This document shows, piece after piece, positions 1 to 64,000 of a stretch of 64,000 nt of DNA. The stretch is from an uncultured bacterium (GTDB lineage: Bacteria > Cyanobacteriota > Vampirovibrionia > Gastranaerophilales > Gastranaerophilaceae). The notes under the pieces were generated by a model. The model worked only from the letters and a program-made list of their open reading frames with translations. It ran no database searches and was not told the DNA's origin. The stretch is from contig CASDWH010000032.1 in the NCBI GenBank assembly GCA_949284715.1, forward strand, positions 1-64,000, written 5' to 3'. Both the position numbers and the translations under genes were made by a program. Each line of letters begins with the position of its first letter. Position 1 is the first letter of the stretch.

Positions 1-65
1 AACTCTACGTCGTGTAACCGCGCCGTGAGTGCTAATAGTCTGCCTTGTGATGCCGCCATTCCCAT
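1..65 (-). CDS. 5' end of a hypothetical protein (MGMAASQ type), truncated by window edge
   Basis: Only the first 21 codons are inside the window. Read on the minus strand from the ATG at 65 they give MGMAASQGRLLALTARLHDV followed by E. A run AAAGGGA lies about 11 bases upstream and may be the ribosome binding site. From memory, proteins starting MG(M/L)AASQARLL.LT.R are frequent in Gastranaerophilales genomes and are uncharacterised helical proteins. That family link is recollection, not a search result. The frame is open to the window edge. Function unknown. Confidence 0.6.
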   Translation of the reverse strand, partial: MGMAASQGRLLALTARLHDVE

Positions 66-199
66 TTTGCTGCGTTTCCCTTTTTGTTTGCTTCCCTTGT
101 AGTCATGTTTACGGCAGATTTCTATAAAACTTTAATTTTTTTCTCGTTTTTGCTTTACATTTCGTTACATTTGGGGGCAGGAACATTCGGCCGGGGTGT

Positions 200-397
200 T
201 TAATTACTTTGAAAAATTTCTTTTACCGGTTTAAGTTGATACAAGGCCGGAATCATTGTTTTTAATCTATTAAGCCGTTCACTGATTTCTTGTTCCGGCA
301 AGCCTATTTCATTATGGAAATCCAGCGGCTTTCGGCCTGACAGCATAACTTTTATTATTCTGTAATCTTTTAAACTTAAAGTTTTATCTTTTATCAT
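200..397 (-). CDS. small helix-turn-helix-like protein
   Basis: A 65-residue protein with an ATG at 397 preceded by GGGGA at a suitable distance. Residues about 10-45 (DYRIIKVMLSGRKP then IGLPEQEISERLNRL) look like the helix, turn and recognition helix of a small DNA-binding domain of the MarR or LuxR sort. There is no effector domain. It is transcribed in the same direction as the downstream partial gene, and GNAT gene 464-1027 lies upstream on the same strand with a gap of 66 bases. Likely a small transcriptional regulator; its targets cannot be told from the sequence. Confidence 0.5.
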   Translation of the reverse strand: MIKDKTLSLKDYRIIKVMLSGRKPLDFHNEIGLPEQEISERLNRLKTMIPALYQLKPVKEIFQSN

Positions 398-463
398 AAT
401 TTTCCCCGCTAAGTTTTAACCTTAGCATACCGGCGGAGTCTTTTATATTCCCCGGTTCGGTAA

Positions 464-1027
464 TTAATAGATTCCAGAAATAATATTATTTAGATTATTA
501 ACATCGGTGTGCAGGCTGCTAAAAAGTTCTTTTATAAATTGCCGTATATGGTTATGCTTCGGAGAAGAGGAGCCAAAACTAAGGTAATACAAATCCATTG
601 GCAAACCGCCATTGTTGTTTGGATAGATATAGTTTATATTAAGCTTTACTGCGCCGTTAGAAGTGTAGAATTTGGCGCGGCGCTGCGTTTGCGGATTTTC
701 AGGAGTGATTTTTTCTACTTCAAAAAAACATCCGTCTTTATTCTTAAATATTTGCGGCAGCATTTGTATAATCCTGGAGCCAAGACCTTTTGACTGTTCT
801 GTTTGAATGACAGCGATATAATCTGCAAGGATATACTTTTCTCCGATAAAAACAATTGTATACCCGCACAGCCGGTTATTTTCATATAATCCGAAGAGTT
901 TATAACAAGGACTGTTTAACAGCTCTATAAATCTGTCATGGGTTTTTAATTCCTCCGGAGGGAATTGTTTGATTAAATCTGTGTAAACTGTTTCAAATGT
1001 TTCTAAATCGCTCTCTCGTAGTTCCAT
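464..1027 (-). CDS. GNAT family N-acetyltransferase
   Basis: 187 residues. A GNAT core is visible: a central strand (YILADYIAVIQTEQ), the acetyl-CoA pyrophosphate-binding segment QSKGLGSRIIQML matching Q/RxxGxG/A, and a following helix. The C-terminal part (FYTSNGAVKLNINYIYP) corresponds to the usual strand after the RRAKFY helix. Substrate unknown. There is no Shine-Dalgarno motif before the ATG at 1027; a TTTACA-17-TATAAT promoter ends only 10 bases before the ATG, so the mRNA is probably leaderless or nearly so. Divergent from 1098. Confidence 0.85.
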   Translation of the reverse strand: MELRESDLETFETVYTDLIKQFPPEELKTHDRFIELLNSPCYKLFGLYENNRLCGYTIVFIGEKYILADYIAVIQTEQSKGLGSRIIQMLPQIFKNKDGCFFEVEKITPENPQTQRRAKFYTSNGAVKLNINYIYPNNNGGLPMDLYYLSFGSSSPKHNHIRQFIKELFSSLHTDVNNLNNIISGIY

Positions 1028-1037
1028 AATAAGAATT

Positions 1038-1066
1038 ATTATAATCTATGTAATTTATTATGTAAA
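1038..1066 (-). promoter_or_regulatory. sigma70-type promoter of the GNAT gene, near-leaderless
   Basis: On the minus strand TTTACA (1066-1061) is followed after exactly 17 bases by TATAAT (1043-1038). The ATG at 1027 is 10 bases beyond the -10 box, so an mRNA starting at the usual distance would have only about 3-4 untranslated bases. No ribosome binding site is visible. Confidence 0.7.
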
Positions 1067-1097
1067 CAATCTCTCCACAGTATGATATTGTATAAAT

Positions 1098-1685
1098 ATG
1101 CAAAAGAATTACATAACATACTTAAAATTTCTGGAAGAAAGGCTAGCCGGATTTTTTCAGCGCCAAAAAGAGTATATATGCTGCCATAAAGGCTGTTCCT
1201 TATGCTGTAAAAACGCCGAATTTCCCTATTCTAAATTAGAAGTCCGGTATTTGGCTGTCGGATTTTTTACTCTAGAGGAAAGTGTTCAAGAGCTTATAGA
1301 AAAACGATTTTATGAACTCGGGCTGCAAAAAAAATCCTTTACGGGGGAAAAATTCTTGTATGATTGCCCATTTTTAATAAATGATGCCTGCTCCGTATAT
1401 GAATACCGCGGGGTTGTGTGCAGAACATTCGGATTGCTTTCACAGGCTCCTGATGGAACTGTAAAGACTCCGTTTTGTTGTTTTCAGGGGCTGAATTATT
1501 CAAAAGTATTCGATAAAGAAACACAGCAGTTATCTGATGAAAAAGTGAAGGCTCTCGGATATAAGGAAGAACCTTTGGGGTTTAATCTCAGCTATGATTT
1601 TTTAACAGGAGCGGATTTTGAACGCGGATTCAATATTTCTTTTGGTGAGAAAAAACCGCTCCTCGACTGGTTTTATAAAACCTAA
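1098..1685 (+). CDS. YkgJ-type cysteine-cluster (zinc/iron-binding) protein
   Basis: 195 residues. The N-terminal CCHKGCSLCCKNAEFP (from about residue 28), followed later by CPFLINDACSVYEYRGVVCR, is the cysteine arrangement of the YkgJ family, proposed to chelate zinc or an iron cluster; flagellin N-methylase FliB-like proteins carry the same cluster. The reaction of this member is unknown. No ribosome binding site is seen; TATGAT (1081-1086) and TATAAA lie immediately before the ATG, another candidate leaderless start. Its 3' end overlaps the convergent DUF3737 gene by 4 bases. Confidence 0.8.
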   Translation: MQKNYITYLKFLEERLAGFFQRQKEYICCHKGCSLCCKNAEFPYSKLEVRYLAVGFFTLEESVQELIEKRFYELGLQKKSFTGEKFLYDCPFLINDACSVYEYRGVVCRTFGLLSQAPDGTVKTPFCCFQGLNYSKVFDKETQQLSDEKVKALGYKEEPLGFNLSYDFLTGADFERGFNISFGEKKPLLDWFYKT

Positions 1686-2554
1686 GAAGCTTTTGAGTAG
1701 TAGTTTTCATTGCTTCTTATATTAACAACTCCGCTGCACTTCATTATTGCATCTTTTTTTATTATTTCACCAACACTGTCAGCAGTTATTGTTCCTGATT
1801 TAGGATTTTTTATTGAATCTATATGTCCGATGATATCTGCTTCCACATCTGAATATTCAAACGCAAGGTCTGTGTTTTGCATTTCACAGTTAATAAGTTT
1901 TAAGTTTTTACAATAACATAGCGGTTGTGTACCCGTAATAGTACAATTTATGAGCGTTAAGTTGTTAGAAAACCACCCCAGATATTCACCTTTAACGAAA
2001 GAATTTTCCACTACGATATTTTTACTGTGCCAGAAAGCATCTTTGGTATCTAGTTTTGAATTTTTTATATGAAGATTATTCATATATTGGAAAGAATATT
2101 TTCCGCTCATATTAAGATTATCAATAGTTACATTTTTTGACTCAAAGAGAAAATACATAGCATCAATTTGAGAGTTATTTATTTGTACATTTTTACAACG
2201 CCAGCCGAATTCAGGCGAGGCAATATTACAATTATTGATTTCAATATCCTTGCATTCCCGTAAACACTTTATGCCGTTAATTTCACAGCTATTTATAATT
2301 CCGTTTTTTGAATACCAGATAGGCGCTCTCGTTTTTTCATCCAATACAGAGTTTTCAAGTATAAATTTTTGTGCGTGCCATAGCGGGTATCTCAGTGAAA
2401 AAGAACAATTTTCTACACTGAACCTGCGACATTCTTTTAATACGGACTCGCCGTCTTTAGGGCCTTCAAATTTACAATTTAGCACTTCTGTATTTTTTAT
2501 GTTATACAATGCTCGCTCTTCATCAAAGGTTTGATTGGTGATTTGTGCTTTCAT
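1682..2554 (-). CDS. DUF3737 right-handed beta-helix protein
   Basis: 290 residues matching the DUF3737 family layout: repeated short turns such as VENCSF, INNCNI, IKNSKL and LINCTI give a right-handed parallel beta-helix along nearly the full length. No catalytic motif can be assigned, no signal peptide is seen, and the protein is probably cytoplasmic. The ATG at 2554 has a strong AAGGAG about 9 bases upstream. It overlaps the end of the upstream transporter gene by 32 bases, so the two are probably co-transcribed. Confidence 0.8.
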   Translation of the reverse strand: MKAQITNQTFDEERALYNIKNTEVLNCKFEGPKDGESVLKECRRFSVENCSFSLRYPLWHAQKFILENSVLDEKTRAPIWYSKNGIINSCEINGIKCLRECKDIEINNCNIASPEFGWRCKNVQINNSQIDAMYFLFESKNVTIDNLNMSGKYSFQYMNNLHIKNSKLDTKDAFWHSKNIVVENSFVKGEYLGWFSNNLTLINCTITGTQPLCYCKNLKLINCEMQNTDLAFEYSDVEADIIGHIDSIKNPKSGTITADSVGEIIKKDAIMKCSGVVNIRSNENYYSKAS

Positions 2555-3470
2555 ATGTGATATCTCCTTTGCTGGATTTAATTTTGTACGGGGTTTGTGA
2601 CAGGATTATTGCGCCAAACATTACTATACATCCAATAATCTCTCGTATACTTAATGTTTCGCCAAGCAGCAGCATTCCGCCTAAAACAGCAAATACAGCC
2701 TCACTGCTTAATATAAGTGCTGCAATTACAGGTTTTGTTGCCTTATGTCCGAATATTTGCAGAGTATATGCAAGACCTGTTACAATAATTCCGATGAACA
2801 GAACAGGCTTCCAGGCTGCAAGTATATCTGAAATTTCGGGATGTTCAAAAATTAGCATAAAAGGAAGTGATAAACTCCCTGCAATTAAAAATTGGAGGCA
2901 GGATAGTTTTATTATATGGGTATTATTAGCAAACTGATTGACAGTCATTATATGCAGAGCAAAGAAAAAAGCACTTACAAGCAAAAATAAATCCCAAATC
3001 TCATATTGAGTTGTACCTTTTACACATAAAAGATAAAGCCCTATTACTGCAATAAGTATACTAAGCTTCACATTGGGTAATAATTTTTGTTTCATAAAAA
3101 ACGCAATAATCGGCACAAACAGAATGTATAATGATGTAATAAACCCTGCCTTGCCTGCCTGAGCATATATCATACAATACTGGTTAATTGTAAATGCGAT
3201 GAATATAATTACACCGGCAAGCAGGCTGCCTTTTATTAGCTGTTTACGGGTATATTCTTTAGATTTGTCCGGTTCTAAATTTCTGAATATAAAAATAGAT
3301 GGTATAAGGCAAATACTTCCGATAAAACACCTGAGTGTATTGAAAGTAAACGGCCCGATATAGAGCATACCAAGCTTTTGCGCTACAAATGACAGACCGG
3401 AAATAACAGCAGTCGCAACCAGCGCTAAGTTACAATATATACGCAATTTATAAAGCTCATTCTTTGTCAT
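2523..3470 (-). CDS. EamA/DMT-family inner-membrane transporter
   Basis: 315 residues with about ten hydrophobic segments arranged as two five-helix EamA halves, typical of the drug/metabolite transporter superfamily. The first helix carries ALVATAVISGLSFVAQKLG and the second half ends in an LLLGETLSIREIIGCIVMF signature usual for EamA proteins. The substrate is not predictable (amino acid or metabolite export are common). The start has no obvious ribosome binding site. It is the first gene of a short minus-strand unit with the DUF3737 gene. Confidence 0.88.
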   Translation of the reverse strand: MTKNELYKLRIYCNLALVATAVISGLSFVAQKLGMLYIGPFTFNTLRCFIGSICLIPSIFIFRNLEPDKSKEYTRKQLIKGSLLAGVIIFIAFTINQYCMIYAQAGKAGFITSLYILFVPIIAFFMKQKLLPNVKLSILIAVIGLYLLCVKGTTQYEIWDLFLLVSAFFFALHIMTVNQFANNTHIIKLSCLQFLIAGSLSLPFMLIFEHPEISDILAAWKPVLFIGIIVTGLAYTLQIFGHKATKPVIAALILSSEAVFAVLGGMLLLGETLSIREIIGCIVMFGAIILSQTPYKIKSSKGDITYESTNHQSNL

Positions 3471-3559
3471 TGTTACTATTCTTAAAACATTAATAAGGTG
3501 GTTTGTATCTTTATTATGAATTGCTTAAAAAAAAATATCAAATAAACTTATTTAATCGA

Positions 3560-3601
3560 ACAGCCATGATGGCTGTCAAGGATTTATCGGAAAACAGCCA
3601 T
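3560..3601. repeat. three-segment inverted repeat (ACAGCCAT / ATGGCTGT / ACAGCCAT)
   Basis: ACAGCCAT at 3560-3567 and ATGGCTGT at 3569-3576 form a palindrome with one central base. A second ACAGCCAT sits at 3594-3601 at the stop codon of the hydrolase gene. In a minus-strand transcript the central segment can pair with either flank, giving two exclusive hairpins. There is no long T run, so this is not a clear terminator. Confidence 0.55.
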
Positions 3602-4641
3602 TATTTGTTTTCTCCTTTCAGATAAGTGTTAAAGAAGGTTTCTATTTTATCAAACGGAATTTTTTCAAGATTGTCGTATAAATCAACATGATTGGCATCT
3701 TTAACTATTAAAAGCTCTTTGTTTTCACCTTTGAGTTTTTTAAATGCATCTTCGCTAAAATATCTGCTGTGTGCTTTTTCACCATGTATCATCAATACAG
3801 CGTTTCTTATTTCGCTGCTATAGCCCAGAATCGGCATATTGATTAAGGCTAAAGAAGCTGTAGTATTCCAGTTTCCGTTAGAGTTGATTGAACGCTTATG
3901 GAACCCGCGCTGAGTTTTATAGTATCCATAATAATCCTGTACAAACTGCGGCTCCTCGCCTGTTAATCTCTCTGGTAACCCTGGAGCTTTAGCATATGTT
4001 CCGTTTTTGTAATCTTCGGTTCTTTGCTTGTTAAGTGTTTCTTTTAATTCATATCGTGCGTTTTCATCCATTGAATCAAAATACCCTTTAGCCGTTACTC
4101 TTGTCATATCGTACATTGTAACAGTTACTGTTCCTTTAATCCGTGTATCAATCGCAGCAGCATTCAATCCGAAACCACCGAATCCGCAAATCCCGATAAT
4201 TCCGATTTGTTCAGGATTAACCTCCGGTTGAACGCTCAGAAAATCAACAGCGGCACTGAAATCTTCCGTATTAATTTCCGGTGATGAAACATTTCTCGGT
4301 TCACCGCTGCTTTCTCCGGTGTAAGATGGATCAAATGCAAGAGTTATAAACCCGCGTTCTGCCATGGTTTGTGCATATAGTCCGGAAGCTTGCTCTTTTA
4401 CCGCCCCAAATGGCCCTGCTACTGCTATTGCCGCCATTTTCCCCTGCGGTTTATTTTTCGGGATATACAAATTTCCGGCAAGAGTGATTCCGTATCTATT
4501 CTTAAAGTTTACTTTTTTTACATCAACTTTATTGCTTTGTTTGAATGTCTTATCCCAATCACTATTTTTTGCCATACTCATATTTGAACCTCCTATTATT
4601 AATGCTGTCGTAACAATTAAAATTAAAATTTTTTTAAACAT
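3601..4641 (-). CDS. secreted alpha/beta hydrolase (dienelactone-hydrolase-like)
   Basis: 346 residues. The N-terminus (MFKKILILIVTTALIIGG) is a signal peptide or membrane anchor. The alpha/beta-hydrolase core follows, with an oxyanion strand region (IAVAGPFGAVKEQASGLYA) and the nucleophile elbow IGICGFGGFG. The elbow has Cys in place of the more usual Ser, as in dienelactone hydrolase relatives. The late segment KDANHVDLYDN supplies the catalytic His. Substrate unknown. The start overlaps the stop of the acetyltransferase gene by 8 bases, so the two form an operon. Confidence 0.8.
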   Translation of the reverse strand: MFKKILILIVTTALIIGGSNMSMAKNSDWDKTFKQSNKVDVKKVNFKNRYGITLAGNLYIPKNKPQGKMAAIAVAGPFGAVKEQASGLYAQTMAERGFITLAFDPSYTGESSGEPRNVSSPEINTEDFSAAVDFLSVQPEVNPEQIGIIGICGFGGFGLNAAAIDTRIKGTVTVTMYDMTRVTAKGYFDSMDENARYELKETLNKQRTEDYKNGTYAKAPGLPERLTGEEPQFVQDYYGYYKTQRGFHKRSINSNGNWNTTASLALINMPILGYSSEIRNAVLMIHGEKAHSRYFSEDAFKKLKGENKELLIVKDANHVDLYDNLEKIPFDKIETFFNTYLKGENK

Positions 4642-5233
4642 TACTACCCTCGCTTTCTATATACTTTATAACTTTACACGGTGAGCCTACAGCAATTGCA
4701 TTTGCAGGAATATTGTTTACTACGACACTCCCCGCACCAATTATTGCATTATTGTCTATTGTGACCCCGGGAACAATAATAACACCGGCACCCAGCCATA
4801 CATTATTACCTATATGTACCGGTTTAGGGATTAACGATTGACGTTTTGACGGCTCCTGGATATGGTTTAGTGTTGTGATAATTACATTATGCCCGATAAG
4901 ACATCCATCCCCGATAGTAATTCCACCCTGATCCTGAAATTTACAGCCGGCATTTATAAAAACATTCTTGCCTAATCTAATATTTTTCCCGCAGTCTGTA
5001 TAAAACGGAGGAAATAGTCTAAAACTGCCGTCAACATTTTTACCTGTAAGTTTTCTAAAAATTTCTACAATTTCTTCTGGAGTATGATATTTGTTGTTTA
5101 ACTCTGTTGTAATTTTTATTGCCTCCTGGCTCAGGATGTGTAAATATCCGCCCATTGGAGAGGCCGCATCTATAATTTTACCTTCATTCATATGGGTTAA
5201 AAATTCGTCTAATGTAACTTCTGAAACAGACAT
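4634..5233 (-). CDS. maltose/galactoside O-acetyltransferase-like protein (LbH)
   Basis: 199 residues. An N-terminal Mac-like helical segment is followed by left-handed beta-helix hexapeptide repeats: IRLGKNVFINAGC, ITIGDGCLIGHNV, VHIGNNVWLGAGVIIVPGV and NAIIGAGSVVVNNIPAN. The loop HIQEPSKRQSLIPKPVHIG with its histidine matches the active site of sugar O-acetyltransferases of the LacA/Maa type. The exact sugar is unknown. AAAGGGA lies just upstream of the ATG at 5233. First gene of a two-gene operon with the hydrolase. Confidence 0.85.
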   Translation of the reverse strand: MSVSEVTLDEFLTHMNEGKIIDAASPMGGYLHILSQEAIKITTELNNKYHTPEEIVEIFRKLTGKNVDGSFRLFPPFYTDCGKNIRLGKNVFINAGCKFQDQGGITIGDGCLIGHNVIITTLNHIQEPSKRQSLIPKPVHIGNNVWLGAGVIIVPGVTIDNNAIIGAGSVVVNNIPANAIAVGSPCKVIKYIESEGSNV

Positions 5234-5395
5234 TTTAATTCCCTTTATATTTGTTAATTGTCTTTATTTCATTATTTACCTTTTTTAAAAAATAGCAAAT
5301 ACTTATATTGTATGTATAATAATGCCTTATGGGTATAATTCAATAACGCCATTTATACAGGTTTAAGCTGTGCTGTTTGGTGCTAAAATAAATGT

Positions 5396-6337
5396 ATGAT
5401 AATAAATACAGGTTCAAGAACAGATACAGTACAATACTACACACCATGGCTGCTAAAAAGGTTTGAAGAGGGCTTTGTCTATTCAAGAAATCCGCTTTTC
5501 CCCGATAAAGTTACAAGATATGAGCTTAATCCTGAGGTTGTAGATTGTGTTGTATTTTGTTCTAAAAATTATAAACCTATTTTGCCATATATAAAAAATA
5601 TTACAGACAAATTTAATACATATTTTTTCTATACTATAACCCCGTATGGTAAAGATGTAGAACCTAATGTACCTGATGTTAATGAGAGTATAGAAACATT
5701 AATAGAGTTATCTGAAATAGTCGGAGCTAAACGTCTGGCGTGGCGGTATGATCCGGTATTACTAACCGGTAAATATACAAAACAGCTCCATTACGAAATG
5801 TTTAATTCAATGGCAGAAAAAATTGCTAAACATATTGACCGTTGTATTTTCAGCTTTGTTGAAATGTATAAAAAATTAAAAAATAATATGCCCGAAATAA
5901 TTCCGCTCTCAGAACAGGATAAAGCCGAACTTGCACAAAATTTTGCCATTCTGGCTAAGACTCACAATATTATACTTCAAACTTGTGCGGCATATGACGA
6001 TTATGCTAAATACGGTATTAATATTTCCGGCTGCATTACATCTGAAATTCTTGGTAAGGCTAACGGAATTAAATTTAAAAAACTGCAACATACAGGGAAC
6101 CGTAAAGGCTGCGGCTGTATTGAAAATAGAAATATAGGCGATTATAATACCTGCCCGAACGGGTGTAAATACTGTTATGCAAACCAGAATCCGCGAATTG
6201 CTAAATTAAATTTTGAAAAGCATTATCCGGATTCACCTTTGATTCTGGGTGATTTAAATGAAACAGATGAAATTAAACAGAGCAGCCAGAAGTCTTTTAT
6301 TATACAATATGAACAGCAAAAGTTGCTGCCGGATTGA
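5396..6337 (+). CDS. DUF1848 protein with C-terminal Cys cluster
   Basis: 313 residues matching DUF1848: the opening MIINTGSRTDTVQYYTPWLL, a central TITPYGKDVEPNVPDV region and a C-terminal cysteine motif CGCIENRNIGDYNTCPNGCKYCYAN, in which CPNGCKYCYA resembles an iron-sulfur or radical-SAM type CxxxCxxC. The family is uncharacterised; redox or metal chemistry is an inference from the cysteines. No Shine-Dalgarno motif precedes the ATG. TAAAAT (5384-5389) ends six bases before it, so a leaderless mRNA is possible. Confidence 0.8.
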   Translation: MIINTGSRTDTVQYYTPWLLKRFEEGFVYSRNPLFPDKVTRYELNPEVVDCVVFCSKNYKPILPYIKNITDKFNTYFFYTITPYGKDVEPNVPDVNESIETLIELSEIVGAKRLAWRYDPVLLTGKYTKQLHYEMFNSMAEKIAKHIDRCIFSFVEMYKKLKNNMPEIIPLSEQDKAELAQNFAILAKTHNIILQTCAAYDDYAKYGINISGCITSEILGKANGIKFKKLQHTGNRKGCGCIENRNIGDYNTCPNGCKYCYANQNPRIAKLNFEKHYPDSPLILGDLNETDEIKQSSQKSFIIQYEQQKLLPD

Positions 6338-6410
6338 ATAAAGAGTCCCATAGTGCAGCAGGCCGGGCTTTCAGCCCAAATATAATTGAGTCGTTGGGGT
6401 ACCCCACACT

Positions 6411-6437
6411 AAAAAAGAGGCTTTAAACAAGCCTCTT
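6411..6437 (-). terminator. rho-independent terminator after tRNA-Ala
   Basis: AAGAGGC (6415-6421) and GCCTCTT (6431-6437) form a 7-bp stem. On the minus strand the stem is followed by a T run, so it fits termination of the tRNA-Ala transcript. Confidence 0.8.
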
Positions 6438-6444
6438 GATTAAA

Positions 6445-6520
6445 TGGTGGAGGCTAGGAGATTCGAACTCCTGACCCTCTGCGTGCAAAACAGATGCTCT
6501 ACCAGCTGAGCTAAGCCCCC
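6445..6520 (-). tRNA. tRNA-Ala (anticodon TGC), CCA encoded
   Basis: Minus-strand cloverleaf: acceptor GGGGGCT pairs with AGCCTCC, D arm GCTCAGCTGGTAGAGC, anticodon loop TTTGCAC (anticodon TGC) on a TCTGT/GCAGA stem, and T loop GTTCGAATC. The third acceptor pair is G-U, the known alanine identity element. Discriminator A is followed by an encoded CCA at 6447-6445. A rho-independent terminator follows directly. Immediately upstream lies a degenerate tRNA-derived tract whose first part can base-pair with this D arm. Confidence 0.97.
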
Positions 6521-6545
6521 ACGATGTTTAAATTCAATTTTCACA

Positions 6546-6614
6546 CTCAGCTGGTAGAGCATTGATATCTCTATTCGGAACCTTCCGGTTCCCGGGGCTG
6601 CTGAGCCAAGCCCC
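6546..6614. other. tRNA-derived inverted-repeat tract next to tRNA-Ala
   Basis: 6546-6561 is an exact 16-base inverse of the tRNA-Ala D-arm region (6495-6510). 6577-6592 is a 6-bp hairpin that on the minus strand has a GGAA (GNRA-type) tetraloop. 6594-6614 holds on the minus strand GGGGCTTGGCTCAGC, which resembles the first bases of tRNA-Ala, followed by AGCCCC able to close a hairpin. No intact cloverleaf can be drawn. A weak TTAAAT-18-TGTAAT promoter (6646-6617, minus) precedes it. The remaining sequence to truB (6623-6816) shows nothing else recognisable. Confidence 0.55.
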
Positions 6615-6816
6615 ATATTACACTCTATTTATATTTCAGCATTTAACAGGACAGATCCACCTGCAAATTCATTATATTATGCTGATTTTTTTTTGTAAAG
6701 AGGGGGAATTTAATCTTAAAAATTTGCCTTTATAAATCTTAATAATACTTCGTGCAATGAGTTTTTAAACAGACCGGAAGTTTGGGTTATAAAAGAAAAG
6801 TCGAGCAGGCAATATT

Positions 6817-7674
6817 TTAACCGAGCAGAACTTTTTTTTGTACAAAAAATCCGGACTGAAACTGAGCAATAGAAACCAATTTGTCCTTATATACCAATGC
6901 AGCGAATTCACTTTCACTAAACCCTGCTGCTTGTATTTTCATACCATTTTTAACAGCATTTAATTTGCTTTCATCTATTTCATATTGTTTAAAATCAAGG
7001 GTTTCAAGCGGTGAAATTAGTGATGTTTTGACTGATTCTGCATTTAATTTGTCAAGCGGGCATGCCTTATCTAGCGTAAATTTACCTGCTTTTGTTCGTA
7101 TCAGTCTGTCAAGATAGCCGCAGCAGCCGAGGACTACGCCCATATCATTTGCAATAGAGCGGATATACGTACCTTTTGAACATTCGATATAAATCTTTGC
7201 CTGCTGAGTATTATAATCAAAATCTTTAAGCTCCAGCTTGTAAATTGTTACTTTTCTTACCGGAACATCAACTTCTTCACCCGCCCTTGCATATTCATAA
7301 AGCTTTTTCCCTTTTAGCTTTATAGCTGAAAAAACAGGAGGTTTTTGTTCAATTTCACCGCTAAATTTATCAAGTACAGTCAGCAGTTCTGTTTCATCAA
7401 TCTTATTAGTACAAGTTTTAACAACATCCCCTTCTCTGTCATAGGTGGTTGTTGCTGTTCCGAATTGAATTATGCCTTCATAAGCCTTGTTATCCGGCAG
7501 GTATTCAATAAGCCGCGTTGCTTTTCCTATACACACGGGTAAAACCCCTTCCGCAAAAGGATCCAGTGTCCCTGTATGACCAATTTGTTTAATTCCGGTA
7601 ATCTTCCGCAGTCTTGCAACGACATCATGTGAAGTCATTCCTGACGGCTTATAGACATTGAGAAAACCAAACAC
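6817..7674 (-). CDS. truB: tRNA pseudouridine(55) synthase
   Basis: 285 residues. TruB makes the pseudouridine at position 55 in the T loop of most tRNAs. The catalytic aspartate is D38 in HTGTLDPFAEGVLPVCIG; the N-terminal GFLNVYKPSGMTSHDVV and the RSIANDMG region (conserved Arg) are typical. A C-terminal PUA-like part follows. The start overlaps the rbfA stop by one base, and it is the last gene of the translation operon prfA-rnpM-infB-rbfA-truB. Confidence 0.97.
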   Translation of the reverse strand: MFGFLNVYKPSGMTSHDVVARLRKITGIKQIGHTGTLDPFAEGVLPVCIGKATRLIEYLPDNKAYEGIIQFGTATTTYDREGDVVKTCTNKIDETELLTVLDKFSGEIEQKPPVFSAIKLKGKKLYEYARAGEEVDVPVRKVTIYKLELKDFDYNTQQAKIYIECSKGTYIRSIANDMGVVLGCCGYLDRLIRTKAGKFTLDKACPLDKLNAESVKTSLISPLETLDFKQYEIDESKLNAVKNGMKIQAAGFSESEFAALVYKDKLVSIAQFQSGFFVQKKVLLG

Positions 7675-8018
7675 TAAATCTCACCTTTAGAAATTTTGTC
7701 TATTAATTCAGTTACTTTAGAGCCTTTTTCCAGTCCGTCGCTGTATACAAACTTAATTTCCGGCGTTAAACGCAATCTGATACGTTTTCCGACTTCGTAC
7801 CGGACTTTTGAGGTATTTTTTTCAATAATTTCTCTGTCTTTTTCAACCTGTTCAGGAGAACCAAGCACACTGTATATAACTTTAGCATAGGAGTTGTCGT
7901 GAGAAACTTCTACATCGACAATTGATACAACACCGGATAATCCTCTGATTTCTTTTCTGAGGATTTCTGATATATCACGCATTAATTCTTTTCTTACACG
8001 TTCATTTCTTAGGGACAT
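7674..8018 (-). CDS. rbfA: 30S ribosome-binding factor A
   Basis: 114 residues. RbfA is a KH-fold protein needed for late maturation of the 30S subunit and 16S rRNA 5'-end processing. Features seen: RNERVRKELMRDISEIL, SIVDVEVSHDNSYAKVIYSV and RIRLRLTPEIKFVYSDGLEKG. AGGAG lies upstream of the ATG. It sits between infB and truB in the common bacterial order and is probably co-transcribed with both. Confidence 0.96.
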   Translation of the reverse strand: MSLRNERVRKELMRDISEILRKEIRGLSGVVSIVDVEVSHDNSYAKVIYSVLGSPEQVEKDREIIEKNTSKVRYEVGKRIRLRLTPEIKFVYSDGLEKGSKVTELIDKISKGEI

Positions 8019-8046
8019 TGTTTATTACTCCTATAAATAATCGTAC

Positions 8047-10602
8047 TTAAAGACTTGTTCTTTCGACTTCTTCAGTTGTGGAAACTTCAATGATATCACC
8101 GATTTCAATGTCATTCCATTTACTGAAAGAAACACCGCATTCAAAACCCTGAGCGACTTCTTTAACATCATCTTTGAAACGTTTAAGCTGGTCAATTGCC
8201 CCTTTGAATATTTGTTGGCCGTTTCTTAAAAGTATTGCATTTTTAGCACGTACAATTTTACCTTCTGTTACGTAGCAGCCGGCAATTTTAGTTGTTTTGC
8301 CTATTGTAAAGACCTGACGAACTTCTGCTTTACCGAGTGCAACTTCTTTAACTTCAGGGTCAAGAAGAGAAATCATTGTTTTTTCCATATCTTCAAGGAT
8401 TTGATAAATAATATCGTATTTCTTGATAGTAACACCTTCACGCTCTGCGGCAGCCAACGCGTTTGAATCTTCTTTTACGGTGAAACCTAAAATTAATGCG
8501 CCTGAGGCTGAAGCCAGCATTACATCGGCTTCAGAGATATCACCGACACCTACGTGGATAATTTTGGTAATAATTTCTTTTGATTCAAGCTGTGCAATAG
8601 CCTGAGAAACGGCCTCTGCGGCACCGAAAGTATTAGCTTTAATTATCAGGTTAAGCTGAGGAATATCACCTTCTTTACCCTGTACGGCTTCTTTTCTTAT
8701 GTGAGCAGGAAGCATTGCATCTAACCGTTTGTTACGTTCTTTTTCTTTACGTTTTTCAACGATAGTTTTCATCTCTTTTTCGTTCTGTACAACTTCAAAA
8801 TAATCACCTGCCTGCGGAACTTCTGTAAGCCCCAGAACTTCAACCGGCGTTGATGGTTCAGCTTTGGTAATCCTTTCTCCTGAATCCGATAATAATGCTC
8901 TAACTCTGCCGCAGGCTGTTCCTACTACTATGCAGTTTCCTGTTCTTAAAGTTCCGTTTTGGACAAGGAGTGTTGCAACAGGCCCTTTGCCTTTGTCTAA
9001 GTCTGCTTCTATAACAACACCGCTTGCTTCCGCTTTCGGGTTTGCTTTTAGGTCAAGAACATCAGCAAGAAGCAGAATATATTCCAATAATTCATCAATA
9101 CCCTGTCCTTGAAGGGCTGAAACCTTAACAGCAATCGTATCACCGCCCCATTCTTCAGGCACCAGTCCGTGTTCTGTTAATTGCTGTAAAACTTTTGACG
9201 GGTCTGCTCCCGGTTTATCTATTTTATTTACTGCAACAATGATTGGCACTTCTGCTGCCTTTGCGTGGTTAATCGCTTCGATTGTTTGCGGCATTATACC
9301 GTCATCTGCTGCTACTACAAGGATTGCAATATCTGTAGCTTTTGCACCGCGAGCGCGCATTTCTGTAAACGCTTCGTGTCCCGGGGTGTCTACAAAAACG
9401 ATTTTCTTCTCTTTTTTATTATCAAGATAAACTGTATAAGCACCGATAGATTGCGTAATACCGCCAACTTCTGTTGAAACAATTTTATGCTTTGATGCGC
9501 GGATACTGTCAAGAAGTGTTGTTTTACCGTGGTCAACGTGTCCCATAATACTGACTACAGGCGCACGCTTCTTCAGCAGTTTTTTATCTACTTCACTAAA
9601 GGCCTTGTTCTTCTCTTCCTTTTCCATTTCTTCTTCAATATAAGCTTCAAGGTCTTCATCAAGGACTTCAAGTCCGTATTCTGCACAAACTTTTTTGATT
9701 ACATCTATATCTATAAGCTGGTTAACGGTTGCCATAATCCCTTGAAACATAAGAAATTTAACAATTTCCGCCGGTGTCTTTTTAATTTTTTCAGCAAGTT
9801 CGTTAATTGTCATTGCGCGGTTGACAACCAGTTGTGTTACTTCAACTTCTTCGTTGTCTTTATGTACTTTTTTCTTATGCTTATGTGCGGCCGTTTTTTC
9901 CAGGGATATGCGTTCTTGTTCTTCCTGCTTTGAATTATAATCTTTATCTTTTTTCTTGTTATCTTTTTTCTTGGAAAATCCCTTATTATCGTATATTTCT
10001 TGCGGAATGATACGTCTTTCTACTAATTTTTTCTCCTGATTATGTTCTTTCTTAAACGGTTTTTTATCGCCGTCTGCTGCACGTTTATCACCCGTCTGCG
10101 TTTTACGTTCAACTTTTTCAACTGTTGTTTTTTGCGGCGCTCTGCGGACTATTTCAATTCTGCTGCTTTTTTTGTCAGGATATTCTATTTTTGTATGTTC
10201 AACTTTTACTGCCTTTTTTTCCGGTTTTATTTCTGTTTGTTCTTCAACCGGTTCTGGTTCTGGCTTTTGTTCTTCTTTTTTCTCAACAGGTGTATTTTTC
10301 TTGACTATTTCGATAAGCGGCTTATCCGAAGCTTTTTTTACTTTTTCTGGTTTTGGTTCCGTATTTTCTGTTGTTTCAGATTGTTCTACAGGTTTTGTTT
10401 TCTTTACGACAAATGCTTTTGGTTTTTTAGCCGGCGCCCCGCTTGCCTGTCCCAGGTGTTCTTTTAAGCGTCTTATTTGCTGCGGAGTTACCACATTGGA
10501 ATGCGATTTAACAGCAATAGATATTTCTGCAAACTTTTCTATCACTTCTTTGCTTGTCATTCCAAGTTCTTTTGCTAATTCACTTACTCTGGTATTCTCC
10601 AT
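8047..10602 (-). CDS. infB: translation initiation factor IF-2
   Basis: 851 residues. The N-terminal IF2 domain ([19 protein letters not shown]) is followed by a long charged Lys/Glu-rich linker (about 50-250), a second IF2N-like segment (about 265-320), then the GTPase domain with [15 protein letters not shown] (G1), [10 protein letters not shown] (G2), DTPGHEAFT (G3) and NKID (G4). The two C-terminal beta-barrel domains that bind fMet-tRNA follow. It delivers initiator tRNA to the ribosome. AAGGA lies upstream of the ATG, and the start overlaps the upstream rnpM-like gene by 23 bases. Confidence 0.98.
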
Positions 10603-10828
10603 TATTAAATAATCCTTTCAATTCCTGTGAAGTCTTCAAGGCTTTATTTAACTTATTTTTCTTAAAAGATTTCACTATACACATTTGATTATAACAAAGA
10701 TATGCCGATCTGCCAAATACCTTTGAATCAGGCGAGATAATGACTTTGCCGGATTTGTACTCTTTAGTCAGCTTAATCATTTTATCTGCTTCTTCCAGTT
10801 TGCCACAACCAACACATTTTCGCAACAT
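10580..10828 (-). CDS. rnpM: YlxR/RnpM-type RNA-binding protein (DUF448)
   Basis: 82 residues. The opening RKCVGCGKLEEADKMIKL and the later GRSAYLCYNQMCIVKSFKKNKL are the hallmarks of the YlxR family, a small RNA-binding fold encoded between nusA or prfA and infB. In Bacillus the protein has been linked to RNase P regulation (RnpM). It starts one base after the prfA stop and overlaps infB, so it is certainly within the operon. Confidence 0.9.
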   Translation of the reverse strand: MLRKCVGCGKLEEADKMIKLTKEYKSGKVIISPDSKVFGRSAYLCYNQMCIVKSFKKNKLNKALKTSQELKGLFNNGEYQSK

Positions 10829-11911
10829 TTATACACCTGCTGCTAGTTTTTCAAGTTTCAATTTCTGGTCATACTCAATCAATAAATTGATTAATTCATC
10901 CAGATCTCCTTCAATAACTGTCCAGACATTGAGGTTCTGGTTAATCCTGTGGTCAGTAAGCCTTCCCTGCGGGAAATTATATGTCCTGATACGTTCGCTT
11001 CTATCACCGGTTCCGACCTGTGAACGTCTAAGATCGGTTATTTCTTTAGTTTGTTTTTGCAATTCCAAATCATAAAGTTTTGCTTTAAGAATTTCTAAAG
11101 CACGTTCTTTGTTTTGTAACTGTGAACGTTCTTCCGTGCAGAAAATCATTATTCCTGTCGGCTTGTGGAATACACGGACAGCCGTTTCTACTTTGTTAAC
11201 GTTTTGTCCGCCGGCACCGCCTGAACGTGCTGTTGAGATTTCACAATCATTCAGATTTAAATTTACTTCAACATCTGTAACCTCCGGCATAACTGCAACT
11301 GTTGCTGTTGAAGTATGAACCCTGCCCTGTGACTCTGTTTCAGGAACTCTTTGTACGCGGTGTACACCTGATTCATATTTTAGTTTAGAGTAAATGCTGT
11401 CCCCTTTCATTGATATAATAACTTCCGATACTCCGCCGGCTTCGCATTCGTTCTTAGAGAGAATCTGGGTTTGCCAGCCCTGCTTATCAGCATATTTAAG
11501 GTACATTCTCATTAAATCACCGGCAAAAATGTTTGCTTCATCCCCTCCTGCACCGCCTCTTATTTCTAACATAATATCTTTATCATCCATCGGATCGCGA
11601 GGCAGAAGAAGTACTTTCATTTTTTCTTCGTACTCTTTGATTTTATTTTCATTCTCTTCAATGTCAGCTTTCATAAAAGCTTTCATTTCGGGGTCATTTT
11701 CTGCAAACATCAATTCTTTTGCTTCTTCTATTTCTTTTGTTGCTTTTTGCCATGCGTAATATAATTCTACCGTTTCTTCCATTGATTTTCTTTGTTTCGA
11801 CAGGTCGCGGAACTTGTTATAATCAGCTATAACATTTGGATCCATTAATGTTTCGCCAAGTTCTATGTATTTTTTTTCTATTTGTTTTATTTTATCTAAC
11901 ATGTCTTGCAT
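10829..11911 (-). CDS. prfA: peptide chain release factor 1
   Basis: 360 residues. RF1 reads UAA and UAG stops and triggers peptide release. The PxT codon-recognition motif appears as PET in [18 protein letters not shown] (usually PAT), and the GGQ hydrolysis motif as [17 protein letters not shown]. The N-terminal helical domain is present. GAGGA lies about 9 bases before the ATG at 11911; a second ATG three codons in is less well placed. First gene of the translation operon, driven by a promoter in the divergent region shared with folK. Confidence 0.97.
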
Positions 11912-11938
11912 AATACTAATTCCTCACCAAGTAATTTT

Positions 11939-11966
11939 ATTATATCAGAAACAGAGCGGGGGTAAA
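11939..11966 (-). promoter_or_regulatory. promoter of the prfA operon
   Basis: On the minus strand TTTACC (11966-11961), a 16-base spacer, then TATAAT (11944-11939), about 27 bases before the prfA ATG, with a normal Shine-Dalgarno motif between. Confidence 0.65.
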
Positions 11967-12004
11967 CATGGGGTAAATATAGGGAGGGAAATGGGCAGAA
12001 ATAA

Positions 12005-12034
12005 TTGACAAAGAGGTTGAATAAGATATAGAAT
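12005..12034 (+). promoter_or_regulatory. promoter of folK, leaderless
   Basis: A consensus -35 TTGACA at 12005-12010 is followed by a 16-base spacer and TATAGA (12027-12032), or 18 bases and TAGAAT (12029-12034). The folK ATG is at 12041, where transcription itself would be expected to begin. There is no ribosome binding site. Confidence 0.7.
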
Positions 12035-12040
12035 TGACTT

Positions 12041-12547
12041 ATGTCAACAGCGTATTTATGCCTGGGTTCTAACCAGGGCGACAGAATAGGTTATATACAG
12101 CAGGCTGCTTCACTCCTTAAAGGAACGGGCGGTATCAGCATTGTGACGACCTCCTCCTTTTATGAAACAGAACCGTGGGGGATGGAAAGTGAAAATCTGT
12201 TTGTTAATGCTGTTATGCAAATAAGTACAACCCTTTCTCCTGAAGAGTTGTTGAAGGCTATTAAGTTTATTGAAAAAACTCTCGGGCGAGTAGATGATAC
12301 CCCGAAAGGAGAACTTTATACCGACCGGTGTATTGATATTGATATTATTTTTTATGATAACAAAGTGATAAACAAGCCGGATTTGATTATACCGCATCAA
12401 TTTTTTCATAAGCGTGCATTTATGATTGTACCAATGCTTGAAATAGCTCAGGATTTTGTTCATCCTCTGTATAATAAGACCGTGTCTAAATTATATGATG
12501 AGCTTGAAAATCCGGAAATGGTCTGCCTGTATGGTACGCGCCTGTAG
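12041..12547 (+). CDS. folK: 2-amino-4-hydroxy-6-hydroxymethyldihydropteridine pyrophosphokinase
   Basis: 168 residues. HPPK transfers pyrophosphate from ATP to hydroxymethyl-dihydropterin in folate synthesis. Seen: the N-terminal YLCLGSNQGDR, FYETEPWGMESENLFVNAVM, the signature RCIDIDIIFYDNKVINKPDL and PHQFFHKRAFMIVPMLEIA. The start is fixed by the family N-terminus; it has no ribosome binding site and lies immediately after the promoter. The 3' end overlaps the next gene by 17 bases. Confidence 0.96.
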   Translation: MSTAYLCLGSNQGDRIGYIQQAASLLKGTGGISIVTTSSFYETEPWGMESENLFVNAVMQISTTLSPEELLKAIKFIEKTLGRVDDTPKGELYTDRCIDIDIIFYDNKVINKPDLIIPHQFFHKRAFMIVPMLEIAQDFVHPLYNKTVSKLYDELENPEMVCLYGTRL

Positions 12548-13691
12548 AATTGCTGTAATCGGCGGAGGCCCTGCCGGTGTAATGACAGCCGCACTTTTAG
12601 ACAGAGGATTTGATGTTACAATTTTTGAGCCTAAAGGGCTTCTTTTAACACTGCTGCCAACCGGCGGCGGAAAATGTAATATTACTAATTCCGAATCTGA
12701 TTACAGAAGTTTTGCAGCTAACTATCCGAGGGGAGAGAAGTTTTTATATTCAGCTCTTTCCAGATATTCATCAGCAGATGCGGCGGAATATTTTAAAAGT
12801 ATCGGAGTTAATACGATAGTTATGGAAAACGGCAGGGTTTTCCCTGAAAAAATGAGTGCAAAATTTGTACGTGAAAGAATGCTCTCGCAGATAAAGCATT
12901 GTAATATAGAAAAAACAGCAGTTACAGATATTCAACGCAAAGACGGCGGTTTTTGTATTATATGCGGCAGGGAAAAGTATTTTTTTGATAAAGTTATTGT
13001 TACTGCCGGCGGCCATTGTAATTTTAATTTTTTAAACTCTTTAGCAATAAAAATTATACCTGTAAAGCCCGCATTAACCGGTCTGATAACTGTAATGAAT
13101 TACTGCTCATTAAGCGGAGTGGTTTTAAAGGATATTTATAACAGCGAAACGGGTGAAGCCGGAGATTTATTATTTACGCATTTTGGCATATCCGGGCCTC
13201 TTGTTTTCAGGATTTCGTCTATAAAAGCGCAGAATGATTTCCCCTACAAACTCCATTTTGACTTGCTTAGCGGAGAAATACCATCTTCTAAAAAGTTCCA
13301 GAATATACTTAATATGAATTCTAAAAAAGGATTAAAAAATGTATTATCATTGTTTCTGCCTAAAAATTTTGTTAATTTTTTCTTAACGGAGAAAGGATAT
13401 TCTCCTGATATGCCGGCCGGTTCGGTTAATGCCCGCATCAGAGATGGGATTTTTGAATATCTAAAAAATTATGAAATAGAAGTCAAAGCTCCTAAACCTG
13501 ACGGCGAAACCGTTATGGCAGGCGGCGTTGATTTAGCATGTATAAATTCAAAAAGTTTTGAACATAAATCTATTCAGAATTTGTATTTTGCAGGTGAAAT
13601 CCTTGATATTGACGGGTTTTGCGGCGGGTTTAATCTGCAAAACTGCTGGAGCGGAGCCTTTGCAGTTGCAGAAGCAATAAATGCAGTTTAA
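12531..13691 (+). CDS. HI0933/BaiN-type FAD-dependent oxidoreductase
   Basis: 386 residues from the ATG at 12531, chosen because IAVIGGGPAGVMTAALL (the FAD Rossmann motif) follows directly; the frame is open further upstream but that lies inside folK. LLPTGGGKCNITNSE and the C-terminal FAGEILDIDGFCGGFNLQNC are signatures of the HI0933-like flavoprotein family, several members of which reduce unsaturated compounds; the substrate here is unknown. Translation is probably coupled to folK through the overlap. Confidence 0.88.
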   Translation: MVRACRIAVIGGGPAGVMTAALLDRGFDVTIFEPKGLLLTLLPTGGGKCNITNSESDYRSFAANYPRGEKFLYSALSRYSSADAAEYFKSIGVNTIVMENGRVFPEKMSAKFVRERMLSQIKHCNIEKTAVTDIQRKDGGFCIICGREKYFFDKVIVTAGGHCNFNFLNSLAIKIIPVKPALTGLITVMNYCSLSGVVLKDIYNSETGEAGDLLFTHFGISGPLVFRISSIKAQNDFPYKLHFDLLSGEIPSSKKFQNILNMNSKKGLKNVLSLFLPKNFVNFFLTEKGYSPDMPAGSVNARIRDGIFEYLKNYEIEVKAPKPDGETVMAGGVDLACINSKSFEHKSIQNLYFAGEILDIDGFCGGFNLQNCWSGAFAVAEAINAV

Positions 13692-13711
13692 AATATAACC
13701 TGCATTTTATT

Positions 13712-14260
13712 CTAATCTTCGCCAAAATCACGTTTAAGATCGGTCATTTTCTCGCCGCAGTAATCTCTGCCTGAGAAGCAGGACACCGCACCATCCTGAG
13801 TAACATTTAAGCCGCCGAGTGCTACTCTTTCATCCTTTATAGTTGCATAAAAAGTTATTGTATACGAACCTGAACCGGTAATTTCGTATTCAAGGTTATC
13901 CCTCGTTGAATAAAATTTTCCGCCGGATACGTTGCCTGACGGAACACCGAGTTTGTCAGCAAAAATCATCGGGAATTTATTTGCACCGCTGAACGTATCA
14001 CTTGAATATATTCCCCGCGGCGGTTTCTCCGTATTACCAAATCCGTACAGCGGACTTGATGTATCTACATCCGGATAAAGTGATGAATCATTTATCATAT
14101 CGTGAACTATCATTTTAGAAGCATTGTACGCTTTTAAGAACCGGGCTTTGTAAATATCAGGCATGGCTCCGCCGATTACTTTGGCAAGGATAGTACCAAT
14201 AATACCGATAATACATATTGTTAAAAGTATCTCCATTAATGTAAAAGCTTTTCTCTTCAT
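13712..14260 (-). CDS. type IV pilin-like protein with prepilin N-terminus
   Basis: 182 residues. The N-terminus MKRKAFTLMEILLTICIIGI is a class III signal: short basic leader, a cleavage site before Phe, Glu at +5 and a hydrophobic helix. The residue before the cut is Ala rather than the standard Gly. The soluble part has two cysteines (CFSGRDYC) near the C-terminus that could form a disulfide loop. A GAGGA sequence precedes the ATG. No assembly ATPase or prepilin peptidase is in the window, so this is a lone pseudopilin. Confidence 0.85.
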   Translation of the reverse strand: MKRKAFTLMEILLTICIIGIIGTILAKVIGGAMPDIYKARFLKAYNASKMIVHDMINDSSLYPDVDTSSPLYGFGNTEKPPRGIYSSDTFSGANKFPMIFADKLGVPSGNVSGGKFYSTRDNLEYEITGSGSYTITFYATIKDERVALGGLNVTQDGAVSCFSGRDYCGEKMTDLKRDFGED

Positions 14261-14364
14261 AATTTTCCTCTTTTATCCGATAGTTTTTCTGTTTTTAATT
14301 TTATTTTATTTTTGTATTTATGACAAGGGGGAATATTTTTTACCATCTTTGCCGCCGGGCGCTC

Positions 14365-14393
14365 TTGAAAAAACTTGATAAATACTGTAAAAT
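14365..14393 (+). promoter_or_regulatory. promoter of the P-loop/TPR gene, leaderless
   Basis: TTGAAA (14365-14370), 17 bases, TAAAAT (14388-14393), then seven bases to the ATG at 14401. The spacing places the transcription start at or next to the ATG and argues against the open frame's earlier ATG at 14320. Confidence 0.7.
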
Positions 14394-14400
14394 TAACTGG

Positions 14401-16653
14401 ATGGTTAAGTTTGTAAATAGTAATATCAACAAAAACGATATAGTTAATATAAAATCTACCCATATAAGTACTTTTTTGCAGGAAAATAATATAACTGAGC
14501 TGAAAAAGATATATGACTTCTATGCAGCACCCGAGCAGTCGATTCTCTTGCTTACCGGGTTTGGCGGAACAGGGAAACGGCTTATAATAGAACATTCCGA
14601 AGGGTTTCTTGCTCCTAATGTTTTGAGAGTCGAATTTGATTGCAAAGCAGCCACTGTCTGCGATGATATTCTTATGCATTTTATTGATATAATGCAAAAA
14701 ACACCGGATGCTAAAAAGATATTCTCTCCCAAAATTGAAAACTTTGCCAAAACCCTTAACCGTTACATAAGTGTAAGCAGTTTCCCGATTTTAATTTTTA
14801 TTAATACTTTTGATAATGTGCAGGAGAAAAATGCAAAACTTATTCTTGATTTTTTATTCTCTGTTGTTAACTATGACAAAGTTAAAATAATCATTACGGC
14901 AAAAACCTTTGATTCATCCCTGCTTCCTCCGGGAATAGAATATACAAAGATTATATCAAAAGCGCTAAATCGTAATTTATTTTCTGCATATATCCGCTCT
15001 AAAAATATTGAATTTAATGAGGTTGAAATAGAAGAGCTGTATAAGCTTACCCGCGGGTACTATTATTATGCAAAACTTACATCAAATGTTATTAATAACA
15101 TGGGGATTTCGCTTAAAGAATTTTTGCTAAGATGCAAAAACGCCGGTAAAATATTTGATAAGTATCTTTGTGATGCGGCTATATCAGTCCTGCCGCTTCC
15201 AATAAGGAATTTTTTCTGGTTTTTACTGCTCTTAAGACACGGAATATCCTATGATGCTTTGAGTGTTCTGGATTTGTACGACGAAATGTCTGTAAAATAC
15301 CTTTTAAAAAACGGGTATATTTATGAATCATCAGGCGTTATTTATGTGAGTGATTATTTCCACTCAGCTGTAGAAATTATTATCCCTGTGAAGATTAAAC
15401 AAAAACTCCACAAATATTTGGCTGATATTTATAAAGAGCAGTTAAAAGAAAAACCGGAAAATAGAGTACTAAAGCTTTCTAGACAATCTTTAAATGCAGA
15501 GATTGAGTACCATACCGCAAAATCCGAGAGCAATGCGGAACTTGTTGATGATGCACCGGCCGCCGCGGAAATACAGCAGGAACAATCTGATAAGGTTAAG
15601 GCTCCGGAAAATAATACGCTTAATTCCACTAAATCAAGCATAGACGATTTAGTTAAAAATGCTGAAAAATTGGCCTCGCTTCATAAATACAATGAGGCAA
15701 TAAAAATTTATAACAATGTTCTGGAATCGTCAAATAACCGTATGAAACTGATTGATGTTTATACCGCTCTTGCAAGACTTTATTCTAAAACTTCTGATTG
15801 GTCCAAAGCGCTTCATTATTATCTTATTGTAGAAGATTTTTTTAATGAAAATAATGAGCCGATAAATGTTAACTATATAAAATATGAAATCTCAAATGTA
15901 TATTATAACATGTTCAATCTGGAGGCTGCTCGTAACACTCTGAAAGAAGTTATATTTTCGCAGGACTCTCCTAAAGGACTTATGATAGATGCGTGTTTAC
16001 AGCTTGGAAATTTAGAGGATTATTCCCGGAATTATGATGAAGCTTTTGTTTATTACAAACAAGGGGTTGATTCAATAGACGAAACCACATCTAAAGAAAC
16101 AGCCGAGGAGCTTTATTTCCGGTATGCCGTGGCGCTTGATGAACACGATGAAAAAGAATTGGCCATATCCTATTATTACAAATATATAGAATCAGGTGCG
16201 CAGACTTATTTATCGCCGGTATTCTGCAACCTTGGAACGATGCTTGAAGAAGCCGGTGATTTAAAAAAAGCAGAAGAATACTACAAAAAAGCTTACGATA
16301 TTGATATGGCTAAAAATAATTATGATGGAATTTACTACTCTGCAACCCGTCTTGCCGGTCTGTATTTTGAAACAACGCCGGCAAAGGCACTGCCGTATAT
16401 AAAAACAGCGCAAAACAGTGCAGAAACATTGAACGACTCGTTTTATATCGCACAGTCGCACCTTCTTGCCGGCGATTATTACTACCGCATTAATGATAAT
16501 GAAAACGCATTAAAAGAATATGTCGGTGTATATATGAATGTTAAAGACGATTTTTCCAGAGAAAATCTGGATAAGATTACAGCAAGAATAAAAGATATGG
16601 AAATTCGGCTGGGGTCTGAAAAGTATACGGAGATTATGAAAAAATATGGATAG
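14401..16653 (+). CDS. P-loop ATPase with C-terminal TPR repeats (STAND-like)
   Basis: 750 residues from ATG 14401. Residues 53-60 (GFGGTGKR) are a Walker A motif; PILIFINTFDN about 85 residues later is a possible Walker B, and KVKIIITAKTFDS resembles the sensor strand of AAA/STAND NTPases. A helical region follows (about 200-360), then an acidic low-complexity linker and TPR-like helical pairs from about residue 440 to the end (HKYNEAIKIYNNVLESSNN, LKKAEEYYKKAYDID). This layout fits signalling or scaffold STAND proteins, but no effector domain is recognisable. It overlaps rsmG by 8 bases. Confidence 0.65.
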   Translation: MVKFVNSNINKNDIVNIKSTHISTFLQENNITELKKIYDFYAAPEQSILLLTGFGGTGKRLIIEHSEGFLAPNVLRVEFDCKAATVCDDILMHFIDIMQKTPDAKKIFSPKIENFAKTLNRYISVSSFPILIFINTFDNVQEKNAKLILDFLFSVVNYDKVKIIITAKTFDSSLLPPGIEYTKIISKALNRNLFSAYIRSKNIEFNEVEIEELYKLTRGYYYYAKLTSNVINNMGISLKEFLLRCKNAGKIFDKYLCDAAISVLPLPIRNFFWFLLLLRHGISYDALSVLDLYDEMSVKYLLKNGYIYESSGVIYVSDYFHSAVEIIIPVKIKQKLHKYLADIYKEQLKEKPENRVLKLSRQSLNAEIEYHTAKSESNAELVDDAPAAAEIQQEQSDKVKAPENNTLNSTKSSIDDLVKNAEKLASLHKYNEAIKIYNNVLESSNNRMKLIDVYTALARLYSKTSDWSKALHYYLIVEDFFNENNEPINVNYIKYEISNVYYNMFNLEAARNTLKEVIFSQDSPKGLMIDACLQLGNLEDYSRNYDEAFVYYKQGVDSIDETTSKETAEELYFRYAVALDEHDEKELAISYYYKYIESGAQTYLSPVFCNLGTMLEEAGDLKKAEEYYKKAYDIDMAKNNYDGIYYSATRLAGLYFETTPAKALPYIKTAQNSAETLNDSFYIAQSHLLAGDYYYRINDNENALKEYVGVYMNVKDDFSRENLDKITARIKDMEIRLGSEKYTEIMKKYG

Positions 16654-17239
16654 AAATAAATTTAAGCCGTATATGGAAGCTTTTTTAGAAGAGAATGCAA
16701 AGGTTAATCTCATATCCGGAAACGAAGAAAAATATCTTTATGAAAAACATATTGCTGACTCTCTCGGGATTTCCCTGTTTTTTGAAAAATATATTATTCC
16801 CAAAACCCTTCTTGATATAGGAACAGGCGGAGGTTTTCCTGCCGTGCCGGTGGCAATTGAATATCCTGATATACAAGTTTGGGCGCTTGACAGTATTGCT
16901 AAAAAAATCCGCGCTATTGAAAATATCAAACAGAGATTAGGTTTGTGGAATTTACATCCCGTTTGTTCCAGAATAGAAAATTTCAGAGAAAGAAAATTTG
17001 ATGTTGTTACATCGCGTGCGCTGGCATCGTTGGATAAATTATTACTTTATGCCTCACCGCTTTTAACTTCCGGCGGATATTTTGCGGCGTATAAATCAAA
17101 ACTTCTTGATGAAGAACTCAAATCAGCCCGAAAAACGATAGAAAAAACAAGGTTTGAGCTGCTTGATATGATTGAATATACACTCCCTACAGAGGAGAAA
17201 CATGTCCGCAGGCTTGCAATATTTAGGAAAAACGGCTGA
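16646..17239 (+). CDS. rsmG: 16S rRNA (guanine(527)-N7)-methyltransferase
   Basis: 197 residues. RsmG methylates G527 of 16S rRNA using S-adenosylmethionine. The SAM-binding motif LLDIGTGGGFPAVPVA and the following VWALDSIAKKIRAIENI are clear, as is the HIADSLGISLFF segment. Length is slightly short for the family (about 200-240). The start overlaps the end of the TPR gene by 8 bases, so the two are probably translationally coupled. Confidence 0.94.
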   Translation: MDRNKFKPYMEAFLEENAKVNLISGNEEKYLYEKHIADSLGISLFFEKYIIPKTLLDIGTGGGFPAVPVAIEYPDIQVWALDSIAKKIRAIENIKQRLGLWNLHPVCSRIENFRERKFDVVTSRALASLDKLLLYASPLLTSGGYFAAYKSKLLDEELKSARKTIEKTRFELLDMIEYTLPTEEKHVRRLAIFRKNG

Positions 17240-17302
17240 TTTTATTTACAAAAAAATTTCTTTATGGTGTAATAACACAAGAAGACAGTTTAAGGAGAGA
17301 TT

Positions 17303-18884
<1,582 letters not shown>

Positions 18885-18944
18885 GAATAGTTATTTACTC
18901 ACTACGGGTATGGCAATTGAACTTATTCATGCTATTCTGTTGTT

Positions 18945-20792
18945 ATGAAGAGGTTGTCCGGTATATTGACCATATTTGTTATTATTCTGCTTTTTATGGT
19001 GCTTATATTCCATAAGGATGTACCTTATGAACCTCAAAAACATTCATACAAACCTTCGCCGGTTATTGATACACCTCAAAGAGAACCCGATACTACTGTA
19101 ACAATCGACGGAGTTGATTATTATAAATCAGGGGCGAAGAACGGTAAATTCGGCGGAGAATTTTTTATATCCACAATCGGGGAGGGGCCAAAAACCTTTA
19201 ACCCTTTTAACGCAATGGATGCGACATCCTCCACAATGGGCGGAATTATGTATGACGGACTTTTAACCTCTAATCCTGCGACCGGCGAGGTCATTCCCCT
19301 TCTTGCCAAGAATTATACTATATCTCCGGATGGCAGAGAGTATACAATAAACTTAAGAAAAGGGATTAAGTGGTCTGACGGCAGTCCAATTACTGCTAAT
19401 GATGTCATATATACATACAAAGAAATTATTTTTGCAGGATTAGGAAATACTTCTACCCGTGATATGATGGTGATAGACGGGAAATTGCCGATTGTAGAAA
19501 AAATAGATGATTATACTGTAAAATTTACAACAGTAAAACCATTTGCTCCGTTCTTAAGACAGTTATCTACCCCCATTGCTCCTGCGCATATTTTTAAACC
19601 TGTTTCGGATAAAGGCGCCGATGCGTTTAATACATTTTTATCAACCGATATTAATCCAGACAACCTGGTTATAAGCGGTGCTTTCAGACTTAAAGAATAC
19701 GTTCCAGCTCAAAGAGTTGTATATGAACGAAACCCTGATTATTACAAGGTGAATACTAATAATGAAAAACTTCCCTACCTTGATAAAATTGTTTATTTTA
19801 TTGTTGCAGATTTCAATAATGAAATCCTGAAATTTGAAGCAAAAGAGATTGATATGATAAGTATCCGCGGGGCTAATGTTGCCAGATACAAGGCAAAAGA
19901 ACCAACCTCTGATTATACGGTTTATAATCTGGGGCCGGATACCGGAACGATGTTTATCACTATTAATCTTAATACCCGCAAAAATAAAGACGGGAAGTAT
20001 AATGTAAACCCAATTAAGCAGGAGTGGTTTGCAAATAAAAATTTCAGAGCCGCAATTGATTATGCTCTTGACAGAAAGAGTATGGTAATGAATATTGCTA
20101 ACGGCCTCGGAGTTCCGCTCTTTACGGCGGAAAGTCTTAATTCTATCTATCTTAATAAAAATCTTAAAGGACATGAGCGCGATTTGAAACATGCACGGGA
20201 ACTTCTTATTCAAGGCGGGTTTTATTATGATAAAAACGGGAAATTAAGGGATAAAAATACAAATTATGTCGAATTTGATCTGTTTACCAATGCCGGAAAT
20301 ACAGAACGCGAAGCCCTCGGTGTTATGATTAAACAGGATATTGAGGATTTAGGAATAAAAGTTAATTTTAAACCGATAGAGTTTAATTCTCTTGTCAATA
20401 AGCTTGTAAATACTTATGATTATGATATGGCTATTATGGGGCTTACAGGCTCTCCGCTTGAGCCGCACAGCGGTAAAAATGTCTGGTATTCATCGGGGCC
20501 TTTGCATATGTTTAACCAGCGGCCTGCCGGATATAATATTGATGACAGGCTCCCGATGGAAAAAGAGCTTGATTATATTTTTGATGAAGCGGCTCTTAAA
20601 ACGAATTTTGAAGAACGCAAAAAGCTCTATGACAGATATCAGGAAATTATTTATGATGAAAAACCTATGATTTATCTGTATTCTCCAATTAGAATAATTG
20701 CCGCGCGTAATTATTTAAAAAACCTTTACCCATCATCATTATCAGGTATTGGTTATAATCTTGATGAAATTTTTATAGATAAAACAAATTAA
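18945..20792 (+). CDS. ABC transporter substrate-binding protein, peptide type (SBP_bac_5)
   Basis: 615 residues. The N-terminus (LSGILTIFVIILLFMVLIFH) is an uncleaved-looking membrane anchor with no lipobox Cys. A solute-binding family 5 domain follows: FNPFNAMDATSSTMGGIMYD, the lobe signature YTINLRKGIKWSDGSPITANDV and YERNPDYYK. Such proteins usually bind oligopeptides for an Opp/Dpp importer; no permease or ATPase gene is adjacent. No ribosome binding site is visible; TATTCT (18933-18938) ends six bases before the ATG, so it may be leaderless. Confidence 0.88.
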   Translation: MKRLSGILTIFVIILLFMVLIFHKDVPYEPQKHSYKPSPVIDTPQREPDTTVTIDGVDYYKSGAKNGKFGGEFFISTIGEGPKTFNPFNAMDATSSTMGGIMYDGLLTSNPATGEVIPLLAKNYTISPDGREYTINLRKGIKWSDGSPITANDVIYTYKEIIFAGLGNTSTRDMMVIDGKLPIVEKIDDYTVKFTTVKPFAPFLRQLSTPIAPAHIFKPVSDKGADAFNTFLSTDINPDNLVISGAFRLKEYVPAQRVVYERNPDYYKVNTNNEKLPYLDKIVYFIVADFNNEILKFEAKEIDMISIRGANVARYKAKEPTSDYTVYNLGPDTGTMFITINLNTRKNKDGKYNVNPIKQEWFANKNFRAAIDYALDRKSMVMNIANGLGVPLFTAESLNSIYLNKNLKGHERDLKHARELLIQGGFYYDKNGKLRDKNTNYVEFDLFTNAGNTEREALGVMIKQDIEDLGIKVNFKPIEFNSLVNKLVNTYDYDMAIMGLTGSPLEPHSGKNVWYSSGPLHMFNQRPAGYNIDDRLPMEKELDYIFDEAALKTNFEERKKLYDRYQEIIYDEKPMIYLYSPIRIIAARNYLKNLYPSSLSGIGYNLDEIFIDKTN

Positions 20793-21235
20793 TTCATTTT
20801 ATTTGTTCTGTCCATGCCGGTAAAAGCCTTTATAATAGCGTATATGCCGTAAATTCCAAGACCGCCGGCAAAGATTTTTTGCAATATTCCTCCGCCTTTT
20901 GCCATTAGTGTTCCTGCTGAAAGTCCTATTGGTACAACATTATCAGCAAGTGAACTGCAAAAACCTGCGGTGTAGCCTTTAATATTTCCCCACATTTTTG
21001 CTAAAGGGCTGTCCAATCTCCATTTAAAAGCTCCGCGTTTTAGCATATTATCAACATCACTTTCTTTAGAAAGTCTATTTGCATCAAGCCATGCATCAAG
21101 AGTTGAGTCTGCCATTTGAATTTTTCCGTAACGAATAGAATCCCTTCTGGCACGCGAGTGTGCGTCATAGACCCCGAGTCCAAGCCCGCCGGCGCCTGCT
21201 GTTTTTATTAAAATGTTTTTAAGTGCGATAGCCAT
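20789..21235 (-). CDS. hypothetical protein with Gly-rich hydrophobic ends
   Basis: 148 residues, not recognised. The N-terminal segment has a glycine-rich hydrophobic stretch (TAGAGGLGLGVYDAHSRARR) and the C-terminal third has two hydrophobic segments (VVPIGLSAGTLMAKGGG, IFAGGLGIYGIYAIIKAF) that could insert into a membrane. A hydrophilic helical part lies between. The start overlaps the HEAT-like gene by 17 bases, so both are likely one operon. Its stop overlaps the convergent binding-protein gene by 4 bases. Confidence 0.6.
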   Translation of the reverse strand: MAIALKNILIKTAGAGGLGLGVYDAHSRARRDSIRYGKIQMADSTLDAWLDANRLSKESDVDNMLKRGAFKWRLDSPLAKMWGNIKGYTAGFCSSLADNVVPIGLSAGTLMAKGGGILQKIFAGGLGIYGIYAIIKAFTGMDRTNKMN

Positions 21236-22058
21236 GATTTACAGCCTCTTTTTTCTTTGCCTCTTCCGGCGGAAGCGGGTAGCTCACTACTTCTGTTTTG
21301 GCAGACATTCTAAGCAGCGCTTCTGCTGCTTGAAGTGAATCTTCTTTATCTGCCTGATTGTTTTTCATATTATTCAGCAGAGTTATTGTATAATTGTTTC
21401 CCTGAGCGGTACCTGTACTAAGAAGGCTTAAAGCAATCCCTCTTACTGACCCCTGAGGGTCTTGAAGCATTTTGTTTACTAAAGCATTTAGTGCAGGATC
21501 ATTGTATCTGGCAGCATCTTCTTCAAAACGCCGTACAATATCTTTTGCTGCCTGGAGTCTTACTTCTTTATTCGGATTATTTAAGTAATTTTCTAATGAT
21601 TTTATATAATTATCAGTTAGTGCAACAATTCGTTTTTTTCCTTCAGGGGCTTCTTTTTTTTCTTCTGCCGGAGCTGTTGCCTGCGGCGGATACGGCGGAT
21701 AACCGGGATATGCAGGATATGGCGGATATGCCATATACGGAGCAGGATAAGGATAACCCTGATATTGCTGCGGGTACTGAACATTGTTGTGTATTTCATT
21801 ATTATTGTTATTATAAATTGAACCGTTAGGAATGCTGCTCCACGGAGTCTGCACCCGCTGTGTATCAGGTGGTGTTGCAGGACTTGTTTGATTGGTATCA
21901 GTTGTTTGTGTCTGAACCGGCAGCCGTTTTATGTTCTGTCCGTTTTGTGTTACCGGTAAATTACCTTGTCCTCCCATATTCACGGCAGGATTTATTATTT
22001 GTATATTTACTCCTGAGTAATTAGGAACTTGTAATTGTTTGTCCAAATATTCAGCCAT
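21219..22058 (-). CDS. Pro/Tyr-rich protein with HEAT-like helical C-terminus
   Basis: 279 residues. Residues 1-90 are Asn/Gln/Thr-rich and look disordered; about 90-130 is a Pro-Tyr tract (YPYPAPYMAYPPYPAYPGY); residues about 145-265 form helical pairs (NNPNKEVRLQAAKDIVRRFE, DPQGSVRGIALSLLSTG) resembling HEAT repeats. No catalytic motif and no signal peptide. The Pro-Tyr tract could be a flexible spacer or an interaction surface. AAGG lies upstream of the ATG. First gene of a two-gene unit with the small Gly-rich protein. Confidence 0.65.
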   Translation of the reverse strand: MAEYLDKQLQVPNYSGVNIQIINPAVNMGGQGNLPVTQNGQNIKRLPVQTQTTDTNQTSPATPPDTQRVQTPWSSIPNGSIYNNNNNEIHNNVQYPQQYQGYPYPAPYMAYPPYPAYPGYPPYPPQATAPAEEKKEAPEGKKRIVALTDNYIKSLENYLNNPNKEVRLQAAKDIVRRFEEDAARYNDPALNALVNKMLQDPQGSVRGIALSLLSTGTAQGNNYTITLLNNMKNNQADKEDSLQAAEALLRMSAKTEVVSYPLPPEEAKKKEAVNHGYRT

Positions 22059-22214
22059 AATTTAACCTTATACACTTACTACTATTTATATAAAGTAGAA
22101 AGCTGCTAAAAAGTTGCCCATTTGTAAAGTTATGTAAATAATTTAGTCCATGCATGTCAGAAAATTCTCATTAAGATGTTAAAATATAGAAGGTTTTTAA
22201 AGGAGTTATAGAAG

Positions 22215-22838
22215 ATGCGTGTTCCTTGCGGTGCGTTCTCTTTGCAAAGTTTTACATCCAACAGCAGGAGTTTAGACCAAAAAGATAAGATATTGTTATC
22301 AACTCCTGCACTTGCAGCTTTAAGCGCAGGATATAAGAGCCGCAGAAAAATGCCTTCAAAGATGATTTTTGAAGGAGCGAAAAGCGGTTTAAAGTGGGGT
22401 GCTTTTTTATTATCCTTATGTACAATGCTGGGGACCAATAAGTTTCTGGCAAGAAATTCAGAAAAGGTCAGGGAGTTTGAAAATAAACACGGACTTATTA
22501 CAATGGCCGGTGTCGGTGTTGCTTCAACCGGCGGATATTATCTTCTTAACGAATTCGGGAACAATCTTGCTAATAATCACCCTAAAATCAGAAACGGAGT
22601 TGTCAATACTATTAAAGAAGTTGATAATAATGGTTTTATTATGGGTATAAAAGAATCAATGCGTGACGGCCGGTTAAGTTATAGACGCAGAATATTAAGC
22701 CAGCCGGATTATATAAAAAAGAGTGCAAGATTTGTTTCCAGAGCGACAAGAACAGCAATGGCCTCACTACCGTATGTTGGAGCCGGGCTTGCATGTGCAA
22801 TCGCAGTAATTAAACCAAGAATGCTGCCCGAGGATTAA
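22215..22838 (+). CDS. hypothetical protein, membrane-associated
   Basis: 207 residues, family not recognised. After a basic N-terminal stretch there are hydrophobic segments around residues 60-78 (LKWGAFLLSLCTMLG), 95-112 (LITMAGVGVASTGGYYLL) and near the C-terminus (ASLPYVGAGLACAIAVI), suggesting an integral or peripheral membrane protein. The N-terminus MRVPCGAFSLQSFTSNS shares the M-[KR]-[VI] opening and Phe-motif pattern seen in other unknowns here. AAGGAG lies about 11 bases before the ATG. Confidence 0.6.
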   Translation: MRVPCGAFSLQSFTSNSRSLDQKDKILLSTPALAALSAGYKSRRKMPSKMIFEGAKSGLKWGAFLLSLCTMLGTNKFLARNSEKVREFENKHGLITMAGVGVASTGGYYLLNEFGNNLANNHPKIRNGVVNTIKEVDNNGFIMGIKESMRDGRLSYRRRILSQPDYIKKSARFVSRATRTAMASLPYVGAGLACAIAVIKPRMLPED

Positions 22839-22883
22839 CTTATTAGTTTGGATAAAACTCTTTTGTTAAGTTTTTAGGTGAGT

Positions 22884-24317
22884 ATGAAAATTAATTCTAT
22901 TCTTCATTCATTCAATAATAAATCTGCTAAAAGAACAAATATGACAAGTATATACAAAAATAAATCCGGTACAGAAATTGCACCGGAAAATTCCTATCCT
23001 GTGTTTTTTAATGCCAGATTATATAAAGATGGTTTTTTATCTGTGTCAAAACTTTATATAAAAAGATTAATTGATAATTACAAGGGAGATAACAATGCTA
23101 TAAGCCTTCTTGGGCAAGGAACGTTTGGAACGGTCTATAATATTTTCTTCCCCGGTAAAGGTAATATTGCAGTAAAAATTTTGACACCGGGAAAGCCGGT
23201 TTTATATGGCGGCGGAAACCTTAAAAAAGAGGCTGAAATACTGGAGAGCATTCCGGCCGTATGCTCCAGAACCCAACAATTAGTCGATTATTTTAAATTT
23301 GAAGGCCGAGAACACCTTGTAAGCAGTGTTGTTCAGGGAAAACCATTGTCTAAGCAAAAAAATGTAGCACCGGAACTCTTAGATGATATTACAGAAGAAT
23401 TATTTAAATATGATGTTAATGGATTGATGTTTTATGACTTTAATCCTAATAATATTCTTGTACATAATAATAAAGCAGGGTTTATAGACTTTGAATTTAT
23501 GGAATATAAAAATATTAAGCAGAAAAACTTTGATGCATTTAATGATTTTCATCATCTTGATAGAAACCTTTATCATCCGGTAAAATCAAATATTAATTCG
23601 TTTGAGAACAGGTGTTTAGGATTAGTTTTTAAAATGCCGGAAGCAGAAAAAAATAGTATAATTAAAAACTATTTAAAATCATTATCCGGATACTATAATA
23701 AAAGAGCTGATTTTTATTCGAGCCTGAAAAGTTCTGACGGAATATCCAATAAAGCTGTAAAATACGAAAAGGTTTTAGCAGAGCTTTTTAAAAATCCTGT
23801 AGATGAAATTGTCAATATTGAAAAGAATTTTATTGATTTAAGATTTACAACATTGAATTACCATCTTTATATGCAGAGAAAAAAAGAAAATAAATTAATT
23901 GAAGGTGATATTGAAACTTATGGTGATTTTAATAAATATATAACGCGAATGAAACATTTAGTAAAAGATATTTTTATAGGTCTGAATAAGCTTTCACAAC
24001 AGCATGGTAATAAAGACATTGAAAAATATTGCGGAGTTAACAGAGTTTTTGCGGAAAATTTCTTAAGAAAAAATGCAAATCCGGTATATTTTGCACTAAG
24101 GCAGGATACTGATGCCCAGAAACTTGAAATACTTCAAAACACCGTGATGAGTAATTATAACAAGCGTAAAAATTATATTAACATTTCAAGATTTAATAAA
24201 GAATATGACAGATTAATGAATAAATACCAAAACAGCCCTAATTTTCTAACTTTATTTAAAAGTATAAAAATTACTTATGAAAAGAATATGAATTTTATAC
24301 AGAATGAAATTCTATAA
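22884..24317 (+). CDS. protein-kinase-like protein
   Basis: 477 residues from the ATG at 22884, favoured over the GTG at 22878 because AGGTGA is correctly spaced only for the ATG. A kinase-fold core is visible: glycine loop GQGTFGTVY (77-85), ATP-binding Lys in AVKIL (K98), a catalytic-loop-like YDFNPNNIL (184-192, D185 and N190) and a metal-binding IDFEF (D202). The HRD Arg and the DFG Gly are replaced. Residues 207-477 are helical, without a known domain. Likely an active but divergent kinase, substrate unknown. A disordered N-terminus precedes a PVFFNARLY motif. Confidence 0.7.
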   Translation: MKINSILHSFNNKSAKRTNMTSIYKNKSGTEIAPENSYPVFFNARLYKDGFLSVSKLYIKRLIDNYKGDNNAISLLGQGTFGTVYNIFFPGKGNIAVKILTPGKPVLYGGGNLKKEAEILESIPAVCSRTQQLVDYFKFEGREHLVSSVVQGKPLSKQKNVAPELLDDITEELFKYDVNGLMFYDFNPNNILVHNNKAGFIDFEFMEYKNIKQKNFDAFNDFHHLDRNLYHPVKSNINSFENRCLGLVFKMPEAEKNSIIKNYLKSLSGYYNKRADFYSSLKSSDGISNKAVKYEKVLAELFKNPVDEIVNIEKNFIDLRFTTLNYHLYMQRKKENKLIEGDIETYGDFNKYITRMKHLVKDIFIGLNKLSQQHGNKDIEKYCGVNRVFAENFLRKNANPVYFALRQDTDAQKLEILQNTVMSNYNKRKNYINISRFNKEYDRLMNKYQNSPNFLTLFKSIKITYEKNMNFIQNEIL

Positions 24318-24336
24318 TATTTGTTTTTTTATGCTT

Positions 24337-25527
24337 TTACACACCTTTACAAGCCTTAAGGTGTTCTAGTTCCCTTTGGAACGGAGAAATTTTATTTAAT
24401 TTCTCAATTACAGCCGGAAGTTTTTCGAGTACATAATCAATATCTTGTTCTGTAGTGTATTTACTCAAACTCCATCTTATACTTCCGTGAAGCGAGGTAA
24501 ACGGAGTCCCCATTGCTCTTAAAACATGGCTTGGCTCTAATGAACCGGAAGTACAGGCACTGCCTGAACTTGCACAAATCCCCAAATCACTCAGGTGTAA
24601 TAAAATTAATTCGCCCTCTATATACTCAAACCCGATATTGGTAGTATTGGGTACTCTGTTTGTAATTGAAGTGTTCAACCGAGCATTAAATATAGAACTG
24701 AGAATTCCTGTTTCAAGCTTGTCGCGCAGCCGTTTTACTTCTTTTGCTTCATATTCCAGATTGCAAGCGGCAAGTTCTGCTGCTTTGCCGAGGCCTGCAA
24801 TATATGGTACATTTTCTGTTCCGGCTCTTAAACCTCTTTCCTGATGTCCGCCTGTGATAAGCGGCGGGATTGACGTCTTTGCATTGATATAAAGCATACC
24901 GACACCTTTGGGTGCATGGAACTTGTGGCCTGAAATTCCAAGTAAATCTATACCGTTTTCCTGTACATCAATAGGAATTTTACCTGCTGCCTGAACAGCA
25001 TCGACAAAAAATTTGGTTTCAGGACTTCTGCTTTTTATTATTTCTGAGATTTGTTTTATAGGGAAAATAACGCCGGTTTCATTATTTGCCCACATAATTG
25101 ATACAAGCGCAGTATCTTTACGTATTTTATTTTTTAACTCTTCTAAATCCAGTTCTCCGGAATTGTTAACTCCGATATAATCGACCTCATATCCCTGTTT
25201 TTCGTATTCTTTGTATGTATTTAGTACACACGGGTGTTCTACTTTTGTAGTAATAATATGCCTTTTTGCCGGATTATAGCTGAGAACACCTTTAATAGCC
25301 ATATTTGCACTCTCGGAACCACAGGAGGTAAATATTATTTCCCGCTCGTTTGCGGCATTAATAAAATCTTTTATTTTTCCTCTTGCTTCTTTTATTGCAT
25401 TGTGTGCTTTGCGGCTAAAATCATACATGCTTGAAGGATTTGCATATTCTTCTTTTAAATATGGCAGCATTTCCTCCAGCACTTTTTCGTCTACTTTTGT
25501 TGTTGCATTATTATCTAAGTAAATCAT
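24337..25527 (-). CDS. nifS: cysteine desulfurase, NifS/IscS type
   Basis: 396 residues. A PLP enzyme that takes sulfur from cysteine for Fe-S cluster assembly. Seen: YLDNNATTKVDEKVLEEMLP at the N-terminus, the PLP Lys in LGISGHKFHAPKGVG, and the catalytic Cys loop CASSGSACTSGSLEPSHVL. It lies three bases after nifU in the same direction, so the desulfurase and scaffold are made together. Assigned NifS by its NifU partner; no nitrogenase gene is present, so a general Fe-S role is likely. Confidence 0.95.
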   Translation of the reverse strand: MIYLDNNATTKVDEKVLEEMLPYLKEEYANPSSMYDFSRKAHNAIKEARGKIKDFINAANEREIIFTSCGSESANMAIKGVLSYNPAKRHIITTKVEHPCVLNTYKEYEKQGYEVDYIGVNNSGELDLEELKNKIRKDTALVSIMWANNETGVIFPIKQISEIIKSRSPETKFFVDAVQAAGKIPIDVQENGIDLLGISGHKFHAPKGVGMLYINAKTSIPPLITGGHQERGLRAGTENVPYIAGLGKAAELAACNLEYEAKEVKRLRDKLETGILSSIFNARLNTSITNRVPNTTNIGFEYIEGELILLHLSDLGICASSGSACTSGSLEPSHVLRAMGTPFTSLHGSIRWSLSKYTTEQDIDYVLEKLPAVIEKLNKISPFQRELEHLKACKGV

Positions 25528-25529
25528 TT

Positions 25530-26336
25530 TTATACCTGTATAACTTCTATTTCTTTGCTGACTTTTTCTCTTAGGGTTGTTTCGACAAATGATTTTAGTG
25601 TAACGAGCGAATTTTTACATGAAGAACAGCGCCCGTACAATTTAACCATAACTTTATTGCCGGAAACATCTATTAATTCAATACCGCCCCCGTCTTTTTC
25701 AAGTTCCGGAGCGATTACTGTTTCGATAATTTTATTAACTTTTAAAACCATCTGAGTAGAAGTCATTTTTGATTCTTCTGCTGATTTTTTGTTGTAGGTA
25801 TTGAGGATATCCTGTATAATCCCTTTACAGCGTCCGCATGCGCCTCCGGCTTTGGTATAATTTGTGACCTCTTCAACGGTAGTCAAACCGTTATCTTTTA
25901 TGGCGTCCCATATTTGTTTTTCTGTTACATTAAAGCAGGTGCATACAATTTTTTCCTGCTGTGCGGCTTCTTCTTTGAAATAATGTTTAAGCGCGTCCTC
26001 CAAAGCTTCATGTCCCATAACAGAACAGTGCATTTTTTCGGGAGGAAGCCCATCTAATGCATCAGCAATATCCTTGTTAGTAATTTTTCTTACTTCTTCA
26101 ATCGGCTTTCCAATAATCATTTCTGTCAATATACTGGAACTTGCAACGGCAGAACCGCAGCCGAAGGTCTGGAATTTTGCATCTGTTACAATTCCGTTAT
26201 CTATTTTTAAGTATATTTTAAGTGAATCTCCGCAGGCAAGCGAACCGGCTTCTCCAATTGCATCCGCATTATCTATACTGCCTACGTTTCTCGGATTTCT
26301 ATAGTGATCGAGTACTTTTTCTGAATAATCCCACAT
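25530..26336 (-). CDS. nifU: Fe-S cluster scaffold NifU (three-domain)
   Basis: 268 residues with the full NifU layout: an IscU-like N-terminal domain with cysteines in GSLACGDSLK, TFGCGSAV and MHCSVMG; a central BFD-type [2Fe-2S] domain (CTCFNVTEKQ, GGACGRCKG); and a C-terminal NifU/Nfu domain with the CSSC pair in YGRCSSCKNSL. It assembles clusters from sulfur supplied by NifS. AAGGGA precedes the ATG. Full-length NifU is known from diazotrophs and some anaerobes, where it serves general Fe-S assembly. Confidence 0.96.
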   Translation of the reverse strand: MWDYSEKVLDHYRNPRNVGSIDNADAIGEAGSLACGDSLKIYLKIDNGIVTDAKFQTFGCGSAVASSSILTEMIIGKPIEEVRKITNKDIADALDGLPPEKMHCSVMGHEALEDALKHYFKEEAAQQEKIVCTCFNVTEKQIWDAIKDNGLTTVEEVTNYTKAGGACGRCKGIIQDILNTYNKKSAEESKMTSTQMVLKVNKIIETVIAPELEKDGGGIELIDVSGNKVMVKLYGRCSSCKNSLVTLKSFVETTLREKVSKEIEVIQV

Positions 26337-26436
26337 AATTTTTTCCCTTTTCTTACAGCTTGATTTTATCGCAAAAATAAAACTTTTGCATTGCAGTAAA
26401 AGATATTAGAATTTTAAAATTTATTGCCGGATAAGA

Positions 26437-27819
26437 TTACACATCCTCTTTTACTGTATCAGAAGGCTGTGACAAATAATCAATTCCGCCGACTGCCTTG
26501 TAAAGATTTATGGTTGAAACTACGTAATCAATTTTTGAGGAAATTTCTTCTTCTTCAACCTCCAGCATTTCTTTTTCGTGTTTAAGATATTCCAGCCTTG
26601 ACATTGCACCAATATCAAATTTTTGTGCTGCAAGTTCAAATTTATGTTTTTGATTCTTAAATATTTCTATACCGTTAATATAGTTATCACGCATAAGCTT
26701 GGCTGAGGAAAGCGAGTCATTAATCTCCTGCATAGAAGTTAAGACTACTTTCTCATATTGCTGCAATGCTTCTTTTAAGCCCAATTTGTGGATTCTAAAT
26801 ATTGCCATTTTAGCTCCGCCTGTAAACAGGTCAATATTTGGAGAGATTCCGGCCGATGACATAAAAGTAGCCGGTGTAAACATTTTCCCTGTCTGATAAG
26901 CGTTATACCCTATTGAGCCAAAGATTGTAAATGTCGGGAGAAGGTTTGCCCGTGCCGATTTGACATCAAACCCTTTTTTCTCAACATTAAGCTGCATTTT
27001 TTGGTAATCCGGTCTGTATTGAATTAATGCACCATTTAATTCTGACGGGATTTCAAAGGTAGTTACCTCTTCCCAGCCGCTTACAACAATTTTTGATGGT
27101 GTGCGGCTTCCGAGAATTACAATCATCTGGTTTTCCAGAAGGTCTTCAAACTCTTTTAAATTATTCAAATGATTCTTAAGCTGAGATACCGCTTGTTTTT
27201 CTGTAAGAACTTCAGGATAACCGCACAATCCCCAGTTGTATTTTGTTTCGGTCATCTCTGCAATTTCTGTTTGAATATCCAGTACTTTTTCATAATTAGA
27301 AATTAATTTTTTAGTCTTTATAAGATTAAAATAATCTGCTGCAAAATCTGAAATTGTTGAAATATATGTTGCACGTTCATTTTCTCTTACCATTTCAAGA
27401 GATTTTTTTGCTGCCCGCTTGTTATTAAGATTCTTACCCCATATATCAATTTCGTATGAAGCAGTAAGCGGCATTATAAATTGACTTTGTTTATAAGAAG
27501 GAATGAGCATTGCACCGTACTGATTATCACTTGAATGGAAGGTTCTCTGCGCGGTACCATCAAACCCGATATACGGCAGTTGATTACCAACAGCTATTTT
27601 TACAGCTTCCTGCGCCTCTTTAGTTCGTATACTTGCTATTTTCAAATCCTGGTTATTTATTACTAAATCCTGTATATATCCGACCAGCTTCTCATCCTGA
27701 TATTTATTCCACCAGTCCATATTTGTATAAGCCATACGATAATCTGTTTCGGCAGCATAAACTAACTGTGAGGTAATAATTACAGACAAGAGCAGTCTTA
27801 CAATATTTTTAATTGTCAT
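26437..27819 (-). CDS. TolC-family outer-membrane efflux protein
   Basis: 460 residues. Signal peptide (IVRLLLSVIITSQLVYA) without a lipobox, then two OEP repeats, each with long helices and beta segments (LKIASIRTKEAQEAVKIAVG, and YQKMQLNVEKKGFDVKSARA in the second half). It forms the outer-membrane channel of tripartite efflux or type I secretion machines. The membrane-fusion and inner-membrane partners are not in the window. AAGGAG lies about 10 bases before the ATG. Its presence supports an outer membrane in this organism. Confidence 0.9.
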   Translation of the reverse strand: MTIKNIVRLLLSVIITSQLVYAAETDYRMAYTNMDWWNKYQDEKLVGYIQDLVINNQDLKIASIRTKEAQEAVKIAVGNQLPYIGFDGTAQRTFHSSDNQYGAMLIPSYKQSQFIMPLTASYEIDIWGKNLNNKRAAKKSLEMVRENERATYISTISDFAADYFNLIKTKKLISNYEKVLDIQTEIAEMTETKYNWGLCGYPEVLTEKQAVSQLKNHLNNLKEFEDLLENQMIVILGSRTPSKIVVSGWEEVTTFEIPSELNGALIQYRPDYQKMQLNVEKKGFDVKSARANLLPTFTIFGSIGYNAYQTGKMFTPATFMSSAGISPNIDLFTGGAKMAIFRIHKLGLKEALQQYEKVVLTSMQEINDSLSSAKLMRDNYINGIEIFKNQKHKFELAAQKFDIGAMSRLEYLKHEKEMLEVEEEEISSKIDYVVSTINLYKAVGGIDYLSQPSDTVKEDV

Positions 27820-27933
27820 TTATACACTTGCTCCTTGTGTTATTATCATAACACAGTGAAATATTTTTTTTCAAGAGGAATTTATTATTATGTAAATATT
27901 TTGTAATAAGAATATCAGGTAATAGCAAATTTT

Positions 27934-27962
27934 TTGATTTACATTTGTTTTGGCTTTATATT
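27934..27962 (+). promoter_or_regulatory. promoter of the HExxH protein gene
   Basis: TTGATT (27934-27939), a 17-base spacer and TATATT (27957-27962), then AAGGAGA in front of the ATG at 27990. This gene has a normal untranslated leader, unlike the leaderless group. Confidence 0.5.
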
Positions 27963-27989
27963 AATATGTCGTAAAAGGAGATAATCATT

Positions 27990-30089
27990 ATGAAGGTTAA
28001 GCTTAACCCTTATATAAACAGAGCGGGAAAAAATCTAAAAAGCGTTATGCATAATAATCAGCGGCCTTTAAGGACTGCAAAACCTTCAAAAGATACTTTT
28101 GTTGCTGCTTCTTCCCGGAAAAAGCAGTTAAGAGATTACCTTCCCATGGCAGAGGTTATTGCAGATTACGCAAAATACGGGTTTAAAAGCGCAAATGATG
28201 CAAAATTGTTAGGCCAGTATTGTCTGGAAAAAGGACTGGTTTATATCCCTGCGCTGGCTCTGGTATTAAATATGTACAGAGATATGGGCGGCGGAGAGGC
28301 CGTTGATGCGGATTATTGCGTTAAAAACGGCTGGCTGAACTTTGTAAACTATATGGATTCTGTTAAAACTAACGGGAAATTTGATACACAAAAACTGGAT
28401 ATTGCTAATAAAATCAGTAACCCGTTTGATTATCTTAAACTCAATTTAAACTTTGAAGATGTAAAGCTTGCGGGAAAAGATTATTCAATAATAAGCGAAG
28501 CGCTTGATAACGGGGCCGGGATTTATTTCCTGATAGATGCTATGCATATATTGAATAAAGAAAAGAAACCGTATAAAAATATTACTAAAATGCTTCAGCT
28601 TGCAGGAGAGCTTAAAGAAATTAACCCGTATTGCAGTTATATGGATAATATAGCTCTGAATTGCTACGAGGCGCCGGAGGCTGCTAAAACTTTTTATACT
28701 CCGGAGGTAACAGAAGTTTTAGACGATGTTTCCCCAGAAAAATTTTATCCGGATAGCATTAATACAGCTCTGGCATTAAAAGAAAAATTGTTTTCAATAA
28801 AAAGAGATAATTCAGGAACACTTTCTTCATTTATAATTGCAACCAGCACTAAAGACAGGAAAAAACACTATTTAATTGATATGAAACAGAGAAATGGTAA
28901 TCTGCAAACGTTTGTTTCTACATACGAATATGGAAAAAATGGACAGTTGTTATCTGTTTCTGATGCGATTTACAAACAGGTATCAGAAAATATCAAAAGC
29001 GGAAAAACAAATTTTAAAGACATTATAACAAACGCAGAAATAAGCAGAGTTTTTGATTCAATAGGGAGTTATGTAGATATCGTAAAAGAACAGAAGATTG
29101 TAAAGAAATCTCCTGACGGAGAATTATTAAGAACCGAGTATTACAAACAATCAAAACTTCCGGGGATGTATGATATATTCTACAGTTATCCTGACGGGCA
29201 TGTGGAAGTTATTTCAAGAGGAGTAGAAAATCCGCTTACCGGTGAGAAGGTGAAAAAAGTTAATCTTAAAAATGAAAATAATGTTATTACTAACGTGTTT
29301 TATAAAGAGGACTCGGCCGGTAACAGTGAATATAAATACAATATCGCTGATTCATCAGGTACCCCTCTGTTAGCCAGAAATGTTATTAGAAAAGTCATAG
29401 ATGAAAATCGTATTATTTCTATTATTGACGGCAGAGAGTATGAAATTTTGTTTAAAGATGATAAAATAATCATTTCAGAGCTTACAGCAGACGGCAGGCA
29501 AGCGAAAAAATATTATTTAAATGTAAAGACCGATGCTTTCTCAAAAATCAAACGGCCGTCTATAATTCCTTCAAAGGATTTGACTGATTCTGTTAAGAAA
29601 GTTCCGGCAGAGTTCCTTATAAATTTGATTAAAAATAAACTGATAATAGAGCATTCAGGGGAAGAAACATCTTGCTATCTGCCTAAAAAAAATAAAATTT
29701 GTATCAATCCCCAGGTTCAAAGCGGTTTTGTGCTGATGCACGAGGGGGTGCATGCCAACGACGTAGAAATCCTTGGAAAACACGAAAAATATAATTTTTC
29801 AACTGATAAATCTTATAGAAAAATAATGAAGAAGGAACTCGATAAAGCAAGAAGTATTGAACCATCGTTAAGTATTGAACGGGATATGAATTATTATTTT
29901 AATATAGAAAATAAAAACCGCGGAGAAGCCGAACTCTTTGCCGATGCGGGCGCTATTATAAACACACCGCCCGATGTTTCAAGCATTTCACTAAGAGCGT
30001 TTGAATTAATGAGGAACTTTCCGGAAACAATTGCTAAATGCGCAGAAACAGCGGCAAAAATTTTTAATGTGAAGCAGTATTTAAAATAA
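27990..30089 (+). CDS. large hypothetical protein with HExxH metallopeptidase-like motif
   Basis: 699 residues, not recognised as a named family. The C-terminal part holds VLMHEGVHANDVEILG with H584-E585-x-x-H588, a zinc metallopeptidase signature. RGEAELFADAGA follows about 60 residues later; E646 or E648 and D652 could give the third zinc ligand and its neighbour, as in gluzincin-type enzymes. Residues 330-520 look beta-rich. The N-terminus is basic and disordered with DTFVAAS at 35-41 and no classic signal peptide. Strong AAGGAGA. It overlaps the convergent comEC gene by 26 bases. Confidence 0.65.
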   Translation: MKVKLNPYINRAGKNLKSVMHNNQRPLRTAKPSKDTFVAASSRKKQLRDYLPMAEVIADYAKYGFKSANDAKLLGQYCLEKGLVYIPALALVLNMYRDMGGGEAVDADYCVKNGWLNFVNYMDSVKTNGKFDTQKLDIANKISNPFDYLKLNLNFEDVKLAGKDYSIISEALDNGAGIYFLIDAMHILNKEKKPYKNITKMLQLAGELKEINPYCSYMDNIALNCYEAPEAAKTFYTPEVTEVLDDVSPEKFYPDSINTALALKEKLFSIKRDNSGTLSSFIIATSTKDRKKHYLIDMKQRNGNLQTFVSTYEYGKNGQLLSVSDAIYKQVSENIKSGKTNFKDIITNAEISRVFDSIGSYVDIVKEQKIVKKSPDGELLRTEYYKQSKLPGMYDIFYSYPDGHVEVISRGVENPLTGEKVKKVNLKNENNVITNVFYKEDSAGNSEYKYNIADSSGTPLLARNVIRKVIDENRIISIIDGREYEILFKDDKIIISELTADGRQAKKYYLNVKTDAFSKIKRPSIIPSKDLTDSVKKVPAEFLINLIKNKLIIEHSGEETSCYLPKKNKICINPQVQSGFVLMHEGVHANDVEILGKHEKYNFSTDKSYRKIMKKELDKARSIEPSLSIERDMNYYFNIENKNRGEAELFADAGAIINTPPDVSSISLRAFELMRNFPETIAKCAETAAKIFNVKQYLK

Positions 30090-32502
30090 ACGGCTTATAT
30101 TTTTTATACTTCATATCCCAGTTATAAACCGTATATCCTTTAGGGGTTACGCTTATTTTAATAGAATTATTTACGTCAGTTCTTGCATACGGAATATTTT
30201 GAAGTAAGTCAATAGTTGATTTTGCCGGATGTCCGTAAATATTTTTCCCTACAGAAATTACTGCAAATGACGGGGTTAATTTATCAAGAATATTTTTATC
30301 CAGAACCCCGTAGGCGCCGTGGTGCGGAACTTTTAAAATATCAATATCAGGAATATCCCAGTTTATATGATTAAACGCGGTTACACCTGCATCTCCGGTG
30401 AATAAAAGCTTTGTGTTGTAATATTCGACAAGAGTTATTATAGAGTTTTCATTGTCCTCTTCATCCGGGTTGAATCCAGCAAAATAATTTGTTAGTTTTA
30501 GTCCCGGCTCCTCGTATATTATTTCATTATTCTTTGCAAAAAGAACTTTGGTATTTTTATGCTGTTCCAGTGTTTTGAAAATTTTTCCGGCTGTGTAAGT
30601 TTTCTGTCTATCCGAGTTTAGATATATTTTATCAGGTTTGCCAAATTTGATTAAGTCGGCAGCACCTCCGGCATGGTCGTTATCAAAGTGTGTAACAATA
30701 ATTGTATCGAGTTTTTTAATTCCGCGGTCTTTCATATATTTTGTAACAATAAATTCAGCCTGTGATTTGCCGCCGTTGTATCCAGATTTACCGGTATCAA
30801 TCATAATATATTTGTTCTCTGGAGTTTTCAGTAATATACAATCTGCATTTTGTACATCAAAGAAAATTATATCCAGATTCCTATCCGGCAGTTTTATAAA
30901 TGCAGCAAGAAAAACAATAAAAAGAACTGATAAAACCAAAACGGTACGTTTATTAAATAAAGAATTTTTTATAACCAGAACGATTGCACAAATAATAATA
31001 TAATACAAAAGGATTTGCAGTATATGAGGATGAGGTGCTGTTATCAGCGAGTGCGGCAGGTTAGAAAAGAATTCTGATATTTTAATAATAATTGTTAAAA
31101 ACGGATTTAGAATAAAATCAAAAGTGCGGCAAATAAAGCTTCCAATAACAGGAATCGTTGCCAGAATAGAACTCACAAACCCGCCAAAGCTTACTATTGC
31201 AAGGAATGGCACGGCAATTATATTTGCAAATACTGAATACAAGCTTATAGTATTAAAATAAAACATTTGTACCGGTATAACCCAGATTTGTGCAATAAAC
31301 GGAACCAGAACGCTGCCCGATATACTGTTTAAGATTTTATCCTTTATTGACAGAGTATCTCCGCCGCCAAACTTTATAATTAACGGTGAGCAGATAAGAA
31401 TCCCGAAAGTTACAACAAAAGAGAGCTGAAAACTTACGTTATTAAGATAAGAAGGATTATATAAAAGCATAAGAAAAGCAACAAAAGATAAAAGTGCAAT
31501 ACTGTGCGTATCTCTATCAATGAGTTTTCCTGCAAGAATAAAAATAATCATAACAGCAGCCCTTACAACAGAGGCTCCTAAACCTGTCATAAGTGAATAC
31601 GCTATTATCAACGGGATTCCGCCCGCTATTCTGAGCTTAAACGGTAATCTGAACCAGCCGGCAATTATAAACCAAAATCCGTATATAAAGGCGACATTCA
31701 TGCCTGAAGCAGCAAGGATATGCAGCAAACCTGAATTAATAAAAGATGTTTTAATATAATCAGGCGGAGCTACTGCATCATCTCCAAACACTATGCCGCC
31801 TAGAAGTTCTAAATTGGGAGATTTAAGGTAGCTGCTATGGGTTGTTATGATTTTACTTCTAACATCGTTTAGTTTTTGTATAAAAGCACTCCAGCCGGTA
31901 GGTTTGTTATTGAGGGCGGTTATATCTTCCATACTACAGTACAGAATTGTATGCGCACCGTAGTTTTTCAAATAGGCGCCGTAGTTAAATTGTGAAGGAT
32001 TTCCCGGCTTAAAAGGCGGTCTTAGGCTGCCTTTAATTGTATAAAAATTTGATATTTTGAGTTTGTTAAATTCTTCCGAATTTTCTTTGTCTGTTACACT
32101 TACTAATAGTTTAGAATTTATTTTATCAATTGTTTTATGCTCATAATCGGCTTTTGTAACTTTAAAAAAGAATTTGGAATTGTTCTCAATATTACTGTTA
32201 GGTATTGAAACTATTTGACCGGTGAAACTTCCATCTACCGGAGCAATATTTTTAAGTATATCGGAATCAGAGATTCTCAGCATTGCATTAAACAAACCGA
32301 TATAGAATGTTAATATCCAGACAAACAGGTATTTGGGTTTTATTAAATTTAAAATACACAGCAGACCTAGAACAATAGTTATACAAACAGAGTATAAAAC
32401 CGGGTAGTGAAGCTGATAGGCGCAAAGTCCCAGAATATATACTAATGATGTTAAGAACATTAAAGCGTTCTTGTTAATATTGATTTGTGAAAAATTCAGC
32501 AT
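30064..32502 (-). CDS. comEC: ComEC/Rec2-type DNA uptake channel
   Basis: 812 residues from the ATG at 32502; the frame is open to a TTG at 32520, but TATAAT (32517-32512) ends nine bases before this ATG. Layout: N-terminal membrane helices and DUF4131 segment (about 1-180), a ComEC competence domain with many transmembrane helices (LLHILAASGMNVAFIYGF), and a C-terminal metallo-beta-lactamase domain (IVTHFDNDHAGGA, VPHHGAYGV). It imports single-stranded DNA in natural transformation. A lone pseudopilin gene lies 17 kb away; no other competence genes are seen. Confidence 0.92.
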   Translation of the reverse strand: MLNFSQININKNALMFLTSLVYILGLCAYQLHYPVLYSVCITIVLGLLCILNLIKPKYLFVWILTFYIGLFNAMLRISDSDILKNIAPVDGSFTGQIVSIPNSNIENNSKFFFKVTKADYEHKTIDKINSKLLVSVTDKENSEEFNKLKISNFYTIKGSLRPPFKPGNPSQFNYGAYLKNYGAHTILYCSMEDITALNNKPTGWSAFIQKLNDVRSKIITTHSSYLKSPNLELLGGIVFGDDAVAPPDYIKTSFINSGLLHILAASGMNVAFIYGFWFIIAGWFRLPFKLRIAGGIPLIIAYSLMTGLGASVVRAAVMIIFILAGKLIDRDTHSIALLSFVAFLMLLYNPSYLNNVSFQLSFVVTFGILICSPLIIKFGGGDTLSIKDKILNSISGSVLVPFIAQIWVIPVQMFYFNTISLYSVFANIIAVPFLAIVSFGGFVSSILATIPVIGSFICRTFDFILNPFLTIIIKISEFFSNLPHSLITAPHPHILQILLYYIIICAIVLVIKNSLFNKRTVLVLSVLFIVFLAAFIKLPDRNLDIIFFDVQNADCILLKTPENKYIMIDTGKSGYNGGKSQAEFIVTKYMKDRGIKKLDTIIVTHFDNDHAGGAADLIKFGKPDKIYLNSDRQKTYTAGKIFKTLEQHKNTKVLFAKNNEIIYEEPGLKLTNYFAGFNPDEEDNENSIITLVEYYNTKLLFTGDAGVTAFNHINWDIPDIDILKVPHHGAYGVLDKNILDKLTPSFAVISVGKNIYGHPAKSTIDLLQNIPYARTDVNNSIKISVTPKGYTVYNWDMKYKKYKPFILNTASH

Positions 32503-32511
32503 GAGTTCATT

Positions 32512-32517
32512 ATTATA
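32512..32517 (-). promoter_or_regulatory. -10 box of comEC, leaderless
   Basis: A perfect TATAAT on the minus strand lies nine bases before the comEC ATG. The upstream -35 region is weak (TTCTGA or TCTGAT at suitable spacing). No ribosome binding site is visible. Confidence 0.6.
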
Positions 32518-32578
32518 CAAACACCGGTAATTAATCAGAAATTGTAAAAAAATGTAAAAAAAGTAGCAATTAAAAATA

Positions 32579-32606
32579 TTTACATTTTTTATATTTGCAG
32601 GATAAT
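32579..32606 (+). promoter_or_regulatory. promoter of the 961-residue protein gene, near-leaderless
   Basis: TTTACA (32579-32584), a 16-base spacer and GATAAT (32601-32606), nine bases before the ATG at 32616. The comEC promoter diverges from the same interval. Confidence 0.6.
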
Positions 32607-32615
32607 TTTTTAACT

Positions 32616-35501
32616 ATGCGAATATCACCGGTATTAACAAATAATTTAAATAAAAAACAAACACCCCGTACTGTATACAGGCCCCCGCTCATCACACCTT
32701 CATTTACGGGTAAAGATGAATTTGTGAAACCTGTATTATGGGGAAATATTAAAAAGATTTTGTCAAAATCAATATTGCCTCTAGGCGGTTTAGCAGGAAT
32801 TGGAACAAGTTTTCAAGAGAGCTTTGAAAGCAGGAATGAACAAATAGATTTATATTTAAAGTTAAACGGGCATTTTATTACGCCGGAGGTTTTTTATGAT
32901 TTGTATTATAAATCGCCGGGACTTGCAAAAGCACTGGTAAACTCCGAGAGAAAAGTTTATTTAGGCGATATTGATGATTTATTGGATATTACGCAATATA
33001 AATTTACTGATGAACAGTACAGCGCGCTGGAATGTTTATTTTCTGCTAAAAATATGACACGTAAACCGGTGTTTGAAATTTCGGATATAGTTGCTGAATA
33101 CTGGGAACAGCTTGATAATGAAACTTGCATGGCAATTATTGAAAATAAAGAAAAGCTGGAGGAAGTTTTTTCAAGTATTCCCCAAACTCTAAATAAGGGT
33201 AAAGATTATATTAGCACTGCAATTGTATTTAAAAACAGACCCGAAGCCAAACCCGGGGAATTGATAGATTATTTTGAAACAATGTCGGAATACGATTTGT
33301 CATCAATGCTTGCGTGGTTTGAATGCGAGCCGGAAATTAGGCTGGAAGTGCTGAATAGACTGAATAACAGCGACACACTTGCAAAATATCAGGAAAAATA
33401 TTTTCTGGCAATTATACCGGGAAAAGAATTATTAAAAAAATTTGATATAATATCTGGATACGAAAAAAACGGACAGCCGTTAGATGGTTTGTTAAAAACA
33501 CCTCAGGATTTACTGGATAAAGCATATAAGGCTGATAATGTCACAAAGGGGCTGCAACGTTTAAAATCTCTGCCTCCGGCTGTATTTAATGATATTAAAT
33601 GCACAAATCTCGGCGATATAATAGTTCATTTTGAAACTTTAAAGGATATCGGTAATATTAAACAACAGATTACGCTGGATGATTATATCTGGTTAGCAGA
33701 GAATTCAGGACTTTTGGATGATGGTCTTAAAGAGGAATTTGTTAATTCGGATTTTATTTTTGGTTTATTGCCGATTACTGATGACGAGAAAAAAATTTTT
33801 AAACAAAATTCTGCTCTATTAAACCAAATATATTCAAAAGATATAACACTTTCAGGCAGCGAAATTTTTAATCTTCTTTTGAATCCCAATGCGTTTAATA
33901 ATTTGCACAAAGTCGAGAAAATTCTTGAAGAGGACTTGGACAGCATTATAAAAGAGTTAGGATATAAGTGTCATAATACAAACCCTGTTTTTGCAGATAT
34001 TGTTAAAAAATTTCTTCAGACAAAAGAAAACCTGCCTGCTCTGGTTGCTATTCCTGATATTAATAAAGATACTATTATTGAAAATTTCTTTCAAGTGTCA
34101 AAAATCCGCCCTGCAATTTCCAAATCCCCTGAAAAATATTTAAATGATGCAAAGGATAAATATTCTGATTTAGAGCTGTGTTTTTTACAAAAGTACCTTG
34201 AGCTTGGTAATCGGGATGAAGTGGCTGCCAAAAAATTTTTAGATTCACTGGATGTTGAAACCAGAGATAAATTCTATATTGTAAATCGCAGTATAGATTA
34301 CAATAACAATTATTATATGCAGCTTTTGTTTAATGCGGTTTCTGTAACAGACGGCGAGTATATTAATATGCTTTTATCCAAAAGGCTTAATAAATTCAGG
34401 CAGCGTGCCGGTGATATGCAGAATTTGTCATACGAATCCAAATATTTTATAAATAAACTTATAAGACACGGTAAAAACAGAAATAGTTCCGGCAAAATTA
34501 TAAAGCTGTCGGGTAAACAAAAACAATTAATAGTGGATTATATTCCTATTATGCAGAGAACAGTGTCTGATGATTTATCATCAATAATAAACAGCTATTG
34601 CGAGCCGGTAGGGCGAAACGGCGATTTTGTATTTAATCTTAATGACTTTTTAGAAGGTTACAGTCGTATAGTTTTTGAAAAACTCGGATACACCAGCGGA
34701 AAATATGAAAAATACTATGACTCTCTTAAAGAGTGGGATAGAAATAATATTCACCATATTCTTTCCCCTAACAGCAGAGATAAAGGGGAATTAAAGCTTT
34801 TATTTGATTTACAGACAACAGGCGGGTTTAACGAATATATTCTTAATCCCCAAACTCCGCACGGCAAAGACAATAATATGACCGGAAGAATATTTTCTAA
34901 TCTGGGACTCGATTATAAGAGATGGCTGGAAGGTATTAAGCCGGAAAAGATAAATTGCGCCGGAAAAGATTATACAATAGGTCTGATAGACAGAAGTGCC
35001 AAAAATATGGTATTTATGGGTAATTATACCTCCTGCTGTACTGCACTTGGCGAAGAAAAGGGCGACTCTGTACCAAACTATCTTTTAAATACTGCATTTA
35101 ACATTATAGGCGTAAAAGATGAACAGGGTGAAATTGCTGCAACATCAAGAATATTTGTAAGTAACAATTTTCAGGATGAACCGTTTCTGGTTATAGATAA
35201 TATTGAGATTAGTAATAAATTCCGCTCATCTTTATCTAAAGATGACAGCATAAAATTTGCACAGGAGGTTTGGAATTATATCAATAAATTTGCACAATCA
35301 TTGTCTGATAATCATACACCCGTTTATATGTCGCATAAGTACCCTAAAATTTTTCTTCCCGAAAGACCTGTTATCTCTTCCAGAATAAAACTTGCCGGAG
35401 CAACTACGCGCCCTGAGTTATATATTAATACAATAGGTGATTATGTTATAACAAAAGACAGCTATGGATGTGAATTGATTAATATATTCAACGAACCTTG
35501 A
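32616..35501 (+). CDS. large hypothetical protein, helical, with C-terminal Cys-rich beta region
   Basis: 961 residues from ATG 32616, not recognised. The frame also opens at TTG 32595, but the promoter position favours the ATG. Residues 1-40 are disordered with PSFTGK at 28-33. The bulk to about residue 780 is helical and Asp/Lys/Asn-rich. The last 180 residues look like a separate folded domain: GNYTSCCTALGEE, then strands (FNIIGVKDEQGEIAATSRI, FLVIDNIEISNKFR) with a faint resemblance to an acetyltransferase core but no acetyl-CoA loop. A divergent GNAT-like or PcfJ-like C-terminus is speculation. Confidence 0.6.
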   Translation: MRISPVLTNNLNKKQTPRTVYRPPLITPSFTGKDEFVKPVLWGNIKKILSKSILPLGGLAGIGTSFQESFESRNEQIDLYLKLNGHFITPEVFYDLYYKSPGLAKALVNSERKVYLGDIDDLLDITQYKFTDEQYSALECLFSAKNMTRKPVFEISDIVAEYWEQLDNETCMAIIENKEKLEEVFSSIPQTLNKGKDYISTAIVFKNRPEAKPGELIDYFETMSEYDLSSMLAWFECEPEIRLEVLNRLNNSDTLAKYQEKYFLAIIPGKELLKKFDIISGYEKNGQPLDGLLKTPQDLLDKAYKADNVTKGLQRLKSLPPAVFNDIKCTNLGDIIVHFETLKDIGNIKQQITLDDYIWLAENSGLLDDGLKEEFVNSDFIFGLLPITDDEKKIFKQNSALLNQIYSKDITLSGSEIFNLLLNPNAFNNLHKVEKILEEDLDSIIKELGYKCHNTNPVFADIVKKFLQTKENLPALVAIPDINKDTIIENFFQVSKIRPAISKSPEKYLNDAKDKYSDLELCFLQKYLELGNRDEVAAKKFLDSLDVETRDKFYIVNRSIDYNNNYYMQLLFNAVSVTDGEYINMLLSKRLNKFRQRAGDMQNLSYESKYFINKLIRHGKNRNSSGKIIKLSGKQKQLIVDYIPIMQRTVSDDLSSIINSYCEPVGRNGDFVFNLNDFLEGYSRIVFEKLGYTSGKYEKYYDSLKEWDRNNIHHILSPNSRDKGELKLLFDLQTTGGFNEYILNPQTPHGKDNNMTGRIFSNLGLDYKRWLEGIKPEKINCAGKDYTIGLIDRSAKNMVFMGNYTSCCTALGEEKGDSVPNYLLNTAFNIIGVKDEQGEIAATSRIFVSNNFQDEPFLVIDNIEISNKFRSSLSKDDSIKFAQEVWNYINKFAQSLSDNHTPVYMSHKYPKIFLPERPVISSRIKLAGATTRPELYINTIGDYVITKDSYGCELINIFNEP

Positions 35502-35506
35502 CGAAG

Positions 35507-35512
35507 TATAAT
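35507..35512 (+). promoter_or_regulatory. -10 box of bioDA, leaderless
   Basis: A perfect TATAAT lies six bases before the bioD ATG. The -35 region is weak. It lies just after the stop codon of the preceding gene and there is no ribosome binding site. Confidence 0.6.
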
Positions 35513-35518
35513 TGTGTT

Positions 35519-36205
35519 ATGACAAAGGTAATTTTTATAACCGGAACAAATACTGATGTGGGTAAAACGTATGTTTCAGCCGCGCTTGCCGGCATGCTGA
35601 CCGCTGACGGAGAACGCTGCGGGTATTACAAGCCTGTATTGAGCGGAGCTGTTATGAGCGAAGGGGTATTGCATCCGGGTGATTGCGAGTATGTAATTAA
35701 AACCGCAGGACTAAACCAGATATCCCGGGAGTCTGCAAGTTATATTTTTGAAGAGGCTGTTTCTCCGCATCTTGCTGCAAAGCATGCCGGCGTAGTTATT
35801 GACAAATATAATATATTGGCTGATTTTGAGATGGCAAAAGAGAAGTATGAATACTTGATAGTCGAAGGCGCCGGAGGGATTACTTGCCCGTTGTCGCTGG
35901 AGAATGACAGATATTTAATGTCTGACCTTATTAAAGATATGGGATTAGACTGCCTCATTATTGCAGACGGAGGACTGGGTACTATTAATTCTGTTTTATT
36001 GACATACACCTGGGCAAAGAACAAAGATATTAATGTTAAAGGAATAATATTGAACAAATTCAAATACGGGAATGCTATGTATGAGGATAATATAAAAGCT
36101 ATCGAGTGTCTATGTTCAGTTCCTGTACTTGGTTTGTTAGAAAATAACGGAACTGAAATTGATACCCGCGGGTATAATTTATCAGATATGTTTGGTGAGG
36201 TTTAG
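35519..36205 (+). CDS. bioD: dethiobiotin synthetase
   Basis: 228 residues from ATG 35519; an upstream TTG at 35498 in frame is rejected because the family begins at VIFITGTNTDVGKTYVSAAL. That segment is the P-loop. YLIVEGAGGITCPLS is the second family motif. BioD closes the ureido ring of dethiobiotin from diaminopelargonate, CO2 and ATP. It lies four bases before bioA; bioB and bioF are not in the window. Confidence 0.95.
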   Translation: MTKVIFITGTNTDVGKTYVSAALAGMLTADGERCGYYKPVLSGAVMSEGVLHPGDCEYVIKTAGLNQISRESASYIFEEAVSPHLAAKHAGVVIDKYNILADFEMAKEKYEYLIVEGAGGITCPLSLENDRYLMSDLIKDMGLDCLIIADGGLGTINSVLLTYTWAKNKDINVKGIILNKFKYGNAMYEDNIKAIECLCSVPVLGLLENNGTEIDTRGYNLSDMFGEV

Positions 36206-36209
36206 GGGA

Positions 36210-37553
36210 ATGGATTGGCAGGCAGAAGATTTAAAATATATATGGCACCCGTGTTCGCAAATGAAAGATTATGAAACACTTCAGCCGATTGTAATTGAGC
36301 GGGGGGAGGGGATAAATCTATATGATATTACCGGAAAATGCTATAAAGATGTGGTAAGTTCCTGGTGGTGTAATCTTTTAGGGCATTGTAACCCGCGGAT
36401 TACAAAAGCGCTGAAAGAACAATCAGAAAAACTGGAACACGTTATTTTTGCAAATTTTACCCACAAACCTGTAATCTCTCTTTGTCAGAAATTGTCAAGA
36501 TATCTTCCTGATGGATTGTGTAAATTTAATTTTGCGGATAACGGGTCATCTTCGATTGAAATGGCTCTTAAAATGAGCTTTCAGTATCATTATCAAACAG
36601 GTAATCCTCAGAAAAAAAGATTTATGGCTTTATCTGACGGTTATCACGGTGAAACAATAGGAGCTTTATCAGCAGGGGCGCTTGATTTGTATGCTGAAAT
36701 CTATAAACCGATACTACTTGATGTGAAACGGATTGCAGCGCCTGATTGTTTCAGATGTCCTTACGGAAAAAACAGAGAAAACTGTGATTGTGAATGTATT
36801 AAGGCTGCTAATAGCACTTTTGAACAGTATGGAGAAGAAACAGCGGCTCTTATAATTGAACCATTGCTTCAAGGTTCTGCCGGCATGAGAATTTATCCTC
36901 CGCTTTATATAAAAAAACTCAGGGAACTTTGCGATAAATATAACGTGCATTTGATAGCCGATGAAATTGCAACAGGATACGGGCGTACAGGAAAAATGTT
37001 TGCCTGTGACTGGGCAGATGTTTCGCCGGATATAATGTGTCTTTCAAAAGGGCTTACAGGCGGATATATGCCTATGGCTGCTGCAATTACTACTCAGAAA
37101 ATATTTGACGCATTTTATGACGATTATTTAAAAGGCAAAGCTTTTATGCATTCACACACCTATGCCGGCAATCCTCTTGGCTGTGCGTGTGCAAATGCTG
37201 TGCTTGATATTTTTGAAACGGATAAGATTTTAGATACACTTCCCCAGCGTAACGCTGTTTTTCATAAAATTGTGTGTGAAAAGTTTATTTCGCATAAAAA
37301 TGTTGGCGAAGTCCGCCATATCGGGTTTATTAATGCTATAGAGCTTGTTAAGAATAAAACTGCAAAAGAACCGTTTAACTCATCTTTAAGAACCGGATAC
37401 AGGATTTATAAAAAAGCGCTTGAAAAAGGGCTTATTCTCCGCCCGCTCGGTGACGTTTTATACTTTAATCCGCCGCTTATTATTACAGAACAGGATATGC
37501 ACGAAGTAGCAGAAACAGCCTATGAAGCAATGCTTGAGATATTAGGAATGTAA
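36210..37553 (+). CDS. bioA: adenosylmethionine-8-amino-7-oxononanoate aminotransferase
   Basis: 447 residues from ATG 36210, chosen because MDWQAEDLKYIWHPCSQMKD is the family N-terminus; the frame runs back into bioD. PLP-dependent class III aminotransferase that uses SAM as amino donor to make diaminopelargonate. DEIATGYGRTGKMFACDWA and MCLSKGLTGGYMPMAA (PLP Lys) are seen, as is SDGYHGETIGALS. AGGGG sits directly before the ATG. Co-transcribed with bioD, supplying its substrate. Confidence 0.95.
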   Translation: MDWQAEDLKYIWHPCSQMKDYETLQPIVIERGEGINLYDITGKCYKDVVSSWWCNLLGHCNPRITKALKEQSEKLEHVIFANFTHKPVISLCQKLSRYLPDGLCKFNFADNGSSSIEMALKMSFQYHYQTGNPQKKRFMALSDGYHGETIGALSAGALDLYAEIYKPILLDVKRIAAPDCFRCPYGKNRENCDCECIKAANSTFEQYGEETAALIIEPLLQGSAGMRIYPPLYIKKLRELCDKYNVHLIADEIATGYGRTGKMFACDWADVSPDIMCLSKGLTGGYMPMAAAITTQKIFDAFYDDYLKGKAFMHSHTYAGNPLGCACANAVLDIFETDKILDTLPQRNAVFHKIVCEKFISHKNVGEVRHIGFINAIELVKNKTAKEPFNSSLRTGYRIYKKALEKGLILRPLGDVLYFNPPLIITEQDMHEVAETAYEAMLEILGM

Positions 37554-37563
37554 AAATTGTTTA

Positions 37564-38838
37564 TCACTTGCTGCCTTCTGTAATTACCGGCAAATCAATA
37601 ATAAATGTCGAGCCGTTATTAACCTCGCTTTTAACTGATATCTTCCCTCCGTGGAGTTCTACCAGTTCTTTGGTTATTGTAAGCCCCAGTCCTGTCGATG
37701 CTTCCTTTTTGGTATAAGCGGAATCAAGCTGTACAAATTTTGCAAAGATTTTTCCGTGATATTTAGGGTCTATACCTATTCCGTTATCGTGTACTGATAA
37801 AATAACACGATTCTTTTTGTTTTCCGCTCCAAGCAGAATTTCTCCGTTTTCAGGTGTGAACTTAATAGCATTGCTTACCAGATTATAAAAAACCTGCTGC
37901 ATTTTTTGATAGTCCGCATATATTTCAAAATCGTCATCAAAATCCTTAATCATTTTAATGTTTTTCTTTGCAGCAAGCGGAGCAAGTACATTACAGACTT
38001 CGGTATAAAGCATATCAATGCTGAATCTGCTTCGTGAAATCTTCATTGCTTTTGCTTCAATCTTTGAAATATCAAGAATTTCGTTAATCATGCCGAGCAG
38101 CCGCAGTCCCGAAACACGGATTTCTCCGACAAATTCTTTTTGTTTTTCGGAAAGCTCTCCATACATCCCGTTTTGCAGTATTTCCGAAAAACCTAAAATA
38201 GAATTCAGCGGGGTTCGTAATTCATGTGATACATTTGCAAGAAACTCGTTTTTAACTTTGTCGGCTTCTAATATTTTTTCGTTTTGTTCTTTAATTGTTT
38301 TATAAGCGTTATTCTTTTCAATTATACCGTCTTTTAAGGCTTTTAATTGAATTTTGAATACGTTTGACAATTCAAGATCTTTTATTACATAAGAAATTAT
38401 ACAGGAGCAAGTTTGTAAAATTGCCAAATCTTCATCTGTGTACAGCCTGCCGTCATTTCTTGCAAGAACAAGAATTCCAAAAACAGTCTGCCTGATAATA
38501 AGCTTAGATATCGCATACTTACAGTCTTTACCCTGAATTTTTAAAGTTTTTATTATCGGATTGTTTTCATCGGCAATATAATTATCATCTGAATAAATAA
38601 GCTTTTTTTGCCGTGTATTGAACGGGAAGGTACTATTTACCGGATAATTAGGATAGTTATTAAAGGAATATTTTAATTGCAGGCTTTCAGGATTTACATA
38701 GTAAATGAAGGCTTCCGTAAATTCAAAAATTTTTCCGAGTTTTTCAAAGATACTTAAAGCCCCGTCTTTTTCGTTTAGATTAGTTTCAAAAAAGAGCGGA
38801 AAAATATTGAGTACTTCTGTATTGCTTATTTTTGGCAT
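37564..38838 (-). CDS. sensor histidine kinase with GAF-like N-terminus
   Basis: 424 residues, no membrane segment. Residues about 20-155 form a GAF-like sensor, a coiled linker follows, then HisKA with the phospho-acceptor in FLANVSHELRTPLNSILGF, and HATPase_c with the N box QQVFYNLVSNAIKF, G1 VHDNGIGID and G2 GLGLTITKELVELHGG. It is cytoplasmic and autophosphorylates on His; the partner regulator is not adjacent. No ribosome binding site; an extended -10 box (TGTTAAAAT) ends six bases before the ATG. Confidence 0.93.
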   Translation of the reverse strand: MPKISNTEVLNIFPLFFETNLNEKDGALSIFEKLGKIFEFTEAFIYYVNPESLQLKYSFNNYPNYPVNSTFPFNTRQKKLIYSDDNYIADENNPIIKTLKIQGKDCKYAISKLIIRQTVFGILVLARNDGRLYTDEDLAILQTCSCIISYVIKDLELSNVFKIQLKALKDGIIEKNNAYKTIKEQNEKILEADKVKNEFLANVSHELRTPLNSILGFSEILQNGMYGELSEKQKEFVGEIRVSGLRLLGMINEILDISKIEAKAMKISRSRFSIDMLYTEVCNVLAPLAAKKNIKMIKDFDDDFEIYADYQKMQQVFYNLVSNAIKFTPENGEILLGAENKKNRVILSVHDNGIGIDPKYHGKIFAKFVQLDSAYTKKEASTGLGLTITKELVELHGGKISVKSEVNNGSTFIIDLPVITEGSK

Positions 38839-38844
38839 AACTAA

Positions 38845-38873
38845 ATTTTAACAGATTAAAGAAAACAGAGCAA
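38845..38873 (-). promoter_or_regulatory. promoter of the histidine kinase gene, leaderless
   Basis: On the minus strand TTGCTC (38873-38868), 17 bases, then TAAAAT (38850-38845) with an upstream TG making an extended -10; the ATG follows after six bases. Confidence 0.6.
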
Positions 38874-38917
38874 TAATATATTTATGTTATACTGGAATGG
38901 TAAAAACAGAGGTAAAA

Positions 38918-39880
38918 ATGAGAGCAGTAGTATTTGATAAAACACTTAAATATGTTGAAGATTATAAAAAGCCTATTCCGCAGCCCGGAGAGGCATTAAT
39001 AAGAGTTACACTCGCCGGTATATGTAATACCGACTATGAAATAACAAAAGGGTATATGGGGTATAACGGAATCCTCGGACACGAATTTGTCGGCGTTGTA
39101 GAGGAGGTTAACGGAGAAGATAAAACGCTTGTTGGCAAACGTGTTGTTGCAGAAATAAGCTGGGGATGTGATAAACCTGATTGTGAGTGGTGCGCGGTTA
39201 AAAATTACCGTCATTGTCCCCAGCGCCACACTCTCGGTATCTGGCGCAAAGACGGGTGTTTTGCGGATTATGTAACCATTCCGGTTAAGGTTCTGTTTGA
39301 AATTCCGGATAACGTAACAGATGAGCAGGCAGTATTTACGGAGCCGCTTGCCGCGGCTTGCGAGATATCTGAACAATTGCATATTGAACCATGCCAGACC
39401 GTTCTTGTTCAGGGGGATGGCAAGCTCGGACTTATTACTGCAATGACTTTGAATTCTCAGAATTATGACGTTACTCTTGTCGGTAAACACCCTGAAAAAC
39501 TTGAACTGGTAAAAGGGTTAGGCATAAAAATCGTTCTTCTGGATGAATTCGACAGCAAGAAATACGATGTTGTAGTTGAAGCAACAGGTTCTGTATCAGG
39601 ATTTGAGTCTGCCATGGTGCATACAAAGCCCCGCGGTGTTCTTGTATTAAAAAGTACAGTTGCGACAGGCAAAGAACTAAACCTTGCACCGGTTGTTATT
39701 GACGAAATAACAGTACTCGGCTCCCGCTGCGGACAGTTTAAGCCGGCACTCAGACTTCTTGAACGGCACGCGATTGATTTTTCAAAACTCATTACTGCGG
39801 TGTATCCGGTTGAAAAATCAATTGAGGCTTTTGAACGTAATAAGGACAAAGATTCTGTAAAAGTTCTTATAAAGTTTTAA
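38918..39880 (+). CDS. zinc-dependent medium-chain alcohol/sugar dehydrogenase
   Basis: 320 residues from ATG 38918, preferred over the ATG at 38897 because AGAGGT is correctly spaced for it and TATACT (38888-38893) lies too close to the earlier one. MDR family: catalytic zinc site with Cys in LAGICNTDYEI and GHEFVG, structural zinc cysteines in CDKPDCEWCAVKNYRHC, and a Rossmann segment TVLVQGDGKLGLITAMTL. Oxidises an alcohol or polyol with NAD(P); substrate unknown. Confidence 0.88.
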   Translation: MRAVVFDKTLKYVEDYKKPIPQPGEALIRVTLAGICNTDYEITKGYMGYNGILGHEFVGVVEEVNGEDKTLVGKRVVAEISWGCDKPDCEWCAVKNYRHCPQRHTLGIWRKDGCFADYVTIPVKVLFEIPDNVTDEQAVFTEPLAAACEISEQLHIEPCQTVLVQGDGKLGLITAMTLNSQNYDVTLVGKHPEKLELVKGLGIKIVLLDEFDSKKYDVVVEATGSVSGFESAMVHTKPRGVLVLKSTVATGKELNLAPVVIDEITVLGSRCGQFKPALRLLERHAIDFSKLITAVYPVEKSIEAFERNKDKDSVKVLIKF

Positions 39881-39942
39881 TCTATCGCCCGCGTTGCTGT
39901 TATAAAGGATATAAAATGTGGCACTAATATATTGGAGGTGCG

Positions 39943-40263
39943 ATGTTTTTATCCGTATCAGGAATAAATTTTTACCGGTATGACGAAGCTGCGGAGGCTA
40001 ATTATGTAGCCCGTAAACTTATGTCATACGGTGTTCCGCCTACAGGTGATATAACTTCTGATAAACAAATACTTAAACGTATAGAAGCAGGAGAAACCTT
40101 TTTACCTGTTATTTCAACGCAGAATACAGATACACGACAATATACAGGAGCCTCCGAGTATAGTCAGAATAATTACGACGAACAGTTAACAAAACTTGAA
40201 ACAGAACGCCCGGGAGCAGAACAATTAGGGATTCTTATGAAACTCAGATTAGGCCTAGTTTAG
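39943..40263 (+). CDS. small hypothetical protein
   Basis: 106 residues, not recognised. A very good GGAGGT precedes the ATG, so it is translated. The N-terminus MFLSVSGINFYRYDEAAEAN is followed by a helical stretch and a polar Gln/Asn/Thr-rich middle (TQNTDTRQYTGASEYSQNN). No hydrophobic segment after the first residues, no Cys. Its last codons overlap the convergent thrB stop by 4 bases. Confidence 0.6.
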   Translation: MFLSVSGINFYRYDEAAEANYVARKLMSYGVPPTGDITSDKQILKRIEAGETFLPVISTQNTDTRQYTGASEYSQNNYDEQLTKLETERPGAEQLGILMKLRLGLV

Positions 40264-41204
40264 TTCTGGTCAAGAATAACGGCACCCTGTTCTTCTACTT
40301 TAAGTGTTTTAACATCTGCCGATATACCTAACCCTTCCCATATTTCTTTTACCGAGGACTTAATTTTTTCTGTATTGTAATTCTTTGAAATAACGAGTAA
40401 TGTAGGGCCGGCGCCGCTTATTACGCAGCCGAGAACGCCCTGTTCACTTCTGAGTTTATCCATAATTTCAGGCATCCCCGGAATAAGTTTTACCCTGTAG
40501 GGCTGGTGGATTCTATCATTTAAAGCCCTTGTCATAAGTTCGTCATCTGCTGTTTCTATTGCATGAATAAGCATTGCCGAGTGTTTTAGATTGTAAACGG
40601 CGTCAGCAAGCGGTATTTCTTTAGGTATTACAGAACGTGCAATTGCTGTTGAAAGTTCAAAATCCGGTACACAGATGGTTAAATCCCAATCCTCCGGCCA
40701 TTTTAGTTTTCTGTAAATAACACTGCCGTCATCTTCCAGAGAAGAAAAGACAACCCCTCCAAGTATTGCAGGAGTTACGTTGTCAGGATGCCCCTCAACC
40801 TCTGTTGCAATTGATATTAAGGCCGTTTCATCTGCCGGAAATCCATGGAGTTTATTTGCTGCAATAAGTGCGCCTACAATTACAGAAGCAGAGCTTCCGA
40901 GGCCTCTTGTTATAGGGATTTCGGATTGTATATTAATTTTTAATTCTGACGGCTCTTGTCCGATTGAATTGTATAATAATTCTATTGCTTTGTATGCAAG
41001 GTTATTTTCATCCCGCGGTATATCTTCAAGGAATGCTGTTACCGCATCACTGCTGTTTGCGATTATGTTAATTTCAATACCGGAGCCGGGCAGAACAGTT
41101 TCTTCTATTGTAATAGTATTATAAATGGGCAGCGCCAGACCAAAACAATCAAATCCCGGGCCGAGATTTGCCGATGTGGCTGGAACTCTTACGCTAACTT
41201 TCAT
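40260..41204 (-). CDS. thrB: homoserine kinase
   Basis: 314 residues, GHMP kinase family. It phosphorylates homoserine in threonine synthesis. The ATP-binding motif PITRGLGSSASVIVGALIAA and the N-terminal VRVPATSANLGPGFDCFGLA are the family signatures, with the C-terminal GCVISGAGPTLLVI glycine motif. GAGGA precedes the ATG. The neighbouring YhaM-type gene lies 25 bases upstream in the same direction. Confidence 0.96.
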   Translation of the reverse strand: MKVSVRVPATSANLGPGFDCFGLALPIYNTITIEETVLPGSGIEINIIANSSDAVTAFLEDIPRDENNLAYKAIELLYNSIGQEPSELKINIQSEIPITRGLGSSASVIVGALIAANKLHGFPADETALISIATEVEGHPDNVTPAILGGVVFSSLEDDGSVIYRKLKWPEDWDLTICVPDFELSTAIARSVIPKEIPLADAVYNLKHSAMLIHAIETADDELMTRALNDRIHQPYRVKLIPGMPEIMDKLRSEQGVLGCVISGAGPTLLVISKNYNTEKIKSSVKEIWEGLGISADVKTLKVEEQGAVILDQN

Positions 41205-41229
41205 AAATCATCCTCATACTTTAAGCAAA

Positions 41230-42057
41230 TTATAACATAGATACATTAATCTTCCCAAATTTTGCCGATAAATCATCCAGATGGTGAACAATGTACAGTT
41301 CAGGCGCCAAATCTTTTTCATTTAAATCAATTATAGCACCCCATTCAGCTCTGCCATGATGGGCAGCAATCATCTTTGCAATGTTTCTGAAGCCGGCGTT
41401 CATACAGACAGAAAACCCGTACTGGGAATGGGTAAGCCAGTCTTTTCTAAAATCTTCATCATAGTCTATAAGTCCGGTTTCTGTATCAATCGTATATTCA
41501 AAAATTTTGCCGATGTCATGAAGCAGACATGCTGCTATAACTTCATCTTTATTTATTCTGGCAGCAAATAACGGAATATTGGCTTCTGCAAAGTTCAGAC
41601 ATTCAAGAGTGTGTACCATCAAGCCGCCGATATAGTTATGATGCATAAGCTTTGCTGCCGGAGAAATTTTTATTTTTTCCTCGTATTTTTTGTATATATT
41701 AAGAGTAAACTCTTTTAATTCCTCATTAGAAATTTCTTCAATATAACCGATTAACTGTTTAAAAGCATTTTCCCGTTCTTGTTCATCTAACCCTGTTTTC
41801 GCTTCTTTAATAAGTTCAAGAGCCGAAACAAGGCAGTTGTTATATTTTTCATTAAAAGAACCTGAAACTATTCTAAGCAGGTTGCCTGAACGGAAAAGTT
41901 TTGCATCAAGCCTGTTCAGAGTTTCTTCCCAGAGTATGCAGTTAAGCAGAGAATCGTCTGAGGTATCTTTTAGCTGAAGTTTACCCATTTTTGTTCCTGC
42001 TTTAGTATCTCCGATTGAAAATATAACAACTTCATAGATTGTTTCTGTACTAAACAT
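41230..42057 (-). CDS. YhaM-type 3'-5' exoribonuclease (OB fold + HD domain)
   Basis: 275 residues. N-terminal OB-fold nucleic-acid-binding segment (KAGTKMGKLQLKDTSDDSL), then a metal-dependent HD domain with HHNYIGGLMVHTLECL, ACLLHDIGKIFEY and HSQYGFSVC...AAHHG. The family (YhaM/CBF1) degrades RNA or single-stranded DNA from the 3' end. Slightly shorter than the roughly 310-residue Bacillus protein. AGGAG precedes the ATG. It is followed by thrB in the same direction. Confidence 0.88.
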   Translation of the reverse strand: MFSTETIYEVVIFSIGDTKAGTKMGKLQLKDTSDDSLLNCILWEETLNRLDAKLFRSGNLLRIVSGSFNEKYNNCLVSALELIKEAKTGLDEQERENAFKQLIGYIEEISNEELKEFTLNIYKKYEEKIKISPAAKLMHHNYIGGLMVHTLECLNFAEANIPLFAARINKDEVIAACLLHDIGKIFEYTIDTETGLIDYDEDFRKDWLTHSQYGFSVCMNAGFRNIAKMIAAHHGRAEWGAIIDLNEKDLAPELYIVHHLDDLSAKFGKINVSML

Positions 42058-42121
42058 AATTACTCCTATACCGTATGTAAATTATAATAACAGAAACAAA
42101 TGCAAAGTGTATTTATTTCAT

Positions 42122-42373
42122 TTATGCAAGATAATTAAAAGTTTCTTTTTGTGATTCGTCAGTAATAAGTTTTTTTTCGCAAAAATCTTTCCACAGTGCT
42201 ATTTTATGGAACATTTCTTCTCTGGTATTTTGAGAAGCATTGTTTTCTTTTTTTGCGCCGAAATAATTATAATGGTCGTAATGATTATTTTTTACTGCCT
42301 GTTTAGCAGTATTTCCCCCTAAATATGAATTGTTTTTCGCAGATGATAAACTGGAAATTGCAGACACTAACAT
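42122..42373 (-). CDS. small hypothetical protein with N-terminal FGA motif
   Basis: 83 residues, not recognised. AGAAGGAG precedes the ATG, supporting translation. The first half is Asn/Ser/His-rich and probably disordered, ending in YNYFGAKKE at 35-43; the second half is a helix with TREEMFHKIALWKDFCEKKL. The FGAK motif and the MLVS opening match the N-terminal pattern of other unknown proteins in this window. Confidence 0.6.
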   Translation of the reverse strand: MLVSAISSLSSAKNNSYLGGNTAKQAVKNNHYDHYNYFGAKKENNASQNTREEMFHKIALWKDFCEKKLITDESQKETFNYLA

Positions 42374-42591
42374 GCAAAATTCACTCCTTCTGATGGTATT
42401 TTATCATGGACTTTATAAAAAAACAATAATCCCGGAGCGGAATTTTTTTCAAGTTATTATTTAAACTGCGCGTTTTCATGTAACAAATTGTAACAATTAC
42501 CCAAAAAACATTAAAGTTTTATGCGAAAACTACCGTAATAGAGAGGGTAATGTAGTATAGGTATGTGTTAATCCAAAGAAAGGAGAAATAT

Positions 42592-45312
42592 ATGACTACG
42601 GATGTATCACAAATGGTAGCAGCATTTCGCGCCAAGAATCCGGTAGAAACACTGGGTAAAACGGATAGAGAAGTGGCAAATATGATGCTCGCCAATCCCG
42701 CAGCGCTGTCTTATGCTGAAGCGGAAGCCTTGATGAAAGCGTTTAGCGGAGAGCCTGATCCGATTGGAGATATGGCGGAATTTTCCAAAACAAAAACAGG
42801 GGAAACGGATGACAGTAAATTTGCTAAGTATATGCCTCAGGGTGATGTACCGGCGCCAAAGGATTCTAAAAAAGGATGGCTTATCGGCGGCCTTGCGGCA
42901 TTGGGCGCAGGTGCTGTAGCTTTATTTACGCGAGGCAAAGTTAAGCCGACAACATTGGCTGCCGGTGCTGCTGCGGTTGCCGGAGCGGCTGCTTTGACAA
43001 GCTGTAGTGAAGATTATACATATGCTCCGGATATAAAACCCGAATTCAATATTACTTTAGATCTTTCTGATTTAAATGCGCGTTTAGATGAGTTAATAAA
43101 TCAAGGCACTACTAATGAAGCCATATTCAGGCAGATGCTGGCATTACTTGAACAAATAAGTTCAAATCAGGAGGAAATGAGTGCTGCAATGAAAGCACTT
43201 TTAAATGATGTACTTGCTGTTTTGAATGATATGAAAACAGGTGATGATAACAGAGCCGCCATACTGGAAAAAATTCTGGCGGAGATAGTAAGCGGAAATA
43301 CGCAAAACCAGGAAATCTTAAGAGAGATGCTGAATATCCTGAAATCATTTAAGGATGACCAATCAGCCTTTAATGATATGGTAGTCGCTTTATTAAATGA
43401 AATGATGGCTAAGCTGGATGGTATAGATAGTACAAACAGAACATACTATGACAAAATACTGAATGCCATAAATGAACTTGCCCTGGGTAATACTGAATCG
43501 GCAGAAGAATTTATGGGTGTTCTCAACAAAATCTGGGAATCTATTAATTCAGGAAATGAAATTTCAGCTAATCAACAGGCAATTCTTAATGAAATCCTGA
43601 CAGCAATTACTGAGATGAAGAATGCTGCGCCAGAAGTTGCAGAACAAATCTCCGGATTACTGAATCAAATACTTGATGCTGTTAATGAAGGCAATGACCT
43701 TACATCAGAGCAAACTGTTCTTATTAACGGAATTCTTGAGGCTGTTACTGCTATTCAAGACGGAACTCCTGAAGCAGTTGAAAAACTTACAGCTATGCTG
43801 CAAAAAATTATTGATTCTGTTAATAACGGAACAAATGTTAATATGGAAGGATTTAATGCAGTCATTGAAGTTCTTAAATCCATTCAGGCTGCCGATGCTG
43901 AACAGGCAGAAAATATTGCTAACCTCATAAGTGCTATGTGGGAAGATATTGCTGCCGGCAATCAGGAAATTATTAACGCTCTTAAAGAATTGAGTACATC
44001 AGGTGCGGCTAATAATAAAGAGCTTATGGAATTTATCCAAGGACTTTATAATAACTCGCAAATAAATTCTGATGAACGCACTGACAAGATTGTTGACGCA
44101 ATTAACAGTGTCGGACAAATGGTTGCCAAACTTGAAGAAACTGTTAAAACAACCGGTGATGCAATTTCTAACGCAATCAAAGAACTCGGATCTAAACTGG
44201 ATGCTCTGTTAGAGGCATATAAAGAAGGTAATATATCCTCACAGGAAGTTCTTGCTCAATTGAGGGAAGTTATCAACGCCCTTCATGAAGGCAACGGTAT
44301 TAATACTGTAACCAACGAACTTCTGCAAGAGCTTCTTGACAAGGCCGATAATATTATAGCAGGCGGCGGTGATTATGTAGATTATACAGAAATCCTTAAC
44401 CAAATTCTGGATGCAATTAACAGTGTTGCGGCCGGTATTGAGGACATTAAGATTGGTATGGGCGAAAACAATGCAGATATTGTTGCTGCGTTAGAAGAGA
44501 TTATCCATAATCAAAACGTTCAAACTGATGTTCTTAATGACTTCGCAGCCCAAAGTACCGCTAATCAGCAAAAATTAATTGATCAGGGTAATGTAATTAT
44601 CGAACAGTTAGATAAAATCGGCGCTGATTTAGGTCAAGGTATTTCTACTATAATAGAAAAACTGAAAGACAGTGATGCGAAACTTGCTGCCGAACTTGCA
44701 GCCTTAACAGAAGCTCTTGGACTTAAGATTGATGATAACGGTCAAGCTATAGTTAATGCAATTAAGGGATTAGAAGGTAATCTTACCGCAATTGAAGATG
44801 CTATTAAGAACTTAATAAACATCTCAGGTAATGATAATCTTGACTTGACTACAACAAATAATCTTATCCAAACAATTATTAATATGTTAAGCGATCAGCA
44901 AGATCCGGTATTTGACCTTAGTGAAATTACACAAATTCTGGCGGCTAATAACGAATTATTGCAACAGCTTCTTGAAAAAGAAAACGGCGGTACAATTGAT
45001 ACCGGTGCAATAGAAAACGCATTGGCCGAAATCTTAGACGCAGTACGCAATATGAATGTCGGAGGCGGCTCAGGTACTGTAGACCTTACTACAACAAACA
45101 ACCTTATACAGGTTTGTATCAATCAGCTTGCACAACTGGTTCAAGCATCGTCTACAAATACCGATATTATGGCAAGTGTAACAAACCTTGGTACGCAGTT
45201 AACAGAAGTTATTTCCAACTTGCAATCAGGTAATGTTACGACTGATGAAATTAATGCCAAACTTGATGCGATTATGGCAGCTATCGAACAGCTTAATACA
45301 TCAATGCGGTAA
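42592..45312 (+). CDS. 906-residue helical-repeat protein with internal lipobox
   Basis: 906 residues from ATG 42592, which has a strong GAAAGGAG; the frame opens earlier (42565) without one. Residues 1-90 are soluble, 95-113 hydrophobic (GWLIGGLAALGAGAVALF), and 122-138 (LAAGAAAVAGAAALTSC) ends in LTSC at Cys138, a lipobox-like site placed unusually far in. Residues 150-906 are helix-rich, with an irregular 35-45 residue repeat (ILNEILTAITEMKN, VLINGILEAVTAIQDG) suggesting a coiled-coil or spectrin-like rod. DLTTTNNLIQ occurs twice near the C-terminus. Not recognised; surface rod is inference. A strong terminator follows. Confidence 0.65.
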   Translation: MTTDVSQMVAAFRAKNPVETLGKTDREVANMMLANPAALSYAEAEALMKAFSGEPDPIGDMAEFSKTKTGETDDSKFAKYMPQGDVPAPKDSKKGWLIGGLAALGAGAVALFTRGKVKPTTLAAGAAAVAGAAALTSCSEDYTYAPDIKPEFNITLDLSDLNARLDELINQGTTNEAIFRQMLALLEQISSNQEEMSAAMKALLNDVLAVLNDMKTGDDNRAAILEKILAEIVSGNTQNQEILREMLNILKSFKDDQSAFNDMVVALLNEMMAKLDGIDSTNRTYYDKILNAINELALGNTESAEEFMGVLNKIWESINSGNEISANQQAILNEILTAITEMKNAAPEVAEQISGLLNQILDAVNEGNDLTSEQTVLINGILEAVTAIQDGTPEAVEKLTAMLQKIIDSVNNGTNVNMEGFNAVIEVLKSIQAADAEQAENIANLISAMWEDIAAGNQEIINALKELSTSGAANNKELMEFIQGLYNNSQINSDERTDKIVDAINSVGQMVAKLEETVKTTGDAISNAIKELGSKLDALLEAYKEGNISSQEVLAQLREVINALHEGNGINTVTNELLQELLDKADNIIAGGGDYVDYTEILNQILDAINSVAAGIEDIKIGMGENNADIVAALEEIIHNQNVQTDVLNDFAAQSTANQQKLIDQGNVIIEQLDKIGADLGQGISTIIEKLKDSDAKLAAELAALTEALGLKIDDNGQAIVNAIKGLEGNLTAIEDAIKNLINISGNDNLDLTTTNNLIQTIINMLSDQQDPVFDLSEITQILAANNELLQQLLEKENGGTIDTGAIENALAEILDAVRNMNVGGGSGTVDLTTTNNLIQVCINQLAQLVQASSTNTDIMASVTNLGTQLTEVISNLQSGNVTTDEINAKLDAIMAAIEQLNTSMR

Positions 45313-45328
45313 TAAGTATTCGGTACAG

Positions 45329-45372
45329 AAAAAGGAAGGGCGCGGTTTAAATAAACCGCGCCCTTCCTTTTT
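45329..45372 (+). terminator. strong rho-independent terminator
   Basis: A perfect 21-bp stem: 45329-45349 (AAAAAGGAAGGGCGCGG then TTTA) pairs with 45352-45372, with a two-base spacer and a T-rich 3' end. It ends the 906-residue gene, before icd on the same strand. Confidence 0.9.
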
Positions 45373-45411
45373 ATAATTATATGTTATAATACACAAAAAG
45401 AGGAATAGTTT

Positions 45412-46410
45412 ATGGAAACAGTTACACTTATTCAAGGCGATGGAATAGGGCCGGAGATAACAGACGCGGCGGTTAAGATTATAGATGCGGCAGGCGTTAA
45501 AGTCGATTGGGACTTGCAGACGGCAGGTGCAGATGTAATAGAGAAAGAAGGTACACCGCTCCCCGCGCGTGTAATTGAATCTGTTAAAAAAAACGGTGTT
45601 GCTCTTAAATCCCCCGTTACTACACCTATCGGAAAAGGGTTCAGGTCTGTTAATGTGACTTTACGCAAAGAACTGGATTTATATGCAAATCTCCGCCCTT
45701 GCTGTAATATACCCGCTGTTAAAACCAGATATGATAACATTGATATAGTTGTTGTAAGAGAAAATACAGAGGATTTATACGCCGGTATTGAAGAAATGAT
45801 TGATAACGACACGGCACATAGTATAAAAATTATTACAAGAAAAGCATCCGAAAGGATAGCCCGGTTTGCATTTGAGTATTCAGTTAAAAATAACCGCAAA
45901 TTGGTTTCGGTTGTAACAAAGGCAAATATCTGCAAGTTATCAGACGGGCTGTTTCTGGAATCGGCGCGAAATATAGCCAAAGATTATCCGCAGATAAAGT
46001 TTCAGGAAATCCTTGTGGACAACTGCTGTATGCAGCTTGTTCAAAACCCATGCCGTTTTGATGTTTTACTGCTTCCAAACCTTTACGGTGATATAGTTTC
46101 AGACCTTACAGCCGGTTTAATAGGAGGGTTAGGGGTCGCACAGGGTGCAAATATCGGTGACAAATGTGCGGTGTTTGAACCGGTACACGGGTCTGCGCCC
46201 GACATTGCCGGGCAAAATAAGGCCAATCCTACAGCAATTATACTAAGCGCGGTTGAAATGCTTTATTATCTTGGTGAAGCAGCAAAAGGGGCAATGATTA
46301 AAAAAGCATTGTTTAATACCTTTAGACAGGGAATATATACTGCTGATTTAGGCGGAACGTATTCTTGTACAGAATTTACGGATGCAGTTATAAAAAATTT
46401 ACAGGAGTAA
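45412..46410 (+). CDS. NAD-type isocitrate dehydrogenase (decarboxylating dehydrogenase family)
   Basis: 332 residues. Beta-decarboxylating dehydrogenase fold: LIQGDGIGPEITDAA, GKGFRSVNVTLRKELDLYANLRP, NLYGDIVSDLTAGLIGG and EPVHGSAPDIAGQNKANP. The SVNVTLRK segment, with Ser and Asn before the Arg, fits isocitrate rather than isopropylmalate dehydrogenase. Likely makes 2-oxoglutarate; homoisocitrate dehydrogenase is the main alternative. TATAAT at 45385-45390 and AGAGGA upstream of the ATG support a separate promoter. Five bases separate it from the next gene. Confidence 0.85.
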   Translation: METVTLIQGDGIGPEITDAAVKIIDAAGVKVDWDLQTAGADVIEKEGTPLPARVIESVKKNGVALKSPVTTPIGKGFRSVNVTLRKELDLYANLRPCCNIPAVKTRYDNIDIVVVRENTEDLYAGIEEMIDNDTAHSIKIITRKASERIARFAFEYSVKNNRKLVSVVTKANICKLSDGLFLESARNIAKDYPQIKFQEILVDNCCMQLVQNPCRFDVLLLPNLYGDIVSDLTAGLIGGLGVAQGANIGDKCAVFEPVHGSAPDIAGQNKANPTAIILSAVEMLYYLGEAAKGAMIKKALFNTFRQGIYTADLGGTYSCTEFTDAVIKNLQE

Positions 46411-46414
46411 TATT

Positions 46415-47002
46415 ATGGTTTTATTAGAAAAAACGGTTAAATTTGATCCGGGATGGGGAAGTTATGTTCTGGTTTATTCAGGCAGTGTAGAATACTTATA
46501 TAAAGATATTAACAAATTTAAGAATTTGAGTCAGCGGAGCTTCAAATTTAAACAGTATTTTCCTAAAATTGTGACACTTTTGGAAAATAATATCGGTTTT
46601 TATGCCGGCTGTCTTTTGTGGGCGGTTTATTTGAAAAATTCAGGAGATGCTGATTTCACAGGCAACCATTGCCTTGGTCAAAAATATAACCCTGATGAGC
46701 CGGATTTGGAAATAGATTATATTTTAACCAGTATTGATAAACTGCAAAATGATTATAAATATTACACCGGCAAAGTTATGGAGTTTCCTGAAATTTATAA
46801 ACATATACTTGTTACTTACAACGAATTTATGGAGATTAATAAAGGGTTTACCGAAACCAGGAGTACTGCCGATTTAAAACTCCCTGAAAACCTTAAAACT
46901 CCTTCGGAGGAGGAATTAGAAAAAATAAATTCTTGTATTCAGTCGGTCGTTGAATCAGGAAAGCTTGCTGAGTTAATACCGCTTGCAGATTTAATATTAT
47001 AA
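46415..47002 (+). CDS. hypothetical protein between icd and ade
   Basis: 195 residues, not recognised. Starts five bases after the dehydrogenase stop and ends nine bases before ade, so it is probably co-transcribed with both. Mixed alpha/beta content with a hydrophobic stretch around residues 58-72 (NIGFYAGCLLWAVYL) and a helical C-terminus. No catalytic motif visible; the conserved-looking GDADFTGNHCLGQKYNPDEP has one Cys. A role linked to central metabolism or purine salvage is only suggested by position. Confidence 0.6.
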   Translation: MVLLEKTVKFDPGWGSYVLVYSGSVEYLYKDINKFKNLSQRSFKFKQYFPKIVTLLENNIGFYAGCLLWAVYLKNSGDADFTGNHCLGQKYNPDEPDLEIDYILTSIDKLQNDYKYYTGKVMEFPEIYKHILVTYNEFMEINKGFTETRSTADLKLPENLKTPSEEELEKINSCIQSVVESGKLAELIPLADLIL

Positions 47003-47011
47003 GGAATGTAT

Positions 47012-48760
47012 ATGGAACGGGAACGTATTATAAAAACAGCGCGCGGACAGGAAAAAGCAGACCTTGTCATAAAGAATGCAAGTATTCTGAATGTACTGAC
47101 TGATGAGGTTTACAAGGCAGATGTAGCGATTACAGACGGAATAATTGCAGGAGTCGGAGATAATTATTCAGGCAAACAAGAGATTGATGCCCGCGGCAAG
47201 TTTGTTACCCCGTCTTTTATTGACGGACATGTTCATCTGGAAAGCTCTATGCTTATGCCCTTCGAGTTTGCAAAGCTGGTTGTCCCCTGCGGCACAACTA
47301 CGGTTGTTGCAGACCCCCATGAGATTTCTAACGTTCTTGGGCTGCACGGAATAAGCTTTCTGAAAAATGCGGTAGACGGGCTGCCAATGGATGTGTATTG
47401 TACATTACCGTCATGCGTTCCGGCAACCGGATTTGAAACCTCCGGATTTGACCTGCAAAGTTACGACCTTTCAATGCTGATTGACCGGCCGTGGGTTCTT
47501 GGTCTTGCGGAAGTGATGAACTTTACCGGTGTTCTTAATAACGATCCGGTTGTAATGTCCAAAATAGAACTCGCTCAGCAATATAACAAACGTATTGACG
47601 GACATGCGCCTCAGTTGAGCGGCAAAGATTTGTGTGCGTATGTTGCTGCCGGAGTTTCGTCAGATCATGAGTGTACAACTCCTGAAGAGGCTGTTGAAAA
47701 ATTAAGATTAGGCATGTATCTTATGATTCGGGAAGGCACCGCTGCAAAGGATTTAGCAGCATTGATTCCTGTTTTGTTATCGCATAACACAGACAAATGC
47801 ATATTTGTAACTGATGACAGGCATCCGCACGATTTAAAACCGCATATCAACGGAATGGTAAAAATGTGTGTTGAGGCCGGTCTTGCCCCTGTTAAAGCTG
47901 TAAGAATTGCAAGCCTTAATACAGCAGAATATTTCGGACTGAAAAATGTAGGTGCAGTTGCTCCGGGATATAAGGCTGATTTGCTTATTTTTCCTGATTT
48001 AGAAAATTTTGAACCGGAGTTAGTGCTAAAGAACGGGAATATTGTTGCACAAAACGGAAAACTGCTTTATGAAATAAATACTGAACTTAAAGGAACTGCG
48101 CGCGGTTCTGTCAATGTGCGCTGGATAGAACGTTCTGACTTCAAAATTCCGGCCGGTGCAGCTGTAGATAGCAAAAGCCGCGTAAAAGCAATTAAGGTTA
48201 TCCCCAACCAGCTTATTACAAAAGTTTATGATGCGGAAATTAATGTTATAAATGGTTACGCCGAACCGAATCTGAAGGATGATATCCTTAAAATTTGCGT
48301 AATAGAGCGCCACAGAGCATCAGGGAACATCGGACACGGATTTGTGAAAGGGTTTAATCTCAAATCCGGCGCAATTGCTTCAACTGTTGCACATGACTCT
48401 CATAATATGGTTATTGTAGGTACTAATGATGAGGATATGTACAAAGCGGCTGTAAGACTTATCAAACTTCAGGGCGGTAAAGTGGTAGTTAATAACAGTG
48501 AAGTCCTTGCAGAGCTTCCATTACCGATTGCCGGACTTATTTCCGACAGAGAGTATGAATACGTTATTAAACATTGTGATGAATTAAACAGCGCAGCAGC
48601 GGCTCTCGGATGTAAACTTAATGACCCGTTTATGGCAATGGGCTTTTTATCTCTGCCTGTTATACCTGAAATTAAAATCACTGATAAAGGTGTATTTGAT
48701 ACTTCCAAATTTGATTTTATAGATATATTTTCGGAAATTTCGACCTCCGCCGGTGTTTAA
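47012..48760 (+). CDS. ade: adenine deaminase
   Basis: 582 residues from ATG 47012; AAGGA at 47001-47005 is correctly spaced for it rather than for the ATG two codons earlier. Amidohydrolase-type adenine deaminase converts adenine to hypoxanthine. Metal-binding IDGHVHLESSMLMP, VVADPHEISNVLG, RIDGHAPQLSG and VTDDRHPHDL are family motifs, with the Ade C-terminal domain (IGHGFVKGFNLKSGAIAS). Third gene of the icd unit. Confidence 0.95.
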   Translation: MERERIIKTARGQEKADLVIKNASILNVLTDEVYKADVAITDGIIAGVGDNYSGKQEIDARGKFVTPSFIDGHVHLESSMLMPFEFAKLVVPCGTTTVVADPHEISNVLGLHGISFLKNAVDGLPMDVYCTLPSCVPATGFETSGFDLQSYDLSMLIDRPWVLGLAEVMNFTGVLNNDPVVMSKIELAQQYNKRIDGHAPQLSGKDLCAYVAAGVSSDHECTTPEEAVEKLRLGMYLMIREGTAAKDLAALIPVLLSHNTDKCIFVTDDRHPHDLKPHINGMVKMCVEAGLAPVKAVRIASLNTAEYFGLKNVGAVAPGYKADLLIFPDLENFEPELVLKNGNIVAQNGKLLYEINTELKGTARGSVNVRWIERSDFKIPAGAAVDSKSRVKAIKVIPNQLITKVYDAEINVINGYAEPNLKDDILKICVIERHRASGNIGHGFVKGFNLKSGAIASTVAHDSHNMVIVGTNDEDMYKAAVRLIKLQGGKVVVNNSEVLAELPLPIAGLISDREYEYVIKHCDELNSAAAALGCKLNDPFMAMGFLSLPVIPEIKITDKGVFDTSKFDFIDIFSEISTSAGV

Positions 48761-49179
48761 TTGAATCTTCCGGTATTTTTTCCAAAAAATGGCAGCAAGT
48801 TGAGTTTTAATACACTCTCCTCCTCTTCCTCCTGCCAGCACTGAGTTGTACTGATAAACACTCCTTCTTCTGCTGAACGTTTAATTAATACTGCATAATT
48901 AATATTTACAAAATCTATTTTGGATAATTTTTCAAGATAAAAATCACTCCCGCCGCAGTTGTGGCAAAACTTTTCGGCAGGAATGATGCTTTCGCCCTTC
49001 TTCACGCTTTGTAATCTTACCCCGCAGCACTTGCAGCGGGTTATGTACCACTCATTAACAATATATCTGCCGCAATCAGGACAGTATTCTCCGTCAGATA
49101 ACGGTGAAACCTTGTCATGCTGGCATTCGCTTTTGGGTATAAGATTGTAAACTAATTCAAGAAACAAGTTGTTTATCAT
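48757..49179 (-). CDS. small zinc-ribbon protein
   Basis: 140 residues. Cysteine pairs CPDC (33-36), CKCC (49-52) and CHNC (72-75), plus C19 and H21, make one or two zinc ribbons in the N-terminal half. The C-terminal half is mixed and ends in an acidic QEEEEE stretch. No known family was recognised; a nucleic-acid or protein-binding role is possible. It overlaps the end of ade by 4 bases on the opposite strand. TGGAG lies about 10 bases before the ATG. Confidence 0.6.
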   Translation of the reverse strand: MINNLFLELVYNLIPKSECQHDKVSPLSDGEYCPDCGRYIVNEWYITRCKCCGVRLQSVKKGESIIPAEKFCHNCGGSDFYLEKLSKIDFVNINYAVLIKRSAEEGVFISTTQCWQEEEEESVLKLNLLPFFGKNTGRFN

Positions 49180-49278
49180 ATTTTATAACTCCATTAGTTT
49201 TTATTTAATAAAATTTGTTATAAAGTCAATCTGAATTATTTTTGTTGTATAATTCTTTGTATAATTTTGGAATTCAGT

Positions 49279-50310
49279 ATGGAAAAAGGTACTAACGCAA
49301 TATTTTCAATAATCATACCTGTTTATAATGTAGAGCCGTATTTGCGGGAATGTCTGAATAGTATTATAAACCAGACTTTTCAAGAGTTTGAGATAATCTG
49401 TATTGATGACGGGTCGACTGATAATTCGTTCTCCGTATTACAGGAATACGCACAAAAAGATAAACGTTTCAAAATCTTTAGACAAGAAAATCAAGGCTCT
49501 GGTATCGCTAGAAATTATGGAATAAACACAGCTAAAGGCAAGTATCTGGTATTTGTTGATCCTGATGATTGGGTTGTCCAGGATTATCTGGAGCAATTAT
49601 ACGATGCGTTTAAAGAATCGGGTGCAGATGTTCTTCAGTTTGATTATATGAAATATAATGATATATCAAAAAAAGGAAAACCGCGTACTTATGGTTACGA
49701 ATTAAAAAAATCCGGCGGGAAGAAAAATATTTTCAAAGACCCGTATTATGACCGGTCGGATTTAAAACTGTATATTCGCGGGATGGTGTGGGATAAAGCG
49801 TATACTCTTAATTTTATAAGAAGTAAGCATCTAAAACTTGCACCTACTAGAATTGGACAAGATAATTTGTTTTCAATCGGAGCGGTTTTAACGGCGGACA
49901 AAATATTTTATTTAAACAAATACTTGTATTATTATCGTACAAGACCCGGTTCTGCGGTTAACAAGGTTACTAAAAAAGCTTTTTGTGTATTTGATAATAT
50001 ACAATATGTGCATGATTTTCTGAAAGAAAAAAATCTTTTTGACGAATGTTACGAGGATTTTGCGGAATACAAAATACAACATTTGCGTTTATTCTATAAT
50101 CTTATTCCTGAAGAATTAAAAAATGATTATATTGAACAGACAAAAGGAATTCTTTCAGAGAGTGAATATAAAAGGCTTTATCACCAAATTAAAACAAAAA
50201 ACCGTTCATTTTTACAACAAGTTTTTTCAATCGGCAATAAGTATGATAATGCCGTAAAGAGCAAAATAGTAACAATTCTTGGCATTGATTTTGAGATTGG
50301 TAAAAAATAA
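49279..50310 (+). CDS. family 2 glycosyltransferase
   Basis: 343 residues from ATG 49279; an upstream TTG at 49267 is in frame. GT-A fold: FSIIIPVYNVEPYLRECLNS, the nucleotide-sugar site CIDDGSTDNS and the DPDDWV acidic motif, followed by an acceptor-binding C-terminal half. Likely adds a sugar to a cell-surface polymer; donor and acceptor are unknown. Upstream there are two TATAAT boxes within 30 bases. The gene stands alone. Confidence 0.9.
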   Translation: MEKGTNAIFSIIIPVYNVEPYLRECLNSIINQTFQEFEIICIDDGSTDNSFSVLQEYAQKDKRFKIFRQENQGSGIARNYGINTAKGKYLVFVDPDDWVVQDYLEQLYDAFKESGADVLQFDYMKYNDISKKGKPRTYGYELKKSGGKKNIFKDPYYDRSDLKLYIRGMVWDKAYTLNFIRSKHLKLAPTRIGQDNLFSIGAVLTADKIFYLNKYLYYYRTRPGSAVNKVTKKAFCVFDNIQYVHDFLKEKNLFDECYEDFAEYKIQHLRLFYNLIPEELKNDYIEQTKGILSESEYKRLYHQIKTKNRSFLQQVFSIGNKYDNAVKSKIVTILGIDFEIGKK

Positions 50311-50434
50311 CTGCGTATTATCGTTACAAAAATTTGTAAACTTCTGGACTGAGGTTTTTTTGGGTGTATAATATAAATGTATTTTTTTATAATAATTTTG
50401 TGTATTAGTTTATAAACGGAGTTTGATAGTATTT

Positions 50435-51301
50435 ATGACTATTCAGGATTGGTTTGAAAAGCGAAAAGAGGCGCAGATTAGGCGCCGTGAAGCTGAAAAA
50501 CATATGGAAGATGATGGACAGCCCAGTTTGTGGACTAAATGTATTCATTGCGAAAACCAGATTTTAAAAGCTGATTTAGAAGAAAATATGATGGTTTGCC
50601 CCGTATGTGAATACCATTACAGAATAAATGCAACAAAAAGAATAAAACTTTTGTTTGATAATGACTCCTTTGTTGAAAGATTTAAAAATATTAAACCGAC
50701 TGATCCGCTTGACTTTGTTGATACAGAGCCGTATAAGGAACGTCTGGAAAAGGCGCATTCCAAGACCAATCTTGATGAAGCTGTTATTACCGGAACCGGC
50801 ACTATTAAAGGCCATCGGGTTGCGGCCGCTATAATGGACTTTGACTATATGGGCGGCTCTATGGGAAGCGTTGTTGGTGAAAAAGTTACACGTATAATGG
50901 AAGAAGCTGTAAAACAAAAAATTCCGATGATAGCAATAACCTCCTCAGGCGGTGCAAGAATGCAGGAAAGTGCGTTAAGCCTTATGCAGATGGCTAAAAC
51001 CTCCTGTGCTGTCGGAAAACTGGATGAAGCCGGTATTTTATATATAAACGTACTTACAGAACCGACATTTGGAGGTATTACTGCAAGCTTTGGAACCTTA
51101 GGCGATATAATTATTGCAGAACAAGGCGCGCGTATTGGATTTGCCGGCAGAAGAGTTATTGAACAAACAATCAGGCAAAGTCTTCCGGCGGATTTCCAAA
51201 CAGCAGAGTATTTGTTAAAATACGGACAGGTTGATATTATTTCTAAGAGATCAGAGCTTAGAGATAAGCTTGCTGATGTTCTTAGTATGCATGGAGTATA
51301 A
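50435..51301 (+). CDS. accD: acetyl-CoA carboxylase carboxyltransferase subunit beta
   Basis: 288 residues from ATG 50435, matching the family opening MTIQDWFEKRK; a TTG at 50423 has a better-placed CGGAG and remains possible. N-terminal zinc finger CIHCENQI...CPVCEYHY, then the carboxyltransferase core with GGSMGSVVGEKVTR and SSGGARMQESALSLMQMA. Forms with AccA the transferase half of acetyl-CoA carboxylase, the first step of fatty acid synthesis. First gene of accD-accA-prmA-kdsB. Confidence 0.96.
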   Translation: MTIQDWFEKRKEAQIRRREAEKHMEDDGQPSLWTKCIHCENQILKADLEENMMVCPVCEYHYRINATKRIKLLFDNDSFVERFKNIKPTDPLDFVDTEPYKERLEKAHSKTNLDEAVITGTGTIKGHRVAAAIMDFDYMGGSMGSVVGEKVTRIMEEAVKQKIPMIAITSSGGARMQESALSLMQMAKTSCAVGKLDEAGILYINVLTEPTFGGITASFGTLGDIIIAEQGARIGFAGRRVIEQTIRQSLPADFQTAEYLLKYGQVDIISKRSELRDKLADVLSMHGV

Positions 51302-51304
51302 AGA

Positions 51305-52255
51305 ATGACAGTGTTGGAGTTTGAAAAACCGATTTTAGAAATACAAAAAAAAATAGACGAATTCAAAAAAATGAGTATGGAGTCAGGCATGGACTTTAAC
51401 GGTGAAATTGAAAGCCTTGAAAAACAGGCAAATGAAATAAAAAAAGAAATGTATGAATCATTAAAGCCATCACAAAAACTCCAGATTGCAAGACACAGCG
51501 AGCGTCCTAATTTTTTGGATTACACACATATGATGTGCGAGAATTTCATAGAACTCCACGGTGACAGGGAAGGCGCTGATGACAGGGCGATTATCGGCGG
51601 GCTTGCAACAATTGCAGGCCGTAATGTTGTACTTATCGGAACACAAAAAGGTAAATCTACTAAAGAAAATCTTGAATACAACTTTGGTATGCCGCAGCCG
51701 CAGGGGTATAGAAAGGCATTAAGATTATTTAAACACGCCGAAAAATTCAAACTGCCTATTATAACACTTATTGATACACCGGGAGCGTATCCGGGGATTA
51801 CGGCGGAGCAGACCGGACAGGGAATTGCAATTGCTGTTAACCTTAGAGAAATGTCTAAACTCACTGTTCCTGTCATTGCAGTAATTACTGGCGAAGGATG
51901 CAGCGGCGGTGCGCTGGGACTCGCAGTTGCAAACAGAGTGTTTATGCTTGAATACGCATATTATACAGTAATTTCTCCGGAAGGGTGTGCTTCTATCCTC
52001 TGGAGAGATGCTGCAAAAGCGGCTGATGCAGCTGATGCTCTTAAAATTACAGCGGATGATTTGCTTAAATACGGCATTATTGACGGCAAAATTAAAGAAC
52101 CTCTCGGAGGTGCGCATACAAATCCGCAGGATATGAGTGACAGACTTAAGAATGCGCTCATCGGCGCATTAGAGGAATTAGATTCATATTCTCCTGATGA
52201 GTTAAAAGCACAAAGATACAGCAAGTTCAGAGGTATGGGTGTTTTTAACGAGTAA
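51305..52255 (+). CDS. accA: acetyl-CoA carboxylase carboxyltransferase subunit alpha
   Basis: 316 residues. FEKPILEIQKKIDEF at the N-terminus, LDYTHMMCENFIELHGDREG, LIDTPGAYPGITAEQTGQG and GEGCSGGALGLAVANRV are typical of AccA. It binds carboxybiotin and acetyl-CoA together with AccD. It starts three bases after accD and its stop overlaps the prmA start by one base (TAATG). Confidence 0.97.
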   Translation: MTVLEFEKPILEIQKKIDEFKKMSMESGMDFNGEIESLEKQANEIKKEMYESLKPSQKLQIARHSERPNFLDYTHMMCENFIELHGDREGADDRAIIGGLATIAGRNVVLIGTQKGKSTKENLEYNFGMPQPQGYRKALRLFKHAEKFKLPIITLIDTPGAYPGITAEQTGQGIAIAVNLREMSKLTVPVIAVITGEGCSGGALGLAVANRVFMLEYAYYTVISPEGCASILWRDAAKAADAADALKITADDLLKYGIIDGKIKEPLGGAHTNPQDMSDRLKNALIGALEELDSYSPDELKAQRYSKFRGMGVFNE

Positions 52256-53157
52256 TGGATAATTATTTTGAACTTATTATAGATATTAATCCTGCTATAT
52301 CCGATATTGTGTCAGATATTTGTTTTTCAAATTTTAACTGCGAAGGCGTTATACTAGCAGAAGAAACATATAGAGATTTGGAAATGGTTTCAACGACGGA
52401 AGGTGAATTAAAAGCGTTTCTTGCCGCGAATCCGGACAAAGCGGCTATTGCACGTGTTTTAACTGAAAATCGCAACCTCCTCCTAGAACGCGGTTTTAGT
52501 GAAGAAGAACTCGGAAGCTGGGCTTTTACAATTGCCGAAAAGGAAAATCAGGACTGGTCAAAAAAATGGAAAGAAAAATGGGATGTAACACACGTAAGCA
52601 ATAGGATTACAATTGTTCCAAGCTGGATTGAATATAAACAGCAGCGCGCAGATGAAATTATAATTACGCTTGACCCGGGCTGCGCCTTTGGTACGGGTAC
52701 ACATTCTACGACTCAGTTATGCATGCGTACAATAGAAAAGTATGTTAAGGAGGACTACACGGTTGCCGATATAGGTACGGGGTCGGGTATTCTTGCAATC
52801 TGTGCTAAAAAGTTCGGCGCCGGTTATGTCTACGGGTGTGATAATGATGAAACGGTTATTGATGTTGCTAAAGAAAATGCGCTTAAAAATGGTGTTGATG
52901 TGGTTTTTGAACTTAATACCGCAGATAAAATCAAACGTGAATTTGATTTTGTATGTGCAAATATTCTGCATAATGTTCTTGCTGAAATTATGGGAGATTT
53001 AAAAGCAATAATGAAACCGGGCGGCAAGATTGTTTTGAGCGGAATTCTTGATGAGAAAAAAGGTGTTGTGTTTGAAGCCATTGAAAAACATTCATTAAAA
53101 GTGGTTGAAGAAACACATCTTAACCAGTGGACAGCTATAATAGCAGAGAGGGTATAA
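52255..53157 (+). CDS. prmA: ribosomal protein L11 methyltransferase
   Basis: 300 residues. SAM motif TVADIGTGSGILAICAKKFG, the CANILHNVLAEIM post-motif and the substrate segment ITLDPGCAFGTGTHSTTQLC are those of PrmA, which trimethylates L11 on the ribosome. The N-terminal ferredoxin-like domain is present. The start overlaps the accA stop, and kdsB begins two bases after its stop, showing tight coupling. Confidence 0.95.
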   Translation: MDNYFELIIDINPAISDIVSDICFSNFNCEGVILAEETYRDLEMVSTTEGELKAFLAANPDKAAIARVLTENRNLLLERGFSEEELGSWAFTIAEKENQDWSKKWKEKWDVTHVSNRITIVPSWIEYKQQRADEIIITLDPGCAFGTGTHSTTQLCMRTIEKYVKEDYTVADIGTGSGILAICAKKFGAGYVYGCDNDETVIDVAKENALKNGVDVVFELNTADKIKREFDFVCANILHNVLAEIMGDLKAIMKPGGKIVLSGILDEKKGVVFEAIEKHSLKVVEETHLNQWTAIIAERV

Positions 53158-53159
53158 GT

Positions 53160-53888
53160 ATGGGAAAAACTGCAATAATAATACCGGCAAGGTACGGTTC
53201 AAGCAGACTTGAAGGCAAACCGCTGATTAAAGTACTTGACAAACCTATTATCCAATGGGTTTGGGAGAAGGCTAAGAGATGCACAAAAGCTGATATGGTG
53301 ATTGTTGCAACAGATGATAAAAGGATTTATGATGCAGTAAAAACCTTTGGCGGGGATGTAGAAATGACATCCACCGAGCATAAAAGCGGCTCTGACAGGA
53401 TAGCGGAAGTTGCTCTAAAGCACCCTGAAATTAACGTGATTGTAAATTTGCAAGGGGATGAGCCGTTAATCAGCCTTGATGATATTAATGCTGTTATTGA
53501 CGGGATTAAAAATGATGAAACAGTAGATATTTCAACTCTTGTAAGGGAAATTAAAGACGAAGACGAGGCGAATAATCCTAACCTGGTTAAATGTGTTTTT
53601 GATATAAATCATTACGCGCTTTACTTTTCCCGCTCTAAAATACCTTTTGAACGCAACAGCGGATTGAGCAAAATATACGGGCATTTGGGTATATACGGAT
53701 ATAGGAAAGAATCTCTTCTAAAAATGACAAAACTCCCGCAGACAAATCTGGAAAAGGCTGAGAGCCTTGAACAATTAAGGGCGTTACAGTCCGGTATGCG
53801 GATAAAAGTTGCGGTGACTGAAAATGTGCCGGTGGGAATTGACACAATTGAGGATTTGGAACATTTTAAACAACTCGTAGAAAGATAA
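53160..53888 (+). CDS. kdsB: 3-deoxy-manno-octulosonate cytidylyltransferase (CMP-KDO synthetase)
   Basis: 242 residues from ATG 53160; the frame opens upstream inside prmA. IIPARYGSSRLEGKPLI (nucleotide loop), TEHKSGSDRIAEVA, NLQGDEPLI and IYGHLGIYGYRKESL match KdsB, which activates Kdo with CTP for lipid A core or Kdo-bearing surface sugar. Its presence, with the TolC-like protein, supports a Gram-negative envelope. Last gene of the accD unit; a bidirectional terminator follows. Confidence 0.94.
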   Translation: MGKTAIIIPARYGSSRLEGKPLIKVLDKPIIQWVWEKAKRCTKADMVIVATDDKRIYDAVKTFGGDVEMTSTEHKSGSDRIAEVALKHPEINVIVNLQGDEPLISLDDINAVIDGIKNDETVDISTLVREIKDEDEANNPNLVKCVFDINHYALYFSRSKIPFERNSGLSKIYGHLGIYGYRKESLLKMTKLPQTNLEKAESLEQLRALQSGMRIKVAVTENVPVGIDTIEDLEHFKQLVER

Positions 53889-53893
53889 TAAAA

Positions 53894-53922
53894 AACCGGT
53901 TTTTAATAAAAACCGGTTTTAT
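53894..53922. terminator. bidirectional terminator between kdsB and the Gly/Phe-rich gene
   Basis: AAAACCGGTTTTTA (53894-53907) and its exact inverse (53909-53922) give a long AT-flanked stem with A and T runs on both sides, usable from both strands. Confidence 0.75.
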
Positions 53923-53946
53923 TATGCAGTACTTAAAGATTTTTAA

Positions 53947-55257
53947 TTATTTTATAATTACGTTAGAGTTCTTTAATTGATTCATTTCTGCGATTAAGCT
54001 GTCAAAACCTGCTTTGTCGATATTTCCGTTTTTAGCGTATTTGTTAAATATTTTGCCAAGTTTAACCATATCGTAAGCATCCATATCAACTGTATCGTGG
54101 TATTTGCTGCCAGCACCGTATGCTGCGTCTGATGTTGCTCTCATTGCATCTGCTTCATAACCTGATAAGTAAGCTATAAATTCGTCAAATGAGATTTTGT
54201 CGTCGCCGTGTGCGTATTCTTCAAAGATTTTATCAATATTTTTAGTTACCTGTGCAATACTTTCATCATTGTGGTTTAATAACCAGGAGCCGAATGTTGA
54301 ACCAACTCTTACACAGTTGCCGTTTTCTTTATCCCTGCCGTCGAAGTTAACGGTTGTAACTTCGGCATTAGCATCTGACCATGTTTGTGTAACATTTTGG
54401 TTTTTGGTTTCATCAATGTTCTTTGGTTTTGCTATTTCATCTGTACAAGTTTCGCTGAATTTGTTAAATGTTGTTCCGTTTGGAAGTGAATATTGTTTTG
54501 TTGCAGAATCATATTTGAATGCTGTTTCTTTACCTTGTTCATCTTTATAAATTACATATATGTTGCCTGCATCATCTTTGCCTAAACGTAATCTGTTATT
54601 GTTCCAGGCCTTATCTATACCGGCTGCATCTGGAGTAACGCCGATTGATTTCCAGAAGTTTTCACGGGCTTCTTTTGCCTCTTCAGGGGTAAGACTACCT
54701 TTTATATCATCAAGATTATATCGTTTATTATTATCTGTAGTACCAATAATACCAGCCGGTTTCTTTTCGTCTTTACCATCACCAGTGCCTGTTACAGTGC
54801 CACCCTCAGTGCCTTCGGTCTTACCCGGGGGGTTCTCTTCGGTACTTTCAGGTTTATCGGTGCCGCGTGTACCAAGAGTTGAGTATTGACCGGGTATGTA
54901 CGGAGAATAAGGATTATATGGACTATAGTTGCTATAGTTGCTATAGTTGTTATAGCCGTTGTGTCCGCAATTGCAGACTCCGGCTTGCCGCCCGCCGCCA
55001 AACAGACCGCCGAACAATCCGTTACCGCCGCCGAATAAGCCGCCAATTAAACCGTTGAACAAGCTTACTCCTAAGCCTATACCGATTCCTTTACCGAACA
55101 TTGGCCAGAAACCGCCGCCAAAACCGAAGCCGAATCCGCCGAAACAGCCTCCGCTTCTTCTTGGGCCGTTAAAGATGTTAATCGTTTTTGTGTTTCTGAT
55201 ACTAACACCGCCGTGGCAATGTCGTGCGTCAAAGTTGCATGGTAAAACCCAGACCAT
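53947..55257 (-). CDS. Gly/Phe-rich protein with degenerate EF-hand pair
   Basis: 436 residues, not recognised as a named family. Residues about 35-90 are Gly/Phe-rich (GGFGFGFGGGFWPMFGKGIG and LFGGGNGLFGGLFGGG); then an NYSNYSNYSPYNPY tract and an acidic Thr/Glu-rich linker; the last about 100 residues hold two EF-hand-like helices (EEYAHGDDKISFDEFIAYL, NKYAKNGNIDKAGF) whose loops lack the first calcium ligands. No classic signal peptide. GAGGAT precedes the ATG. It is convergent with kdsB and shares its terminator. Possibly a surface or matrix protein. Confidence 0.6.
   Translation of the reverse strand: MVWVLPCNFDARHCHGGVSIRNTKTINIFNGPRRSGGCFGGFGFGFGGGFWPMFGKGIGIGLGVSLFNGLIGGLFGGGNGLFGGLFGGGRQAGVCNCGHNGYNNYSNYSNYSPYNPYSPYIPGQYSTLGTRGTDKPESTEENPPGKTEGTEGGTVTGTGDGKDEKKPAGIIGTTDNNKRYNLDDIKGSLTPEEAKEARENFWKSIGVTPDAAGIDKAWNNNRLRLGKDDAGNIYVIYKDEQGKETAFKYDSATKQYSLPNGTTFNKFSETCTDEIAKPKNIDETKNQNVTQTWSDANAEVTTVNFDGRDKENGNCVRVGSTFGSWLLNHNDESIAQVTKNIDKIFEEYAHGDDKISFDEFIAYLSGYEADAMRATSDAAYGAGSKYHDTVDMDAYDMVKLGKIFNKYAKNGNIDKAGFDSLIAEMNQLKNSNVIIK
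54923..54958 (-). repeat. in-frame 9-bp tandem repeat
   Basis: Three exact copies of the + strand unit CTATAGTTG (54923-54949) plus one diverged copy, encoding the NYS tripeptide repeat of the Gly/Phe-rich protein. Copy changes would lengthen or shorten the protein without a frameshift. Confidence 0.75.
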
Positions 55258-55656
55258 AATCTTATCCTCATTTTTTGTACTGCTTATATATATAAAGTAT
55301 ATATGATTTATTTAATTTCACATTTGGGATTATTTGTTACAAAACTTAACACCCCACACCTAAAAGCTATCATAATTAGATTATTTCCCAAAGAAGCTGC
55401 CACAATAAACAGTATTAAATTTGTATACCGGCATTTAATATCTTCCTCCTGACAAAGAATTAATCCTAAAGTATTATTTCTTAACAAAACTTAACATCTA
55501 TATAATCTTATATTTTCGCACTTTCAGGAGAAAAATTTTTTAAATTATCCTTATATCTCCTGAGCAAGGCTTGATTTAATAGTTTGTTACTGCTATATTC
55601 ATGTAGCGGGAATTTTCCCGTTTAGTTTATAGTAGAGAAAGTAAAGGTATAAAATT
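55258..55656 (+). promoter_or_regulatory. 399-bp intergenic region with hairpins upstream of the GT35 gene
   Basis: No gene is seen. TCAGGAGA (55524-55531) and TCTCCTGA (55556-55563) can form an 8-bp stem with a 24-base loop. CGGGAATTTTCCCG (55607-55620) is a 14-base perfect palindrome that could be an operator. AAAGG lies before the ATG at 55657. A -10-like TATATAAT occurs near 55499-55506. Confidence 0.45.
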
Positions 55657-57348
55657 ATGGCATTACCAAACGTAGCATATTTTTCAATGGAAATTGCAAT
55701 GGATCAGTCATTGAGCACTTATTCTGGCGGTTTAGGATTTCTTGCCGGTTCACACATGTTATCTGCCGGCTACCTTCAAATGCCTATGGTTGGTGTAACA
55801 ATGTTATGGTCTTACGGGTATTACGACCAAAGAATTAGTCACAACGGTCAAGTTGAAGTCGCTTACATTAGAAAGTACTATGACTTCTTAACTGATACCG
55901 GTATTACCGTAGAAGTTGATTCTTTTGGCGAAAAAGTTAAAGTTAAGGCATATCTCGTTCCGCCGGAATTGTTCGGAACCTGTCCTGTTTATTTACTAAC
56001 AACTGATATTGAAGGAAATAGCGATTGGGCTAAGAGCATTTCTTACAAACTTTATGACGGAAATGAAAAAATCCGTATTGCTCAGGAAACTGTTCTGGGT
56101 GTTGCAGGTATTAGAGTTCTTCAAGCCGCAGGTTACAACTTTGATGTCGTTCATATGAACGAAGGACACGCTCTTCCTGCTGCATTTGAACTCTTAAGAC
56201 AATACAACGGCAACCTCGATGAAGTTAAAAAGAAAACCGTGTTCACAACTCACACTCCTGTTGCCGCAGGTAACGAAGTTCACTGGGTTGATACACTCTT
56301 AGGCGGCGGTTTCTTTGCAGGATGTTCCAGAGAACAGGCTGTTGAACTTGGCGGTGAAAATTTCTCGCTTACAGTTGCTGCACTAAGAATGAGCCGTATT
56401 GCTAATGCTGTATCACAGCTTCACGGTCTTGTAGCAAACAGAATGTGGGAATGGGTCGAAGGCAGATGCCCGATTAGAGCTATTACCAACGCCGTTAACC
56501 TCCATTACTGGCAAGATAAGCGTATGAGCGGTGTTGCATCTTTTGATCACTTGCTCAGAGTTAAGCGCGAAATGAAAGAAGAACTCTTCAGATATATCGC
56601 AAATGTTGCAGGTAAAAGATTTGACCCTGATGTATTAACTATCACCTGGGCAAGAAGATTTGCTGATTACAAACGTGCTTGGTTAATCTTTATGGACAAA
56701 GACAGAATCGGCAAACTGTTAGATGAAAATAAACTTCAAATTATCTTTGCAGGTAAATTCCACCCCGATGATGTTATGGGTAAAGAAATGTTTAACAAGC
56801 TCTTGACCCGTTCACATTCATTGAAGAATGTTGTTGTTCTTCCTGGATATGAATTACAGCTTTCCGGAATGTTAAAAAGAGGAACCGATGTTTGGCTGAA
56901 CACTCCGTTAAGACCGTTTGAAGCTTCAGGTACTTCCGGTATGTCCGCTAACGCTAACGGCGCTTTACACCTTTCAATCTATGACGGCTGGGCTGTTGAA
57001 GGTACATTTACCGGTATTAACGGCTACACTGTTGAATACGAAGGTCTTGATGATGAAATGCCTTGGGAAGAACGCCACTGGAAAGACCATGAATGCATAA
57101 TGAATATCATCGAAAATCAAATCATTCCTACTTATTATAACAACAAACAAGAGTGGGCTAGATTGATGAGGCAGGCAATCAGAACTTCTGAAGCTTACTT
57201 TAATTCAGACAGAATGGTTGTTGAATATTACAACAGATTGTATAAGCCAATCGCACACGATGATACAAGTGCCGGTGAAAAGAAAAAAGAAATGAATATT
57301 TCTGAAACTCCAACATTCGACGCTTGGACATTCTCTAATATTAAGTAA
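55657..57348 (+). CDS. short-form alpha-glucan phosphorylase-like protein (GT35) lacking the PLP lysine
   Basis: 563 residues, aligned by eye with the short alpha-glucan phosphorylases (Thermotoga AgpA type). VAYFSMEIAMDQSLSTYSGG at the N-terminus and the C-terminal LNTPLRPFEASGTSGM are typical. In the family the residue after GTSGM (or GTGNM in the long form) is the lysine that holds PLP; here it is Ser430 (TCC). HMNEGHALPAAFELL and ARRFADYKRAWL are present. So either PLP is bound differently or the reaction has changed. Codons look biased, as in a highly expressed gene. Confidence 0.82.
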   Translation: MALPNVAYFSMEIAMDQSLSTYSGGLGFLAGSHMLSAGYLQMPMVGVTMLWSYGYYDQRISHNGQVEVAYIRKYYDFLTDTGITVEVDSFGEKVKVKAYLVPPELFGTCPVYLLTTDIEGNSDWAKSISYKLYDGNEKIRIAQETVLGVAGIRVLQAAGYNFDVVHMNEGHALPAAFELLRQYNGNLDEVKKKTVFTTHTPVAAGNEVHWVDTLLGGGFFAGCSREQAVELGGENFSLTVAALRMSRIANAVSQLHGLVANRMWEWVEGRCPIRAITNAVNLHYWQDKRMSGVASFDHLLRVKREMKEELFRYIANVAGKRFDPDVLTITWARRFADYKRAWLIFMDKDRIGKLLDENKLQIIFAGKFHPDDVMGKEMFNKLLTRSHSLKNVVVLPGYELQLSGMLKRGTDVWLNTPLRPFEASGTSGMSANANGALHLSIYDGWAVEGTFTGINGYTVEYEGLDDEMPWEERHWKDHECIMNIIENQIIPTYYNNKQEWARLMRQAIRTSEAYFNSDRMVVEYYNRLYKPIAHDDTSAGEKKKEMNISETPTFDAWTFSNIK

Positions 57349-57365
57349 TAGTTGGAAAACCAAAC

Positions 57366-57399
57366 AAAAAAAGACTTACGCTTTCGTAAGTCTTTTTTT
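57366..57399. terminator. bidirectional terminator
   Basis: AAAAAAAGACTTACG (57366-57380) and CGTAAGTCTTTTTTT (57385-57399) form a 15-bp stem with a four-base loop and U runs on both strands. It serves the GT35 gene and the convergent gene at 57401. Confidence 0.93.
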
Positions 57400-57400
57400 A

Positions 57401-58999
57401 TTATATTAATTTAACTGCGTCTTCTATATCGTGGTTAAGAGTGTATACTTCAAGCTTGCTGTTTACGGCCGGAAGCAGGCTGCTTCTAACATCTTCGTAC
57501 TTAACCAGTCCTTGTTTCAGCATTTGCAGTTGAATTTCCGGTGATTGGGTTTTCTTAAACAAACCTAGGCGTTGGTTAGTGTTTAAACGTTCATAGAATT
57601 TTTTAACAACCTCTTTCGGTGCATTTTTAATTACTTCTTCGACATCTTGAAGGGTTTTGCATCCCCGAAAAGTTTGTACTACTGAAATATACGATTGTTG
57701 TGTTTCCCTAGGGGCAGTATATTGTGTGTTTGCTTTAGTATATTCCTCCCGGGGAACATCTTTTTGAAGAGTATTATTTATTACCGTTTCTTGTTTGTCA
57801 GTTTCTTCTATTGTTTCTGTAATAGCCGGCTCGTCAGCAGGTGCAGTTTCTGATACTACAGTAGTATTTTTATCCGTAGTTTCAATAACAGGTGTATCCT
57901 TTTGTACTTCTGTTTTCGTTTCAGGGGTTTTCTCTTCAACCCCGAGAGCGCGTTTATATTCTTCCTGTATTTTTGTTATGTTTTCAGGGGTAAAGGAGGT
58001 TCTTACATTTTCATATTCAGATTTTTGAAGTTTTGCTATTGCTTCTTGACGAACCTTTTCCGGTGCAACATTTGCAACCTGATGAGTTACTTCCCCGACA
58101 ACTTTTTCATATTCGTGCATATTGTTAGCTGTACGATCGTAAGCATCCGCCTGTTGTGATTCATCCAAATTTTGAATTTGTCTTGCAGTTTCAACACCTA
58201 ACGATGTTTTTGTTTCATCTGTATAATTCTGGTTTGCGACAATCCCTCTCGTTGTAGCATCAACTATTTCTGCCTGACGTTCAACTGCGCAATTTGGCAT
58301 TTGTTTAATGACTTCGCGGGTTGGTTCATCTGTATCAGAATGTTGAGCGATATTTTCTGCAATTGGTGCTTGATTTTCATCCTGCATATTAGGTAATTGT
58401 CTTGCTAAACCGGTTCTGACATCATCATCATAGTTTCCTATTAATTCTATAGCTGTTTCTAATTGTTTAATTGCATCTTTGATTTCCGCTGTATATTCTC
58501 CTGCTCTGGCCTTAATTTCTTCAATTTTTGATTTTGCACTCGCAATAGCGGCTGCACGTTTGTTATCATCACTTAAGTCCCAGGTTCTGATTTCATCGTG
58601 AATAGCTTTAATATCAAGCCATTCGTTTGCTTTAATTACGACGTTTTTAACACCTTGTTCTACAGCGTTTACAACCTCATTAAATCCTTTTTTAATCTTG
58701 CCGAAGAACCCGGTTTTTTCTTCTTTTTCCGGTTCTTTAAGCGGTTTCGTTTCATTAACATTTTCTGCTTTAACAACTTTATCAGACATATCCGTATCAA
58801 TAGTATCGCAATTGGGGGTAAAGAAATGACAGAAAACAATTTTATCGGACATATCCGTATCAATAGCATCTTCTGATACCATTGGAATAACAGTTTTAGC
58901 CGGATCGCTTCCTTGCAATGTACCAGGTGTAACAGGTGCGAATTCCGGGTTAATACTTTGATTTTTATTAAGTTGTTCTAAATAATTCTCCGTAGGCAT
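57401..58999 (-). CDS. acidic helical-repeat hypothetical protein beside the CRISPR array
   Basis: 532 residues from ATG 58999, with AGAGGA about nine bases upstream; the frame stays open for 49 more codons without one. Residues about 20-60 carry a duplicated IDTDMSDK segment, then GFFGKIKKGFNEVVNAVEQG (possible amphipathic helix), a long Glu/Asp/Gln-rich helical region with irregular 30-35 residue repeats (about 120-330), a Thr/Glu/Val-rich linker (about 350-430) and a folded helical C-terminus. Not recognised. Only 150 bases separate it from the array, but no known CRISPR function matches it. Confidence 0.6.
   Translation of the reverse strand: MPTENYLEQLNKNQSINPEFAPVTPGTLQGSDPAKTVIPMVSEDAIDTDMSDKIVFCHFFTPNCDTIDTDMSDKVVKAENVNETKPLKEPEKEEKTGFFGKIKKGFNEVVNAVEQGVKNVVIKANEWLDIKAIHDEIRTWDLSDDNKRAAAIASAKSKIEEIKARAGEYTAEIKDAIKQLETAIELIGNYDDDVRTGLARQLPNMQDENQAPIAENIAQHSDTDEPTREVIKQMPNCAVERQAEIVDATTRGIVANQNYTDETKTSLGVETARQIQNLDESQQADAYDRTANNMHEYEKVVGEVTHQVANVAPEKVRQEAIAKLQKSEYENVRTSFTPENITKIQEEYKRALGVEEKTPETKTEVQKDTPVIETTDKNTTVVSETAPADEPAITETIEETDKQETVINNTLQKDVPREEYTKANTQYTAPRETQQSYISVVQTFRGCKTLQDVEEVIKNAPKEVVKKFYERLNTNQRLGLFKKTQSPEIQLQMLKQGLVKYEDVRSSLLPAVNSKLEVYTLNHDIEDAVKLI
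58781..58870 (-). repeat. imperfect 27-bp direct repeat within the helical-repeat gene
   Basis: 58781-58807 and 58844-58870 match at 25 of 27 positions and are 63 bases apart (21 codons, in frame), encoding the repeated IDTDMSDK segment. Confidence 0.85.
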
Positions 59000-59149
59000 A
59001 CTTAATAATCCTCTAATTAAATATATAAAGTATATATTGTATATAAAATTTACAATATGCGGGAATTTGTTACATAACTTAATAATATGTGCTTGGGTGG
59101 ATTCAAAAAGCAACCGAAACACTATGCCTGCAATAGTAATTTGCAACAG

Positions 59150-60005
59150 ATCTACAACAGTAAAAATTTAATATAGGTATTAAACGGTTGTCATCTTTAT
59201 GATGTACAACCTATCTACAACAGTAGAAATTTAATATAGGTATTAAACGTCATTGACACTTGCACCGTTTCATCATATCTACAACAGTAGAAATTTAATA
59301 TAGGTATTAAACATATATGGACTTTGAACTATTACCAGCAATCTACAACAGTAGAAATTTAATATAGGTATTAAACGAATATTAGAAATAGAAAGGGTGT
59401 ACAATATCTACAACAGTAGAAATTTAATATAGGTATTAAACGTCTTGAGAACTTTCGTCTTTACCTGAATCTACAACAGTAGAAATTTAATATAGGTATT
59501 AAACAAAAAAAGATGGCAATAAATCCGTAAATCTACAACAGTAGAAATTTAATATAGGTATTAAACAAAAAAAGATGGCAATAAATCCGTAAATCTACAA
59601 CAGTAGAAATTTAATATAGGTATTAAACCCTGAAACTGGCAGGGGTATAAGTCCGTATCTACAACAGTAGAAATTTAATATAGGTATTAAACACTTATGC
59701 TTGTAAACCAACAGTGTAATCTACAACAGTAGAAATTTAATATAGGTATTAAACTCTGTTATATTAGACAATGCGATTTCATCTACAACAGTAGAAATTT
59801 AATATAGGTATTAAACAAAGTATTTCACTCATTTAAAATCTCCCTATCTACAACAGTAGAAATTTAATATAGGTATTAAACCGGTTAGCAACCCTTGTAA
59901 TGTCGTATCTACAACAGTAGAAATTTAATATAGGTATTAAACAGCGTGGAGCAGAAGCAATTATGCCTTATCTACAACAGTAGAAATTTAATATAGGTAT
60001 TAAAC
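59150..60005 (-). CRISPR. type V-A CRISPR array, 14 repeats, 13 spacers
   Basis: Fourteen 36-base repeats start at 59150, 59213, 59277, 59341, 59406, 59469, 59531, 59593, 59657, 59719, 59781, 59846, 59907 and 59970; spacers are 25-29 bases. On the minus strand each repeat begins GTTTAATACC and ends TCTACTGTTGTAGAT, whose TCTAC/GTAGA stem is the conserved Cas12a handle. Transcription is therefore minus-strand, away from cas2. The repeat at 59150 carries one substitution in the handle stem, as expected at the old trailer end. Spacers 59505-59530 and 59567-59592 are identical, a duplicated unit. Confidence 0.99.
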
Positions 60006-60139
60006 CCTTAGCAAATGGTTTTTACCTTTTTTACCGTATTTTATTGTCAAAGTACAACAAATTTTATTCATTTTCATGTCGTTTAATACCTATTTTCTCT
60101 AAATTTCTTATATTAAGACCCGGGTTTGTATTTTCCGGT
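60006..60139 (-). promoter_or_regulatory. CRISPR leader
   Basis: The AT-rich interval between cas2 and the first repeat. On the minus strand it contains TTGACA (60050-60045) followed by TAAAAA-type sequences, a plausible array promoter, though no good -10 lies at the standard 17-base distance. It also contains the inverted degenerate repeat at 60081-60119. Confidence 0.75.
60081..60119 (+). ncRNA. candidate crRNA-resembling RNA: degenerate CRISPR repeat on the opposite strand
   Basis: On the + strand 60081-60093 is identical to the first 13 bases of the repeat unit as transcribed. Then come 7 bases including a 4-base insertion (CTCT), and AAATTTCT (60101-60108) matches the repeat again. The handle then diverges, yet TCTTA (60106-60110) pairs perfectly with TAAGA (60114-60118) across a three-base loop, in the place of TCTAC-TGTT-GTAGA. 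A weak promoter (TTGTCA at 60044-60049 and a TATTCA or TTCATT box) would start a transcript about here. The sequence from 60120 would be its guide. Inference: a CreR-like regulatory guide. Confidence 0.5.
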
Positions 60140-60415
60140 TTAATTCACTATTATTATATCACTTTCTTCGTGTTTTAAAAAGCCATATTTTGATATTTTA
60201 CAATTTTCACTTGTTTCTATTATCAAAACACTATCTTCCTCTTTAAATAATTTTTCAAAATGATTATCTATTTCACTTTTTATTATATCCAGCATGCGTT
60301 TGCTGTTTTGTATTTTATATACAGAAAACTGCATTCTATTTCCATATTTTTGTAAAAATTTGGAAAATTTTGTTCTCAATTTATCATTTGCTATATCATA
60401 ACTAATTAATATCAC
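60140..60415 (-). CDS. cas2: CRISPR-associated endoribonuclease/integrase subunit Cas2
   Basis: 91 residues. The family opening ILISYDIANDKLRTKFSKFL with the conserved Asp, then RMQFSVYKIQ, identify Cas2, which bridges the two Cas1 dimers during spacer integration. The start is a GTG at 60415, chosen from the family N-terminus, and it overlaps the cas1 end by 14 bases. Last gene of the cas operon, next to the leader. Confidence 0.96.
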   Translation of the reverse strand: MILISYDIANDKLRTKFSKFLQKYGNRMQFSVYKIQNSKRMLDIIKSEIDNHFEKLFKEEDSVLIIETSENCKISKYGFLKHEESDIIIVN

Positions 60416-61376
60416 CTTTTAATACCGCCTTCGGGAACTTTGTAATATCTTCACCTTTCATAAACCAGCGATAATATTGCTGTATAAAATCAAATATATC
60501 GCTCTTATAACTCATTATTTCTGACAGAATTTCGCCTATAAAATGACTGCTATCCTTCCAATCCAATTGATACTGTTCTTTATATTTTGTAAACTTATAA
60601 TCTTTCATTTGCTGTAAGTTTATCATTTTTCTTATTTTATAATCTACAATTGGTCTAAAAGGCTCAATTATATCACATACAAGTGATTTACGCTTATAAA
60701 ATTCTCTATGCAAGTTGCCTTTATAAAGGTCAAATCCATATATGTTTAATACCGCTTCTATATAATTGAATAACACAGTATACCCTATGTCTAATAACAG
60801 ATTGATTTCATCACGCTTAACTCTCGGTTGACGCCCCTGCCAGTTAAACGGCTCAAACATTCTGTTAAAATATATTTTGGCACTCGTTCCTTCCAGCCCC
60901 ATTATACCGTAATTATCATACTCGCTTTTTTCAAGTTTCTCTATTGTTTCATTTAATTTCGCTATCCCTTCTTTTAGTTCTTTTTTACGCAGCTTTTTTA
61001 AAAAATCTCGCTGATTTATTATTTTATTTAAAATTATCCGTTTAGCTATATCATTTGATAAATTTGTACAATATTGTTTTTCGTGCAATAAGAAGTTGCC
61101 TTCCAGAGTAAAACTTATTGCTGTATACAATTTAAAACTCTGAGTAAACAAAATAATTGAAAATCCAAACTTCTTACTTCGCGATATGATACCACTGCTC
61201 AGTGTTATATCACCTACAATAAACAGAGCAAACAGATTATAGCAGCTCAGTTGAAATTTAATATTACCATCTTTGTCTTTTATAACAACGTTATCATTTT
61301 TAAATGTGATTTTTTCACCCTGGTGCGTAAAAATAAATATTACTTTTTTCTCTAAAAAATCCGGCTTGGTTAACAT
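60402..61376 (-). CDS. cas1: CRISPR-associated endonuclease Cas1
   Basis: 324 residues. Cas1 is the integrase that cuts and joins new spacers. The metal-binding Glu is in LEGTSAKIYFNRMF, the His in YKGNLHREFYKRKSLVCD and the Asp just after it, with the IIEPFRPIVDYKIRK end. It overlaps cas4 by 7 bases and cas2 by 14. Length and motifs look intact. Confidence 0.97.
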   Translation of the reverse strand: MLTKPDFLEKKVIFIFTHQGEKITFKNDNVVIKDKDGNIKFQLSCYNLFALFIVGDITLSSGIISRSKKFGFSIILFTQSFKLYTAISFTLEGNFLLHEKQYCTNLSNDIAKRIILNKIINQRDFLKKLRKKELKEGIAKLNETIEKLEKSEYDNYGIMGLEGTSAKIYFNRMFEPFNWQGRQPRVKRDEINLLLDIGYTVLFNYIEAVLNIYGFDLYKGNLHREFYKRKSLVCDIIEPFRPIVDYKIRKMINLQQMKDYKFTKYKEQYQLDWKDSSHFIGEILSEIMSYKSDIFDFIQQYYRWFMKGEDITKFPKAVLKGDIN

Positions 61377-61930
61377 AATAAACTCCTGTCACAACTTGGT
61401 TCGTAGATACAATTTTTACATTTCTCAATATTTACTGCTTTGTATTCTTTCATATCAAATTCCCGAATTTCTTTTATCAAACCCCTAAAAGCTTTATCCA
61501 TCTCAGGATTATCTTCCGGCAATTTTATATCATAATTCCGGTTATCTTTTATACTGTGAAATCTCAGTTTTTTAACCTTATATCCCATTTCCATAAGGGC
61601 ATAATATTGCGCATATAGTTGAAAAATATATCCGTCATATATTCTTACAATCTTATTTTTCCTTTCTGTTAATACACCCGTTTCTGTATCAAAAGTATCA
61701 ATTTTCCCCGCAATATTAAATTCTGAACTAAAAACATTCATACCCTGCAATATGCTTTTTCTGGCAGAATAACTTCTGTTATCAATTGCTTTATGGGCAT
61801 TTGTTCCTTCAGTCTGGCTTGTCGATTGATACAAAGATTTTTCCATTGTCCCGTACAACTTATGAAAATAAATTGATACGGGACAAAAGATAAAATCATT
61901 TAAGTATGATATCAATATGGTTTCTTCCAT
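61370..61930 (-). CDS. cas4: CRISPR-associated Cas4 (RecB-like nuclease, Fe-S)
   Basis: 186 residues. Cas4 trims prespacers and helps choose the PAM side. SYLNDFIFCPVSIYFHKLYG contains the first cluster Cys, and the C-terminal CKNCIYEPSC supplies the other three. The nuclease core residues appear as NIAGKIDTFD and RKNKIVRIYDGYIFQLYAQ. The ATG overlaps the cas12a stop by one base. Confidence 0.94.
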   Translation of the reverse strand: MEETILISYLNDFIFCPVSIYFHKLYGTMEKSLYQSTSQTEGTNAHKAIDNRSYSARKSILQGMNVFSSEFNIAGKIDTFDTETGVLTERKNKIVRIYDGYIFQLYAQYYALMEMGYKVKKLRFHSIKDNRNYDIKLPEDNPEMDKAFRGLIKEIREFDMKEYKAVNIEKCKNCIYEPSCDRSLLC

Positions 61931-64000
61931 TATTTAACATCCCGGGTCTGTACATATGCAAGCCAATCAACATTTTTTATAGCATAATCTATTTTCTTCC
62001 CTTCTTCTGTCTGTCTGATTCTATCAAGTAAAATCAAACCTTTTCTCGCGATATTATATGCGCCGTTTGCGTCAGCATTTTCCGGAAGAGTGCCATTTTG
62101 CAGTCTGGAATCATAGAAAAATCCTTTTTTATTTTTTACAGGAGAAAGAATATAATCCTCTTCACTGCTTGTAACACTATTTCTTAATTGGATAAGGAGT
62201 TTAAATAAGATTTTAAATCCGTTAAAACCATCTTTTTCTTCTACTGCATTAAAGAATTTAGAATCTGCTTTTGTATTAATTTCTTCCTTTATATTGTTAT
62301 AATTTATTCCATATCTATCAAACAAACCCTTAAATTCATCTGTCAGATTTACCATAATATTACACCATTCATTATTTAACTTAGGGTTCCTAAATGTTCT
62401 TATTCTCTCGCCATAGCTGCATACAGTCCATTTCTCACGTTTACCGGATGGCTTACGGCTAAAGTTTCTGTAATCAAAATCAAATTCAAAATACCTTTCC
62501 TGATTATTAAATCTTATTGAATCGAATTTTTGTACAAAATCTTTATCCACACAAGTTAAATCAAATAAATTTACAAACCCTGTAACAGGATCTATTTTAC
62601 TCGTACACCATGCCGGAATATAGAATATTAAACCTTTCTGTTTTGTACTGCTTATTTCTTTACTTGTAAGCTGATATGCGTTCAATACACCGCCTTGCTC
62701 AAACTTGTTCTGTAAAGACTTGTCAACAAGATAGCTTAATTTATCAATTAATTTAGTTTCAAACTTGTCATATACTGATTTTTCGACTTTTTTCCTTAAA
62801 TTTTTAAATCCGCTGTTTAAATCCTCCAATACAATAACAGCATTATATTTGAGCATTAATCCTGTAATTTCATACACCACCTGACTCATATACCCTTCTT
62901 TTAACTCTTTTATATTCTGAATTGTACCCCAGGATTTTCTCGCCAGATCTCGTTCCTTTTCCTTTCTATCTAGCAATTCATGATAATTTGTCTTTCCGAT
63001 TGTATTTAAAGAACGCTGTTCAATAATTTCTCCTTTGCTGTTAATTACGCATATATACAGCAAGTGTCTTTCACCTCTGTCTATACCAATTATATTAATA
63101 TCTCCGGTATGTTTTAGCTCATTATTTGCAAAATCATTGAACTTATTTATACCTATGGCTTTAAAATTCAACGATATTGGAACATGAAACTGGAATTTAT
63201 CCAGAGTATAACGTCTATCCTTGATTAAATCATAATCAAATACACTCTGCTTTTTGGGATTATTCGGATTCTTATTATCTATCGGTACATTTTGGGGGTG
63301 AGTTATTTTAGATTCTATACTCTTTTTGCGGTAAAAAACTTCTGCTCCGCCGTTTAACTGGTAAACTACATTTTTTAAATTATCTTCATCAAAAATAGCT
63401 TTCCAGTACATCGTGTGCAAATTCGGAGTGCCTTGGGAATACTTTGAAAAATCTTTGTTATAAATCTGGAATAAATACAATTTCCCTTCTTTAACAAGCT
63501 TATTTATATATTCTTCTGATATGTCAGTAAATGATATTTTATACCCCTGCTGCTCAACCTGTCTATAAAACTGGCTTATATCCTCATATTTTTCTGTATC
63601 AGAAAAATTAAAATTAAACTTTGACCAATCTTCATGCTTATTTATTGATTGCTTGTAAAAATCTATAAGTTCATGACAAAATTTGATGTCAAAATTTTCT
63701 CCTTTTTTATGTAAACCTTTTCTATAATTAGATAATAAATCTTCCGAAGGGTTAAACTCATTTATCCTTGCTTTGGAGAAAAACACTTTGGGCAGCATTT
63801 TATTTGCCCCGGGAAGTAATTTATACTCTATTTTTTTATAATATGACTGACTTTCTTCCTTTTTATAATTAACAAATATTTTTCTATTATCTTTATTAAT
63901 TATCCCAAGATAATATTCTCCGTCTTTAATAAACAGTGTTCCTAAATTTGCTTCTTCTTTATTCAAGTCCCAGCCGTCTAAAAATGTTGGACAATCAAAA
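61930..64000 (-). CDS. cas12a: Cas12a (Cpf1) effector nuclease, C-terminal part
   Basis: The frame is open to the right edge, so about 690 C-terminal residues of an expected 1,200-1,300 are present. At the edge it reads FDCPTFLDGWDLNKE, matching internal Cas12a sequence, so the TTG at 63966 is not the real start. RuvC: Asp in IIGIDRGERHLLYICV, Glu in AVIVLEDLNSGFKNLR, and Asp in PENADANGAYNIARKGL. The bridge-helix region is GTIQNIKELKEGYMSQVV and the Nuc domain keeps the Arg of QLRNSVTSSEEDYILSP. It processes its own crRNA and cuts DNA. No frameshift; all catalytic residues are intact. Confidence 0.98.
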   Translation of the reverse strand, partial: FDCPTFLDGWDLNKEEANLGTLFIKDGEYYLGIINKDNRKIFVNYKKEESQSYYKKIEYKLLPGANKMLPKVFFSKARINEFNPSEDLLSNYRKGLHKKGENFDIKFCHELIDFYKQSINKHEDWSKFNFNFSDTEKYEDISQFYRQVEQQGYKISFTDISEEYINKLVKEGKLYLFQIYNKDFSKYSQGTPNLHTMYWKAIFDEDNLKNVVYQLNGGAEVFYRKKSIESKITHPQNVPIDNKNPNNPKKQSVFDYDLIKDRRYTLDKFQFHVPISLNFKAIGINKFNDFANNELKHTGDINIIGIDRGERHLLYICVINSKGEIIEQRSLNTIGKTNYHELLDRKEKERDLARKSWGTIQNIKELKEGYMSQVVYEITGLMLKYNAVIVLEDLNSGFKNLRKKVEKSVYDKFETKLIDKLSYLVDKSLQNKFEQGGVLNAYQLTSKEISSTKQKGLIFYIPAWCTSKIDPVTGFVNLFDLTCVDKDFVQKFDSIRFNNQERYFEFDFDYRNFSRKPSGKREKWTVCSYGERIRTFRNPKLNNEWCNIMVNLTDEFKGLFDRYGINYNNIKEEINTKADSKFFNAVEEKDGFNGFKILFKLLIQLRNSVTSSEEDYILSPVKNKKGFFYDSRLQNGTLPENADANGAYNIARKGLILLDRIRQTEEGKKIDYAIKNVDWLAYVQTRDVK

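Follow-up and report, generated by a model that had tools for sequence, protein, structure and literature searches.

The window analysed here, a 64,000-nucleotide stretch from an uncultured bacterium of the Gastranaerophilaceae, carries on its minus strand a tRNA-Ala(UGC) gene (6445-6520) recognized by a tRNA call and by its sequence, with a G3-U70 pair and an encoded CCA. Along this strand the order of features is a promoter-like site, a copy of the tRNA 5' end, an inserted core that we call C3, the word TAGAG, a strand that we call T', a boxA-like motif, tRNA-Ala itself and a terminator-like site. The promoter-like TTTACA-17-TATAAT (6671-6699, 11/12) lies upstream of the leader, followed by the copy of tRNA-Ala nt 1-15 (GGGGCTTGGCTCAGC, 6600-6614), which is identical to 6505-6519 at 14/15 positions. 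C3 (6577-6599) consists of AGCCCC, which closes a predicted hairpin A with the tRNA copy, and then hairpin B, GGAACC-GGAA-GGTTCC. TAGAG (6569-6573), which repeats the D arm's 3' strand according to the sequence and an alignment of ten Ala units, is able to pair with CTCTA at 6555-6559. T' (ATGCTCTACCAGCTGAG, 6546-6562) is the reverse complement of the intact D arm (6494-6510), its target, and such a complement recurs in relatives and at other tRNAs. The boxA-like motif (TGAAAATTGAATT, 6531-6543) sits between T' and the tRNA, and a terminator-like hairpin (6415-6437) lies past the gene.

An earlier note on this DNA had described a GNRA-capped 6-bp hairpin and a partial copy of the tRNA-Ala 5' end folded into another hairpin, and we find both, the first at 6577-6592 and the second at 6600-6614 with predicted pairing to AGCCCC at 6594-6599. 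Its perfect inverted repeat of 16 nt between the D arm and the upstream tract is in fact one base longer, with 17 nt at 100% complementarity (6494-6510 with 6546-6562). A chance origin of this repeat was ruled out, as 300 dinucleotide shuffles of 6440-6680 gave inverted repeats of 6 to 10 nt. By itself the 78-nt leader folds only modestly more stably than its shuffles (z -1.94), and leader and tRNA together are clearly more stable than theirs (z -4.25 and -5.99), an excess expected because of the 17-bp helix. Leader and tRNA lie between the promoter-like and the terminator-like site of the minus strand, which makes it likely from the sequence that the two are co-transcribed; a TTTACA...TATAAT-like stretch is also found upstream of tRNA-Ala in relatives, whether the leader is present or absent. 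Ala-TGC is called once among the 41 tRNAs of the window's genome, and the gene is therefore probably essential.

Among related genomes 58/59 match the window's query, mostly through the tRNA itself. Complete Ala leaders occur in G001 and G002, each of which has two units in tandem, and, in another family, in G049, where the leader is placed between tRNA-Ile and tRNA-Ala; two tandem units are found in G200 too. The earlier note had named absence or randomness of the tract in all relatives as evidence against its proposal, and this is not what G001, G002 and G049 show. Within one genus the leader is present in the window's genome (G000), G001 and G002 and absent in G003 and G004, where the upstream flank continues directly into tRNA-Ala at the point where G000 has the copy, a pattern in which gain and loss are not separated. 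In another member of the genus, G006, the 5' part of tRNA-Ala (L027:1451-1560) is scrambled and receives no tRNA call, reflecting either true damage or misassembly. Hairpin B is kept in 10/10 of the alignable Ala units as 6-7 pairs with differing letters. A loose C3 pattern, which misses the window's own copy and others and so gives a partial census, matched 30 places in 26/374 genomes; C3 is present at 9 of the 30, in 8 cases preceding a called tRNA-Ala and in one at the end of a contig, and the other matches resemble chance (reversed control: 7). In this loose-pattern search of 374 genomes C3 was found only as an Ala leader and not as a dispersed repeat.

Similar units accompany other tRNA genes. 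In the window's genome a copy of the 5' end lies upstream of 11/41 tRNA genes (at least 11/14 identical; mismatched tRNA pairs 2.2%) and a copy of the 3' end downstream of 6/41 (mismatched pairs 0.9%), with none of the 41 having both. Most of these copies are interrupted by an inserted core, and many units also carry the reverse complement of an intact tRNA arm. Pro-CGG, near a contig end, has a T' and makes a twelfth leader, and the Arg-UCU leader copy (L403) resembles a tRNA-Arg that lacks its T arm, scoring 26.5 bits, under the tRNA cut-off. Downstream units of this genome have a different core and a flank repeat that reaches about 75 nt at Asp, and the predicted folding of this core is strong in some units and not in others, with z ranging from -4.35 to +0.54.

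A pattern of an anti-D strand, 20-50 nt and the D arm was found in 59/383 genomes of the order (reversed pattern 0), preceding Ala, Val, Lys, Phe, Gly, Thr and other tRNAs. In a sample of the phylum it occurs in 13/194 genomes, all 13 from the window's own family, and in 0/109 of those that share just class or phylum with the window's genome. Beyond the phylum, a sample of one order, Bacteroidales, gave matches in 3/295 genomes; the four units of G387 are clear, and the two single matches look like chance. Among the matches listed for a named collection there are at least nine loci of Bacteroidales relatives (titled Paludibacteraceae, Paludibacter, Symbiothrix or uncultured Bacteroidales) with a 5'-end copy and complement before Gly or Trp tRNAs, others titled Gastranaerophilales, and many further ones with no copy that look like chance. 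One viral contig, IMGVR_UViG_3300037423_001736 (L279), holds the single anti-D match in viral contigs. Contigs frequently end in or near units (e.g. L005, L326, L348, L415, L492), so that the assemblies probably under-count them. Our searches of open-access papers showed no report of such tRNA-end units.

The Lys-CUU, Leu-UAA and Met units of the window's genome share a second core, C1, which is distinct from that of the window and has 45 nt in the form ACTCTGCCGA-stem-TAAAT-stem-GAGAGG. C1 was found in 37/60 genomes of the family with up to 22 matches per genome, often in tandem. Among 83 distinct copies, 23 lie in sense orientation in D-arm copies, at nt 8-19 in the D arm of 5' copies, and 10 in antisense orientation in T-arm copies, in the T loop of 3' copies beyond the tRNA; 18 have a repeated flank and no tRNA call, many of these being inner tandem units, and 32 are free of a repeated flank and are intergenic or at a locus edge. 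C1 also occurs in copies of the 5S gene end (L332). Counted over the 45-nt cores only, the stems of 46 distinct cores gave 464 Watson-Crick, 12 G-T and 1 A-C pairs among 552 cells, with up to four Watson-Crick pair types at a single position. Such paired change, together with 12 G-T against 1 A-C, shows that the plus strand folds as RNA or as single-stranded DNA.

In one genus C1 is located in the apical loop of R1. This repeat is dispersed, and its 3' end is present in 18/23 genomes of the genus in up to 66 copies (reversed control 0); copies with differing flanks were 14/14 from G231. The R1 loop GATAAGGAGC-AAAGCG-ACGTG is empty in 17 copies and filled by C1 in 27, counts for which sampling favours filled copies, and two other junctions were seen once each; the 95 'other' matches, with duplicates left in, are mostly loose 13-mer matches. 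Other R1 loops hold other kinds of hairpins, one of them a reversed C1. We regard the empty and filled loops with their three junctions as the best evidence that such cores move and settle in loops. The ends of R1 (L477-L496, L497-L521) are TGTYCGAGAAAAATTCGT and GACACTAGATTA. By eye we saw no short target-site duplication at R1 ends or C1 junctions, and no transposase or terminal site was found for the units.

REP palindromes are short, intergenic in bacteria and mobilised by RAYT (Y1) transposases, and the units here are likewise short palindromes in bacterial intergenic DNA. Unlike in that system, however, Y1 genes here are flanked by their own palindromes: a Y1 transposase was found in 6/18 genomes and is absent from the C1-richest, G106 and G034, and in the seven Y1 loci read the palindromes are not C1, one locus having a C1 inside a tRNA-Gln end copy. 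This distribution and these palindromes rule out RAYT/Y1 machinery as the mover of C1. The window's own genome has a Y1 (RAYT-like) transposase gene (L354:1420-1969, G000:C1) with TAGGGTGCAATTTATTGCACC palindromes on its flanks.

The reading that we favour, with confidence that we would put at about even, is that the tract upstream of tRNA-Ala is a member of a class of proliferating hairpin-type units nested in partial tRNA-end copies, rather than a dedicated tRNA switch. The class would comprise small units of roughly 70-200 bp within partial copies of tRNA gene ends, in the order gene-end copy, a folded core that occupies the copied arm's loop, remainder of the arm, T', flank and intact gene. 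Cores would settle in the loops of DNA or RNA that forms hairpins, such as tRNA D and T arms, 5S and the loops of a dispersed repeat, and the end duplication that accompanies the unit would keep the tRNA gene intact. T' might arise by inverted copying of the arm or might be a target-matched guide strand. A unit on the 5' side would join the transcript, with its boxA-like motif, and since most of T' is already base-paired within the leader, the leader probably folds on itself first, after which the tRNA folds and, we infer, is processed. For C1, spread and insertion into loops are demonstrated by comparison of its copies; that the window's C3 belongs to the same class is indicated by shared anatomy only. 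Against the favoured reading, 11/25 of the C1 5' units have no strong T', C3 was found only as an Ala leader, neither a transposase nor a terminal site nor a short target duplication was found, and the core of the 3' units folds unevenly in prediction. A more specific version, that these are structure-seeking mobile elements with hairpin-loop-inserting cores, T' being a self-reprogrammed homing guide or the trace of inverted copying, and with 5'-side units domesticated together with boxA as leaders of essential tRNAs, we consider unlikely.

The strongest competing explanation is that the structured tract and its boxA-like motif form a working leader that governs transcription or maturation of tRNA-Ala, a serious rival to the nested elements although we think it rather unlikely. 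It could take the form of an anti-D strand held by the leader's own D-arm copy and released, under some condition, to trap the tRNA before RNase P cleavage, or of a boxB/boxA-like antitermination site. The first form is close to the proposal of the earlier note that the leader could pair with the tRNA before 5' processing and act as a switch, and the pairing on which that proposal depends is both real and recurrent. The anti-D search pattern leaves two positions free per strand, and of the pairs scored there 180/186 are standard at 93 loci with a 5'-end copy (171 Watson-Crick, 9 G-U; 1 A-C, 5 other) and 46/88 at 44 matches that have no such copy (40 Watson-Crick, 6 G-U), related species in these counts not being independent. 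The 93-locus pairing and folding sets exclude repeated sequences, N-containing loci and loci with no tRNA called over the D arm. In C1 units found without using T', T' is enriched as well, which counts in favour of the nested elements: 14/25 of the 5' units reach 8 complementary as against 46/504 with other isotypes, and 10/11 of the 3' antisense units as against 24/96. When all 41 tRNAs were scanned for complementarity, the top seven leaders (score at least 10) were Ala, Phe, Asn, three Pro and Lys-CUU. The three Pro leaders have a T' that matches GCAGCTTGG, a stretch of the tRNA absent from the leader copy. In other units, such as Phe of the window's genome or the Met units, the strand tracks pairing within the leader more than the tRNA, so that both pairings occur.

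In predicted folds of leader and tRNA together, T' on the tRNA is the energy minimum in 93/93 loci, all of them chosen for having T' and assessed by thermodynamic prediction only. The trapped fold is favoured over the separate parts by a median of -12.4 kcal/mol in the 93 loci and by -13.8 at the window's locus, values that ignore tertiary contacts, modification, proteins and the order of folding. In the leader alone T' is mostly base-paired internally, the window's T' at just 8/16. As expected of a tRNA-folding switch, the leader has a strand that complements the tRNA downstream of it and whose pairing is predicted in silico to win over the cloverleaf. Against a working leader stands the wobble pattern: away from the two free positions G-U pairs do not outnumber A-C pairs (4 against 14 at the first three 5' flanking positions), and this polarity, used as a test for RNA, is inconsistent for T' with the tRNA and clear in C1. 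A T-box riboswitch is not indicated by Rfam, which gave no T-box match in the window at gathering score or in 16 loci at E up to 5.

The antitermination form draws on the boxA-like motif, which is found at 11/12 of the tRNAs with a 5' copy and at 7/29 of the others (shuffles 1.5%, two mismatches allowed). The 16S gene was located in 3/8 genomes searched, and TGAAAATTGAATA occurs in the 16S rRNA leader of one of them, G046 (L446), upstream of the gene, with a near match in a second; a boxA-like sequence shared with a 16S leader, as an rrn-type boxA antitermination leader would have, is therefore exact in 1/3. In 9/12 leaders of the window's genome a promoter-like site precedes the first copy, and the 5' units look transcribed. 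A promoter between T' and the tRNA was considered and set aside, with just weaker candidates (7-8/12) in 5/12 leaders. In rRNA boxB-boxA leaders, hairpins are likewise followed by a boxA-like motif close to where a stable-RNA transcript begins (PMC10250234, PMC4807359), the leader here differing in being made from a tRNA copy and its complement. The boxA-like motif and the conservation of the Ala leader over two families suit a working leader at least as well as they suit an element, and the retention of hairpin B in every Ala unit speaks for it too. However, for 30/41 tRNAs of the window's genome no 5' copy was counted, and equivalent units, T' included, lie antisense and downstream of tRNA genes. 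Beyond the 3' end a complement is unable to trap the nascent tRNA, so that a switch alone is insufficient, and as a complete account of these units it is weakened. Together with the C1 data, the antisense 3' units make the element the better general reading. Both can be true if elements have been domesticated.

That the tract is neutral debris, neither element nor function, left where tRNA ends were repeatedly duplicated in tandem and templates were switched at hairpins to yield pseudo-ends and inverted arms, is in our view distinctly unlikely. The gene-end copies are indeed tandem, their presence is patchy, the intact gene is always retained and some units have no T' (L310) or are truncated (Val-UAC), but the same C1 sequence recurs at dozens of unrelated sites with its stem kept by paired change, R1 copies have clean ends at up to 66 places, and hairpin B is retained. 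The earlier note had offered debris of a duplicated tRNA or an integration event as its alternative, and this came nearer the mark than the switch because the units are insertions nested in partial tRNA-end copies; 'debris' is nevertheless too weak a word for a widespread, structured class whose hairpin is kept across the Ala units. Inserts of integrative elements are flanked by repeated tRNA ends, as the inserts here are, yet a remnant of an ordinary integrative element or self-splicing intron in tRNA-Ala is highly improbable, as the inserts are just about 50-130 nt, such an origin does not predict T', and at gathering score Rfam gave no non-tRNA family, introns included, in the window or at leaders among 26 loci (5S rRNA in L332 apart).

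Nested hairpin elements of this kind would have their closest counterparts in organelles. Palindromic GC clusters of yeast mitochondrial DNA such as GC42, a 42-nt hairpin, resemble C1-type units in length, in their many copies and patchy distribution, in merging with other clusters and in an unsettled mechanism, and are reported to make short target duplications (PMC4478555). In contrast, the units here are chromosomal and bacterial, sit in loops of tRNA arms and of a dispersed repeat, and bear a gene-end copy with its reverse complement and no short target duplication that we could see. The RHE of sponge mitochondrial DNA, as far as the source describes them, are diverse hairpins, intergenic beside tRNA genes and within genes, in which tandem insertion produces double hairpins (PMC2800124); they share with our units this structural diversity, position near tRNA genes and doubling, but are organellar, and a tRNA-matched strand is not among the features described for them. 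Judged by the features of both groups, a short conserved hairpin is seen in the C1 stem and in hairpin B of C3 (10/10), many dispersed copies are found for C1 and not for C3 (Ala leader only, as sought), filled and empty homologous sites exist for C1 in R1 and for the Ala leader within its genus, and a short target-site duplication was not seen. E. coli tyrT distal repeats each begin with the tRNA-Tyr 3' end and, like the units here, are tandem and contain a tRNA gene end, but they are known from the 3' side only and are not known to have a reverse complement of an arm.

If nested elements are the right explanation, tRNA genes of a whole bacterial order would host spreading hairpin units that mirror their own arm, and the cell would have to solve the conflict posed by T' to make essential tRNAs. 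The units would then be a bacterial counterpart to mitochondrial hairpin elements, for which the way of moving has not been settled, and would provide a natural test of how a tRNA folds during transcription in the presence of a perfectly matched competing strand.

Two further observations concern units of other make-up. Between tRNA-Thr(TGT) and tRNA-Thr(GGT) a GC-rich segment (L374:847-989) with repeated GCGGAACAAAG-like words is possibly a decayed unit. The larger core on the 3' side, which has no Rfam family match, spans about 75-95 nt at Gly-CCC (L380), Lys-UUU (L381), Asp (L387), Arg-CCU (L395), Val-GAC (L397) and Leu-CAG (L404), and the motifs common to it, on the tRNA strand, are GCGCGAG, GCAGAGG, CGTTTAATGC and CGAGCAAGA.

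What the first reader, a model, noticed from the sequence alone, without database searches (positions are those of the whole stretch)
60081..60119. Inverted, structure-preserving degenerate CRISPR repeat in the Cas12a leader: candidate self-regulatory guide RNA
On the strand opposite to the array, 60081-60093 copies the first 13 bases of the repeat and 60101-60108 copies another 8. The handle itself has drifted, but the stem is retained with both arms changed: TCTTA/TAAGA replaces TCTAC/GTAGA. Paired changes suggest selection on RNA structure. crRNA-resembling RNAs (CreR) that lead CRISPR effectors, including some V-A systems, to regulate their own genes have been reported (from memory). Here a transcript would carry a guide beginning at 60120. 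On the array strand the same site is an anti-repeat that could pair with pre-crRNA, a second possible mechanism.
Basis: partly seen in the sequence, partly recalled or inferred. Interest (0 to 1): 0.8.

Follow-up and report, generated by a model that had tools for sequence, protein, structure and literature searches.

The report
Leader anti-repeat in a Cas12a array
Next to this bacterium's Cas12a CRISPR array lies a short backwards copy of the first half of the CRISPR repeat that has changed in step with the repeat across many distant bacteria, most likely so that the start of the array's RNA can pair with its own repeats; it is not a self-targeting guide RNA.

Summary
The letters are as reported. 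The 13-base inverted copy of the repeat's 5' half (60081-60093) is real and far beyond chance. The 8-base match and the stem TCTTA/TAAGA are near chance, and the stem is absent from all five leaders of the same order. The guide-RNA (CreR) reading fails: the copied half is not the half kept in mature crRNA, no Cas12a handle is conserved, and the candidate guide does not match the cas12a promoter. What is conserved is an anti-repeat on the array strand. I found it, 71-87 bp upstream of the array, across one Cas1 lineage of type V-A systems (Gastranaerophilales, many Clostridia, Acetobacterium; partial in Synergistes). It covaries base by base with unrelated repeats: 93% of cells paired, 15 of 16 pairs with two-sided changes, 0/500 shuffles. 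Mismatches are mostly G.U-compatible on the array strand (21 against 2), and promoter-like extended -10 boxes lie upstream of it in most loci. I favour RNA pairing between the leader of the pre-crRNA and repeat 5' halves, as described for Cas9 (II-A) and Cas13 (VI-B) leaders. A Cas1-Cas2 docking site on DNA is the main rival. A second motif, CAAACCTnnGTCTTAAT, follows cas2 in most non-Bacteroidales V-A leaders examined.

The parts
60081..60093 (-). Anti-repeat (inverted leader repeat, ILR): array strand ATAGGTATTAAAC, perfect complement of repeat bases 1-13
60101..60108 (-). AGAAATTT on the array strand; complementary to repeat AAATTTCT and extends the predicted pairing in this genome only (not conserved, about 10% chance)
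60106..60118 (+).
60110..60129 (-). Conserved leader motif directly downstream of cas2 (consensus GCAAACCTnnGTCTTAATAT; here ACAAACCCGGGTCTTAATAT); in most non-Bacteroidales V-A leaders examined
60153..60158 (-). Extended -10 promoter-like element TGATATAAT (TATAAT at 60158-60153, TG at 60161-60160) in the last codons of cas2; predicted start about 60146, upstream of the anti-repeat
   Evidence: sequence match only
60006..60139 (-). Leader between cas2 and the first repeat; ends in TAAGG (60010-60006)
59970..60005 (-). First (leader-proximal) repeat GTTTAATACCTATATTAAATTTCTACTGTTGTAGAT; bases 1-13 (60005-59993) are the partner of the anti-repeat
59150..60005 (-). Type V-A CRISPR array, 14 repeats; the last repeat (59150-59185) carries one change in the handle stem
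60140..60415 (-). cas2
   Evidence: PF09827, 2e-16
60402..61376 (-). cas1
   Evidence: PF01867, 5e-51
61370..61930 (-). cas4
   Evidence: PF01930, 1e-8
61930..64000 (-). cas12a, 3' part; the gene continues to position 65604 of the contig
   Evidence: Cas12a chains in PDB

Best explanation
The site is a conserved anti-repeat in the leader of a type V-A (Cas12a) array, on the array strand. Shown here: in one lineage of V-A systems the leader carries, 71-87 bp upstream of the first repeat, the reverse complement of repeat bases 1-13 (up to 16), and the two sequences have changed together through many different repeats. Inferred: the element works as RNA. It is transcribed near the 5' end of the pre-crRNA and pairs with the 5' half of a repeat, most likely the first one made, leaving the adjacent Cas12a handle hairpin able to fold. 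The helix ends just upstream of where Cas12a cuts, so it would fix the fold of the leader and of the newest repeat and thereby tune crRNA production from the newest spacer. This parallels leader-repeat hairpins of Cas9 and Cas13 systems, but without destroying the handle. The functional outcome is the least certain step.
For: Inverted copy 12-13/13 in loci with unrelated repeats, e.g. GGTTAATAAACCC, ATCCAAAGATCCC, ATCTAATAACCCT. Covariation on 17 loci: 93.4% of cells paired (slid controls at most 48%), 15 of 16 pairs with two-sided changes, 0/500 shuffles on every measure. Duplex test: 19 lineage loci Fisher 6e-24 against 2e-3 for 39 other V-A loci. Mismatches fit G.U pairing on the array strand: 14 against 1 opposite transition in the first panel, then 7 against 1 in loci found afterwards; sense beats antisense, Wilcoxon p=0.001. 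Extended -10 elements lie upstream of the anti-repeat. With one repeat in the transcript the pairing is predicted in 17/17 loci, P 0.83-1.0. Predicted target transcript folds better than all shuffles, z=-4.7. Known parallels: PMC13187072.
Against: No RNA data. Promoters are consensus matches only, and several loci (e.g. L043, L059, L119, L148) lack a clear one. With three repeats in the transcript, equilibrium folding prefers repeat 2 or 3 to repeat 1, so the partner repeat is not determined. The spacing to the array clusters at 71-76 bp in most loci, tighter than an RNA loop needs. L118 has no anti-repeat and L148 only a weak one. The repeat half involved is trimmed from mature crRNA, and V-A systems deal with extraneous crRNA at the last repeat, so the need is not obvious. 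Position 1 supplies many of the wobble counts (13 against 2 without it), and related loci are not fully independent.
Confidence: 0.58

Rival explanations
1. DNA docking site: the inverted copy is bound by Cas1-Cas2, or by the same protein that reads the repeat's 5' end, when the leader is bent back. It directs spacer integration to the first repeat, like the upstream or leader-anchoring motifs of types I-E, I-F and II-A. Repeat and leader copy change together when integrase specificity changes.
For: Nearly fixed distance of 71-76 bp in most loci, without indels across six Gastranaerophilales. Presence follows the Cas1 tree. Repeat bases 1-6 are essential for V-A integration in Francisella (PMC13034035). 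A second conserved motif lies just upstream.
Against: Mismatches are G.U-compatible on one strand, which DNA recognition does not predict. The match is strong at bases 7-13, which were reported as rather negligible for integration in Francisella, where only three leader bases mattered in vitro (a system outside this lineage). Spacings of 78, 80, 81, 85 and 87 bp do not keep one helical phase.
Confidence: 0.25
2. Self-regulatory guide RNA (CreR-like) read from the + strand: Cas12a binds the degenerate handle and represses cas12a through the guide starting near 60120.
For: A 5-bp stem next to repeat-like letters in this genome. CreR is reported for V-A (review PMC12737573).
Against: The stem is not conserved. 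Only the non-handle half is copied. No PAM-adjacent guide match in the cas12a promoter here and none convincing in ten relatives. The only other near-perfect handle in the genome is antisense inside a coding gene.
Confidence: 0.02
3. Trans-acting anti-repeat RNA: leader RNA pairs with repeat-derived 3' tails or repeats anywhere in the pre-crRNA pool, affecting trimming or stability of all crRNAs rather than the first one.
For: Complementarity is equal for every repeat; equilibrium folds place the pairing on repeats 2 or 3 as readily.
Against: Only one anti-repeat per many repeats, at a conserved place in cis to the first repeat.
Confidence: 0.12
4. Degenerate remnant of an inverted array unit, or chance similarity.
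For: Degenerate repeats are common at array ends; A+T-rich leaders give many short matches.
Against: Conserved position and covariation with different repeats; permutation p at the floor of the test.
Confidence: 0.01

Closest known systems
Leader-repeat RNA hairpin of type II-A (Liao 2022, as cited) and type VI-B and related Cas13 systems (Migur 2026, PMC13187072)
   Same: Leader sequence complementary to the CRISPR repeat, predicted to pair within the same transcript, covariant with the repeat.
   Different: Here the effector is Cas12a; the paired half lies upstream of the handle and leaves the handle free; the distance to the array is 71-87 nt; V-A is described as making its extraneous crRNA from the last repeat, so blocking repeat 1 cannot be the purpose.
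Upstream / leader-anchoring motifs that dock Cas1-Cas2 (types I-E, I-F, II-A)
   Same: A conserved leader element at nearly fixed spacing from the first repeat.
   Different: Here the element is a reverse complement of the repeat itself and tracks it through many sequences, with G.U-type mismatches on one strand.
CreR / CreA crRNA-resembling RNAs
   Same: A repeat-like sequence outside the array near cas genes.
   Different: No conserved effector handle, no PAM-adjacent match to the cas promoter; complementary rather than identical to the repeat on the transcribed strand.
tracrRNA anti-repeats (types II, V-B and others)
   Same: Anti-repeat complementary to the repeat.
   Different: Part of the leader in cis; Cas12a needs no tracrRNA; no tracr body found (Rfam: no match).

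Membership tests
CRISPR-Cas type V-A locus | cas12a, cas4, cas1, cas2 next to an array with the Cas12a handle AATTTCTACTnttGTAGAT | tested here: met
CreR-type crRNA-like regulator | Conserved effector handle (repeat 3' part) on the RNA | tested here: not met
   only repeat bases 1-13 are copied; the handle-like stem is absent from relatives
CreR-type crRNA-like regulator | Guide partly matches the cas promoter next to a PAM | tested here: not met
   no match in this genome and none convincing in ten relatives
CreR-type crRNA-like regulator | Transcript bound by the effector represses cas genes | not testable with these tools
   needs small-RNA data and reporter assays
Leader-repeat RNA hairpin | Leader complementary to the repeat beyond chance | tested here: met
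Leader-repeat RNA hairpin | Compensatory changes between leader and repeat | tested here: met
   15 of 16 pairs with two-sided changes, 0/500 shuffles
Leader-repeat RNA hairpin | Predicted fold pairs the leader with the first repeat | tested here: inconclusive
   yes with one repeat in the transcript; repeats 2 or 3 preferred when three are present
Leader-repeat RNA hairpin | The leader element is transcribed with the array and affects crRNA production | not testable with these tools
   promoter-like elements only
Cas1-Cas2 upstream / anchoring motif | Fixed phase relative to the first repeat | tested here: inconclusive
   mostly 71-76 bp, but also 78, 80, 81, 85 and 87
Cas1-Cas2 upstream / anchoring motif | Required for spacer integration | not testable with these tools
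   needs integration assays

The most novel reading that the evidence does not exclude
A lineage of Cas12a systems carries an anti-repeat at the start of the pre-crRNA that pairs with repeat 5' halves: leader-repeat RNA control in a repeat-guide system where none was expected. It would act without disturbing the handle, either on the newest spacer or in trans on all crRNA precursors.
Probability: 0.55. Interest if true: 0.72.

Novelty: new variant of a known kind. Interest (0 to 1): 0.6.

Why it matters
Leader RNAs that pair with repeats are known for Cas9 and for Cas13 systems in which the first repeat makes a useless crRNA. Cas12a systems should not need this, because their surplus repeat is the last one. 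A covarying anti-repeat in Cas12a leaders suggests that leader-repeat pairing has another use, or that DNA integration uses a mirrored copy of the repeat. Either answer is testable with one set of compensatory mutants and matters for Cas12a array design, where pre-crRNA folding limits crRNA yield (PMC6610086). I found no earlier report in the open papers searched, but a 2025 survey of leader motifs (CRISPR J, PMC12171695) could not be read here and may list parts of this.

Tried and rejected
CreR guide against the cas12a promoter: no match. Stem conservation: absent. A second handle-like sequence in the genome (contig C9, 6493-6511) proved to be antisense inside a coding gene. Direct-orientation copies of the repeat in leaders: no enrichment (Fisher p=0.93). 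Viral contigs and plasmids: no V-A relatives of Cas1. Rfam: no match. A 19-base exact match between the array and cas1 looked like a second anti-repeat but is not conserved in relatives. Motif searches in Clostridia gave many chance hits besides six loci with arrays or array starts.

Full report
The window lies in a 2.0 Mb genome whose nearest named relatives are Gastranaerophilales. Cas12a, cas4, cas1 and cas2 run on the minus strand, followed by 134 bp of leader and a 14-repeat array, 59150-60005. The repeat on the array strand is GTTTAATACCTATATTAAATTTCTACTGTTGTAGAT.

Observation. The 13-base piece is significant (13/13, p=0.0005, the floor of 2000 permutations). The 8-base piece (10% of shuffles) and the 5-bp stem (14%) are not.

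Relatives of the same order. Five further genomes with Cas1 74-83% identical (one a partial, 83%) carry the same leader. On the array strand, TAGGTATTAAA(C/T) or CAGGTATTAAAC is conserved at a constant distance, ending 76 bp from the array. In L025/L034 the repeat reads CCTGT instead of CCTAT and the leader reads ACAGG instead of ATAGG, a matched change.

Wider panel. A scan of 84,980 genomes with a Cas12a alignment gave 80 V-A loci. Comparing each locus's own repeat with its own leader gives a clear split. Strong inverted copies with unrelated sequences occur in Gastranaerophilales, Clostridia and Acetobacterium (L047, L051, L059, L075, L086, L103, L106 and others), and none in the Bacteroidota and Pseudomonadota loci with arrays. 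Direct copies are not enriched (Fisher p=0.93). Combined p for inverted copies is 3e-9, limited by the permutation floor. On a tree of 52 Cas1 proteins all positives fall in one supported branch of 16. The three others of that branch are L043 (partial copy), L095 and L101. The latter two had no array on their contigs, but loci with identical Cas1 were found later: L141 (=L095) has the copy, L148 (=L101) only a weak one.

Covariation. Aligning anti-repeat and repeat of 17 loci in register gives 93.4% standard pairs, 66 two-sided changes and 15 of 16 pairs with such changes; every measure exceeds all 500 shuffles, and slid registers drop to 48% or less. An energy-based test gives Fisher 6e-24 for 19 lineage loci; the 39 other V-A loci reach 2e-3, driven by a few weak cases. 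Lineage membership of L118, L119, L121 and L122 was set by taxonomy of the search and, for L119 and L122, by Cas1 similarity.

RNA or DNA. If a protein read both sites on DNA, mismatches should be symmetric. They are not. In the first 14 loci, 14 mismatches would form G.U pairs in array-strand RNA and one is the opposite transition, with 4 transversions. Loci found afterwards added 7 against 1 (L119, L121, L122, L141, L148; my count). Leaving out position 1 the count is 13 against 2. Sense duplexes score better than antisense ones (paired Wilcoxon p=0.001). Most of the Clostridia-type loci have TATAAT or a near match just after the motif CAAACCTnnGTCTTAATATGn, placing the predicted start next to the anti-repeat; the Gastranaerophilales type, with L047 and L062, has TGATATAAT in the last codons of cas2. 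These are consensus matches, not mapped promoters. In the predicted transcript up to repeat 1 the anti-repeat pairs with repeat bases 1-13 in all 17 loci (P 0.83-1.0), while the handle hairpin folds beside it in the two structures printed. With further repeats the equilibrium partner shifts to repeat 2 or 3, so which repeat is bound is open; order of synthesis favours repeat 1.

Against a guide RNA. The copied half is the half outside the handle. No PAM-adjacent match to the promoter of cas12a exists here, and tests in ten relatives gave one low p-value only, an A/T run without a TTTV PAM (L032). No conserved handle is present. The reported V-A CreR systems (review PMC12737573) therefore do not fit.

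Comparison with the literature. Leader-repeat hairpins block useless crRNAs from the first repeat in VI-B and related systems and, in II-A, also favour the newest spacer (PMC13187072). That paper counts V-A among systems whose useless crRNA comes from the last repeat, which here carries a change in its handle stem. Francisella V-A integration in vitro needs only three leader bases and the first six repeat bases (PMC13034035), which argues against, but does not exclude, a distal docking site in this other lineage. Pre-crRNA folding is known to limit Cas12a crRNA yield (PMC6610086).

Conclusion. The anti-repeat and its co-evolution with the repeat are established. RNA pairing is the better supported mechanism (0.58), DNA docking the main rival (0.25). 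What the pairing does for the cell is inferred.

Noticed in passing
window 60110-60129 (minus); L032-L035, L047, L051, L057, L066, L070, L075, L078, L086, L098, L099, L106 and others: A motif GCAAACCTnnGTCTTAAT directly downstream of cas2 occurs in most non-Bacteroidales V-A leaders, with or without the anti-repeat, and a weaker form about 160-185 bp upstream of the array in some Bacteroidales. In four of six genomes tested it occurs exactly once; in the other two, whose copies deviate, the strict pattern did not match. Its role is unknown.
   Followed up: partly
window 59468-59591: Two adjacent identical repeat-spacer units (spacer AAAAAAAGATGGCAATAAATCCGTA on the + strand).
   Followed up: no
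window 59150-59185: The last repeat has one change in the handle stem (TCTAC to TTTAC on the array strand), as reported for terminal repeats of other Cas12a arrays.
   Followed up: no
window 59303-59321 and 60735-60753: A 19-base exact inverted match between a spacer-repeat junction and cas1 (shuffles reach 14 at most). Relatives' cas1 do not keep it, so it looks coincidental.
   Followed up: yes
L118 leader: A V-A leader from the Clostridia order search without an inverted copy but with an 8-base direct copy (TCTAATCA) of the repeat.
   Followed up: no
L031: A 5.4 kb contig filed under Christensenella encodes a Cas12a segment 99% identical to this one: either a mis-binned contig or recent transfer.
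   Followed up: no
window 58772-58870: A 36-base direct repeat (92% identical, 63 bp apart) inside the large ORF left of the array, probably a tandem duplication in the coding region.
   Followed up: no
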